DNA from: Rhizophagus irregularis
Lineage: Eukaryota > Glomeromycota > Glomeromycetes > Glomerales > Glomeraceae
Direction: 5' to 3'
Assembly: GCF_026210795.1 (NCBI RefSeq)
Contig: NC_089460.1
Location: 744,001 to 808,000 of the forward strand
Length of the DNA: 64,000 bases
Positions 1 through 64,000 of the stretch are shown piece after piece (position 1 is the stretch's first letter; every line of letters starts with the position of its first letter). The position numbers and the translations under genes were made by a program. The notes below the pieces were generated by a model. That model had not been told where the DNA came from. It saw nothing but the letters and a program-made list of their open reading frames with translations, and ran no database searches.

Positions 1-94
1 AGAACCATCTCCGACCAATAGAGATTATATAATAAACCTTACTAAAGTTTTTAGAATAAATTGTTTTTTTTTTTATAATTTTATAATTTTATCA

Positions 95-1062
95 TTATTC
101 ATTTGTTGCTTTCCACGCGCCGACCAGTTGATAAAAAGCGGCAAGTGTACCAAAGATACCAACACCAATATCAGGAAAAGATGAATTTTCGATTGACCAA
201 TGCATCTATAAATTTGATAAATTGATTAATATTGATTAATAGAAATTAAAAATAAACGCGTAATTACGTACTGTTAATGGTAAATAACCGATGTTAATAA
301 TTGTATCTCTTATAATTCTTTCTCCTGCTTTTTTAATCTGCCGTTTTTCCTTCCTAATATCATCTTCATCACCATCTACTTTTTTGATAATATCACGACT
401 TCGTCTTTTATATAACTTCCATTCTATGGCAAGATGTAAAAATTGGAGAATGACATGAACTGCCCAAAAGCGGCAGCTCCAAACTCCAATCTTATTCATT
501 CGAGCTTCAGAAATAGAAATAACTTCGTGATTTGCAAGCCACCAAATATGTTCGAGGGGATAATAAAAAATCATGGTAAGATTTTGAATACGTTCAATTT
601 GTAAAAGTAATGAAGATACTGGTGGATGGTGTTCAATATGAATCATCCATTGAATCAATGGAAGAAGACCATAAAACCTTCATATTTGGTAATGAAAGGG
701 ATCAGATAATTTATTTAGATTGATACCGTAATGAATTTGCTGAACTTACCTAAGGAAGATTCTAAAATCAGTTACCGGATTATTTAAGTTGACAATACGT
801 TGAGCCCATGACTCCTTACCAATACGATTGAAAAACCATATTAAAATTTTCGAATAATATTGAACAAACTATATAATATATATAGATATTTTAGAAATAT
901 TTTACATATAATGAATAAAAAATAACACGAAACTATTACCATCAAAATTTTGTCAGTCCCAGGTACTGAATTCAAGAATTTTACAAGGCGGTCAATACTT
1001 GGATTTGGTTGAAAATTGCCGGCTACGGCCAATGGGTTAGAAAGTCGGGAGAAGATTGGCAT
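95..1062 (-). CDS. PEX11: Peroxisomal membrane protein PEX11 family
   Basis: PEX11 proteins sit in the peroxisomal membrane and drive its elongation and division. I join four exons: 1062-940, 868-750, 677-272 and 205-95, all GT-AG, giving 252 codons plus stop. The N-terminus contains a DKILMFVQYYSKIL segment that matches the family's conserved opening (residues about 36-50), followed by WFFNRIGKESWAQRI. The middle has the membrane-associated PLEHIWWLANHEVI stretch and SCRFWAVHVILQFLHL. The C-terminus (IGVGIFGTLAAFYQLVGAW) is the usual hydrophobic end of the family. The start at 1062 is the first ATG that leads into the family N-terminus. Length is typical (about 230-260 aa). Splice sites are read from sequence; the family call is from recalled motifs and is confident, the PEX11 subtype is not resolved. 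Confidence 0.88.
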
Positions 1063-1907
1063 TTAAACTCGTGTAAATTGTAAATGATTTTTCCAAGTTT
1101 CAACAAGATCTAAATCTATCAATCAACATAAATGTAAAATGAGAGACACGTGCGTTTCACAGATCATTCATTAAATCATATGATATTTTTACATCTTTTC
1201 AATTAACCCAGATTGGAGAACTCATTGAAAAAGATTGGTGATATAAAAGTTTCCCTGAGTTAAAAAAATGACATTCGTGCTTATTCCCATAATTAGTTCG
1301 GTAAATAAGTAAAGTATATCTTAATATCGTCTTATACCAAATATATTATAAATATTACCTAATCATTTTAATTATTTTGAAATTTCCCACGTCTAAAATC
1401 GTATGTTGCGACGTGTGAATTTCAATTGATGAATTGGACAAGGTCGAAAAAAATTTGGAACTTACGATAGGACTTGGGCCAATTGGAGATAGTCTAATGA
1501 TTCTAAGTATTTTATAGTTCATCCATTCGACAATTGTATTAATTAGATTGAAGTAGTATCGCATAAAATACCGCAACCCGTGTATTATAGGTATAATGTT
1601 AGTGTGTATTCAGAGATACTATATAACTCCTCAGCGTAAAAAAAAGCTCAGGCATATACAAAATACGATTTAGTACACCCTAGTATCCCAACATTATCAA
1701 AGAATTTAATATGCGAAAATTTAAAATCTTTAAAATCTAATATAATTTTATAATTTTTGTAAATTTAATATAATTTTTGTTAAATATATAATAGATCAAA
1801 TTATTACATAATCAATATATGAATATATGAAGATATATCCTACATTATATGCAGTAAATTAAAGACGGTTACTTGATGGACATTGGGAAGTTGGAAGCAC
1901 TTTTGGA
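1063..1907. other. Upstream flank of PEX11, no supported gene
   Basis: This AT-rich stretch carries the promoter of the minus-strand PEX11 gene. A 73-codon minus-strand frame at 1355-1576 shows no domain I recognise and no neighbouring exon that extends it. Nothing else is supported. Confidence 0.5.
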
Positions 1908-2488
1908 CTTCCAATTCTTCCAATTCCAATAATACTATTAATTCCAATAGTTTTTTCAATTCAAATAATACTACTAATTCCAATAATACTTCCAATTCCA
2001 ACAATTTTTCCAATTCCAATAATACTTCCAATTCCAATAATACTTCCAATTCAAATAATACTTCCAATTCCAATAATTTTTCCAATTCCAATAATACTAC
2101 TAATTCCAATAATACTTCCAATTTCAATAATTTTTCCAATTCCAATAATTTTTCAAGTTTAATAATTTTTCCAATTCCAATAACACTTCCAATTTCAATA
2201 ATTTTTCAATTTCAATAATTTTTCCAATTTCAATAATACTTCCAATTCCAATAATTTTTCCAATTTCAATAATACTTCCAATTCCAATAATTTTTCCAAT
2301 TTCAATAATACTTCCAATTTCAATTCCAATAATACTTCCAATTTCAATTTCAATAATACTTCCAATTTCAATTCCAATAATACTTCCAATTTCAATTTCA
2401 ATAATACTTCCAATTTCAATTCCAATAATACTTCCAATTTCAATTTCAATAATACTTCCAATTTTAATAACACTTCCAATTCCAATAC
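1908..2488. repeat. Tandem 18/24-nt minisatellite
   Basis: About 580 bp made of variants of TTCCAATTCCAATAATAC. The first half has an 18-nt period; from about 2300 the period becomes 24 nt (CTTCCAATTTCAATTCCAAT plus AATA). Because both periods are multiples of three and the unit lacks stop codons in several frames, long open frames appear on both strands: Asn/Ser/Thr repeats on the plus strand, and Leu/Glu/Lys/Val or Ile/Gly/Glu repeats on the minus strand. I see no flanking exon or conserved domain, so I treat it as a satellite rather than a gene. Confidence 0.85.
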
Positions 2489-3709
2489 CCATCATACGGT
2501 AATAATAATTAAAGAATATCACGCAATAATTAAAATTAACAGTTACCGGACAAAGTCCAATAATCCAAAAAGTTACAATAAATTAATAATACGTCAAATC
2601 CTCCATATCATCTAAATCATCTCACATAATTTAAAAAAGATCTCGTTAGTTTGAATGGTTTACTAAATATTTATCACGCGTTTTTTACAAGTGGTTTAAT
2701 CCAATACCCGGCCTAAGATTTATATGTATATATTATTGAGATAAAAAAAAAGACCCAAACCAAAAAAAAAAGTAGGTTAGTGTAGCGACCAATAGGGGTT
2801 TAATTCTATTAAATTAATATAAAAGTATAAAGTCGTAAAAAAAAAATATGCGTTATTGCGCATTGCGTTATTGTTTTTGTTTAATCAAGAACTTATGACG
2901 AGTGATGATCATTTAAAAGTAAAGCCGGTGAGGAATTATAAATTAGGCTAATTGAATCTGGGCAGGAATTGGTTAATAAATTTAGACCGAGTTTTGAAAC
3001 TATGATAAAAATAAAATAATAATAATAAAAAAAAAATGGTAAAAAAAAAAAATCTGTAATTTGTAAAAAAATAAATGACTTATTTTACATCCTTGGAATT
3101 CTAATTTAACTATTTTTCAATTTTAATTAAATTTTTTTTTTTTTTCATGATTGACATCCGGATTTTTAATCTTACCGTATTCAATACATTACATTGATAT
3201 TTTCTTGATCAATAAGTCCATATTAATTTTAATTTTTATAATTTCCAAAAAGTCACAAAAAAGTTTTAACAAAATTTGTTTAACAAAAGAAATCTAACGT
3301 TTAAATATGATATAATAAAAATTTGATTGGTATTTTAAAATTATTTATAATGATACATTGTTTATAATATACTGTACAGGTAAGTAATAATTAATAATAA
3401 TGTGATTATAATCATTTTTTTTAAACCATAAATTTATTATTTCGTTTTAACCATAAATATACATAAATATATACAAAGTTCACGTGAAAAATTACTGATA
3501 CTATGGTAAATTCCTAAATTGATAGACTGGTAGACCGGATGGTTCAGAACTTCAGATGAAATGTTGAAATGTATGAACAAGTTGAATCTTACACTAACAA
3601 ATATTATACAAATAAAAATATATTGAATTATTATCAATTTTTATTATATACACAAATATATTAAATTACTATCAATTTTATAATATATAAATATAAAGCA
3701 GAATAAGTA
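2489..3709. other. AT-rich intergenic DNA
   Basis: Homopolymer runs and short A/T repeats only. No frame with recognisable protein features. Confidence 0.5.
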
Positions 3710-3924
3710 CACAGTGAAATTCGATATACCGGAACCTTGATATAACGGAACATAAGTAAAGTCTTGATATATTGGAATGGTTAAATATCGGAATTGGGGT
3801 CTGGAACGTTATCATAATCTATAATAAATTTACCCCCCGATATAACGGATTTCTCGATATAACAATTTTTTTGACAAATTTAACTAATGGAACGGATGGT
3901 TCCATTATATCTAATTTCGCTGTG
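3710..3924. mobile_element. Small TA-flanked MITE with CACAGTG ends
   Basis: The 5' end reads CACAGTGAAATTCGATATA and the 3' end is its near-inverse (CTAATTTCGCTGTG). Both ends abut the dinucleotide TA (3708-3709 and 3925-3926), the target duplication of Tc1/mariner/pogo elements. The 215-bp interior repeats the motif 'GATATA(A/C)CGGA' and encodes nothing. A 565-bp relative with the same ends lies at 28522-29086. The terminal sequence resembles pogo/Tigger-type ends; assignment to that group is inference. Confidence 0.8.
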
Positions 3925-3930
3925 TATATA

Positions 3931-4112
3931 TAGTGACACCTCTATAAATGCACCCTCTATAAGTGCACGAACTATATAAATTCTCTTTTAAGTGCAACTG
4001 TGGGCCTGGACCCAACTTATAAGAGCTCTTAATATTCTCTATAAATGCACACCTTCTAAAAGTGCACATTCTACTATCTATGGTCCCAACTCCCAAGGAA
4101 TGCACTTCACTG
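3931..4112. mobile_element. Second small MITE, degenerate (TAGTGACACCTCTATAAATG ends)
   Basis: The left end (TAGTGACACCTCTATAAATG) and the inverse of the right end (CAGTGAAGTGCATTCC) share a CAGTGA-like core; TA flanks both sides. Repeated 'CTATAA(A/G)TGCAC' motifs fill the 182-bp interior. It directly follows the 3710-3924 MITE, so the two were inserted side by side. The ends match only partly, so the exact borders are less certain than for its neighbour. Confidence 0.55.
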
Positions 4113-6855
4113 TATTCATTATATTCATTGAATTTTATTAGATTACAATTTAGATAAAACTCGAGATAACATTAGTTAAAACGATAATATAGGTAATGTA
4201 CAGCATGTACAAAAGCATTGTCGCATTGTCGCATTGATAATATAAACATTTATAAATACTACCTACCACATTTGAAAAACACGTAAAATTTAATTAATAA
4301 CACGTGTGACGAGATTAAATACTAAAAAAATTTTTAAAATTTTTTCATGAATAAACAGAATAAACTTAATAAACTCTATCTAAGATTATCGGAATTTTTA
4401 ATACATAAATACATAAATAATATATAAAAAAAGTTAAAATAAATAAATAATTCTGGAAAGTTCTATTATGTGGATCTAAAAGTAAAGAAAACTGCAAGAA
4501 AGATCATTTAATTAAAATGGTGTAATTGTTCAAATTAACGAGTAATTCTTAAAGATCGTTAAAAATGATGAAATCGAACTTGTTACCAGGTTATTGGAAG
4601 TGAAAAATGATATAATAAAATTCGATTTTAAAGAAAAATCGGCAATGATATATTTGCGTCAATTATACGTCAATCACAAAATAAATAATTTCCGCAAAAG
4701 AGATGATTTATTTTTAAAAGGAAATTTTGAGATGATGTTTCTCAACAAACATTACACATTTTAGCATTTGCATAATAAAATCTAATAATCATAATGCATA
4801 ATATATATGCATATTGACATTGTTTAATGTAATTTTCCGAAAAAAGGATTTGGAGGTTAAACGAGAAAAACATTAACATAAAAAAAAATATATATATATA
4901 AAATATAAAATATAAAATATAAAATAAAAAAAAAATCAAACTAATAATGGAACGCCACAGATGAAATAAAGAGGTAATGCCTTACGTATTCGATTTCCTC
5001 ATTTGAACTATAAATAAATTTTGGTGATTGAATAATTTACGTCATGTAATATTACAAAGATGGAACTGAGTCAAAGAGGTTCAATGAAGAAAGTGAAAAA
5101 AATTTCACCAAATTAACATGGATCTTGAAACATGTGCCATGTGGAACCTTCACCAACGCACGGTGCATTCAATTTTGTAAAATCGGTAATTTAGGTAATT
5201 TAACATTATCAAATAAATCTACAATAACACAAATTAAAATGCGATTTTTTGATAATCGTTCAAATCGGTAAAATCCAAATGTAAAATCCGATTTTCATTT
5301 TTCCTTTTTCATATCCAATTATATTAGTTGTCACACCAGCTAATAACTTCTTCTGGAAAAATGCAAACTGAACTTTTTATGGAAGGTGCTGTATTCAATT
5401 ATTTCAAAATAAAATTGTTAATATTTATTATAAAATCGCATGACAATGAAACATTTTGTTCTCTCACCCGTGAAACCAATTATAATAAACAAAAGATGCA
5501 AATTTTTTCGCATTTCATTATTTCTTTTTTTTCTCCCATGAACCATATGCGATTTTACGCATGTGTCATATAATAAGGGTAAAAAAAAAAAAATATTTAT
5601 TTATTTACGATATTAGTATATAATAATAATTATTATTATATATATTAGATATCATTAGATATCAAATATACATATCATATATACATATTCACATATAAAC
5701 TGACATACATACATACATAACATACATATATATTATATATTATATATATATATTATATCCAAACATTTTTTCATTTTTTTTTTTTTTTTTTTGATAACTT
5801 TCAAATGTATCTCCATGTGTTACCATTCTACCATAAATTTTGACGGTTCCCCGCATTTTTATCAGTTCCCTATCCCACATTTATTGTTGTACATATTTAA
5901 ATTCCTTAAATTATGAAATATTTGAAAAAATGCTACTTTTTTTTTGGTCTAATACATTATCGGTCAACATCGATAATTTTTAATTCATATTGTACATTTT
6001 ACGATTATTTCGATTTTTTACGATTAAAAATTTATGAGAAATTTTTTTATTTCACTAAACTAAAAATCAAAAAGCTACTACACCAAAAAAATTTCATAAG
6101 GTAAATTTTCAATTTTTCATTGATGATGTAGATACCATCGTATAATGTTAATATTGTTGTAAAAAATATTTTTACTAATTATTTTTACTAATTTTTTCTA
6201 ACCAACATAAATTAAAATTTTTTTTTAAAGTAACGTCATATATGAGTGGCTAGGTAGGCTACATGTCCAAATTTTATTATTTTATTACATCATAATGATT
6301 TAATCGCTAATTTATCAAGCTACTCTGTTTATATATATAGAATTTAACACTTTTTTAAATTTTTTTTTTATTTTTTATCTTTAAATTTTTTCTGTTGTTC
6401 AAGATCTCCAATCTAACCATATTTTTTTTTTTATTATCACACTAATTTTAAAACAGTTTTGTCTTTCGATCTGTTTCTATTTATTTTTTATGTAAAAAAA
6501 AAACTGATAAATACCATCGATATTCTGGCTTTTTGACATTCCAAAAAAAAAATTTTCTTTGCCTTTTTCGCTACTTATTAACCGAACAAAAAAAATTATT
6601 TTTTTTTTCTTGTGCGTGCCTTTCTCAGCTTTAAAAGAAACTTTTTAGTGTATATAAATTATATAAGCGAACTTATTTTCCTTTCTGGTTATATATATTT
6701 TACGATTTTTCTTTAACACACCTCTCTTTCTCTTTCTCATATTTTTTTTTTACTCTTTATTTTATTTTATTATTTTTACTCTTCTTTTGTTCTTTTACTC
6801 TCTTCTCTTAAAAAAGAAAAGATATTTTATTATATAACCATACCTTTCTTTCGTC
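4113..6855. other. Long AT-rich intergenic region and 5' flank of the bZIP gene
   Basis: Contains ATATA and A/T homopolymer tracts (for example 4888-4935, 5580-5760). From about 6600 to 6850 the plus strand is rich in C/T tracts such as CTCTCTTTCTCTTTCTC, as often seen in fungal promoters and 5' untranslated regions, just before the bZIP start codon. No supported coding region. Confidence 0.5.
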
Positions 6856-7022
6856 ATGGAATCTTGGAACGTTTACCCTCAAAATGCTCCTAGTACACCA
6901 AATTCTACTTGGTTATGTCCACAAAATAATACACCTGGTGCAGAATGGTTACATTCTCAAAATAATTCTAATGAGCGAGAACGTAATGAAAGTAAGTTTC
7001 ATTTCATCTTTTCCTTTCCCCT

Positions 7023-7081
<59 letters not shown>

Positions 7082-8549
7082 TTTTATTTATCAATTGATT
7101 TAGATACGGCAGCACTTGCTACTCCAACACGTTACATTATGGAGTATAATGATGTAAATCAAAATACTTCATCGGGATCTTTTTACAATCCTTACGAAAT
7201 GGAAAGATTATTTGAAAATAACTTTTTAAAAATTGGAAATCCTGAGGATTTGTTAAATAATGATATTTATAATAATGAAAATTTATCATGGTTGAATTCT
7301 AATGAAAATATAATCCCTGCCACTTCTTCAAATATTATAACTACATCTGCACCTTCCTCTACTGTAAATGTTACAAATTCACCTACTCCAAGTCTTATCA
7401 CTGATGATGATCAAGATCAGTTGTACAATAATAATAACTTACATCAGGAAGAACAAAGAATTCAAAATCCGGTATCTACTACTGCTTCATTTATTCAATA
7501 TACGACGAATACATCTCCTACAAAATCTAAATCTTCATCTATTTCACCTCGAGTTGTGAAAGAAAATCATTATCCAATCACTACTACTACTTCTGCTACA
7601 TTCTATCAACCTAACTTACAACAACAAGATCACTATTTACAATCAAAGAAACATGATCCTAAACAATTACTTTTACCTTTAACGACTAGTACGAATTCAA
7701 TTGATGGTACAATGGCAGTTTCTATGTCTTCTCCTACTTCAAGTTTATTCACAGATGATGATTTGGATCAATGTGATCAAACAAAGATGAAAGGTCGTCG
7801 TCAAAGTTATTATCAAGATTTTCCATTGAGTGTTTCAACTAACGATTTACCGATGCAACAACCTTCTCCGGCGTCTTCAGAATTTTCAAGTGGAGAAAAA
7901 ACTCCTCCACTTAATAATGAAACGATTTCACAAAAGAAACGTCGAGGTTCACAAAGAAAATTAAATAATAGAAGAAATTCTAAAGTTGAAGGATCATTAA
8001 TTTCTCCAATCGATGAACCATATTCAGAGTCAAATGGAAAAATTTCAGCCAGTATTTCTGATGATGTTTCCGATATAGATATGGAAGAACCTACCACGAG
8101 TAAAGATACATCTATCGATTCAAGTATTTCAGATTCAAATAATAAAAGAGATAGTCCAGATGATGGACACGATGAAACACCTGAAGAAAAACGTGCAAGA
8201 TTGTTAGAAAGAAATCGAATTGCAGGTGATTATTTTTCGCGTTTTTTTTTTTGTGGTAACAAACAATATTAAGTGGGTATAGTTTATTAACTTTGTCCTC
8301 ATTTTTTTTTTTTTAGCCGCTAAATGTCGACAAAAGAAAAAACAAGCTCAAGAGAGTCTTCAACAACAAGCGTCAGATTTGACACAAAAGAACACAACAA
8401 TGCATTCACTCGTAAATGATCTTAGAGAAGAGGCTTTAAAATTGAAAAATCAACTTCTTGCCCATAGCACTTGTAATTGTAATGTCATTCAAGAATACGT
8501 ACGAACAAGTGGGCAATTCGCATTTGCACGACCTCCATATACAAAGTAA
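6856..8549 (+). CDS. bZIP transcription factor, Atf1/AtfA (ATF/CREB) type
   Basis: A nuclear regulator expected to bind CRE-like sites as a dimer, often downstream of stress MAP kinases in fungi. Three exons, 6856-6991, 7104-8225 and 8317-8549, join in frame to 496 codons. The long N-terminal part is disordered and rich in Ser, Thr, Asn and Gln. The basic region, RNRIAAAKCRQKKKQ (about residues 417-431), spans the exon 2/3 junction: GCA-G plus CC-GCT. It is followed by heptads L-x6-L-x6-M-x6-L-x6-L, then LLAHSTCNC, which resembles the Cys-containing tail of Atf1/AtfA. Several Ser/Thr-Pro sites in the N-terminal half fit MAP-kinase input (inference). Reading straight through intron 1 also gives an open frame, but it would encode poly-lysine and is rejected. 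Confidence 0.9.
7027..7076 (+). repeat. A50 homopolymer inside intron 1 of the bZIP gene
   Basis: Fifty consecutive A residues lie between the donor at 6992 and the acceptor at 7101-7103. This length is unstable and may differ between nuclei or strains; assembly length is uncertain. Confidence 0.9.
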
Positions 8550-9753
8550 AAAAATTCCGATCACATCATATGTATGATATTTGTAAAACTACAGAGAAAA
8601 AAAAAGGAAAAAAAAAAAAAACTATAAAAAAAAACCAAAAAAAAATCATTTCAATCAATTATGCGAAAAAAAAAAAAAAAAAAATATTATATATAACATA
8701 TATTAAGCTTAATGATTATAATATAATTAAGGGAAAGATAAGGGTAAATATTTTTTGGTGGATGAGAATGTAACAAAAATCAAAAGTCATATTTTGCAGG
8801 CAAAAATGGCGGTTAAGAATATTTTAAATTTTTTTTTCTTACGGGCCAAATATGCTTTTAAAATTCTTTTAAGATTAAGAACATTTTTAGGGGTTATTAC
8901 TTTTTTTTCCTCTTCCTTAACCCTTTTCCTTCTCTATGTAGATGACAATTATTGAAAGAACTTTTTTGGATGTTAACCTTTTTTCATATATTCCCATAAA
9001 AATTTTGCTTGTAAATAATTTCAATCATTTGTTCGTTGCACGAACTTTTTTTTTTATTTTAAATAAAGAGAATAGTAAAAAAAAAGCATAATATTTTTAG
9101 TTGAGTTACACGTATATTATAATAATAATAATAATAATTACAAAACTGATATATGAATTTAAGATATTTTTTTTTCTCGATTTAAAAATTTATGATTATT
9201 ATAGATTAAAAAAAAAATTTCATCTAATGATTTTATTATACATATATTAATTATATTTATATTATATAAATAAGTATTATAATATTTTATTAATAAATAA
9301 TCAAAATGTTTAAAATCATGAACCATATAAAAAACATGTTATGACTTATGATATCGTGCTTCTCCTCGAGTCAATTTGGGAAATTTTCCGGTCACAGACC
9401 ACATAAAATTATTTGAATGTTGTGTGATACGAGATCAAGTATTCTTTTGTAAATCGATAATCTACTTTTTTATTATAGGGATTAGGGAATTAAAATAAAG
9501 GATCAACATGATACCATAACTGCATTAATTAACTATCACAATTTTTTATAAGACTAAATAAAGAATTATTTTAATAATATATTGTGACAAATAAAGTTTG
9601 AAAATCCATATCTGAGTCGATCAAGAAAAAAGACTTGAAACGAAAAATAAAATAAAATAAAAAAAAATGATGAAAAAAAAAAACTTGAAATAAATTGAGT
9701 GAGAAAAAATTAAGATAAAAAAAAAACCGTTAACATGAATTTGTAATTTTTAT

Positions 9754-9784
<31 letters not shown>

Positions 9785-12700
9785 CTTTTTTTTATTTTTA
9801 TTTATCTTTTTTTTTTTTATTTTTTTATTTTTTTTATTTTTTTTGGGGGGGAGGGCGTTTCATAATTACTTTGATAAATGTATTCCCACGAAAAAAAAAA
9901 TGATAAAGAATTTTCTTTCTTACTCTGTTTTATTCTTTTATCTTTTATTTATTATTTTTATTTATTATTTTATTTATTTACTTTTACATATATAATATAT
10001 ATACATACATACAATATATATATATATACATTAATATAATATACAATATATTATATTATTATAAGTATTATATAATAAAAATTTTTCCGTTGAGAGAAAT
10101 ATGAACATATGATAAATACCTTTTTCTTTTTTTTTGGGATTTATGATTAATAATAAAAAAATAAAAAAAAAAATTTTTTTTTTTTAACTTGTTGTTAACC
10201 TTATACATAATACCTTTTAAAAAAAAGTCAAAGAAAAAATATGCAAGATAGATTTTTTTCATTTTTTAATTGGGGGAGAAATATTATTGGAAGATATACA
10301 ATCTCATATAATCGAAGCAGGACAACAAAACTTATTTAAACAATATCGTAGATCTTACCAAAAATATGTAAATTTTACCTCCGGATTTTTTAATTTTTTT
10401 TTTTTTTTGCTTTTTGTAACAAAGAGATTAGAAAATTTTGACTTATACTCTAAAAGGATTATTTTGACTCGGTTCCAGATTATATAATTTTATGAGTTAC
10501 ATAATTTTAACTAATTTAGTCCATGCATTTTTTTTTGATTATTTGTAATATAAATTATTTATACATACGGGAACTGAGAAAGGACAAAAAAAAAAAATAA
10601 ATAAAAAAAAATAATAAATAATAAATCTTATCTAGTAATTTTATCCTTTAAAAAGATAAAATAAAGAAAGAATTTTTTTGTTGAATCGATTTATAGATTT
10701 GAAAAAAAAAAGAAAGGTACAAAAATGTATGTGCAATAAATATTTTTTTCGCCAACTTGCCTAAAATTACCATTGAAACCGTCATCCCGAATTACATTGT
10801 TGTTTTTTAGAAATATTTTTATATAGTTTATGTTATATTAGATATTTTTAGAATCATTTATAAAAAAAATATTTTATATATTATATATATTATTTATTAT
10901 ATATATATTTGTAATGCAAAATAAAAATAATAATACAAAATATTTTTTTATTCAATACATACAATAATGTAAAGTTCATATCAAAATGAAACCATTATTT
11001 ATTATCTGCGCGTGATATTTTCTAATTCTACTTCTTAACTTATTAATTCAAGAATATTCTCAATGTTTCTTTTCAGCTGATCTGATGGATTAAAATGCAT
11101 AATAACTCAAAGATCGAAATTTTAAATGATTTTATTGATCAGGAAAATGTATTTAAATATATTTAAAATCAAAAAGTCATTGTCATTGTTTGTTGCATTC
11201 AATTTATATCAATAACACGAAGTAAATAAATGGGTTTGGTCTAATATCAATTAAGTTAGGATCTCAATCATTTACATCATATTACTTTTTAATTCTTTAA
11301 TTCGTAAGTTTCTTTCAATGTTATACATTATAAATTAATTAATTATACTATACTTATTTACAGATAAAGTTAATTGAATATTTGATTAAATGCATTTTTT
11401 TTTTTATATTTGATTCAATAAGTGGCGTTGTTGCATATTACAATTATACAATTGCGTTGTGATCTCTTGAAAAAACTTTCCCTGTACAGCCCCCATGCAT
11501 ACATTATTTGATTTTGGGAAACTCTTTGAACTCTTTTATCAAATACGTAAAATACGTAACTCTTATTCGTTTTTATTGTTCGAAATCGATTTTAAATTAT
11601 CATCGTATAGATCGTAATAAAGTTCTTTCTTGTACAAATTGGGTACGACTTTTTTTCTCAAGATCAATTTTTCTTTATGAAACCATTTTGTAATACATTT
11701 TGTGTATTTATTACGAATTTCAATCGGAATTTTTTAAACGAAACATCAATTTGGTAGTATTTGTTACTTTTTTTTTTTTTAGTCATTCTCTTTCGAATGA
11801 AAAGTGAAAGAAATTGAAAATATAATAAAAATGTATTTTAAATAAAACGAAATTAAATTTTTTAAAAAACTTTAAAAAAATTTATAATTTAATTACATCC
11901 AATATTATTATCTCAATTTTATTGCTTATAGTGTCACAACTTTTTTTTTTATATAAAAAAGTTTTGAAATTTTTTTGTATAACTATTTGTTTTGTTTTTT
12001 TTTTTTTACATATCATGTATTACTTGATTAAATGTAGATTACAAATTTGTAAAATTTTGTTGTAATCTTAAATTTTTGATAATTTTTTTTGTGTAATTTG
12101 ATATTTTATAATTTTTAATAATTTGTAATTTTTAATTAAATTAATTTTTTATCATTCCATCGGGAAAATTTATAAACATTACAATTTGTTAAAAAGAATT
12201 AAAAAGAATAAATTGTAATGAATATACAGTATATAAATAAATACAAATAATTTTATATGCTGCCAAAATTATTTTAAACTGTTATAATTTTATATTAAAT
12301 AATTTTAATAATAAATAAATAATAATTCACATTGGTTCACTCTTACTAAAAAAGCTGAAGTTTGATTTCTTAATTCATAATCTGTCTAAAAGGTAAAGAA
12401 TTTAATTAATAAAATTCAGGATCAATATAAAATTTTAGGTATTGCTAATAAAGTTCACCAGTAGTGATGGTATCATTTACGTCTGCCACCTGTGGGTAAT
12501 AAGGTATCTATTATTATAAATGTTCTCAATGAAACGTTAATATATTTTTGCTTGGTTCAGAATTTTAATAATCATTTTTAACTTAAATATTATTTTTAAT
12601 TTCAAAAACTTAAACTTTTAAAATTAATTTAACTTTTAAACTTATGCCTTTTACTTACAAACTTGGAGAATTTCCCTTTTTATTATTTAAATCATTATTT

Positions 12701-13564
12701 TATCATGTACTTTTCATTATTAAAAAAGGGTTAAAGAATCAAAAGTTTATATTTTAAATTGTGTTAAACATATTTTTATTTATTTTTATTGAGCTCAAAA
12801 GCTCAAGTTATTTGAAACTGCAGAATTATTTGTCAAATTCCACTAATATTTATACTTTTTGATATTTCACTAATCTTAATATTTTACTAATAATCTTGAA
12901 AATAATATTTTTGAAATAATCTTTGGAAAATATTCTTTGAAAAATAATCTAAAATAATTTTTGAAAAATAATCTGAAAAATTAATCTTAAATAAAAAATA
13001 TTTTACTAATTAACTATTCTAATTTAAATCTATCTATCAATAATTCTTCTACTTAATATTTTTTCGATTTATTGTTACATCATTATTATATCATTTACTT
13101 ATTATTAATGATAATAAATATTGAAACATTAAACCATGTAAATTACTTGCTTTATCTATCTTTTATTTGATATATTATTTATTCTTCAATTAATCATTTA
13201 TTCTTCGATTAATTATTTATCTATATTTTGTTCAGTATATTATTTATCCCTTGGGTAATTATTCTTCTGATCACGTAATTATTCTCATATTTAGAATTAT
13301 AATGGATATTGATCACTATACCAATATTATGATATACTTTTAGCTAAAATTAAAAATCTAATAAAATATTAATCAGCATTACTACTGATATAAACCATCA
13401 CTAGTACTAATGATATTTAGTAATATCCTAAAATTTTTATAAAATTATAAAACAGATTTTTATATAAATTTTCTTTATTAATATAAAGTAAATTTTACTT
13501 TTTTAAATTTTATATAATATATATAATATGTAATCATACATATATATAAATTCAAAATCATATA
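8550..13564. other. Five kilobases of AT-rich non-coding DNA
   Basis: The first 500 bp are probably the 3' untranslated region of the bZIP gene (AATAAAG at about 9061). The rest has long A and T runs, (AAT)n near 9120 and (TTTTTA)n near 9760-9840. Short frames here are made of homopolymers. Around 12465 and 13385 there is a weak inverted match (AGTGATGGT) that may mark an old element, but I could not define its ends. Confidence 0.5.
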
Positions 13565-14107
13565 CAGTTAGACTTCCATATATATAATCATATCACAACT
13601 CTTTATAAGCAGTATTTTGAAATCTAAATGCTACATGAATGAAATTAACTAAATTAATTATAAAAATACTAACGTATTTTATTTCAGCATTCATTTTTCA
13701 AACCAAATTTTTATAATATAAATTTATCTTCTCACAATTACAAATTAATTGTAATCACTATCACATCATTAACCTTAATATACATATTATTTATATTATT
13801 GTGTTTTTTAAAATTCTACTACAATAATAAAATAACTCTTATAATTATTTATAAATTATAATTCTAATTGTATATTATAATTTTTAACTAAAATTATAAA
13901 ATTATAATTTTATTTATAAACTGTAATTTCCTTATTATGAAAATTTGCAATTCTGACTAGTACTATATTTAGCCAAAATTTTAATTTGTTTATAATTTCA
14001 GCCAAAATTTAATTTTAAATAAATTTAAAAATTTTCATATAATCACTTTTCTATATAATTACTAATTTTAATAAAATTGTTTAAGTGATTATATAAAGAT
14101 CTGACTG
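13565..14107. mobile_element. Pogo-like MITE, deletion derivative of the element at 32625
   Basis: Ends are CAGTTAGACTTCCATATATA and, inverted, CAGTCAGATCTTTATATAAT, each next to TA (13563-13564, 14108-14109). The terminal sequence matches the 5' end of the transposase-bearing element at 32625 (CAGTCAGGCCTTTGTAAAAT). An internal block, TAATCACTATCACATCATTA, near 13755 also matches the block TAATCACTATCACACAAAAT near 32730. No transposase remains in this 543-bp copy. Confidence 0.75.
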
Positions 14108-14400
14108 TATATAATTATATAAATCTAAAATTATAGTAAAAAATTTTATAATATACAAAATATTTATATATATATTTAACTTTATATTTAAGAAATATAT
14201 ACTTATTTATAAAGAAAAAAAAATAATAAAATTGCCTTAATTTTTAATTTTACTTTTTATAAATTATAAATTAATATAAAAAATCTATCAAAATTTTTAT
14301 AATTATATAATTTATATTTTATAATAAAATTTTAAATTTAATTATAGTAAAAAATCTAATAATAATAACATTATATTTTTAATATTAAAATTAAAGTATT

Positions 14401-14693
14401 AGGCCAAAGAAATAAAATTATTTGTTTCTCATGAAAAAAAATTGCTAAATTTGACCCGGCCGCCCGGAAAAAAAATTTATTTTCAAAAAAAAATTTAGCC
14501 AATTCCTAGAAGATGATTGGTTGATTTAATAAATTTTTTTGCGGGTTACATGGAAAAAAAAATTATTTTTTTATGATTATGATTGGTCAAAACCAAAATC
14601 ACATGACCAAATAAAATAATTTTTTTTATCTTTTCGCAACATTTACATGACCCGCCCGGTCATGAGAAACGAATAAATTTATTTACTTGGCCT
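14401..14693. mobile_element. MITE with about 34-bp terminal inverted repeats
   Basis: The left end (AGGCCAAAGAAATAAAATTA, continuing to TTTCTCATGA) is repeated inverted at the right end (TCATGAGAAACGAATAAATT to TTGGCCT). Inside the repeats, CCCGGCCGCCCGG and CCCGCCCGG are the only GC-rich words for kilobases around. No clear target duplication is visible, so the superfamily is left open. Confidence 0.7.
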
Positions 14694-15646
14694 TACTAAT
14701 CTTAACCAGAAAAATAATTCTTCTTTTCCTTTAAAAATTAAAAAAAAAAAACTTTTTTTATGAAATATATAAAATAAATATAATTGGATATTAATCATAT
14801 AAAAATTTGGCAATTCTTGATTTTAAAAAAAATTTTTATCATAAAAAGTACAATTTAACTATAAAAATTAAAATTATGTAATTTTCTCAAAAACCATCTG
14901 AACAACTACCCTTTTTAATTTAATAAAACCTTTTCTTCTCATAAATTTACATATAATTTTATTTTAAATTACTATTCAAGTCAACATTTTAATTAAAAAT
15001 TGAAATAAAAGAAAAGAGGAGAAAAATTCTCTCTGGTTAAGTTTAGTAATTCTCTTAAAATTAAAGCTACTTTTCTAAATTAAAATTTATTTCTAAACTA
15101 ATTCTAAACTTTTAAATTAAACTTTATTTTCTAAATTAATTTTAATTTTAAAACTAATAAAAATAATTTAAAAAGTTAAATTTAATTTAAATTTAAAATT
15201 TTAATATATTAAGTAAAATTATAAAATATACTGAAATTAATATATAGCAAAAAAATAAATGCAATATAATATAATAAAATGATGCAGTAGAAAAATTTAG
15301 TAAAAAATTTGAAATATTATTAAGATAAATTTAATGATAAAAAATTTATTAAAATTTAATTAGTAGATTGCTTAAAAACAAAAATATATAAGATAGTAAT
15401 ATAATATTAAAAATTGGTTTTTAGAATTATCAATTTTAATTCTATCTTAGGGCGGTGACATATATTAGCTAATATTTTAGGGGGTGGGGAGTGTTAGAAG
15501 ATCTTAGGACACATATACATATATACAATCACATGATGATAGTGGCTTATTCAAATTCACATTTTATCATATGGGCTAATTTCACTCATCTTTGATTTTG
15601 TCACGTGTGATGATTGTGAAACCACTGTGCGCATATCAGACTAATA
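14694..15646. other. AT-rich intergenic DNA
   Basis: No coding frame or RNA gene seen. The last 200 bp are slightly less AT-rich and form the 5' flank of the next ORF. Confidence 0.45.
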
Positions 15647-15713
15647 ATGCGTAACAGTTGTCCCACAACCCACTTTTTTGCGATCATATTTTTTTCTTTT
15701 TATTACAGCAATA

Positions 15714-16495
15714 TGGCAAGTTTTCGTTGCAAACTTTGTTTTAAAGATTTTACAACTCTTCAAAAATTACTTACTCATGAAAGAAACAAACATAGACATA
15801 ATAAAATGGTACCCCATTTTTACTCGCTTGTTCAACCCTCTTCAGAGCAAATGTCTTATTACATTAATTCTTTCATAGTTCTTGTTAAAAAAAGACTTGG
15901 TTTTTCCAGACACGCTGTTGGAAAAAAACGTTTATCAATCGAAACCTTTCCAGAACATGTGTTTGTATATTTTTTTAAAGATGAAGAGACGTTCAAATAT
16001 AGCCCTGCTAGACATAAATATCAATGTCATTTTGAAGGATTTGCGGGAGCAACTAGACTAAAACAAATATTTTTCTATGATTATTGGGATTTTCGACAAC
16101 ACCCTCTTACTAATACTAAGGGTTATGTTTTACTTGAAGACTATGAAAATAAATATCAAGTTAAATTTACGTGGAATCAAACAATTTTGACAGAAAATAA
16201 CAGGGAGTTCGTGTTGGGAAGAATGTCTTGTAATTTTGTTACTGATTCTGGAGAATTTCAAGAAAAGTAATTATGTCTTTTGATTTTATTAGTGCAAAAG
16301 TCATTTTTTGCTAATACAGTTACCTTTTTATTAAAGTGACGAGAAACAAATATCAACATCAAAAAATGAGATACTATTATATCCAAAAACGCCTATACCC
16401 CAACTAATCCATCATCTTCAAAAGAAACTAACAAAAAAAGATTTCGTCATATTTTGCCTCGGCCACCACTTCAGGATATAAATCAATTGCAGTAA
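15714..16495 (+). CDS. C2H2 zinc-finger ORF of a multi-copy family (possibly element-borne)
   Basis: I start at the ATG at 15714, which opens directly with a C2H2 finger: FRCKLCFKDFTTLQ followed by H-x4-H (residues about 4-27). An upstream in-frame ATG at 15647 only adds hydrophobic low-complexity sequence. The 16270 end of the frame looks like a donor (AAA then GTAATT); after an acceptor near 16336 the sequence KETNKKRFRHILPRPPLQ and a stop at 16493-16495 follow, with one frame conflict in between. It contains no enzyme domain I know. Its stop lies 6 bp from the stop of the opposite-strand pseudogene at 16502, so the two may belong to one repeat unit. Confidence 0.5.
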
Positions 16496-16501
16496 AGATC
16501 T

Positions 16502-19120
16502 TTAATTTTCTTTATTTTCTGCATTAATATTCCGCATCTGAATTTCTTGTGGAGTATTATTAATCAAATAATACAATTGACAGTTTTCAAATTCCATTAT
16601 GTCATGTACTACAGACTTCCCTTTAATTTCGCCACCCATAGTAGTTCTGCCAAAAAACAATCGGACCTAAATTAAAAAAAAGTAAGTTTTTTTTTAAAAA
16701 AAAATTATTTAAAATGTAATTATACCTGATTGTGGTTTTTTTTCTCAATACTTGAAGTGGAAAAAATTCGTAATGACAAATTTTTTTCTTTTAGATTTCG
16801 TAGAAATTCTGGAACATGTTTAGAAAAAATATGCATATATGGTGTAATGTCCTCCTTTTTGTATAAACCTGGTATTTACGATGCTGAATTTATTTGACCT
16901 TTATTTGGGCGACAAAACAAATAAATCCATTATTTTACCTTAATTTCAAAGTCATCAATTTCAGAATTTGTTAAAAATGGCTTTCTTAAGACAACATATA
17001 ATCCATAAAAATCACGCCAAAGTTTTTCAATATCTTCACCACGTTGTCCTAAGATAAATTGAGAAACAGGAAAATATTGCAATACTTTTTTCTTATCAGG
17101 TCTCATCAACGAAGTTCACTCCCATTTACCATGTGATTTTGATTTAAAAAATTCGAAATGGACTTTAATAGTTTTCATGGTTTGCTCAATTTGACTTTTA
17201 ATTTGTTGTTCAAATTCTTTTTTTTTGAATAAATCATTAAAAAAACACTCCATTAGTACATCAGAAATACGTAATAACAAATGTAACTCATCTGGAATGT
17301 AATTTTCTTGCTTAATAGCAGGGAATAACGCAGGTTTTTTTTTACCTATTAGAAAGATATAAATTTAATAAATGCTTATTTAATCAACTACAGCATACAT
17401 TAGTAAAACTTACATTTAGTATTTTCATTAATTGGCCATTGTAAATCCATATTCCAACGTTCACCAGTTTCACAATTACAATATAAACAAAAGTATTTTG
17501 CGTTTGGGGCATTTAAACCCATTATATTATACATAAACTTCCAATCACCAGAGAAAAAAAATTCAATTGGCCAATGTATACCATTATCATCGTATATTCC
17601 ATTTTCTTTAAGATCCCAAAGCTGGTATTCAAATAGATGTCCAACTTTGGCTAATGTTTCATATTTTTCTTTACCTACATAAAAACAAATATTATATTTT
17701 TATTATTTAATAATTTCTGTAAATAATATGTTATAAAATTAATATTACCAATATTGATGATCTGGTTTTAGTACTTCATCCTTTTCATTTAATAAGCAAA
17801 CAGTTATCATTACATGATTCTGTTTACGTCCCACATTTCGTCTATCACCACCAAGCTTTAAATTTATTGTTTCTCCTGGTTGAAGAATTGATTTACTCCA
17901 AATAGGAATGAGTATTTTAAGAAGAGATCGAATTGATTGATATACACCATTACCAATTTCTTGTTCATCAACTACAATTCCATCAGAATTTTCTTGAAAT
18001 TCATCTTCATCAAGTACAGGTTGTTAAGTGATATCTTTATCAAGATTAAATACTCCAATTTGTATTTGATTGTTTATTAACTTGGTAATTTCAATTTATC
18101 TTTGAGCAATTTGATATTCACGTACTAATCGTGCTTCTACAGCAGCAAGCCTTCAATACCCATCCCGGCCTAATAAAGCTTCATCACAAGCACGTACATA
18201 TGCATCTAATTTTGCATTACTTATTATTGAATTATATTTTATATTAATAATTTGATTTTCACATCCTAGTTCCATATTATATATACAAATAGGATTTTTA
18301 GACTCCAAAATCATCTGATGTTTTACAATAAATTGTTTGATTTTTTCATGTGCCTCTTTACCAAATGATGCAAATCGTTTATTTTGTTGTGATATTGACA
18401 CTTCATTAAGTGGTCTCTTTCTTTTATCAACTACTTTGACAGCTAGTGATCCTCCAAATTGTTCAATTCGTGCTTGATGTAATATTACAATATCAAATCC
18501 AAAAACATGTGTTCCAGAATGTTGAGATTTTTTTCAATTAGTTTTCTATATTTTTAAAAAAGTGATAAATATTAAAAAAAAATATTAATAAACAGTAAAA
18601 AAAACGCGTAAAATTATATACTATACCCTTAAAAACACGCTTACAGTACCACTTGCAGACCGTTCACTAGATACCATCCATTCTGCTCGACCTTCTTTCC
18701 ACGTAACAGTATATAAAACCTTACTTGCAAAAGTATATTTTGTTTCACAGCATAACATTTGGCCAGCAACTTCTGTCTTTACAATGTATCCATCAGGAAT
18801 TTGATATTGGACGCCATGCTTATTTTTTTGTGTGTACTTAACATTTTGTGGGTAATGTCCAAGCGCTATTATTTTATATTTTGAGTGAAAGATCTTACCA
18901 CCACTAGTATACTGAGCATATATATAAGGATTATTGGGATAATCCTCATGAAAAATTCTGTTCGTCTAATTGAATATTAATTAATGACTCTATCATATAT
19001 GTATTATTTCGCATTTTTATAAGAAAACACACTTACCATAATATAATTTTCTATTTTTTCTGTTGAAAGTCTTTTGTTAAAAATATGGACAACGAAAAAT
19101 AGCAAAAAAACAACTTTATT
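16502..19120 (-). pseudogene. Decayed multi-copy hypothetical protein (GDWKFMYNIMG family)
   Basis: Coding-like segments run from about 19100 down to a stop at 16502. They include YIYAQYTSGGKIFHSKYKII, KHGVQYQIPDGYIVKTEVAG, a middle block around LRISDVLMECFFNDLFKKK, the conserved-looking HWPIEFFFSGDWKFMYNIMG with CLYCNCETG, and a C-terminal part with TPYMHIFSKHVPEF. I recall similar proteins in many copies in glomeromycete genomes, without known function. Several stops interrupt the frame: TGA after GRDGY, TAA after QIAQR, and TGA in KWE*TSLMR where Trp is expected. These fit C-to-T/G-to-A decay. A two-cysteine pair (CLYC) next to GDWKF could be part of an unrecognised catalytic or zinc-binding core. 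Function unknown. Confidence 0.6.
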
Positions 19121-19214
19121 TAATATTCCTTAATTTCGCAATGAGTCTTTGCAAACTAATCTACAACTCATTTGAAACTCGCGATTTCAATAGTAAAAAT
19201 TTGTTATTCCAAGA

Positions 19215-20588
19215 AGGACCCCGCTTACTTCTAATAAAGGTCTCCGGGCAAAATTTCAGATTTGTAATTTTACCAACCTTTCTTATCTCATAATTTTACC
19301 ATATATATATAGTGACCTTTTAAAATTATATTAAATTTTACCTTAGATTTTCAGAGACCTAAATTTTTTTAAATATTAAATAAACAAAATATTTTATAAT
19401 CATTACAATAAATTTTAAAAATTTTTTATTTTTACTAAGTTTAATTCTTATTCTTTAAAGATAAATAACTTTTATTAGTAAAAAAAGTACTTTGAATTAC
19501 AAAAATACTATAAAAAAAATCTTAAAGACACACATCTTTAACTTTACTTCGAAACTATTATTCACTTACTTTCTTTAAAAAAATCTAATTAATTTTTTTT
19601 TAAAAAAAATAAATTCGTAATTGGTATTATTATGAAAAAATGCTCGTACCCCATAAGTATTAATCCAACTACTATGAAAATATTTATCTAAATATTTTCG
19701 ACCTTGCCGAACAACTTTACTTAAGCATGAAAAAGTGATTTCATTTGACCAAAGTGCCCAAATTACGCCCTATAATTACTGATCGGGAAAATAAAAAAAA
19801 ATTAAAAGTGCGAAAATTGCTCGTATTCCGTAAATATTAAACTGATTCTTATGAAAATTAATATTCAGGTAGTTTCGATCTCGCCGAACAATATTACTTA
19901 AGCTTAAAAAGGTGATTTCATTTGACTAAAATGCCCAAATTACGCTCCGAATTTAATAAACAAAAAACGTAAATTTTAAGTTAATATTAAAATAAAAAAA
20001 TGCTCGTATGCAATAAATATTACTCCAACTGCTATAAAAATTCAAATATAAGTAGTTCGACCTTACTAAACAACTTTCTTAGATAGTAAAATATGATTTG
20101 ATTTAACCAAAGTACTGAAATTAAATTCTGAAGTTGCTAATTGCTGTACGAATTTTTATATTTTAAAAGCTAATTTTTGTAATAATTTTCAAAAAGATAG
20201 TGCTAATGCAAATAAAATTAAAAATATAAAATGGTTTTTACAAGTATAAAGAAAAGAATAAATTTTTTATTTTGAGAAAAAATTATAAAACGTATATTAC
20301 CAAATATTGTAATAATTGTTGTACAATATTTCAAATTAGTATATATAAGGTAAATATTAAATTTTATATACAATTTTACCTTATTATTTACCGAAACATT
20401 TGTAAACTTATATTTGATTTTACCTTATAAAACCGGAAACCTATTTTAACTTTACCTTACATATCCGGAGACCTTTATTTTTCATATATATAATTTTACC
20501 TTTACCTATTAAGAGACCTAAAATTTTTTTTTTATATAAATTTTACCTTATATTTTCGGAGACCTCTATTAGAAGTAAGCGGGGTCCT
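19215..20588. mobile_element. Non-autonomous element, 22-bp TIRs and 8-bp TSD
   Basis: Ends: AGGACCCCGCTTACTTC at 19215 and its exact inverse ending at 20588 (the match extends 22 bp, then continues imperfectly through GGTCTCCGG). The 8-bp target duplication TTCCAAGA is present at 19207-19214 and 20589-20596. Near both ends the motif TTTTACCTTA...CGGAGACCT recurs several times, like subterminal transposase-binding sites. The centre holds three degenerate tandem copies of about 150 bp (starting near 19632, 19809 and 19991), each with TGCTCGTA and TGATTTCATTTGAC-like words. No transposase frame. 8-bp TSDs suggest hAT-like, but the terminal G/C-rich sequence is not the usual hAT start. Confidence 0.85.
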
Positions 20589-20801
20589 TTCCAAGAGGCA
20601 ATTGGTTCGAAACTTGGTTATCACACATTTTAGTAGTACAAAGTTCGCTTTTTGGTAATACCCAAGTAGTACAGATCATAAACATCACAAAATTTACTTA
20701 GTGAAACAAGCAAGATCAGCCCATATGTTTTTTTTTGTATAACAAATAGAACCAATAGGCAATAGTTTATTAGTTTTATTCTTGGTCTGATGTACATTCC
20801 C

Positions 20802-21111
20802 TTAGATATATTTCATCACAAAAAGGCCCTTCCGTTGTGACGGGAGAAGAGAAAAATCATCAATAGTTCTCGAGTTTTGTACTTTAGCCTTTCCTTTGGG
20901 TCGCCCATGGCTGACAGGATGCATTATTCGTTTGTGATTCATCATATAAGCAAGAGTTGGGAAGTATTTATTACATTCTGAACAACAAAGACGTGAATAG
21001 GTTATCTGGTCAATAGATGAACAATGCGAATCGTACTCAGGAAGTTTTAAGAGATTATAATATTCAAGAAGGTGTACAGAATTTGTGAAATGCCCATCTC
21101 TAATTTTCGCA
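20802..21111 (-). pseudogene. C-terminal fragment of the C2H2/AT-hook multi-copy family
   Basis: The minus strand reads from RDGHFTNSVHLLEYYNLLKL through a C2H2 unit (CCSECNKYFPTLAYMMNHKR then IMH; spacing C-x2-C-x12-H-x4-H) to HGRPKGKAK, an AT-hook-like tail, and a stop at 20802. It aligns by eye with the C-terminus of the plus-strand pseudogene at 25035-25394 (DGHFLNLIHTLKYFEEKLLG, CRKCFRYFSSKAFLKQH). Only the last hundred codons remain; upstream the frame meets repeat DNA. Confidence 0.65.
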
Positions 21112-21133
21112 ATTAGAGGTAAAAACTAGTGCT

Positions 21134-21235
21134 CCTAACAGATCAGATCAGATCAGATCAGATTTTACTTAGATTCAATCTGATTTAAAATTGATTAAAT
21201 CTGATCTGATCTGAATCTGATCTGAATCTGAAAAC
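21134..21235. repeat. GATCA / ATCTGATCTGA simple repeats in inverted arrangement
   Basis: CAGATCAGATCAGATCAGAT at the left and TCTGATCTGATCTGAATCTG at the right form an imperfect inverted repeat about 100 bp across. It could be a small hairpin element or a simple repeat. Confidence 0.6.
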
Positions 21236-21401
21236 CCCAGACAACTTTTTGCAAATTGACTCTAAATTTCAAAAAAAAATCAGTTTTTTGCAATTATCTT
21301 AGCATCTAGTAGTCCAATTCATGCGAACTTTTTTTATTTTGTAGCTCTAATTGAGCTCTACAAAATAAAAAAAAATCCACATGAATCAAATCACTGGATA
21401 C

Positions 21402-22870
21402 TAAGGATGGTGCCGCAAATATGTAATTGCAGAATAATTGTGATTTATGGTATTGCAGAACATTGCAGATTTTTAAATCTAAAATCCGCAGATCTGCAAA
21501 TCTGCAATTATCCGCAATCCCACAAATATTCCGCAAATCCGCAAATATCCAAAGTACCGCAATTCAATTGCAGAATATTTGCGGAATTGCAGAATAGTTG
21601 CAGATTTGCAGAATGTCCGCAAAAAAAACTAATTTTTTTTTAATGAAATATAATTTTTTAATTTAACTACTAAAAAATATATTTCCTCTTATTATTAATC
21701 ATAAAAAAAAATCATTTTTCATTAACAAAATTTAAAAAAAAATGATTTTATTTTTTTAGAAAAAAATAGATTGGTAATTTGGAAAAACTGCCAGAAACGG
21801 CATTTTCTTTTATTATAACTGCAAAAAAAACACCGGAACTAATAGTTCTGGCAATTTTAATAAAAAAAATAAAAAAAATGCCAAAAATAATAGTTTTGGC
21901 GTTTTTATAAAAATTAAAAAAAATGCTGAAATCAATAGTTCCGGCATTTTTATATAAAAAAAAATAAAAATTGAAACGCCAGAACTAATAGTTCTGGCAT
22001 TTTTAATAAAAAAAGTCAAAAAAAAATGCCGGAACCTATAGTTCCAGCGTTTTTATATAAAAAATTTATAAAAACGTCGAGACTCATAGTTCTGGCGTTT
22101 TTATATAAAAAAAATTTAAAAAAAATGCCGGAACCTATTGTTCCAGCATTTTTATATAAAAAATAATTTAAAAAAATGCCGGAACCCATAGTTCCGGCAT
22201 TTTTACATAAAAAAAATTAAAAAATGCCAGAACCATAGTTCCAGTGTTTTTATGTAAAAAAATCAAAAGAAAATGCTGGAACCATATTCCAAAGCGTTTT
22301 TATGTAAAAAATCAAAAGAAAACGCCAGAACCATATCAGATGTGTGAAAAAAATCAAAGAAAACGCCAGAACCTAGTTCCGGCATTTTTATGTAAAAAAA
22401 AATCAAAAGAAAATGCTGGAACCGTAGTTCTAGCGTTTTTATGTAAAAAAAATCAAAAGAAAATGCCAGAACCATAGTACCAGTGTTTTTATGTGAAAAA
22501 AATCAAAAGAAAATGCCAGAACTATAGTACCGGCATTTTTATGTGAAAAAAATCAAAGAAAACGTCAGAACTATAGTTCTGGCATTTTTATATGAAAAAA
22601 AATCAAAAGAAAACGCCGGAACTATAGTACCGGTGTTTTTATGTAAAAAAAATTAAAAGAAAACGCCAGAACCAATAGTTCTGGTGTTTTTATGTAAAAA
22701 AAAATTAAAAGAAAATGCCAGAACCCATAGTTCCAGCGGTTTTATAAATGTACGAAACTGACAGTTATGGGCAGCAATTAGAATTGCGGAATTGCGGGCT
22801 ACTAACCGCAATTCAACTTCAAAATCCGCAATATTGCAGAATTTAAAAATCATTTGCGGACCCATCCTTA
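21402..22870. mobile_element. hAT-like non-autonomous element carrying a hairpin array
   Basis: Left end TAAGGATGGTGCCGCAAAT, right end the inverse with one or two mismatches (ATTTGCGGACCCATCCTTA). The 8-bp target duplication CTGGATAC lies at 21394-21401 and 22871-22878. Subterminal regions (21411-21620 and 22765-22860) are dense in TTGCAGAATTGCGG-type words, in both orientations, as expected for transposase-binding repeats. The interior is almost entirely the hairpin array described separately. No coding capacity. The TSD length and the T-A-A-G-G-A-T-G start fit the hAT superfamily (inference). Confidence 0.85.
21785..22745. repeat. Tandem array of about 19 hairpins, period about 50 bp
   Basis: Each unit is an imperfect palindrome of the form GCCRGAACY-A-TAGTTCYGGC, followed by TTTTTAT-G/A-T plus an A-rich spacer (AAAAAAATCAAAAGAAAA). 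I count about 19 units from 21830 to 22735; one (near 22321) has lost its right arm. Some units carry matched changes in both arms, for example GCCAAAA with TTTTGGC near 21880, instead of GCCGGAAC with GTTCCGGC. Confidence 0.9.
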
Positions 22871-23289
22871 CTGGATACCAAGATAATCGCAAAAAAACTG
22901 AAAATAAAAAAAGAGCAAATTGGGTCTTTTTTGACAAAAAGTTAGTTAGTTATGAATTATATAAGAGATGTCCAGGGTCCTATAAATATATTATAAAATT
23001 AAAAAAAAAATACATTTTATTAAATATCTTACCATTTAGTAATTTTAAAAAGTTAAAATACAGTTTATTTAAATCTTAATAAAATGAGTCAAATGGTAAT
23101 AGTTTTGTATTTTTAAATGTAATAAATAGTGAGTTATTTAATAACTATTATTTTACAATTAATTAAACTAAAAATTACTTAATTTATTTAACTTTAATTT
23201 TGAAGTTAAAGTTTATTTTATTTAAAAATTTAAAATTTTAAAAAAGTAATAATATATATGTTATTCACTTAAGAAAATAGTCCACCAGG

Positions 23290-25394
23290 ACTGTAAACAC
23301 ATACAAATTCTTATTGTTTTACGGCATACAAACAACGAACGAGCCGGTATCTGTTCCTGATCATGACTTTCCTAAAGCTGCAAAGCATAAATTAGTTCTG
23401 TCTGTCTATCTGTTGATAAATCCTTCTGATACAAACGATTTATTATGCTCTGGTAAAATGCAAATTTTTATTTGCCCAGAATATTTCTTAAGTAGAGATG
23501 CGATCCGAAATCTGAAAATTCAGATCATCCGCCAATCCATCCGATCTGAACGGATAATAGATGCATCCGGATAGATTAAGGATATCCGTTTTAATCCGAA
23601 ACAGCATCCAATGATCGTACAGAGATGCACAATAGCTCATTCGAATCGTCGTAATGAGACGATTTGAATGGCTATTGTTCATCTCTGTACGATCACTGGA
23701 TGCCGAGATATTCGGCAAAACGTCAAACATCGGCATTTTCATTTTACGATTATGCAAAATTTTACGTTTTGCTGTAAATCTCGGCATCCAGTGATCATAC
23801 AGAGATGCACAATAGCTCATTCGAATCGTCTCAATGCAACGAATCGAATAAGCTATAGTGCATCCCTGTATGATCGTTGGATGCCGAGATATTCGGCAAA
23901 ACGTCAAAAATCAGCATTTTTTATTTACGATACTACTGATTTTTGACGGTTTTCCGAATATCTCGGCATCCAACGATCGTACAGGGATACACAATAGCTC
24001 ATTCGAATCGTTGCATTGAGACGATTCGAATGTGCTATTGTGCATCCCTGTACGATCACTAGATGCCGAGATATTCGGCAAAACGTTAAATTTTGCATGA
24101 TCGTAAAATGAAAATGCCGATGTTTCACATTTTGCCGAATATCTCGGCATTCAGTGATCGTACAGAGATGTACTATAGCTCATTCGAATCGTCTCAATGC
24201 AACGATTCGAATGAGCTATAGTGCATCTCTATACGATCGTTGGATGCCGAGATACCCAAAAATTTGAAGTTAATCTGGATTATCCGGATTTAATCCTATG
24301 ATAATCCGGATTGATCCGTGCGGATCACGGATTGTAAAATTTCATCCGGATCGCATCTCTATTCTTAAGCACGTCTTGCGAAACACATATGGTGGATCTC
24401 ATGTCAATAATAAAAGAAGAAAATTTTCGTGAGTTTACACATAATGGAGATTCTGTAAAACCATTTTGGTACTTATTAACTGATGGTGGACCGGACGAAA
24501 ACCCTCAATTCCTTGCCAACATCATGAAATATTTATTACTTTTCAAGAAACTTGACCTTGATTATCTTACGGTCTGAACCCATACTCTGGGGCAGTCAGC
24601 TTACAATCCAGTAGAGAGGAGTATGGCATCACTTTCTGAAAAATTAGCTGGAATTGAGTTAAATGCATTTACGTATGGTAACTATCTTGGAAGTGTTGAA
24701 GGAAAAATTACAATTGTGGATAGGAATCTCAGGCGTAATAATTTCAGGCATGCAGGTGAATGTTTATACGAGCTTAAGCCAGGATAATATCAATGGGCAT
24801 CCAGTTATTACCACATACGTTGAGGAATATGATCAGGCAGATTTTTTAGATGTAGAGGAGGAATCGTGGGATTGGATTGATCGGTATGCACAAATTTATA
24901 GGTATTCTCTTGATATAAGGAAGTGCAAAGACTGAACCTATTGTGCACAACTACATGCACCAGAGATACATAATTTTTCATCCACAAACAATGGCTTTTT
25001 ACCACCCGTTATACGAAGTCATGATGGACATTTTCTAAATTTAATTCATACTCTGAAGTATTTTGAAGAAAAATTGCTGGGCTATGATGAGCACTGTCTT
25101 AGCGATTTATATCATAGCTTTACATGTCGAAAATGCTTTAGATATTTCTCATCTAAAGCATTTCTAAAGCAACACACTAAAACAATTCATTCAGGTAAAA
25201 GGGTATCAGTAGAAAGAGTAGCAATAAATGTTGTTATTGAAGTACCTGAATATTTGCAACAGGATTATGAATATAATGCAGAAAGTTCACAAGATGATGA
25301 GAATGAGAATTCAAATGATAATACTTTACAGGAATTTCAAAAAGAAAAGACAACAAAAAGAGGTAGAGGTAGGTCAAGAAAATTACAAACATAG
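23290..25394 (+). pseudogene. C2H2/AT-hook multi-copy protein, interrupted by a hAT-like insertion
   Basis: Upstream part (23290-23492): VSVPDHDFPKAAKHKLVLSV to ICPEYFL. It is cut by the element at 23493-24361 and resumes in the same frame at 24362 if one TSD copy is removed. Downstream it reads FWYLLTDGGPDENPQFLANI, a TGA at 24575-24577 (CGA expected, before THTLGQSAYNPVERSMASLS), then a frame change near 24780, a TGA near 24933, DGHFLNLIHTLKYFEEK, a C2H2 finger (FTCRKCFRYFSSKAFLKQH, then H) and a tail KRGRGRSRK resembling an AT-hook. I recall many similar proteins in glomeromycete genomes, function unassigned. The DGGPDE...YNPVER pattern recalls D and E residues of RNase H-fold transposases (inference). 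Confidence 0.65.
23493..24361. mobile_element. hAT-like element built of nested palindromes
   Basis: Perfect 15-bp ends: TAGAGATGCGATCCG at 23493 and its inverse ending at 24361, with 8-bp target duplication TTCTTAAG at 23485-23492 and 24362-24369. Start TAGAGATG and 8-bp TSD are typical of hAT elements. Between 23585 and 24255 lie five successive inverted repeats around GAGATGCACAATAGCTCATT / CGAATCGT, joined by ATATTCGGCAAAACGTC-type arms that are themselves inverted. Open frames on both strands inside it are by-products of the palindromes. No transposase. Confidence 0.88.
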
Positions 25395-25761
25395 TTAATT
25401 CAATAGTAAAACTATAGAAATAAGGAAATTTTACATTTAATTATCATGTTTATTACAGATGCTTAATGATAATAAAGTACATTGAATTTATGAAAAAGAA
25501 ATATAAAATTCATTATTTAAACTGTTAAATTATAAAATATACGCATTCAATAAAATAAATAAGATAAATAAAATATTCGCATCATCAAACCTTTTAACAT
25601 ATCACGTGATTGTATGATTTCTTTATTTGGAAGTGATGACAGAGGGGAGGAGGGGGTTTTTGGCCAAAAATCAAATTACGTTATTTCTGGCCATCCCCTA
25701 ACTTAAAATGCAGAAATATATAATACACTTTCTGAATAAATTAGGGTGCTAGAGAAAAAAA
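25395..25761. other. Intergenic, no supported feature
   Basis: AT-rich DNA downstream of the multi-copy pseudogene, including a G-rich word GAGGGGAGGAGGGGG near 25638. Nothing further is recognised. Confidence 0.45.
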
Positions 25762-25967
25762 TGGAAGATTACTATTCCCAGTATAACAGTTTAAAAAAGA
25801 TGGTAAAAGATTAGAAAGAGATGTAAAATCCCTACAGGTTAAATTAAATGATCCGGGTGAATATGTAGATAGGGATAATGTAGTTGTCTTAATATATGAA
25901 ATAGTTTCCTCGCTAATTAATGAAAAATATAAGAATAAAAGTAATGCAATAGAATTCTGTTACTAAT
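25762..25967 (+). pseudogene. Short coding remnant, probably coiled coil
   Basis: An ATG at 25762 begins MEDYYSQYNSLKK; a +1 shift at the A run continues as DGKRLERDVKSLQVKLNDPG and DNVVVLIYEIVSSLINEKYK to a stop at about 25967. The charged, Leu-spaced middle suggests a coiled coil. I do not recognise the family. Further coding-like words (LLSILSNNNFPYELFRGICL) follow in shifted frame to about 26160. Confidence 0.4.
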
Positions 25968-26167
25968 AAAGAAGATTGTCAGTATTACTATCCATACTTT
26001 CGAATAATAATTTTCCATATGAATTATTTAGAGGTATTTGTCTAGTAGTTTTTTATGTCAAAAAAATTATGACGAAATTAAACAAAGAAAAATCCTTAGT
26101 AGCTGAGTAGCAATCAGTAAGACAATAACGATTAATGTTAGAATTTTTAAATTGTGTAAATTCTGGA

Positions 26168-26808
26168 AAAACTTAAATTTAATCATCATCATTTTTTGAC
26201 TTTGATTCATTATCGTAAACTTTTTTTCGGTTCGTATAGTTAATCTTTTATAAAGAATGTTTGATATATTTGTAATTTGATTGACGTTTTCGATAATCCA
26301 TCACATGTGATTAAAGTTTTGCGATTTTTTCCAAAAAATTTTGACCGTTAATTCATTGTTTTAATTGTATCTTCTGAATTAAATTACCAATTTTTCATTT
26401 TCGCTGGTCCTATTTGTAATAATTTATGCGACATTGATGTCACTTGTAATCTATAGTACTGATTTGTATTCGTATATACATTAGTACAATATGTATTATA
26501 CACATATGTTTGTTAATATTTTAAATAATTTCCGACTGGCATTATTCAATGATAAATATTTGTAAAATATTGTGTAAAATGAAATTTTATTAAAATAAAA
26601 ATAAAATAAATAATAAAGGATAAAAGTAGCAACTAATATGTTTTCCAAAATGGAGTATTAGGATTACTCCTTTAATTGCCAAGTATCGCGAACTATAGAT
26701 TAATTAAAGCACAAAAAGTCAAACCTATATTTATACAACAACAACAACCATCCACCAAAAGTACAAATAGTGATTACTGATCCTGTGAGAATCTTTTCTA
26801 CTATACTT
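26168..26808. other. Intergenic, no supported feature
   Basis: AT-rich sequence without a coding frame or repeat structure that I can define. Confidence 0.4.
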
Positions 26809-27509
26809 TTAAGTTTGCCTACATAAGTATAAGTTAAGCAAGCTATAAATAATCCCAAAAGGGCATAAAGAGCCAAAAAACCCCATTACCGTTATGTACT
26901 TTGTAGCATTTCGAAATGATTTAAAAATGAGCATCAAGATTATACTGAGTAATGCTAATATGTTAATGCTGAAATCTAGAAGTATTAGTGCACTATAAGT
27001 AACTGCTCTTGTCAATATTGCCTCATCATCAAGATCCTTTTTAATACTTATAACCAATGTAGAGATAGCGAAACATCCAGCAATCCCTTTTATTACTCAA
27101 ATGACATTGACAATATTTTTAAATTTCTTAATTTCTTGAAAAACAATTTTCAATATTTTTTTGGATTTTCCACATTATATTTATTCATAATTTCATTAAT
27201 AATAGTAAGATCCTTATTAGCGATCATCAAGACAGTTTCCATACAAGTACTTAACACCATTAAATTATACAAGGGAAACAAATAGTGTTATTTACGATCT
27301 CGTGGTTGGTATACCCAGGTCCCTGCTTAAGTGTTTTATGACAAAAGATATTTCTGGTTACAGTAATGTCAACTGTATATCCATAGTCATCTGTTTCCCA
27401 TAATCGTGTGAGAAATATTGTAATTCTTTACAAAACCAAATATTGGTGATGCGAATGCCCAAATAGAAGCAATAATTGAAAATATTAATCTTTTGCTAAA
27501 AACGTCCAT
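26809..27509 (-). pseudogene. Secreted/membrane multi-copy protein, frame-shifted
   Basis: The ATG at 27507-27509 opens a signal-peptide-like start (MDVFSKRLIFSIIASIWAFA) that runs to a stop near 27400. The expected continuation is in another frame: WETDDYGYTVDITVTRNIFC and CFPCII. Then come TIINEIMNKYNVENPKKY and a last segment (27057-26809) with ISIKKDLDDEAILTRAVTYS and two hydrophobic stretches, LLDFSINILALLSIILMLIF and VMGFFGSLCPFGIIYSLL, likely transmembrane. At least two frame breaks. I have a sense of similar paralogues in glomeromycetes but no function to offer. Confidence 0.5.
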
Positions 27510-28521
27510 CTTCGTATAAAATCCAGAATAAAATTTTTGAAAAGTTTTACAAAAAGCAATTTCTTTTCAAATCTATTCAAATGAACTCCCATGTATTTAT
27601 AATTCATGTGGGTGCACAAATTTAATTTATTTATTTATAAATTAGTATGTCAGGAATACATAATCACCGTATATATGCATAACACAATAGTAAACTCTAT
27701 TATTATAAAGATTTAAAGGAAGTGATCTTATCAATTTTTTTTCTATATCTACAAATGTATTTTTATTGTCGTATTTATTTTTTCTTGTGGCGTTAAAATA
27801 ATTTCAATAATAAATATATCGAGTTTTGGAATAACAATACAACGTTGTAACGTAATTCCTTTTAACCATATACAACATACGCTTCTGGATTCTGGAAATA
27901 AATACAATCGCGGATCAGATTTTTTTGGTAAAAAATAATGATAAATCACTTATGACTTTGTAAATATCATTAGAATAAGCAAATTTTTTTATGACATATT
28001 TAACTAAATATAGAATTCCATTTATTATTTAGTGTCTAATTTCTATTTAACAAAAGATTAATTACTGTACAGTTGCGTCAGAAAGTAACATCAGATTCAC
28101 AATTACATAGTAAATTATATATATAAAATGAATTCTGTATTTTATAATTAAAACGGTTTTTGCATTTTGACTTTCCCAAAGCTCAAATATCATTTATTTA
28201 AAGAATATGATATTGATTTTAAAATGATATAAAATTAGAAATAATTATTAAATGAAATATAAATATATATGCATCTTAAAATTATGTAAAATTTTTTTTC
28301 AGATCTAAAACATACAAAAAAAAACTTTTTTACATTATAATTAAAATAGCTCTTTACATTTTAACTTTTCTAAAGTTTAAATATCACTTTTCTAAAAGAA
28401 TATGATATTAGCTTTAAAGTAATATAAAATTTAGAAATATTATTAAAAGAAATATAAATATGTATATAGCTTGAAATTTTCTATTTTTATATGTTTACTA
28501 TGTGAGCATTACTTTCTGATA
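27510..28521. other. Intergenic with a possible short coding remnant
   Basis: On the minus strand, 27949-27749 reads DPRLYLFPESRSVCCIWLKG and is protein-like but lacks an ATG and neighbours; it may be a gene fragment. The rest is AT-rich, including two diverged direct repeats of about 200 bp (around 28140-28280 and 28330-28470: AATTAAAACGG / AATATGATATT words). Confidence 0.4.
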
Positions 28522-29086
28522 CACAGTGAAATCCGATATAACAGAACCCCAATAAACCAGAACTGGCCTTATACCAGAACTTTTTTTCAGAACCAAATCA
28601 CATATATTAAAATAAGTTTGATATAACGGAATTTATTAGTAAAATCTCGATAATAGCTATAACAGAACAAATAACAGAACGGTTATAATAAGATATATCG
28701 GAACACGTGACGATTCACAATTTTAAACCAATAAAATTACAGTATTTTCACGTGATACAGATAATCTCATTTTTTTTGAGCAATATGATAATTTTTTTTT
28801 ATAAAAAATTATTTCAGATAGTAAGAAAAAGCAAAATTTTTTTAAGTTTTGGTAAATTTCAGTGTATAAAATTTCTCAAATAATGTTTTAAATAAAAATA
28901 ATCTAAATTTTCAATGTTCATCGCACATGTCACACAAATAAAAACTTGATATAACGGAATTTCATGTGATTTATATATAAAATCCAGTATATCGAAATTT
29001 TTTAAATTTTTTGATATATCAGAAATCTCGATATACCAGATATTTTTACTGGAACGGATGGTTCCGTTATATCAAATTTCACTGTG
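28522..29086. mobile_element. TA-flanked MITE with CACAGTG ends (larger copy)
   Basis: Ends CACAGTGAAATCCGATATA and inverse (TATATCAAATTTCACTGTG), flanked by TA at 28520-28521 and 29087-29088. Same family as the 215-bp element at 3710. The interior repeats 'GATATAACGGAA' words in both orientations and has no coding capacity. Confidence 0.8.
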
Positions 29087-29267
29087 TATATCGCTACTAT
29101 TAAAAATGAATTCAAGAATTCAAATAATATATATCCATTACTCGTGGATGATAAAGAATGTGATCGAGAACAACTTCAACATTTTTTACTTCATCATATT
29201 TGGAATGGAAATTTTAGTTCACCCGTTAAACAAGTTTTAGAATGAAGAGAAAAAAGTTTTAAATTGA

Positions 29268-30030
29268 GTTGGTGTTAGAGCGTTTTCCTTATCTATCTTT
29301 AAGGAATAGTGATAAACGTGGTGACAGATTTAATCTTAATAGTTCAGCAATCTGTCCTATATGCAATGGAGACCATAAATATATGAAATGATATAAAAGG
29401 TGAATGGGTTGTAGTGAATATTGTGAGAACGAACTTATTATCTCAAATGCTGAAATGCTCTTTAGCATAGTATCTCAACAGTGAATATGAAAGCATAGGG
29501 AAATTTTTCATGTAGACTGATCACCTGAAGTGCACAGTATGATATCAGAAAAATTCTTGCTGAAAGAATAGAGGCTATGTGACGTAAGATTTGCATATAT
29601 ATTTCGCATTATTTTTTCCAAAAGTTGATTTGCTTGTATAAAAAGTATTATTGTAAATGGAATCTAGTTTGACTTACTTAGAGAAGAAAATGCCAGACTT
29701 ATAACTAAGATAACTGGGAAAGCTAAGCTTGAAACAAGAAATGCTGATTTTAGTGAAAGAATCGTGAAATTGGAAGCAAAACATAATAATAAAAAACTTT
29801 TTACATGCATCACAAATATCACAAAAAACGTGATCATATATCTCAGGCTATGTTGTAGTGAAAAAAAGAGCTACTCTTTCATATCCAAATTGGAACTGTA
29901 AAGACAGAGAGATCAAAACTCTAATAAGATATTTTTAAAGAAATTGATAAACCTACAACCTTGTCTGTAATTTTTACCTCCAGTCTTTTTCGCCTTATTA
30001 CTTAAAATAGCATCTTCTTCTGAAGCTGAT
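29268..30030 (+). pseudogene. Fragments of multi-copy Rhizophagus-type proteins
   Basis: Coding-like pieces in mixed frames: RFPYLSLRNSDKRGDRFNLN with CPICNGDHKYMK (a Cys/His knuckle-like word) at 29280-29390, and ENARLITKITGKAKLETRNA followed by SERIVKLEAKHNNK (coiled-coil-like) at 29680-29800. Stops and shifts separate them. They look like remains of two repeated gene families; no intact gene. Confidence 0.35.
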
Positions 30031-31195
30031 TAATAGATTTGCTAAGCTCTGCAATATCATGTGAGTGGTAAAATTGTACTTATTTTAAATTTCTGCTTCA
30101 TTCTGTTTATCTATAGCTGGTAGTTTTATTTTTCAAGACAAGTGCTATCAAATTACTGGTCCAATTTTTGAAAAAAAGATCTGTATAAAAAGTTATACAT
30201 TTAAAACTTTATATAATCGACCTAAAATCGAATCACGTGGGCACTATTTTATTGGTCAAAATTTTTTATAATTCAGGCTGAAATTATGATATTTTAGTGC
30301 TGGCCCAAATTATTACATTTATTTAATTATAAGAAAATTCCTTTAACAATAAGAAAACCCTAATTCATAAGAAAATCATCACAGGTAAATGAGAAAATTT
30401 TAAACTGGTTTTACTAATGTCATATAAAACAAAATAACAACAACAAATTAGTAAAATACATAAGAAAAAAGGTCATTATGTATTTTAAGATCAAGTTATC
30501 TTAAAAGAAACTGTTACAGAAGAAATAAAGGTTATTGAAAATGAAAAATGTATGGAAAAAAATATTATTAAAAAAATGAATAGAAAATGAAGAATAATCA
30601 GATAATAATATTATTGGTTGAACAGGAAAAAAATTGAAAGAATTTGATAGAGTAGGAAAAAAACTTATTACCAAAGCTTCTTACTGATATGAAGGTACTA
30701 ATTATAATATTAAAGCAGTATATATAGAATATTTGAGAACTATAGTATAGAAAAAAGAAAAAAAAAACAAAAATTAGAAAATAAAACAAAAGGAATAAAA
30801 ATTCTTAATACATTTTTAAAAGTTCAGAAACATTATATTCATTATATATGATTATTTTATCAATTATGATCATTTTTATCACAATCATCTTTATTTCTAT
30901 TTTCAGAAATTATATTTCTGTTAATAATCTACATACATTATTAAAAGAAATGTATTATATTAAAATTTACAAAAGATAATTTACCTATAATTATTTACAA
31001 TAACTTTTACAATACCTAAGTATATGCAGATTCATTCAGTTGTTGTTAAATGGAAAAGGTAAGATAAATGCCAGCAATAATATTATACAAATTGTGTGAA
31101 ATAAAGGTAAAGTCACTTCAAATTAATAATTAATTTAACGTTCTCCCTTCTCTTTTTTTGAAAAATTTTAGATTTAAATATATCATGTGATTATA
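30031..31195. other. Intergenic with weak coding-like words
   Basis: Around 30630-30740 the plus strand gives KKLKEFDRVGKKLITKASY, a stop, then YEGTNYNIKAVYIEYLRT, which looks like an eroded protein segment. Otherwise AT-rich DNA with no defined element. Confidence 0.35.
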
Positions 31196-32078
31196 CATCC
31201 ACCTGCTAAAAGTATCCGGACACCTCTAAAAAATGACCATTAAATCACATTATTTCGACCTCCAGTGATCAGAATTTAACGATTTATGATTCATTGGATT
31301 CATCTAATTGAGACGCATCTAACCGCTGTATTTTTAAGTCTGTAAGTTCAATAGATCAGAAGTTATTGCTGAATATCTAAAAACAGTAAAATGCAAATAA
31401 CTTTTGATCCATCAATTATAGAGACATGAAAATAATAGATACAATGTACCTTAACAAGATAAATCTAATGAATCATATTTCATAATTTTAAGTTTAATAG
31501 GGAAGAAAATGTTGTGAAATTTGTATTTGCTAAAGTTTTAAAGATAAAAAATGAATTACTTTATAAAGTTAAATCACATTATTTAAATAACCAGTGAACA
31601 GAATTTAATTATTTATGATTCAATGAATTCATATTATCAAGATGCATCTAATTGCAGTGTTTTTATGTCTCTAAATTTGATGGATCAGATGTTATTCTCA
31701 ACAGTAGAATGCAAATAATTCATTTTTCATTTTTAAAAATTTGACATATACAAATTTCAAAACATTTTCTTCTCTATTGAACTTAGAAAGATGAAATATG
31801 ATTCATTAGATTTGTCTTGTTAAGATACATGGTATCTATTATTTTCATGTCTCTAGAATTGATGGATCAAAAGTTATTTGCATTTTACTATTTTTAGACA
31901 TTCCGCAATAACTTCTGATCTATTGATCTTACAGACTTGAAAATACTGCGGTTAGATGCGTCTCAATTAGACGAATCCAATGAATCATAAATCATTAAAT
32001 TCTGATCACTGGACGTCGAAATAATGTGATTTAATGGTCATTTTTTAGAGGTGTCCGGATACTTTTGGCAGGTTGGTG
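31196..32078. mobile_element. Palindromic Tc1/mariner-like element
   Basis: Left end CATCCACCTGCTAAAAGTAT, continuing CCGGACACCTCTAAAAAATG; right end its inverse, with TA at 31194-31195 and 32079-32080. The arms match for roughly 240 bp each, so the 883-bp element is a long foldback. The AAAAGTATCCGGACACC terminal word is typical of Tc1-like ends as I recall them. Inside the arms a sub-unit containing 'CCAGTGATCAGAATTTAACG' is repeated near 31600. No transposase. Confidence 0.8.
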
Positions 32079-32624
32079 TATATGATTTAATAGTTTCATT
32101 AAGTAATACGCTTTGTACAAATATGATAAATTAGATCATGTATCACATAATTTGATTTATATTTGAATCTTTTTTTATTGTTAACTAGAACTCCAGATAT
32201 CTAATATAAAAGTCATAATAGACTTTTGGCCAAAAACACCCTTTTTACTAAAACTCAAAAATCGTTTTTTGTAAATATCTCAGCATCCAGTGATTCAATT
32301 TTAATGAACTTAACTTTAACTCTATTTCTGTTATCATAATGTATTTTATTGTTGCCATTTATGAACACAATAAATTGTTACAAGAAGATGCTATAGAAAT
32401 TGAAGAAAATAAAAATTTTGAAAACTTGTTGAGTGAAATATAAGGTTATATAGTTAATGATTAGAAAATATCTGTACAATTCTACAACCCAATAATAAAA
32501 CATTAAGCCAATATTAGAAAATTTAATATGAAATTATCATTTTGTAAAAATTTTGAACTATGTTAAGTTAAATATATTTTGGAAAATTTGAAAGACATTA
32601 AACCTGATTTATTATTAAGATGTA
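32079..32624. other. Intergenic with one repeat word
   Basis: Contains AATATCTCAGCATCCAGTGA near 32270, the same word found in the palindromic elements at 21.3 and 23.6 kb, so it is probably one arm of a truncated element. No gene. Confidence 0.45.
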
Positions 32625-34022
32625 CAGTCAGGCCTTTGTAAAATCACACCCTATGTAGTCACACTTCTTTATAAGTACCTATTTTTGTAAAACGGATTTT
32701 AGCACTATTAAATTACCTCCATAACAGCTATAATCACTATCACACAAAATCCTTAACATGCATGTTATTTTTATTAGTAAAAAAACCTCTCATAATCACA
32801 TAATTTTTATTGGTGCATCAATTTGATTTGGTAACGTGTCAATTGTAATATAATTAAATCATATAAATCCGCAGCAATAGATAATCGCTTAACACGAAAG
32901 ACACAAAAACTCTCCATCTCTCTCTCCACTATGCCTCCTATTAGATTCAAACCAAAACAACGCCGCTCAGCTATAAGTGATGATGTTAAACATCAAATAT
33001 GTGAGTGGTCAACAGCAAATAAGAGCAAGAGACATGAAGAGATTGCCAAACACTTCAATGAAAAGTACTCCAACTTGAATATTGAAAGGAGTACAATTTC
33101 AAAGATTCTGTTACAAAGTGACAGGTAGAAAACAATAAATAATGAATATTCAGTTCAAACTTTTAGACATAAAGAGGTTAAGTTTCCAGCTCTTGAGCAT
33201 GCAATGAGTCTATGGGTGGAAAACGTAACAGCTGGTGGTGTAATATTAACAGATTTGTTAATAAAAGAAAAAGCAAAAATCTTTGCAGAAGCCTTTAATA
33301 TCCAAGAAGAAGATTTGTCTTTTTCTAATGGTTGGTTGCATAAGTTTAAAAAACGTAATAATATTCGTAAGTACCGTATACACGGAGAATTAGGGAGTGC
33401 ACTTTTAGCATCTCTTCCAGAAGAGCGAGCAAGGTTGCAAGAAATTTTGGGCTGATACTCTCCTGACTGTATCTACAATATTGATGAAACAGTAAGTTTT
33501 ATCTTTTTTTATTGAATGAAAAGATGTTAAAAAAATGTTAATCGGATATAGCAGAATATTTTATATCAATCAACTGCATAGTTCCGATTGAACACGTGCA
33601 TAATGCATAATTAGGAAATTAATTGCAATTTAGGGACGTGTGTTATGAATTTTGTGAACAAAAATTAATTTTTTTATTTTTTATTCCTTAGGGCCTTTTT
33701 TATCGTATGTCCCCAAGTGAAACACTCTCGACAAAACCAATTTCCGGTCGAAAAAAGGATAAATCTCGAGTTACTGTTCTTCTTCATTAACGTGACAGGA
33801 ACTGATAAGTTAAAACCGTGGTTAATTGGCAATTCAAAGCATCCAAGACCTCTTTCGAAGGTTAACTTGAATCGCCTTCTTGTCTACTATCGAGGTAACC
33901 CTAAAGCATAGATGAACTCGTCAGTTTTTGAGGAGGTTTTGCGTGAAATAGATGGATATTTCAGAGTGCAAGATAAAAAAATCTTACTTTTAGTCGATAA
34001 TGCTTCATCAGCCTATGTTTGA
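32625..34022 (+). mobile_element. 5' portion of a pogo/Tigger element, 3' end lost
   Basis: Begins CAGTCAGGCCTTTGTAAAAT next to TA (32623-32624), followed by about 300 bp of leader and a transposase pseudogene from 32931. The matching right end is not found; the element stops at about 34022 where an inverted fragment of another transposase begins. The MITE at 13565-14107 shares its end and leader block. Confidence 0.75.
32931..34022 (+). pseudogene. Pogo/Tigger-type DDE transposase, inactivated and truncated
   Basis: The start ATG gives MPPIRFKPKQRRSAISDDVK, a CENP-B-like N-terminal helix-turn-helix, then a Tc5/CENP-B-type DNA-binding domain (AKIFAEAFNIQEEDLSFSNG, WLHKFKKRNN). The catalytic region begins with YNIDETGLFYRM, where the intron (donor 33492, acceptor just before GGC at 33691) splits NIDET from GLF; the second Asp is in LLLVDNASS. 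The third acidic residue is missing because the sequence ends at 34022. In-frame stops at 33126 (TAG) and 33453 (TGA), and a shift near 33790, confirm decay. The family is a cut-and-paste transposase with TA targets. Confidence 0.85.
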
Positions 34023-34715
34023 CCAAAAGTGTGACTTATAACCTGTTTTGGAGATATCTGGGATCCTATCAATAGTGAAGTTTCCTGCCATGTCAAACCA
34101 TATAGGAGTTTCATCTATATTAAGAATATTGGATAACTCAAATAATTTTTCAGTTTTAAGGCGAATGATAAACTCTTGGAAGTTTTTTAATGCTTCATTA
34201 GTTTGTGATGGAAGCTTCTGTAAAACATTAGTTTGCCGCCGCTGAGATAAATTATATCTTTTCATGAATGCGAACATCCAGCAGTTTGATATTTTAAATT
34301 CATTTGTTGAATTTCTATAAAAACTTATTATAGTAAGTTTTTTTAAAATATCTATTATTTTAACTTGTGCAATTGTATATGTGATACCTAATCCCTGTTT
34401 CCTTTATTTTATAATCCAATTATAGAGTTCCTTTTCAGCTTCTGAGTAAAAATATTTTTAACCAGAACTAACTTGTTTGCTTTTTTGGTTTAGTTCATTT
34501 ATTCATTTTTCGTTTAAGTTAACTCAGTGACTATCCATATCTTTATCAAGTTCAAAAGATTTTGCTGCTTTAACCAGTCTATTTTCCTTAGCATAAGTGA
34601 CAACCTGTTTCTTTTACTCAACAGAATATGAGCTGCGATGTTATTTAACAACTTTTTTACTAATAGTTTTTTTACTAATAACTTTATTTTGCCTTTTCTT
34701 TCTTTGTGATGGCAT
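34008..34715 (-). pseudogene. Second DDE transposase (pogo/CENP-B group), N-terminal half
   Basis: From the ATG at 34715 (MPSQRKKRQNK) the minus strand runs through a basic N-terminus, a helix-turn-helix region (KQVVTYAKENRLVKAAKSFE) and FMKRYNLSQRRQTNVLQKLP to NILNIDETPIWFDMAGNFTI, where IDET holds the first catalytic Asp. The reading frame is broken by several stops above 34277. The C-terminal half with the other catalytic residues is absent. It meets the plus-strand transposase pseudogene tail to tail, with 15 bp of overlap. The two are different families: the flanks of the IDET motif differ. Confidence 0.8.
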
Positions 34716-34716
34716 C

Positions 34717-35235
34717 ATCAGGAAATTTGTTTAGGCGTAATTTAGTGTAATATTTCGAAAGTGATGTAAAATTTCGAAATATTACACTAAAAACGTAATA
34801 TTACAAAAGTTTACGCTCTTAAATTTGAATAATTATAGTAATTTAAGAATATCTCACTATCTACTGATCCAATCAAGACGATCTATAGCTCATTGGAATC
34901 AGCTCATCAAGACGAATCGAATGGTAGTAAAATCGTATCTTTACGTTTGATAGATGACTTTCTATTAATTAAAACTTTACTGCATACTATAGAGCGTTCT
35001 ATCAACTGTAGAAATGCGATTTTACTACCATTCGATCCGTCTTGATGAGCTGATTCCAATGAGCTATAGATCGTCTTGATTGGATCAGTAGATAGTGAGA
35101 TATTCTTAAATTACTATAATTATTCAAATTTAAGAGCGTAAACTTTTGTAATATTACGTTTTTAGTGTAATATTTTGAAATTTTACACTACCTTCGAAAT
35201 ATTACACTAAATTACGCCTAAACAAATTTCCTGAT
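34717..35235. mobile_element. Near-perfect palindromic element
   Basis: ATCAGGAAATTTGTTTAGGC at the left is mirrored exactly at the right (ending at 35235). Apart from about 60 bp near the centre (34960-35000) the whole 519 bp folds on itself. Arms contain AATATCTCACTATCTACTGA and ATCTATAGCTCATTGGAATC. It begins two bases outside the ATG of the minus-strand transposase pseudogene, so it occupies that gene's 5' region. No clear target duplication. Confidence 0.85.
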
Positions 35236-36803
35236 AATATCATATGAGAAGTTTTAAAACAATGAAAACAAGTATCGTGACTGATTTATTGATCACTGAT
35301 CGTGACTGATTTATAAATCACAAGATTGTATTATGTTATTATATTATACATATAAACCCTTTAATGCACAATTTTCTTTTATTTTTTTAGATTTTTTTTA
35401 TAAAGAAAAGTACCTGAAATTAAATAACTTTATAGTAAATAAAATAGGTTGTTTAATTTCAGAACAGTACAGTAATTTACATATTAAAAATAAAGAAACT
35501 TTTGTTCTTTGAATAAATGGGTATTAGAAATCAGAATATATATTAAACCATCAGATTATTTTTTTTTTAATTATACCATTTAATAAATAAAAAAAAAATA
35601 TTAATTTTTTTTCATTTACTTTAGCTGGTACATCAAGTAATTCCAATATTTGAGTTATTACATATTTAGTTATATTATTTTGTTTTTATATCAAAATTTT
35701 ATCCAATTTAAAAAAAAAAAATTACTAATATTAAAAAGAAAAAGAATATTAAACAAGAGTATATGTAAAATATAAAGTGATTTAAAGAAAAAAAAATAAA
35801 TAAAAAAAAATATTAGTTAAAAAAATGGTTATGAATGTAATTAAAAAGAATTTTCACCTACTAAACTATATAGTAATAATTTTTAATTTCAAATTTTTAA
35901 TAATATAAAATTTATAGTTTTGTTATTTTTAACTAATACTTTTAACTTTAATTTTAAATAATTTTTAATTAATACTTTTAATTCTAATTTTAAATATTTT
36001 TTAGTTAGTATTATAAAATTAATGTATTACAATTATTACTTTGCTTTGATTTAATATAATTGCCTTTATACTAATTATATAAAAATCTTAAAATATATAT
36101 AAAAATTAAAGTTTAATATTTATGTAAACTTAAACCTAAATTTTTTATATATATTTTAAGACATTTTTTATTTTATTTTTTATATATATTCTAAAAATTT
36201 AAAATTTTTTGGTTGTAAAAAATTTATTTTTTATACTTTTATTATATAATAGGTATTGTTAAATCTTATTACAGGTAATTTTCACTACACCAGTATTAGC
36301 AAATATTAATAGAGATTAACAGATAGAATTTCAGGATATTGCTAATTTTGCCCAAAATTCTACCTTAATTCTGGTAAAGTAATAATCACCAGTGGTAATA
36401 TTTAGCTATATTCTATTATAAATAGTTATATATAAAGCTTTTTTTAAAAGTCAATATTATATCTTTTAAAGTTTCAATTTAATACAATTTTTCATAAATA
36501 ACATATTATTACACTACATTAATACTAAAATATTTTATTAATTAATAGTGAAGTGGAATTACCATTCTGCTTATATGACTAAAATAGTACTAAAATATGA
36601 TATATTAAATATATTTATCTTTCTTTTGATAAATTTTACTATTAAATATTTCATCTATATTTCTTGTAAATTGAAAAATAAAATTATTTGATAATATTCA
36701 TATAATATTGAGCATGTTGTTTTTTTCAAAAAAAAATTGTATTACTGTTTATATCTGAAAAGTCATACGAGTTATATTTACTGTCAAAATTTGTTTATTT
36801 TGT
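35236..36803. other. AT-rich boundary between repeat and gene compartments
   Basis: Long A/T tracts, no coding frame, no clear inverted repeats. Marks the end of the transposon-rich region. Confidence 0.45.
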
Positions 36804-37421
36804 TCATTTTGTTTGTTCATTTTTATTTGAAATTACCATCTTACTTTCTAATTTATCTTGTTCTAACATCGATTGTTGTGGATCACTATCTTCAAAAAAA
36901 TTTGTCTCGACTTGTGAAATAGAAAGTTCAATTAAAATTGGGTTTTCCTGATACTCACTTTCTAAAATTCGTCGATAATCTTTCAAAAAAAAATATATAG
37001 ATCTATCAAGTCTTCCTGCATTAAAAACGATCTCCTCATTTTTATATAACTCAGGATCTATAATCACATTTAAATCTTTGTTAAAAGAGAAAGGAGGAAC
37101 AGCTCCTGAATCACAATTTGTTAACCTTTTCATAACTTTTGTTTTTGCAAAAGAAATTTTATCTGCTTTCAAAAATGTTCTTATTAATTCAAGATTAACT
37201 TTATTAGATCCTGGCAAAACCGTGAGATAATACTTATGACCTTGTTGAAAGGATACATCTATTACCATAGCTTTTGCTGCTTGTTCTTTCCTGTTTCCTC
37301 TTATTTCGGCAATTTGATCTGACCTTCCTTCGAGAACATGCTCAACTTCTCTATAAGTCACTCGATGTTTATTTAAAAGATTTTTTAAAGCTTCATATGT
37401 AGTATAAGTTGTATTATTCAT
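36804..37421 (-). CDS. YbaK/prolyl-tRNA-editing domain protein
   Basis: Members hydrolyse mischarged aminoacyl-tRNA in trans. The first ATG (37421) gives 205 codons; an open frame continues upstream to 37478 without ATG. EALKNLLNKHRVTYREVEH opens the fold; GRSDQIAEIRGNRKEQAAKA carries the conserved lysine-rich turn, followed by AMVIDVSF and YYLTVLPGSNKVNLE. GAVPPFSFN and the C-terminal VFNAGRLDRSIYF are hallmark YbaK motifs. A C-terminal extension of about 45 residues is acidic and not part of the fold. An upstream minus-strand frame at 37671-37453 lies in another phase and is not used. The exact tRNA substrate cannot be read from sequence. Confidence 0.8.
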   Translation of the reverse strand: MNNTTYTTYEALKNLLNKHRVTYREVEHVLEGRSDQIAEIRGNRKEQAAKAMVIDVSFQQGHKYYLTVLPGSNKVNLELIRTFLKADKISFAKTKVMKRLTNCDSGAVPPFSFNKDLNVIIDPELYKNEEIVFNAGRLDRSIYFFLKDYRRILESEYQENPILIELSISQVETNFFEDSDPQQSMLEQDKLESKMVISNKNEQTK

Positions 37422-38076
37422 ATCGTTAATATCGTTACTGTTGAAAGTTTTTTTAATTTTGATTTCTAAAAAAGCCAATCTGGCTCAATCGGCCTGATCC
37501 ATTCATTAGCCGCAAAATACCGCATTCTATAACAAAATAGGGATCGGCATGATCCAAATATCGATAAGATCGATCTAAAGTCTTGAGGCCAGTGTAGAAA
37601 TTTCTAAAGCACGAATTAATTTTCGAGAAGGGTTTCTTAACAACAGTGCTCTTTAATAACAGAATTTTCAAAAGAGGAAGTTATTTAGAGGTATTCGAAT
37701 TTATTTATAATTTATCGATTAAAATTGATTCAACTACAATTCAAAACCTTTTAACTTCATAAGGATAAGGTTTGAACTATGAAGAAAAAGAAAAATACAT
37801 ATAGGAAAAAAAAAAATTTAAAACTAACTATTAATAAAATGCTTACCAAGTCTATATGTTTGTTTAATAGAATATACAAAAAAATATACTAAATATAGTA
37901 CATAGGAAAAAAAATTTTTTTTCTTGAAGAATGTTCCATGTTTAAAGTTGAAAATAACATTTTCATTAATAGTAGATAATCGACTAAAAGTAATTTACTA
38001 TAAGAATTTTTTGAAATAAAAGTCTTTAATTGATATTATCCACAAACAGTCCTTTCTTAAATCAAAATTGTATATA
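37422..38076. other. Intergenic between two minus-strand genes
   Basis: AT-rich, carries the promoter of the YbaK gene and the 3' end of the small gene at 38077. A 72-codon frame at 37453-37671 (YRYLDHADPYFVIECGIL) is protein-like but has no recognised family; it may be a remnant. Confidence 0.4.
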
Positions 38077-38460
38077 TTATACAGAATATCTTCTAATCCC
38101 TTCATCCTCGTAACCATAAACAACACTATTCCTATTACTGGCACCAATGCTAATATTCTTTCTATTATTCCTCTTTTTTCTCCTTAAAGTTCCAAATAAT
38201 CCGCCTTTACTCGGCTTGTTATCTTTGCGAATATCTTCAATATAATAATTGTCTGTCTCAATTTGTTGTATGGCAGTTGGATTAGTTGGATTATAAATGC
38301 CTAATGGAAAATCATAAGCCGATTTAATATTTGAGGAAACGTGTATTGGTGTTTTATGATACCTATATAATACACTTGGAGGTCTAGAAATAATATTACT
38401 ATAATTACTATTAATATTAGTAAAAATAGTAGTAAATTCTTCTAATGAAGATGATGACAT
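38077..38460 (-). CDS. Small protein of unknown function, basic C-terminus
   Basis: An intronless frame of 127 codons from a proper ATG. The N-terminus is Ser/Asn-rich; the middle has RPPSVLYRYHKTPIHVSS and the C-terminal third is strongly basic (GGLFGTLRRKKRNNRK). No signal peptide or membrane segment. I do not recognise the family. Codon use without homopolymer bias, and a head-to-head partner at 39003, favour a real gene. Confidence 0.55.
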   Translation of the reverse strand: MSSSSLEEFTTIFTNINSNYSNIISRPPSVLYRYHKTPIHVSSNIKSAYDFPLGIYNPTNPTAIQQIETDNYYIEDIRKDNKPSKGGLFGTLRRKKRNNRKNISIGASNRNSVVYGYEDEGIRRYSV

Positions 38461-39002
38461 TATTTATACATTAAGGAATTTTTTTTTGTATATAATATCT
38501 TTTATTTTTTGAAAGTATTGAGAGACTTTTTTTTTATAGAAGAATAAAAAAATTTTTTTTTGTTTCAAAAATAGTTTTGAAGAGAAAGTCGTGCTATATA
38601 TATAAATATTTTTCCGCGCCAAATCAGCTCACTATACCAAATTTATTATCGGACTTTTTAATTGTATTACCTCGCACGCGCTCTATAATTAGCACTCCGC
38701 AGTAATGGTATAGAATATTCTTTCTTCGGCTATAATCGTCGGAATAATAAATACAAAAAGGGGTCTTAAATTTATTATTTTTTTCTAGTGCTACTTACTA
38801 TTACTATTAACAAAAATTTCAGTGATACTATTTAAAAAATATAAAAATATAAAAGTATTTGATTCCCGTCAATTTTCCTTCTCCTTAAAAAAAAATTAAA
38901 AATTAACTTCTTTCAAATGAAGTGAATTAATGCATTTTTATTTTTCTTATCGCTCGTTTCTATGATAAATTATTATAATGAAAGGCGAATTTAATATTTA
39001 AG
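38461..39002. promoter_or_regulatory. Shared divergent promoter region
   Basis: 542 bp between two start codons facing away from each other. The centre (38610-38720) has the highest GC content, with TTCCGCGCCAAATC and CTCGCACGCGCTC, which stand out in this AT-rich DNA and are plausible factor-binding words (inference). Confidence 0.45.
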
Positions 39003-40421
39003 ATGAAATTCCATTATTATTCCACTACTATTTTAATAATTTTAACATTAATTTCATCGATTATAATAAATTCCGCAAATAGTAATGAAACTAATAAACA
39101 TCATAAAAATCATAAAAATCACAAAAATAAATCTAAAATTACAAATCACATGACACCAACACCTATCATTACTATTCAAACTGCGGTATTGCCAACAACT
39201 ACTATCTCATCAACCTCACCTAGTCCGACGATTAACACGGCTGATATAAAAGCTGAATACTATGCATCACCTTCATACAATATTTCATATGGAGTACCAG
39301 GTAAATTATTGATGTTAAATTCGCGTATTCGCAAATAATAACAAGCATTATTTACAATATTTTACATATGTTAGCACCAATATTACAAACTCGAAATACA
39401 TGGCAAAAAATAGTATATGGGATATTATTCATGATTATTGGTTTGATCGAAGTTTTCTATGGATATAAACTCATTCGAGTAACGTTACTTGTCATGGGTT
39501 TTCTATTTTGGTGTATGTATAAAAATCTTTTATTTTAGAATTAAATTATACAAATTTATTAATTTTTTTTAATTTTTTTGGGGTGATAAAAAATTAGCCA
39601 GTACATCTGTAATTATTCTATTGATAATAGATAATTCTAATGAAACATTTCGATCCGCTCTATTTTACTTTGCAATATGGTTAGGGTTTGGTACATTAGG
39701 AGGTTTATTATCATACTGGTGTTGGCATTTAGGTTTAATATTATCATCAGCATATGGTGGTTTCGCGTTCATAATTACTATATTAACATTATCTCATATA
39801 ACTCTCGATATTTTACGTTATATTTTGATTACTTTTTTTGTTCTATTACCTCCACTTGTGGTATATAGATATGAAAAACATGCTATAAACATTGCTACTT
39901 CAATCGCTGGTTCTTATACTTTTTTTTATGGTATAGATGAATTCGCTAACCAAGGTTATAAAGAAATGATTCAGCTTGCTCGTTCTGATGGAGCTTTAAG
40001 ATTTAAACCTACCATTGTTATATATATTATGATAACATTTACTTTATTATTAGCAGCTTTTGGCATTGGTTTTGAACATATTTTTCATGAAATTCCTTGT
40101 AATAATTCTTGGTGTGGTGATAAACATAGAAGAGAAGAAAAACATTCTGAAGATGAAAATAATAATGTTCTCGTTCATCAAAGAATGAAAAATTTTTTTA
40201 TTTTATTATTTTCACAGAAGTTAAGTATTATTAAAATTAATTTTTTAAAATTATTTTTAGTATTTAAAAGATTATTTAATTTTATTCGAAACAATTTACT
40301 TAATTTTGTTAATTCATTATTATTTAAAATTATTAATTTATTTAAAAATATAAAGTTGAGGTTATTTAATTTTTTTTTAAATAAGAGAAAAGAGGAGGCG
40401 GTAGTGGTTAATCAAGTTTGA
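39003..40421 (+). CDS. Multi-pass membrane protein, TMEM198/DUF4203-like
   Basis: Three exons, 39003-39300, 39375-39512 and 39598-40421, join to 419 codons. A signal peptide (about residues 1-27, ILIILTLISSIIINSANS) is followed by a His/Lys/Asn-rich and then Thr/Ser/Pro-rich luminal segment. About seven hydrophobic segments follow, beginning KIVYGILFMIIGLIEVFYGY, with Gly-rich WLGFGTLGGLLSYWCW, then LILSSAYGGFAF and the last one IMITFTLLLAAFGIGFEHIF. The pattern (N-terminal signal, Gly-rich TM bundle) matches fungal DUF4203/TM198-like proteins as I recall them. The tail is basic and Leu/Phe/Asn-rich. Role unknown; location probably secretory membranes. Confidence 0.7.
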
Positions 40422-40944
40422 ATGTATGGTTAATTATATAAGTTTTTAAAACTTACATTATTTAAATTTGTTAATGCAATATATAATATTTTTGTACATG
40501 CCAGTAACACTTTAAAACATTTTTTTTTTTATTAATTTTTGTATAATTTTTATAATAAAACCATTGGTAAATTCAAAGGCTCGGAATCTGAAATTCTGGA
40601 CGGCATACCAATTTAGTAAATACCGGATTTTCAGATGTTATCCAATCAAAAAGCACATTATACCATCTATAACAAGTGAATACCGGAAAAATCTCTCTTT
40701 ATATTATGATACATCAAAAGTTGAAAAAAAAAATATAAAACCGAAAAAGATACAGAATTCTCTTATTTATCTTAAATTGTCCTATAAGAAAACTTCAAAA
40801 CTTCGCAAATAAATAAAATATAAATAGCCCTTAAATTCTTATACAAAAATAGTTATGCTACCCTATCATAATTAATAAAGATGATACCTTGCAAAATTTA
40901 TTATTATGAAGGTGTAAGACTAAAAAAAATGATCATCTATATTT
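40422..40944. other. Intergenic between convergent genes
   Basis: 3' flanks of the membrane-protein gene and Vps27. An 82-codon frame at 40564-40812 starts with TTG and shows no family; I do not call it a gene. Confidence 0.5.
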
Positions 40945-43895
40945 TTAAAGTTCAATCAATGGTGCCTCTTCTATTTGAGTTGGAGGAAGAATCTGTTGCG
41001 AAGATGGTGGGGTTTGATATTGATAATAATTTTGTTGTGAAGGAGGTGCTAATTGTGCTTGATATCTAATTTAAATTAAAGTTATTAGAATACTACTATT
41101 AATTTTAATTTAAATGTCATATAGTAAACTTACCCATAACTTGCTTGCGAAGTTGCATATACTGAGTTACTACCATTTGATTGTGGTACTGAATTGGTGC
41201 TATTTGTTTGTGGATTATATGAACTAGCGCTACCAACTATTCCATTCGTTTGTGGGGTATACGATGCACTAGAACTATTAATTATACCATTTGTTTGTGG
41301 TTTATAACCTTGTTGATTTGTAGTAACGTTCGAACCAAATTCACTAGGAGTTCCAGCAGTATTAACTGTATTTTCATTGAGATTAGGTGTGTAAGATATA
41401 GGCGTTGAAGTATATGCGTAGGGCGCGTATGATGATTGTGATTGTTGAGGCTGAGCCTGTTGTTGAGATGTAAGTGCTTGTTGGTTAACAATCGGCACAC
41501 TTTCTACAGGATTTGATTGAGGTGGTATGTATTGTTGCGAGAGAGGTGCTGTTTGCGAATAATAAGTTGGTGAAGGCGCCGGTGCTGAAGCAACTGGGTA
41601 AGAAGGCGATTGTGTATATATATTGGAAGTATGAGCATTGGTTGTAATAGTAGGATAAGTAATTCCATTATTTGGAGTAATTGATGATGTAGCACGTTGA
41701 GTCACAGGATATGAACGTCTAGCATATGCACTGGACATTCTCTCTTCCAAAAGCCGATCGTATATTTTTACAACTTGCGCTAATTTTTCATGCATTTCTA
41801 CAAGGTCCTCTACAAAATTTTGAATAAATATTATTTAATGACGTAATAAAATTATAAAATTATAAGTAACTCTTTTACAAATGTACTTACGATGCTTTTG
41901 TATTGTTTCGGCCAGATTTTTAGTTAATTTCGGTTTTAATTCACCAATTCTATCATGTAATTCCTAATGCCAAAAATAAATTTTCTTATATTTTTTATAT
42001 GTTCTAAACTAAAAATTATTAATTTTGCTCAAAAATTAATTATATCTACCTGAACTTGGCGATCTCTCATCAAATCTCCACCACTTTGTTGAATCCTTTC
42101 AAGTAATTCTGAAAATTGATAAATGTTTTCAGCTTCAATTGTTGACAATTCATAAGGAGCGGGGGATGAAGTTGTGTTAGATAATTTAGAACTATAAGGT
42201 GTGTAAGCTGATGAATTATAAGAGTTTGCATTATAAGACGGTTGTTGTGTATATGAAAATGAACGAGATTGATTGATGTTCATTTCACGAAGAGAAGCTT
42301 CTATGGCTGCTGCTAGATCATCTTCCTCCTTTATTAACAAATTAAAATTTTGTTAAAATAGAATATTATGTTAAAATGCAAAATGATACATATATACATG
42401 CCTGCTTATTTACAGGTTCTTTTGATTTAACCTCTTTTTTCTGAGCCGGTTGGAAATGGTTCTTACTTTCGGCCTCTTTCAGCGAAAGCTCAATTGCTTT
42501 TTTAATTTCTTCATCCTCTTGGTCATTGTCATTTTGTGCGGTTGTTGATATGTTACTATTATTATTACTATTATTATTATAACTATCGTTTAAAGATGAA
42601 GTTGAATACAATGTTGGAAGCGCTGTAAAAGCTGACAAACTTTTGGAATTTGTAAGATCAACACTATCATCAAAAAAAAGCAAGTAATATATTCAATAAT
42701 TTAATCTTGTGAATATATCAAATAAAAAAAAATATGCGTACCTTTTAGCTTTCACTTGCCTCTTTGCATGACAAGGATCACATACGCGTACTTGATCATT
42801 TATACCATAATGTGGTAATGTTGATGTTTTGGATGAACATTCACCACAAAATGTTTGACCACAATTTCGACAATGATGCTATATTATAAATGGGTGAATG
42901 TTATTGTAAAACTGAATTATATAGCATTTACAATTTTTTAAATAATACCTTTCGGTTAAACATTGTGAATGGAGTTCTGCATCGTACACATTCATCACTA
43001 TCGGTCCATGCTGGTGCCTAAAAACATTAAATAAAAATTTAATTGCCATATATAATGCATTGTGAAAAATTAAAGCTTATAATAAAATGTCTTACAGTTG
43101 CAGTATCAATCATAACTGATGTTGTTCTATCAATCTTTGGGAAACCACAACCTATAAGAAAAAAAGATAATAAATAAATATTTATAATTTATGATTATAT
43201 TATCCTTTCTAAAATTACCTTCTGATTTCAACAACCGATACGTTTCTGTGACAAGCACTAACTCAGGTTTACCTTCGAAAGCTAATGCCCATGTTTGAAT
43301 TAAACCGAGAAGCTTAATTCTAACCTCTGGATTAGTCTTTAATAACGCGAATTATGGTTAATTGACGCATAAAACTAATGGAATGTAAAATATTATTTTG
43401 TCAGACTTACTGAAGGCGACCTAACAATTAACATCAAACTATCAACAAATTCACGCGATGCCACTTCAATTAGAAAGTGATGTCCTCCATTCTTTACGCA
43501 AGTATCTAATAGCTAAGGAAATCAACCAATGTTAAATATAATCTTGATATTTATATATTAAAATCGCGTAATAATGTAAAATAATTATTACACTCAAAGC
43601 CAAAAGTTGAACATTTGGGTTAGTATGCGCAATTCTTCTTTTGAGTGCTCTCATTGCATCCTTTGCTGAAACGCTTTTACTACGAATTTGATCACTGATC
43701 TCAAGATATAAGGTGATATCATCGTGATCTTTAGGAATCAATTCAGAAGTAGCCTTATCTACAGACATACAAAAATGGGCTTAGAAAGAACAAATCTATT
43801 AAAAAATTCATTAAGAACTAAAATAACAATAATTCTGTAAAAGAAGACTTACCAATATCCTCGTCAAAACTTGTACTAAAGAGTCTTGAAACCAT
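40945..43895 (-). CDS. VPS27: Vps27/HRS, ESCRT-0 subunit
   Basis: Sorts ubiquitinated cargo on endosomes. From the ATG at 43895 the exons encode a VHS domain ([20 protein letters not shown] to [20 protein letters not shown]), a FYVE domain ([20 protein letters not shown], then [14 protein letters not shown] and CDPCH: the PI3P-binding R-HHCR signature), two ubiquitin-interacting motifs ([31 protein letters not shown]), a coiled-coil core ([20 protein letters not shown]) and a long Gln/Ser/Pro/Tyr tail ending EEAPLIEL, a clathrin-box-like end. Downstream exon borders I derived: 42663-42402, 42328-42050, 41963-41891, 41809-41134 and 41065-40945. The intron between the two UIMs uses a GC donor. 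Domain order and length agree with the family. Confidence 0.92.
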
Positions 43896-45183
43896 GTTTA
43901 TTAAAATTTGAAACTTAAAATTTAAATTTGCGTTCTAATTTTTATTCAGATTTCTAAATATCCTTATATATATATCAGTCCGATAAATCTACAATGGAAA
44001 ATACAATAGGGTAACCTATTAGGTAATTTATAGCCAAGGGATTTTAATGGGCAGCTGACTGTTTTAAATTAGTAAAATCTTCATAAATATGCAAATTGTC
44101 ATGTGAACCTAGTCATTTGCCAATCCAACCTTGCTGCGGTAAAAGTTATTTTTCTCTTCGTCTCTTCGTGTAACTAATCAACGGTTATTGTGTTACGTAA
44201 AGAAAAGTAAGATGATATAAGGTAGTACAAGTCAAGAAAAACTCCGTCCGAAGAAACGGGGTCAACGATGATCAACGGCCAATGACGTTGAAGCTTAGTA
44301 AGTTTGAAAAAATTTTTTCCTTAAGTTATCATAACCGTAGGTTTATCTTGCGGCAAAGTTACGCCATACCAAATTTATTCATGATTTAAACCAAACTAGG
44401 TAGGTTTAAGACTTGACGTAAATAATTATTAATTGAATTAAATTGAATTATGAATTTCAACAGGGAATTTCAACATTTAAATATTACGCTATACGAACTC
44501 CCGAAATTCATGTTAATTGTCAATATTGACGATTAATTGATCTAAAATTGTACCGTCAATCTTTTGTTATTGTAATACCTTTGTAGGAAGAGGTAAAAAG
44601 GGATAAATTATGTCTTTCACTTCAAAATGTATGCATCCCACTCGCCCAGATTATTCTTCTTTTCAATATGATACACAGCGACATCATACGAGAGTATAAT
44701 AAGGTAGTACATGGAAATATTCGGCGGTCGAGTTGAAATAAATTCCCATCTAAATTAAGAAATTGAAAAAATTTGTTGGGAATACAAATAAACAAAATAA
44801 AACAAAAAAATAGGGACAGACTTTTTATATAAAAACCTACTTTATATTGTTCAACTTTGCCGAAATTTAAGCATCTATTTTATTATTACTGTTTTTGTTT
44901 TTCTGCATGAGTATTATTCTTTATTTTAATTATTATTAAAATCAATAGATTATTTGTTCTATAAGTACAAGTCTTTCTTAGAAATATCCAGAAATCGATT
45001 TTTTTTTTCTTTTGCTGCTCTATCCTCAAATTTATTTCAAGCCTGATATTACTTAAATAAATAAATATTATTTATTTATTTATTAATAAATTTTCTTATT
45101 TTTCTTTTAACCATACTATTTGGGATATTTGGGAAAAGCTGTGAAAGAAATATAATAATAAACAAAAAAAAACACGAATTACA
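43896..45183. promoter_or_regulatory. Divergent intergenic region between Vps27 and the S/P-rich gene
   Basis: 1288 bp separating two divergent starts. Contains pyrimidine-rich tracts before 45184 (TTTTTTTTTCTTTTGCTGCT near 45001) and two copies of the word AAGGTAGTACA (near 44219 and 44701). No coding frame. Confidence 0.45.
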
Positions 45184-46158
45184 ATGGTTGTAAATGACAG
45201 TAGTGAGGTTACAGCTGGAAACGGAGAGCAACATAAAGCCTCTGTACTGTTAACACCAACCTTGTCTTCTCAACCATTTAATAATGAAAGTAAAAAAGAC
45301 TGTGTAGACAAAATAAGTGATAGCGAAGAGCTCACTACAACACTACCGCTTCAAAATAAATTTTGCAAAATTCATGATACTTTGGAATTAAAAAATATAC
45401 GAAAATCCGGAATTCCTCTTAGTCTCGATCTTGACTTACCTCCAACGCCTACTTTATCCACTTTCTTAACTTCTTCCTATTGTGATGATAACTCTCCAAC
45501 CTCCTCGCCATGTTTTTCATCTTATTTCGACATTTATCAACCTCTCAATTCTTGTTCTTCCAATTCCTCTTCAGAAAGTAACTCCTCAAATTCGAATTCA
45601 ACTATTGATTCCCCCGATACACCACCTTTATCTCCGCCGGGATCACCTTCAGTTGTAGAATCGCCTCGTTCACCTCTTTCACCGAAATCTATTGATTCTG
45701 TTTTTAGTTCCTCATCACTTCCTTTGGTTTCATCACTTACTAATACAGAACAACGTCGTCGACAAGTTTCTTTCAATCAAACTGTAACATTTATACCTCA
45801 CATTCCACCACCACCAAATAAAATTCGAAAAAAGCTCACCAAAGAAGCAGGTGCGAGACAAAAAGATCTGGTTCTTGAGGTTGAAGCTTTGGGTAAAGTT
45901 AGATTGGATGGTAAGAATGGCCGTGTGATTAAAATTGTACCTAATGTTTTTCCTGGACCATTGAACGGTGAATATGGACAATGTGATGTCATGTTGAAAG
46001 ATGTTACAATGGAAATTTCTTCAAAAAATCAAAATGATAATACTGAAGAGGAAGATGATGATGTATTATACATTACAGCTGTACCTATCGTTGAAAAGGA
46101 TAAAAAATTACGCCTTAGCAAACATTTAAAGCGATACTATAATAAATTAGTTCAATGA
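45184..46158 (+). CDS. Ser/Pro-rich protein of unknown function with RVxF-like motif
   Basis: An intronless 324-codon frame from a good ATG. Residues about 75-190 are low complexity and Ser/Pro-rich, with many Ser-Pro and Thr-Pro sites (DSPDTPPLSPPGSPS, SPRSPLSPKS). Then comes RRRQVSFNQTVTFIPHIPPP, containing R-Q-V-S-F, which fits the RVxF docking consensus for protein phosphatase 1, with a serine at the variable position. The C-terminal 100 residues look folded (KDLVLEVEALGKVRLDGKNG, RVIKIVPNVFPGPLNGEYGQ) and end in a basic helix (KLRLSKHLKRYYNKL). I do not recognise the family. A PP1-regulatory role is inference from one short motif. Confidence 0.6.
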   Translation: MVVNDSSEVTAGNGEQHKASVLLTPTLSSQPFNNESKKDCVDKISDSEELTTTLPLQNKFCKIHDTLELKNIRKSGIPLSLDLDLPPTPTLSTFLTSSYCDDNSPTSSPCFSSYFDIYQPLNSCSSNSSSESNSSNSNSTIDSPDTPPLSPPGSPSVVESPRSPLSPKSIDSVFSSSSLPLVSSLTNTEQRRRQVSFNQTVTFIPHIPPPPNKIRKKLTKEAGARQKDLVLEVEALGKVRLDGKNGRVIKIVPNVFPGPLNGEYGQCDVMLKDVTMEISSKNQNDNTEEEDDDVLYITAVPIVEKDKKLRLSKHLKRYYNKLVQ

Positions 46159-46590
46159 CATTATCAAAATTAAATATCATTTTATAGTTAATTATTAGAA
46201 ATATTTATTTTAATTAATCAGCATTGACATTTGGCATTTCTTTCCTTTTGCTTTTATTGACCAAAAAAAAAAATAATAATTGTCAAGAGACATTACTTCT
46301 CAAAGTGGGGATGAACTGAAGCAACACGCGTAATTTATTTCTTTATTTATTTAAACATTTCGAGGCGGAATGTACGCGAATATTTGCAAAAACACTAGTC
46401 TTGTATATATATCCATTTGGAACTTTTTTTATTCACCTTTTTTTCTTTTTTAATCCTATGTATATTTTCGTCGAATTTATTCATACTGTATTGTTTGTTG
46501 TACAATAAGTTACATCCTTTTCAAAAATTATAAAAAATAAATTTAATTTTTGAGCATATAATTCCAATTCTATCAAATTCAATCGACTAA
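46159..46590. other. Intergenic between convergent genes
   Basis: 3' untranslated regions of both neighbours; AATAAA near 46537 on the plus strand. Nothing else. Confidence 0.5.
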
Positions 46591-47400
46591 TCAATCAATC
46601 CTAAAATTTTCTTCAACGGGAATTAAATGACGCGTCCTTTTACTCTTCTTTTTCTTTATCCTTTCGGCATAATATTCATGAGCTAAAGAATGAATTTCTG
46701 GTGGGAAAGGGGAAGGGATTTCACTTCTTCCAGGTCTAGAAATTGGATTTCTCAAAAATACTATAGAACAAGTATTAAAATTAACTTCTAAGTATTCTGG
46801 TATAAATAAGAAAGGTTGCATGTATGGTATTGGCTTAAATGTAAGGCCTTTCGGTGTCATGGGCTCAGTGAGATAAGGTACAGCACGAGGATCAATACTG
46901 ATAATATCACCATCTTTAGCCAATTTGGACGGAACAGAAACCTATTTTTTAAAAAAATTCATTAATTAATTGAAAACAATTTAATTAGAAAATAAATAGT
47001 TAATTACCTTTTTGCCATTAACACTAACTTTTCCGTGAATAATTATTTGTCTGGCTGCCCAAATACTACTGGCGAAACAACTTCTAAATACAATAAAATC
47101 CAACCTTCTTTCTAAACTAGCATAAGTTAAAACAGAAACAGGAGGATGTTGTTCTTCTTTCTGTTCTTTAATATTGCTTGTAGGCAATTTTGGTTCAAAC
47201 AGTCTACGAAATTGTTGTTCATTTAATTGAGCTCCATGATAAGCTCTTGTATCTTTTTTTGCTTGCCATTTTTGTTGAAATAAAGTACGATTTTGTGACC
47301 TAGGTAGTCGATCACCGCGTTGATGAATAATAAATAAATTTTTTTTTGACCATGACATTCGAATTAGACCTCGTGAAAAACTATCCTTTGGTTTACGCAT
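46591..47400 (-). CDS. NAM9: Mitochondrial small ribosomal subunit protein uS4m (Nam9)
   Basis: Binds rRNA in the mitoribosome small subunit. Two exons, 47400-47008 and 46941-46591, join in phase 0 to 247 codons. The N-terminus has the mitochondrial uS4 pattern: [20 protein letters not shown], and [16 protein letters not shown]. The S4 RNA-binding domain is visible as [37 protein letters not shown] and the exon-2 start [18 protein letters not shown]; the intron cuts the S4 domain between its two halves. A basic C-terminal extension ([16 protein letters not shown]) is normal for fungal homologues. Strong assignment. Confidence 0.88.
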
Positions 47401-47833
47401 GAAAAAAAATCCGTCAAAACAAAGAAGACAATAAAAAAAAAAGATCGGTTATCGAATGAATTTCTTTCAGTCATGTGATATGATAAAATTTGCGTAAATC
47501 CCGTCAAACACCCATCAAATTCCTGAAAGCTCATCTGTTTTTTGTAAATTGATAATCAGGGTGATAAGGTTTATCATTTTAATCCCAATAAGACGATTGA
47601 TGATTAACTAAGTTAATATTTTAGGAGATATTATTTATTTTATAGAAAATAAGCATGCTTGATAATTTTGAAGAGAGATAACGTACATTATATATACTTT
47701 TTAAATTTTAAAAAAACGCGAAAGTACCTTTTATATAACGACGTTACATATCACCATTATTTTTCACAACCGGTTACAATAGAATTTTGCATATCAAATT
47801 TGACTAAACAGCTTAAGCTATACTTAATAAAAA
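47401..47833. promoter_or_regulatory. Divergent promoter region of uS4m and the REEP gene
   Basis: 433 bp between two opposite start codons. AT-rich; includes a poly-A stretch near 47440 and an ACGCGAAAG word near 47715. No coding content of its own. Confidence 0.45.
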
Positions 47834-48685
47834 ATGGTAACAAGTGAAGGTTCGGACAAAGCTGGCAAAAACCAGGAGTTAGCATTACAGAGGTTGCCGA
47901 CAACTGCAGCACTTGAAAAAGTTTTGCAAGTTCTCGAGTCTAATAGTCCGCTAAATCTTACGCCAATAACAAATTTCGTTCGACAAGAATTTATATCAAG
48001 GATATCATTTTTTGAAAATAAAACATCAAAGACATGGTTATTCAGAAGTTTTGTTCAACTTGGAATTCCACCATTATATTTATTCATAGCTTTAAGCATT
48101 ATCTTGGGATCGATGATTGGGAATATGTATAAGAGATCGGTTTATCTTTTATGTAATTTGGTGGGTGTGGTATATCCTGCGTATAAATCGATTCAAGCTA
48201 TTGATTTATTATCGGCGACAAGCGAAGGTGAAGTGTCTAATTCTTCAATTGTAATTATTAATGAACAAAAGCAATGGTTAACTTATTGGGCGGTATATGG
48301 ATGGCTACAAGTTGTAGATTATTGGTCAACTTGGTTATTAGAAATGTTTCCAGGATACAATTTGTTTAAATTGATATTTCTTTATTGGGCACAAAATAAT
48401 CGTTCAAGAGGTGCTACTTTGATCTTTGAAAAAATATTAAAACCTTTATTGCAAAAAAATATTCAGAACAATAACAAAATTGTTTCATCATCTACAAATC
48501 AAAAACAACGACAAACACTCCGGCAAAGACAGCAACAGCAATATAACGGCAATGAATTATACCATCAACAACAATCTGGCTCGCTTACATCTGAACCAAC
48601 ACCTGAGGAGATATGGAGAAGAGATACTGTTGTAACGTCACGTGAAAGTGAAATTAAACCATATCGTTTAAATAATAATGTATAG
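47834..48685 (+). CDS. REEP/Yop1 (TB2/DP1/HVA22) family protein
   Basis: These proteins form hairpins in the ER membrane and curve it into tubules. Intronless, 283 codons. The domain spans about residues 80-215: LYLFIALSIILGSMIGNMYK, LLCNLVGVVYPAYKSIQAID (the family signature N-x-V-G-x-x-Y-P-A-Y-x-S), then KQWLTYWAVYGWLQVVDYWS and YNLFKLIFLYWAQNNRSRGA. The N-terminal 75 residues are longer than in Yop1. The C-terminal tail is Gln/Arg-rich and disordered. Which subfamily (REEP1-4 or REEP5/Yop1) is not resolved. Confidence 0.85.
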   Translation: MVTSEGSDKAGKNQELALQRLPTTAALEKVLQVLESNSPLNLTPITNFVRQEFISRISFFENKTSKTWLFRSFVQLGIPPLYLFIALSIILGSMIGNMYKRSVYLLCNLVGVVYPAYKSIQAIDLLSATSEGEVSNSSIVIINEQKQWLTYWAVYGWLQVVDYWSTWLLEMFPGYNLFKLIFLYWAQNNRSRGATLIFEKILKPLLQKNIQNNNKIVSSSTNQKQRQTLRQRQQQQYNGNELYHQQQSGSLTSEPTPEEIWRRDTVVTSRESEIKPYRLNNNV

Positions 48686-48888
48686 TAAATAGTAATTAAT
48701 TTTATAAGTAATGCATTCATTTAATAAATTTAATAAAAATTTTTTTAATATTTCATTTTAATTATAATTCTTTCTGATACTCATTTTATTAATGCAAAAT
48801 AATAATAAAGTAAAATATCAAATAATTAATGAAATCCAAAGAAAAAGTTTTTGTAATTGATATTTAACCAGATGATTTTGTAATTTAA

Positions 48889-49514
48889 TTAAGATTCCAT
48901 TATTTCGCGAAGACGACGAACAGTTGAACGTACTGTAGCAGCTGTAGTGGTACTGTTTGAAACAAAAATATGTATAATTTTAAATGAAGGTTATGAAAAT
49001 AAAAACAATAACGTATAGATGATAACTTACGAAACGGTCCATGCACCACCCGCTAATACTTTTTTGCATGCACGACATTGCCAGATACCTACAGCTTTTC
49101 TTTTGACGGTATCCTGACATACAAAAAGTTTAATTAGTCAACTTCAAAAGACATCAAAGAAATAAATTTTTCAAAAAAAAAAAAACAAAAAAAAAATTTT
49201 GCATACCTTTCCACAAAAACCGCAGGTATATTTTCCATGTTGAGTAATTTCCATCTTTTTGATCTGTTTCCTTAATGAGGCACCATAACGGGTACCATAT
49301 TTACCGACAACTCCAACCTATTTATACAACAAACCAAAAGAAAAATGGACGATGCAATTATATATTAATAATAAATTAAGAACCGATCAGATTAAAATCA
49401 TAACATTTCGAACCTTCTTTGTTCGTTTGGCCTATATCCATTAAAGTAAAAATGAATAAAGATTAACATACAAAATTATTAAAGGATAAAATTCATTGAT
49501 AAGCTGCTTACCAT
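48889..49514 (-). CDS. RPL43: 60S ribosomal protein eL43 (L37A)
   Basis: A zinc-binding protein of the cytosolic large subunit. Five exons give 92 codons, the exact family length. Exon 1 is only the ATG (49514-49512), directly followed by GTAAGC. Exon 2 encodes AKRTKK, exon 3 [20 protein letters not shown] to YTCGFCGK, exon 4 [20 protein letters not shown], and exon 5 [20 protein letters not shown]. The four cysteines CGFC and CRAC form the zinc ribbon. Start codon separated from the body by an intron is common in ribosomal protein genes. Head to head with the cullin gene. Confidence 0.95.
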
Positions 49515-49979
49515 TAGGATAGATGCGCGTAAAATAAAGAAAAATAATTAGGGCAGAGGAAGAAATAAAAAAAAAGGGTAATCTCGATTAAAAAAATTAC
49601 ACAAGATTCAACCAATCGTACTTAAGTAGATCGGTTATGCATATACCATAAATTCAACCGGATAAAAATTCGCAGCTCACATTCAAATAATCTTTGTTTC
49701 TAAAAGTAAGTAGATATTACTTTCGCGAATTTTTTTTAATATAAATTTTAAAAGATTAATAGAAGTTCTTGCTTAGATCTCTGCTTGGGAATTTACATAA
49801 TTATTCTAAAACACGTAATATATAACAGATCACAATATTTTTGAAATTTAGAATATTATTTAAATAAAATAATTGTGAAAGTTAATTATTATATGTTCTT
49901 TATTTATTAATTCAAACAAGTTAGTTTGTTAGCCTAATTCAATAAATTTTGTAGTTATAAGGCAAATTCTTTATCAACA
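49515..49979. promoter_or_regulatory. Divergent promoter region of eL43 and cullin-4
   Basis: 465 bp between opposing starts. AT-rich without a coding frame; contains the first-exon flank of eL43 and the 5' region of the cullin gene. Confidence 0.45.
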
Positions 49980-52900
49980 ATGAGTTCACGTTCTCGTCAA
50001 AATACTATCAATCGTATCAATACCAACGCTAATAATAACAATAATAATAATGAAGAAGAACGTGGTGGAGCTATAAAGCGTACTCGTTTAGATAATGCTA
50101 ATTACACTTCAACGCACACTTTTTCGAGTTCATCGTCATCATCTACTGCTGTCGCCGCTGCTACCGCATCTAGCAGTTCCTCATATGATAATTTTATAGG
50201 AAAAACATCGAAAAAATATGATCTTGTCAATCATGGTAAAGATTTGATTTTTCCTTCACATAAGCCGATCCCAGATAGGCCAAATGATGCTGTACGGCAA
50301 GGTCCTCAAAAACAACCAATTAAGAAATTAGTTATTAAGGGTCTAAAAGGTAAATTAAACTAAATGCTATTAATTTTTTTGAAGTTATTAATGTTAATCT
50401 TCTAATAGATAAACCAAAGTTACCGGATAATTATGAAGAAGTAACATGGTCAAAGCTTCAGGCAGCGGTTCAAGCTATCTTTAATTATCAACGCATTGGC
50501 ACTAGTCTTGAAGAACTTTATAAAGCTTGTGAAAATCTTTGTTTACATAAAATGGCTCCATCACTTTATAAAAGATTAGCAGGGGAAATCGAAGAACATT
50601 TGAAAGTGGAGAAGACTAAGCTTGAAAAGTAAGTTAATTATATATTCCTTTAGGTTTATATTTCTATATAGTCAAGCAATTAATACATTTTTATTTTAGT
50701 AATTTAAACGAAAACGATACACTTCTTATAGTTGTAAATAAATGTTGGCAGGCACATTGTGAACAAATGGTAACTGTTGATAGTTCGACTTAACCTTGTT
50801 TTTTTAATGTTATTATTCAAAAAAACTCATCAAGTATTCCTTTAATGTAGGGTTTAATCCGAAGTATATTTTTGTATCTTGATCGAACTTATGTACTTCA
50901 AACTTCTGGAGTTATTTCAATATGGTTAGCGTGTAAATCAGAACCAAAATATTTATATCGCTAGATATTAATAGCATATCATAATATTAATTGATATCTT
51001 TAGGGATAAAGGACTTGAAATTTTCCAAAAACAAATTATGTCTTCATCGGCAGGTGATATAAAAAAGAAGACAATGAACGGTTTAATCACGCTCATCAGA
51101 CTCGAAAGGTAATGTCAAAATTCAATATATATATATATATGTATATATCTTTATCGTCCCTTTTACATTATTAATTCTTTTTTCATTAACAATAGAAACG
51201 GTGATTCCGTTGACCGTCGTCTTCTGCATTCCCTTATTCATATGTTTATTGATCTTGGAATATATTGCCCTAGTTTTGAAAATCTATTCTTGATGGAAAC
51301 CCGTAGTTATTATCATCATGAAGGAATAAGCCTTGTAAGCGAAATCACAGTGCCGAGATATCTAAAACATGTAAAGAAACGTTTAAGGGAAGAAAGTGAC
51401 AGAGTTTCGAATTATTTGGATTGGAAAACGAAAAATCCACTGACAAAAGTAGTAGATGATGAATTAATAAAGAGACATGTTGATACACTTTTGGAGAAAG
51501 GTTAATACCGAACTTTATATGTAATATTTTATGATTTATAGTATTAAGCTTCTTTAAATTTGTTACTTAGGCTTCAATGATATGATGGAGGACCAACATG
51601 CAGATGAGCATATACAAGAATTAGGAAGATTATATGATCTTTTGGCTCGAGTCAACTCTCTTGATCGTCTGCGTCTTTACTTCGGAAATTATATTAAGGT
51701 CACACAACTTATTTACTTAACAATTTATGAATTCGTAGCAACTCAACATATTAAATGAACTTTCCTACCAATAGAAAACCGGTTCAAATATAGTTAACAA
51801 CGTAAATCAAGAATCAACTATGGTTGAAGATTTGCTTGCCCTGAAAAAGAAAATGGATAGTATTGTTGCTATATCATTTGACCGAAATTATAATTTTGCA
51901 CACGCCGTAAAAGAGAGTTTTGAGGTGTTCATTAATCAACGTCAAAATAAACCTGCCGAACTTATTGGTAAGAAATCCCATTAATTTTTTTTACTATATA
52001 TTTGTATGCCTAACATGTTATTTAACTATTTGTCAGCCAAGTATGTCGATTTGAAACTGAAACTTGGTAATAAACGTATGGATGATTTAGAAATCGAAAA
52101 GACGTTGGATGAAGTATTGGTTTTATTCAGATATATTCAAGGTATCCATCCTCTACTTTATCTTCTTAATTCTTCTTAATTCGTAGTAATTAAATAATTT
52201 GACTTTTAACGCATATTTGATATTTCATGTAGGGAAAGATATATTTGAGGCCTTTTATAAGCGTGACCTTGCAAAACGTCTTTTGCTTAACAAGAGTGCA
52301 TCATTTGATTATGAGAGGAGCATGTTATCCAAATTGAGAAAAGGTAAATTCAATTGTTCTGCTTTAATCAATACAAGTGAATTTCTTAACATTAATATTT
52401 GTATTTATAACAGAATGTGGACCGGGGTTCACAAGCAAACTGGAAGGCATGTTTAAGGATATTGACCTTTCTAGAGATTTTATGAATTCATTTTATGTAA
52501 GTTTTAAATTACAATTCTTAAAATATTAAATTTTTAATGTAAGAACATTCATTAACATAACTTTTGTTTCAAGCATTCTAGAATTTCTGAGAATTTAAGA
52601 ACAAACATTAAAATTGATCTTTATGTAAATGTGCTAACCCAAGGATTTTGGCCCACATATTCACCAGCACCACTTATCTTGCCACCTGTTGTAAGTTCTG
52701 ATATATTTTACTTAATAGATATGTTTCTTATTATATTAAAATTATCAATTTTTGTTTTAATAGATGGCAGAATGTCAAGAAATATTTAAGGAATTTTATC
52801 TCAGCAAACATGGAGGACGAAATTTAAAGTGGCAAAATTCTTTAGGTCATTGCCTATTGGCAGCAGAGTTTCCGAAAGTAAATATTGGTTTTAACATTAA

Positions 52901-53726
52901 TTTTTTAGTCAATAACTTATAACTGAAATTTCTTATTTTATTCATTTATTTTTTTTTTATTTTTGAAAAAAATAGGGAAACAAAGAATTAGTCGTGAGTT
53001 TATTCCAAGCAGTAGTGTTATTACAATTTAATGACTTGAAGCTAAAAGAAAGAATTTCATACGAACACATTAAAGAACATACAGGAATTGGTTTGTAAGC
53101 TATTTATTTGATATTCCTTTTGAATATTTATTAACGTGTAAATTTATTTGCGCCTATTTAGAGAAAAAAGAACTTGATCGTACGTTACAATCATTAGCAT
53201 GTGGTAAAGTTCGCGTTCTTAAAAAACATCCAAAGGGACGTGATGTGAGTCCCACTGATTCTTTTAGTGTAGACGAAATGTTTGATGTCAAATTTTTCCG
53301 CATTAAAGTTAATGCTATTCAAATGAAAGAAACGGTAAGTGTAAATAGAATCATCAGGAAAAATTATTTTCTTTATTTAACCTTATTTTGCTTGTGGTAT
53401 AGTTGGAAGAAAATCAGGAAACTAATGAGCGTGTCTTCCTGGATCGACAATATCAAGTGGATGCCGCGTTAGTCCGAATAATGAAAATGCGAAAGAAACT
53501 TAGTCATAATGAACTAGTTTCTGAATTATTGTCACAGTTAAAATTCAAAGCACAGGTAAATTCAAAGCTCAATAAACTACTATATTTATATTTAAATTGC
53601 AAATTCTAATTATTCTATTGTTTATTATAGGTATCAGATATTAAGAAACGTATAGAATCTTTGATAGAGCGTGAATACTTAGAAAGAGATAGTGAAGATC
53701 CATCAATACTTAAATATTTGGCTTAA
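49980..53726 (+). CDS. CUL4: Cullin-4, scaffold of CRL4 ubiquitin ligase
   Basis: Scaffolds a RING-type ligase with DDB1-like adaptors. More than a dozen exons with GT-AG introns; borders checked include 49980-50349, exon starts at 50409 and the last stop at 53724-53726. The N-terminal 100 residues are a low-complexity Asn/Ser/Ala extension. Cullin repeats follow: [40 protein letters not shown]. The homology core has [51 protein letters not shown] and [13 protein letters not shown]. The C-terminus carries the neddylation site region [20 protein letters not shown] (first Lys of KMRK) and [25 protein letters not shown]-like and the whole core fit CUL4 better than CUL1 or CUL3, from memory. Starts and ends are clear; a few internal splice sites are by eye. 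Confidence 0.9.
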
Positions 53727-54028
53727 CTTTTTTTAATTTTCATTAATAATAAGTTTATTAAATAGCAATTTATTATGTTTTAAACCTGTGATTATGTTTT
53801 TAATTTCAATAAAACGTTAAAATTTTGCTAAATTTAAGTTTCTCTTATCGAGTGAATTTTTTCAATATATCACTTTTTCGAGTTGTAGCTTGTAAATTAA
53901 ACGTTACTAAAAACAAAGTTATCTTACCATTATTTTTTAAATGATTTGTTACTTTTATATATAAGAGTAAATAATAAATTATAAATTCAAAGGTTAAAAA
54001 TACTCATGTAAACTGTGTACATTTTTTT
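53727..54028. other. Intergenic between convergent genes
   Basis: AT-rich 3' flank shared by cullin-4 and mL44. AATAAAA near 53809 may be a polyadenylation signal. Confidence 0.5.
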
Positions 54029-55381
54029 TTAACTTGCTGGTGTATCGCAAACTTTTGTTGGTATATAACTCATTTGTTTTTGATGCGTATCAATAGCGGA
54101 TGGTAGTGTAAAATCTTTAATTTCTTTAAAATAATAATTTACTAAAGCATTCTTTGCAGCCTATATATAAAATTAATAAGAAATCAATAAGGAATCTTAA
54201 TTTTTTGTAATACAACTAATAGCTACCCTGAATTCCGCCATCTTCAAGTTACTACCAAACCCTTCAGCTAGCTTTTCGGTATCCGAATATACACCGATGA
54301 CAAAAATGGGTTCCTTCGTTAAACGGCCAGCTTCAAATAACAATCTATATTTATGTTAAAATACGTTATATAACGTTCTAATTTAATTCTTAACGTTACA
54401 AGAAATACCTAGAAATAGGTGGCTCTCGTCCTAGACGTCGCATTAACGCGGATAAATCTTTTTTTGGTGTTTTGACATCATATACTTGTTGAATATCCAA
54501 ATCTCTTGATAGCAAATAATCTTGGACAAACTTTCGTGCAGAATTTGGCCCCTATTAATGGAGTAAAAGTGAATAACAAATCCTTGTATGATAAGAGAGT
54601 ACTGTTTTACTACTTGCTTTGTCCAAATATAATGCTCCAACAATTGCCTGTACAGCCTGAGCCATAACATATCCAATCTTATTGGAAATTTTGCGTGATT
54701 CGTATAGAACATTATTTTCATCTGTAGATCCTGATTGATCCTCAATAGCAGATGAAATATATAAATCTGTCGACTGAATGAATTTTTAGTTTAACGAAAC
54801 ATTTACATGTAAAGAAAGGGGAGAAATAAACCAAACTAATTAAAAAGACCAACCTCAGACCACCTCATAACATACTTTAATCCAATTTCACTACCAAATG
54901 TTGATAGAGTACCGATCCCATTATAAATATTCACTATTTTTTCCAAGTAGTTTGTGTGCAATAGTGGAAACTTCATATGAAAATATTCTGTAATATAAAG
55001 TTCTATCGCGCACTTCCCTAAGTGAATAAAAGAAGGTTTTTAATTCACAAAACTTGCTAAATGATAAGTTCTAAAACTAAACGTGCCTAGTTCTTTAAAG
55101 CGTTTGTTTGGTGATAAATTAGTATCTGAGAAGCTTTTATGCGTAACGGCTTGCAGTAATATTTTGGGGTCAGAAAAATTAAGATGCATACGCGCTGCAA
55201 ACGCGTATAATGCTGGTGATATTACATCCTTTTGGTCCTTATGTGTTATTTTGTTTTTTTCTTCGATATAAAATGTATTAGTGTTTGAAAAGGAACGAAT
55301 TGTAACAAAACAATTGTGACGCAATAAAATATTCCTATTGATAATTGAGTAATTTTTAACCAACGAAAACAACGAAAACAT
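54029..55381 (-). CDS. MRPL44: Mitochondrial large ribosomal subunit protein mL44
   Basis: An RNase III-like fold protein of the mitoribosome. Start at 55381; the first 30 residues (MFSLFSLVKNYSIINRNILL) are a plausible mitochondrial targeting peptide. The RNase III-like part has HLNFSDPKILLQAVTHKSFS, RFKELGKCAIELYITEYF and IGYVMAQAVQAIVGALYLDK. After PTPKK-like VYDVKTPKKDLSALMRRLGR comes a dsRBD-like segment (FVIGVYSDTEKLAEGFGSNL, KMAEFRAAKNALVNYYF). The stop is at 54029. Exon 1 (55381-55087) ends at a GC donor followed by an AG acceptor at 55018; only this join gives KELGKCAIELY. Catalytic acidic residues of true RNase III are not evident, as expected for mL44. Confidence 0.82.
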
Positions 55382-55644
55382 CGAAAATTTTCTATTACGC
55401 GATTAATTTATTTTTGATGATTAAAAAAAAAAAAATTTGCGCCTACTTAAATTCACATGTACGACAGTATTTAATGATGAAATGTGCATCTAGTTTTTAC
55501 ATATAACTCGCATTTTGTCGACTAATTACAAATTACACTACACTCCTTTAAAAAAAAAGAGCTTTTGCTGTGAGAAAAAAAATTATACCTTATCCAACAC
55601 CGCCAATATCTTTGCCTTATTTTCTTAGCTTAACATCTTAAGCA
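55382..55644. promoter_or_regulatory. Compact divergent promoter of mL44 and the TBC1D20-like gene
   Basis: Only 263 bp separate the two start codons, the shortest divergent gap in the window. AT-rich; contains CGACTAATTACAAATTACAC near 55518 and pyrimidine tracts before 55645. Confidence 0.5.
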
Positions 55645-57305
55645 ATGTCAAGGAAAAATAAACCTAATTTGCGGAGGAGAAATGTCAGTTCGAAGAAAGT
55701 TCCGCAGGAAAGAATAAATCAGATCAATGAAGCTTTTATGAAAAAGAACATACCCGAACTTCGAAAATTAGCAACTACAGGCCCTGGTTTGGTCAATGAT
55801 GGGTTACGACGGTTATGTTGGTAAGTATAACGATTTTTGTAAATAAAAATTGTCGGGTTAATTTATAATTTCAAATTAGGCCATTACTTTTGCATTGCGA
55901 ACCTTACGAACCTTACGATAAGAAAGATCTTCAAGGTTTGAAGTGAATCCCAATTAGATTATTCGAACTATTTATTTCCAATTAAAACTAATTAATGATC
56001 GTTTTTATAGAGGAACATAAAGACGAGCGTCAAGTTCTACTTGATGTAGATCGGTCGTTTGTCTATTATCCTAAAGGTAAATGTTAGTATTTAAATGTTC
56101 GAATTATTCGTCGATCGTCATTTTAATATCATTGCATAACAAGGGCTAAATAATGCTACGAAAAAACATATGCAATCCGAATTGAAAGACGTTATCGTAG
56201 GAATTTTACGGAGGCATCCCAAGCTTGCATATTATCAGGTATGGATTTGATAGCTAACATGCTTGCCATTTATTCAATTACAATCGTTATTAACATAATT
56301 TTATTAGGGATTCCATGATATATGTTCAGTTCTTCTACTTGTATTGGGAAATAAAGAATCTGCTATTAAGGCGGGAGAGAATATTGCTATTTTTTTATTA
56401 AGATATCCTTATTTATATCAAATACATTAATTTGCTACATTTATTTGCGATTCCTTAACTCCGATGAACGGATGCGATGCTCGATTCATTAGAACCTATT
56501 ATGAAGCAACTTACTCTTTTGAACACTTTGATTCGATTGGAAGACCCAGCAATTGCAGATTTTCTTGAAAAGTCAAATACTTTACCGTATTTTTGCCTTA
56601 GTTGGGTTATAACTTGGTGTAGTCATGATGTTCGAGATTTATCGAAAGTTGTTCGTTTATTCGATTTTTTCATCTCATCAGATCCTTTAATTTCAATATA
56701 CTTATCTGCTAGAGTAAGTAATATTAATTATATTAAATTTTTTTGTATAAATTTATTAATGATATATATATAACAACAGATTGTCATTAGCCGTCACAAA
56801 GAATTATTAGCGCTAGAGTGTGATGGTGCAATAGTTCATACATTTTTATCAAAATTTCCTCAGTATATTGATATAGATGAACTAATTTCAAAAACAATTC
56901 AACTGTATAATAAGTACAGAAAGTTCTGCCCTCTTGTACTTAAAAAGGCAATCAATGAAGCGTTGGATGAAACGTACTTATTGTCAATTATCGTTTTTTT
57001 TTTTATTTTTTAAGAAAGAATTTAATTTAATCTTCTTAATATTTATTAGATCCTGTGCCATATTATACGAACAACATTGGCTAAAATTAAAAGTTGACGA
57101 ACCCATCAATTATTTGGCTGTGGATAAGATTCTTTCTTCGCCTTATTCGGCTAAAAAGTCTATGCAAATTAAAAATTCAGAGAAACCAAATATGCTAAAT
57201 AAAAAACGGGTAGTCATGGTGTTAATAAGTGCTACTCTTTTTTATTGGTTATTTAATAAAATTTTAATATCATTCTATGAACGAAACCATAAAATCAATT
57301 ATTAA
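55645..57305 (+). CDS. TBC1D20: TBC1D20/Gyp8-type RabGAP with C-terminal membrane anchor
   Basis: GTPase-activating protein for ER-Golgi Rabs (Rab1/Ypt1 in relatives). Eight exons: 55645-55820, 55880-55935, 56011-56076, 56144-56238, 56308-56402, 56470-56713, 56780-56973 and 57050-57305, total 393 codons; human TBC1D20 is about 403 by memory. Residues show the arginine finger in VLLDVDRSFVYYP and the glutamine finger in AYYQGFHDICS. ALSWLITW-like FCLSWVITWCSHDVRDLSKV and RLFDFFISSDPLISIYLSAR match the TBC1D20 subgroup. The C-terminal VVMVLISATLFYWLFNKIL is a single membrane anchor. The intron between exons 5 and 6 is of the AT-AC U12 type. The donor of the last intron (GTACTT) was chosen because it gives EALDETSCAILYEQHW. 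Confidence 0.88.
56403..56469 (+). other. U12-type AT-AC spliceosomal intron
   Basis: A 67-nt intron within the TBC1D20-like gene. Donor ATATCCTTAT right after AG; branch site TTCCTTAAC at 56451-56459 (perfect match to the minor-spliceosome consensus as I know it); acceptor ends GAAC, 11 nt after the branch A. No GT or AG pair in this interval would keep the frame. Removing it joins LL-R-DAMLDSLEP, matching the family. Confidence 0.88.
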
Positions 57306-57892
57306 ATCAACACAATTAGAACAATTAGAGCAAAAAAAAAGAAAAAGAAAATATATATATTATTAGAATTATTTATAACTAGAAAAAATATCACCGAAAT
57401 TATAGAAATATGAACTAGACTTAGTATGGTGTAAGTTACATAACGTTATTAATTGATATAAACATATAAACAGTTTATTTATCATTCCCATTCCTCATCT
57501 TTGCACTTCCTACCATATTACAAATTTTTTATTAGAATTTTACAATAATAGAATAAAAAATATAATATTTTGCACGAAGATGGTGGAATCCAATCGATAG
57601 ATTTTATTAAAATTTCCGCCATGTGAAAAAACGCGTTTATACGCGAGATGCTCGAGGTAAACAATATCAGATAATCATCAAGGCTTATCTGTTATCTGTT
57701 ATAGGTTTATCATGCAGTGATTGTAGTAGGAAGTAGGAACAGTTTACAACATTTATTTCTGTTTTTACTTTTTAGTTTAAATTGTTAAATTTAATTTCAC
57801 GCGCCAAGCACTTTCTTATAGAATACTTTATTTTGCTTTTCACAAAGAGCGGAAGCCTTATATAAAACGTTGATAAAGAAAAAAGAAGTTAA
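57306..57892. other. Intergenic between tandem plus-strand genes
   Basis: 3' flank of the TBC1D20-like gene and promoter of the next; contains an ACGCGTTTATACGCGAGATG word near 57631, GC-richer than its surroundings and palindrome-like. Confidence 0.45.
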
Positions 57893-59560
57893 ATGTCATA
57901 CGCCCAACCTCGTTTAGGTGCTTATAACACTACTCAATTTCGCTTCTCACAACAACCCAATCAGCCAATCATTAATAGTTCTCTGCCTAGAACCAGGTTA
58001 AATGGTTCTGTTCAGGGTATGGTAACCTCTCAAAAGAGCGTTCCTATTTCCGTAACTCAAATAGCAGAAACTAAAAGACTTGCAGCTGATAGGGAGGTTA
58101 TAGTTTTGTCTTCAGATTCTGACTCTGATACTGAAACTAGAAGACCTGTTGTGTCTAGAGAAATTAAAGGTAAAGAGAAAGAAAATATTAGTTATGTTAA
58201 TAAAGGGATGTCGAATTTATTGATAGATTATAATAGTGATGTAAATCGAAATAGTGTATTTGACAAAGATAATCGTCAGCGTAATGTTATTGATTCTTTT
58301 TCGAACAATACAATTAAACCAAAATCCACACACGAAAGTACCAATAAAAAAAACCTTCTTGATGACTATAAATTAGTTCAGTCGAATAAAGGAAACCCTT
58401 CATTATCCCAAATTGCTAACCCAGTTAGGGTTTTTTTGAATATATTGGAAGATCATAAAACCAATATAGAGTTTTTTGATATCATAGTCGATTTTACTAG
58501 GATTTATCTTGAAATTTATAATGAAGATAAACGAATTATTACGAAAATAAACGACTTTCAAACTCTTGTGGTTGATTTGATATATTGTTTAATGTCGAGA
58601 ATGAAAGGTAAAAATTTAAATATATAGTTACATAGTAAACCGGATTTTTTTTCATTATTATTACAACTCGGAAGATCTTTTTTTTATTCAGATGATCATT
58701 ACATGGCAACATCAGAAAGATTTAAGCAAGTCGAATTGCTTGCACAGAAAGCTATCGAAGTTATTGATAAATTAAAAGAGACAGGTTTAAATTATAGGAT
58801 ATGAGTTTCTCTTCATATTTATATTGAAATTATTAATCGAAATATTATCATTTGTAACATATTAGGTGATATTATGAAAAGAATAGAATATTATAAGGAA
58901 ACTCAACTTCATGATGAAGGAAAAAGAAGAATTGGTGAAGAAGTAAATTCACAAGAAAGCAAGCGAAGAAAACAAGGTGACGATAGAAGATTTGTATATG
59001 GAGGAGAAAAATTAAAAACAAATACGTTAGAAGAACAAGATAGACTCTGTGAAGGACAAAAAAGACGGGAACAGCTAAAGCCACATGAGGAAAAGAAATT
59101 ACGTGATGAGCTTGAAAAAGAACTAGTGCGAAAAAATTGGCAAGAATTAGAGAAACAAATGAAATCACAGGTGAACATAGTTCCGTCGTCTAAAAGGCTT
59201 GATCATTCTTCTATGCCAGCACCTCCGCAATTCAATGATATTCGGCCGAGAAAGAAAACTGGTGGTGAAGCAGAATTCATGAATTTACTGGCAGAACCTT
59301 TACATGAATTGATCACGACTCAACTTGTATATGATTCGTACAAGAACTTTACTCCATTTCATTTAAGTCAAACAGTTGGTAAATGTACCGTTAATAAAAT
59401 ATTTAGACTTAATAATTCTGAAAGAGAAGAGTATTGTAAACAATTATATCGCCAGTATATCAATACTAATATGAAAAGTACAACTAGTGTTCTCGAGAGT
59501 TGGATCAAAACTAGGATCTCAGAAATTGCGAGACCTTATCTCTCTGGTAAAAAACGATAA
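57893..59560 (+). CDS. Unknown protein with SUMO-interaction-like motif and coiled coil
   Basis: Three exons, 57893-58607, 58692-58784 and 58866-59560, total 500 codons. The N-terminal 200 residues are disordered, with REVIVLSSDSDSDTE (about residues 68-82): hydrophobic VIVL followed by Ser/Asp, the classical SUMO-interacting pattern. A helical, Leu/Ile-rich block follows (VRVFLNILEDHKTNIEFFDI), then a long charged helix (RIGEEVNSQESKRRKQGDDR, EEKKLRDELEKELVRKNWQE) and a C-terminal folded-looking part (AEFMNLLAEPLHELITTQLV). I do not recognise the family. Nuclear function is inference from the motif and basic clusters. Confidence 0.6.
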
Positions 59561-61042
59561 AGATATAACAAAGAATTGGAGTATCATTGAATATAATAAA
59601 ATGGCTTGAATTTTAGATAAATAATTTTATTGATTTTTACATACGTTGATGAACTAAATCATTATTGTGTTTACAATAACGGGAACGATTTAACGAAAAC
59701 ATCAAACTTTTTTTCCCTTTATTTTTTATTATTTTAAGGATGATGTGAAGCGAGCTTGATATGAAATTAACAATGAGATATTTCCTTTTTTCGACATGTA
59801 AATATTTTCTTTTTCTATTTAAATATTTAAATTAAAAGATTAAAAATTAAATTTATATTACTCGTGATTGACTGTTAATTATTTTATTTGTAATCAAATT
59901 AAATTTTAATTTATCTATAAAATTAAACAAATCTGCAACGTTGTACTGGGGATTATGTCAAAAAAAAATTGATAAACATGTGATAAAAGCTTATTAAGTT
60001 TTGTGTTAGGATAATAAAATTGGGTGAAAAAAGAATCCTGAATCTCTATTCTTACCAAAAAAATTAAATGATCGGCAGAATTAAAATGGTCACAAGGTTA
60101 TAGATCTTCCGTATAACCAGAATTTTGGCATAAGAGCAAATTCTTTATAAAATAGAAGTATAAAATTTATAAAATTTTGACTTTAGCTTTTAGTAATTAA
60201 AAATTAAATTAAGAAAAAAGATGAGGTTTATTTGTTCGCTATTTTTATACCTCTAATTTGAATATTAATTTCAGATTAGAAATTATCAGTTTTTTTTTTA
60301 TTGAAGTTCAAATACTAACAAAAGAGGGTTTGATTATATAATCTCATTACTTGATAAGAGTTGATTTTTCTTGCAATTTTCATTTTTCCCGGTTAATTTT
60401 TCGGCAAAGATATATTTATAAAAAAAAAAATTCATTATATAAAAAAGTGTCACAAAATCACATTCGCGAATTAATCGGCTTCCAATTAAAGGAGATAAAC
60501 TCTTTTAGTTATTACCGAACCCAAACACATGAAGATAAAACATACACATGATAATTAAATTTGTATTTTTTTTATTGTACCTTATTTTTAAAAAAAGAAA
60601 TCGTATAAAAATGATTAAAATCAAGATTTAGAGATATAAAGGATTCCTTTTTATGGAAAAAACTAGTTCATATAAAGTATTATTTCTCGCGATTAAGAAT
60701 ATATGACATCTCGTGTTAAACGTGAAATTTTTCATAAAATAATATCATTGCAAATATTGTAAATCTCCATATGAAATATTATGTATTTCTCTATCAGGAT
60801 AACAAATTTCTTTGATACCATTTATAAATTCTTTTATATACGCATATATAAGTATTAGTTTTTATAAATAATAATAAATTTTTCGTCATCTGAAAATTTC
60901 CCGGATCTCTGATTATCATTATTTATATACATATATATAAAGAGTGGTTTGAACTAATTTTTATGAAATTTTATGAAACTTATCGACGCAGCGTACGAAT
61001 TGTAGCGAACGAAATATACATAAATTATATATATATATAAAA
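59561..61042. other. AT-rich intergenic region
   Basis: 1.5 kb without a supported gene; short frames such as 60351-60551 lack any conserved feature. The last 100 bp are the 5' flank of the SnoaL-like gene. Confidence 0.45.
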
Positions 61043-61818
61043 ATGCTCACACAATTTTCTTCAGCTACGGCAGAAACTGCCTCTTCCATTCATTCTTCTA
61101 TTTCAAGTAAACTCGCGTATAATTACAATAAATTTAATGAAACTTATCCTTATTTATCATCAGCCATCAATGATGGGACCAATTACATATATTCAATTGG
61201 GGATAAAATTAGTTCCTATACATCTGTTATTCAACCAGTAGATGGTTCTGAAGAAAGAGAGATTACTAGAACTCCTCCCAACGAAAATTTGGGCGAGAAT
61301 GTCATCCCGTTGAATGACGAAAGGATTGAACTGGTCAATCATTTATTAGACTTACATAGTTCGAAACCCTCGAAAGAGTGTTTCAAACATTATGACGATA
61401 ATGTCATATTTGAAGACCAGCTCATTTATACTACTGGACTCCCAGACTTGAAGGCCCAATTTTACGGGACACTAAAAATACCCGTAAAATCCACCATTAT
61501 TAACTACAAGATTCTTGAGAACACTTTAAATATTCTAAGAATCAGTATGTCTCAAAAATATTTACTTCCATTCGTGAGTCGGGCTTTCATGCTAGAAAGT
61601 GAGCTCATTTTGGAGTTCAATGAAAGCAAAAAAATTTATAAACACACGGAGTTGTGGTACGGTAGACAACCTATCGTCCAAGGCGAAGTAAGTAGTTTTA
61701 AATAGGAATTAAATTTCTTTTTATTAAACTTGTTTATCTAATCTTTATTTATTTTATTTAGATATTACGAAAGGGAGCTGCTAAAATTGTGGCCAGATTC
61801 GTTAGTGTTCCTGAATAA
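61043..61818 (+). CDS. SnoaL/NTF2-like domain protein
   Basis: Two exons (61043-61687, 61762-61818) give 233 codons. The first 75 residues look disordered or amphipathic. From about residue 95 the sequence has the NTF2/SnoaL-like pattern: ELVNHLLDLHSSKPSKECFK, HYDDNVIFEDQLIYTTGLPD, LKAQFYGTLKI, then the beta strands IINYKILENTLNILRISMSQ and HTELWYGRQPIVQGE, ending IVARFVSV. The small alpha+beta cone fold is proposed from this pattern (related fungal proteins are annotated SnoaL-like). No catalytic residues can be named. Function unknown. Confidence 0.6.
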
Positions 61819-61969
61819 ACGAGAAAATTCTCGTTTTATACATTCATTTATCCAAATTTTTTTTTTATTATTTTGTAGTTTCATTAACATATTTTTTATA
61901 TTTATGATTGTATTTATTTATTTATTTTTATTCAAGATTAAAATAAATTTATGATCTTTAATTCTTTAA

Positions 61970-62565
61970 TTAAGAATTAATGGAAAATTTGTGTCTAAAA
62001 AAAAAATAAAATAAAATAAAATGTTTCCAAATGTTATGTTTTTTTTAAACTTCAGAAAGTTGATATATGTTTGCTTACCCACAACTGGGACAATGATAAA
62101 AAACGGTTTGTCCTTCATCGGCTGATCTTAATTGCATTGTGTGATAATTCATTTCATCGTTTCCACAGTTTGGACACTTTTCCTTTATCTAATACAACGA
62201 AGATAATTGAAAATTGAATCGATAAGTCATATGAAAAGAAAGTTATTTATTTTGACATACTCTTGCGCTTTCTTCTTTGTACCTATCCAATTGTTGAATT
62301 TTTGAGCGGCGTAATCGTAATTTCGAAGGAAATGATTTTGGATTACTTTTTGTTACAATTATTATATCATCATATTCTAAATGGGTGATATATTATTTGA
62401 AATTATAATCAAAAGAAAAAAATTTTTTTTTTTTTAATTACCGGCTGCATCCTTTTTTGCATTACATGCTAAACATTCCAAAACATCGTCACCAGTATTT
62501 ATCATTAATGTACCACATCTGTGACAAAATATTGGCCCTGAAGAAATTTTTAAGTCATTATCCAT
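61970..62565 (-). CDS. RPA12: RNA polymerase I subunit Rpa12 (A12.2)
   Basis: A small two-zinc-ribbon subunit needed for RNA cleavage and termination by Pol I. Start at 62565, stop at 61970-61972, four exons, about 124 codons, the family length. N-terminal ribbon: IFCHRCGTLMINTGDDVLEC with CNAC-type LACNAK. C-terminal TFIIS-like ribbon: KCPNCGNDEMNYHTMQLRSA, DEGQTVFYHCPSCGHKF; the RSADEG hairpin with its acidic pair is the catalytic-loop signature. A last mini-exon of 25 nt (61994-61970), after an AG at 61995, provides HKFSINS and stop; ending at CG instead would truncate the protein. Confidence 0.92.
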
Positions 62566-62718
62566 TTTAACTCAAAGTAATATGGGATCAAAAAAAAAAA
62601 ACAATTCTCGCCTTTGCCGCAGTAAACTAATTGCAATTTATAATCACATGGTAACACAACCGAGTTTATTAACAGAAAAGATGATTTATTAAAAGTGAAA
62701 AGCTAAGAAAGAAATTAT

Positions 62719-63794
62719 TTAATCTTCATCCATAGGATCTCCCAAGCCTTCATTCTGAGAGTCATTTCTTATAGATGATTGTTGTTTCTTTTGAAAAAAA
62801 GAAGATATTTTTTTTTGTTTAGGATCGTAAATGGCACTACCAATACCACCTTGTTGTCTAACTAATCCACGAAGATGTTCAATATAATTATTTCTAATTA
62901 TTTCCACATGTAAAGGTTCTTGTTCATGATCATCAAATGTGTGAATTTTTATCGTAAATATAGAAGTATTATGTAAAGGAATAAATTGCCATTGTTGTTG
63001 ATTACGTAAAATTGTTTTATGTATCAATAAAGCATTTAAGATTTCATTGATAAAAATTGAATGTGATACAATTAATATATGTGGATGCCCTTGGTGAAAA
63101 GAGAAATCTTTTTGCTGAGAATTGATTTTTTGTTGTTGCTGGTAATATGATAATAAATCCGATAAAAATGACATGGCTCTATTGAAAACATCCTCTAATG
63201 ATTCCGCTCCTTCGCCAACAAATTTAATTAAACGCCGATCTGGAGGTGTTAAGGCATATTTTACTGGTAAAGTGTTTGATTTATCCTCAAAATAACCGAA
63301 ATGTTGTTCCCTTAAACGAATCTCTGAATATAATTCTATCGGATTTGTGCTGAAATTAATATTTCGTGATAAGATTAATTCAGCGGTAGATATTGTTCTT
63401 ATTAAATCACTCGTTATTACAGATGTAAACTGTTCACAAGAAAGTTAGTAATAATATATGAGAATCTGAAGAAAAGAACGATGAAAAAAAACTAACCCTT
63501 TCATGTTTTAATGCTTCTCCAGCTTGTTCAGCTTGCTATTATTAATCAATTCCGGTTAAATAAGATAAATAATAATTTATAATGATAAAAAAAAATCAAT
63601 TTTATAATTATACCTGAGCACCAAAATTTGTTAATGGACTATTAGTATGTCCTTGCCAACGTTGTTGAACATTTCCAATACTTTCTCCACTAAAAAAGAA
63701 AAATAAATTATTTTCTTTACTTCCATATTAGTACGTGTTAAATATGGCAAAAAATTTGTTTAACTTACTGTCTCACTATTGTTATAGTAATCAT
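62719..63794 (-). CDS. Histidine phosphatase (phosphoglycerate mutase-like) protein
   Basis: From the ATG at 63794 the exons read MITITIVR, then HGESIGNVQQRWQGHTNSPL (RHGE motif split by the first intron, CA plus T-GGA), ITSDLIRTISTAELIL, and IRLREQHFGYFEDKS. A second catalytic histidine is in HILIVSHSIFINEIL; this is the usual second half of the fold. The last exon ends in a low-complexity acidic tail (SQNEGLGDPMDED). The RHG and SH residues together support an active phosphatase. Close relatives are fructose-2,6-bisphosphatase-like or TIGAR-like; the substrate cannot be decided. Its neighbour Rpa12 lies 153 bp downstream on the same strand. Confidence 0.82.
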
Positions 63795-64000
63795 TCTTAA
63801 TTAAGGACGTGTTTTGATTATAATATTTGTGATTTACGTGAAGGAGAGTTTAAATACATAACCATGTTCTTGCCCAATCAGATTAAATACATTAATTACT
63901 AATCAAGTTAAATGCGATACACGAATGACGAATTACATACTGTTTTCATACGCAGATTAAGATCTACTTACTATATTACCATATTGTATTGAATGCAAGA
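63795..64000. other. 5' flank of the histidine phosphatase gene
   Basis: Short AT-rich end of the window; presumably the promoter of the minus-strand gene at 62719-63794. Confidence 0.4.

Follow-up and report, generated by a model that had tools for sequence, protein, structure and literature searches.

The minor spliceosome has been lost from most of the fungi that have been studied. Among the early-branching fungi, U12-type AT-AC introns have been described in Rhizopus oryzae and Phycomyces blakesleeanus (PMC2846911), and in Rhizophagus irregularis Larue and Roy reported in 2023 a set of 205 minor introns, 0.272% of its introns, along with the four minor snRNAs in full and many proteins of the minor spliceosome (PMC10639083). 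R. oryzae has about 4 minor introns and P. blakesleeanus about 20, numbers exceeded at least tenfold in Rhizophagus, and in R. irregularis genes for vesicle-mediated transport are over-represented amongst those that carry them (PMC10639083).

The intron described here, at 56403-56469 on the + strand of the window (the whole 64,000-nt stretch of DNA that was analysed), comes from the same species and has donor and branch motifs of the kind seen in that set (PMC10639083). Most likely it belongs to the approximately 200 minor introns of this fungus, in which minor splicing is known to operate. The main text of that study does not mention the intron by name, and the string "TBC" does not occur there (PMC10639083); a literature search for TBC1D20 with a U12-type or minor intron returned nothing relevant. 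Given that some 205 minor introns and four snRNAs had already been reported, the intron adds an instance and not a discovery; the importance that the first-pass annotation of this locus had implied for it is not borne out, since minor splicing in R. irregularis has been known from its publication in 2023 (PMC10639083).

The TBC1D20-like host gene and its reading frame

The host gene, a TBC1D20-like RabGAP gene, runs from 55645 to 57305 on the + strand, with exons 1-4 at 55645-55820, 55880-55935, 56011-56076 and 56144-56238 and exons 5-8 at 56308-56402, 56470-56713, 56780-56973 and 57050-57305. Once spliced, these eight exons give 393 codons and a stop, without an internal stop, and the resulting protein of 393 aa contains a RabGAP-TBC domain (PF00566, 2.6e-26). 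Among solved structures the closest relative is human TBC1D20 (PDB 4hl4, E 5.7e-52 over residues 23-288), a member of the same TBC family, with TBC1D17 the next best at 2.8e-10, in keeping with the TBC1D20-like identity first proposed for the gene. A hydrophobic stretch, VVMVLISATLFYWLFNKILISFY, was spotted by eye near the C-terminus of the protein. The other six introns of the gene are all GT-AG.

Removal of 56403-56469 joins exons 5 and 6 in phase 2, the junction reading ...NIAIFLLR|DAMLDSLEPIMKQL..., also given as ...IFLLR|DAMLDSLEP..., and the LRD found at this junction is identical in human TBC1D20. The earlier claim that taking out the intron restores the family reading over eight exons and 393 codons was thus reproduced, with the conserved coding frame regained. 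If the intron is left in, the frame reads LLRYPYLYQIH and then runs into a stop after a few intronic codons. A frame broken in this way by the retained 67 nt is what would be seen if the gene were a pseudogene and the 67 nt an unspliced insertion; it is exceedingly improbable that this is the case, as all eight exons are open, the introns span 59-76 nt, the TBC domain is preserved in full along with the C-terminal segment, and the gene is present as one copy only, at a single locus in the whole genome.

Splice signals of the intron at 56403-56469

The intron (67 nt) reads ATATCCTT...TTCCTTAACTCCGATGAAC. Its 5' splice site, ATATCCTT at 56403..56410, is an exact match to the U12-type donor, its branch site, TTCCTTAAC at 56451..56459, is close to TTCCTTRAY, and its 3' splice site is the AC at 56468..56469. 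The branch adenosine is the second A of TTCCTTAAC, at 56458, and lies 11 nt before the last base of the intron. Donor, branch site and AC acceptor had been said in the first-pass annotation to fit the minor-spliceosome consensus, and all of them do, at the spacing it gave. Taking these motifs together with the gene model, the shuffles and the homology scoring described below, 56403-56469 is almost certainly a genuine minor-spliceosome (U12-type, AT-AC) intron, of phase 2, in a single-copy TBC1D20-like gene of R. irregularis DAOM197198.

The donor octamer RTATCCTT is by itself found at chance level, with 6 occurrences in the window against 6.8 expected, and the signal therefore comes from donor, branch site, spacing, acceptor and reading frame taken together. 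When the motifs were joined in a strict pattern, ATATCCTT-N38..68-TCCTTAAC-N6..12-AC, there was 1 match in the window against 0 in 100 dinucleotide shuffles, and a scan with the pattern found no second AT-AC intron in the 64,000 nt. Across the genome (32 contigs, 146,748,485 bases) the strict pattern gave 9 matches against 0 for the reversed control, and another, partly overlapping pattern gave 10 against 1. A chance origin is ruled out by the window shuffles together with the genome-wide reversed control.

In order to compare the possible splice ends, all introns between exons 5 and 6 that keep the frame were spliced out, and the products were scored against human TBC1D20. The pair 56403-56469 scored 441, the highest among the GT-AG, GC-AG and AT-AC pairs, so that no frame-keeping alternative with recognised splice ends does better than the U12-type AT-AC reading put forward at the outset. 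It would seem very unlikely that the intron is instead a major-spliceosome (U2-type) GT-AG or GC-AG intron and the AT-AC match a coincidence: a few such pairs do keep the frame, for example 56371-56506 (GC-AG) and 56341-56506 (GT-AG), but they remove conserved TBC residues, the best GC-AG and GT-AG products score 415 and 387, there is no GT dinucleotide within 56360-56450, and chance would not be expected to produce the joint U12 motif. A few nonstandard pairs such as TA-TC reached up to 445 and were set aside as products of gap placement or small boundary shifts without recognised splice ends. Neighbouring AT-AC pairs such as 56415-56469 (435) score only slightly lower, a small margin that leaves the exact donor unfixed by homology alone; the exact donor of the AT-AC intron rests on the ATATCCTT motif.

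Minor-spliceosome components and their pairing with the intron

Searches of the genome with Rfam models identified U12 (68.9 bits, cut-off 53), U6atac (79.9 bits, cut-off 33), U4atac (55.0 bits, cut-off 53) and two matches to U11 (71.9 and 55.5 bits, cut-off 39). The named control genomes were those of bacteria and archaea, and they therefore show only that the snRNA matches are not general noise. On C22, two further matches to U6atac were weak (E 0.7, 19.7 bits), fell below the cut-off and were disregarded, and within the window no Rfam family reached its gathering score. The second U11 copy (L007:1501-1627, 55.5 bits) has diverged, with a 3' stem that pairs poorly in the model alignment, and is possibly a pseudogene or a variant. 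A CCCAYAA element is found 54 to 62 bases upstream of the U12, U6atac, U4atac and one of the U11 genes (L001, L002, L005, L006), and is perhaps a common snRNA promoter element.

Amongst the proteins, U11-48K is clearly encoded in the genome: one CHHC zinc finger exceeds the Pfam cut-off (PF05253), and a stretch near to it, LAEQRDYKRRRKSYRAKNIKITQRTPTQV, matches human U11/U12-48K at 4.2e-7, the two together reaching 5.3e-8 against PDB 8r7n_F when joined pieces of neighbouring exons are used as the query. A candidate for PDCD7/59K is weak and below the cut-off (0.014 and 0.034), with a similar C-terminal pattern. The Pfam models for CENATAC (PF14968) and SCNM1 (PF15803) had no match in the genome, a silence which does not show absence. 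A genome with no minor-spliceosome components anywhere, which the first-pass annotation had named as evidence against its reading, is not what was found, as four snRNAs and U11-48K are present.

The donor ATATCCTT can pair with the 5' end of the genome's U11 (UAAAAGGG) and with its U6atac (AAAGGAGAG), the predicted duplexes having energies of -6.4 and -5.4 kcal/mol respectively, and the branch site TTCCTTAAC can pair with GAGUAAGGA of the genome's U12 with one A bulged (predicted duplex -9.1 kcal/mol). In splicing, U11 and later U6atac would pair with ATATCCTT, U12 would pair with TTCCTTAAC and bulge a branch adenosine, and cuts at AT and AC would then remove the intron, with the R codon (AG|G) joined in phase 2. 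The branch-site-recognition stretch of U12 (L001:1501-1664) is GAGUAAGGAUAAU, against GAGUaAGGAAAAU in the Rfam consensus, and as a result the first U of UUCCUUAAC is unable to pair. The base that precedes TCCTTAAC varies in the strict-motif introns of the genome, being T, A, C or G.

Some AT-AC introns are of the U2 type. Both spliceosomes can act, to varying degree, on introns whose ends are unusual (Larue and Roy, PMC10639083), which lends something to the idea that the major spliceosome handles the AT-AC ends seen here; the donor and branch site, however, have the full U12 consensus and are able to pair with U11, U6atac and U12 of this very genome, and we regard this possibility as next to negligible. 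The U12 identity proposed in the first-pass annotation finds good support in the sequence. Its description of the gene as "direct evidence" of U12 splicing is worded too strongly; the observations are of motifs, reading frame, homology, snRNA genes and a capacity for pairing, and from these we infer that transcripts are spliced at this intron.

AT-AC introns elsewhere in the genome

Several of the other AT-AC matches give junction-spanning products with similarity to Pfam families, namely DHHC (1.3e-20), UQ_con (2.9e-12) and MT-A70 (2.6e-14), and those that span conserved domains are genuine genes interrupted by an intron of this type. Another product resembles the DNA polymerase delta N-terminal family weakly, at 1.5e-4, just under the cut-off. 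Others of the matches are open across the junction, some of them giving no family.

With the same strict motifs there are 9 AT-AC matches genome-wide against 3 that are GT-AG. AT-AC thus outnumbers GT-AG among the strict-motif matches of Rhizophagus, unlike the minor introns of human, of which approximately 26% are AT-AC (PMC10639083). Tentatively, the AT-AC share of Rhizophagus minor introns may exceed that found in annotation-based surveys and 56403-56469 may be absent from the published list, a suggestion that we consider rather doubtful; AT-AC ends are seldom permitted by gene predictors, which could account for such an absence.

Judged by its motifs, the intron at 56403-56469 is a clean, full-consensus case of a minor-spliceosome intron in an early-branching fungus, and it serves to recall that genes of this kind will be mis-annotated by predictors that lack AT-AC models.
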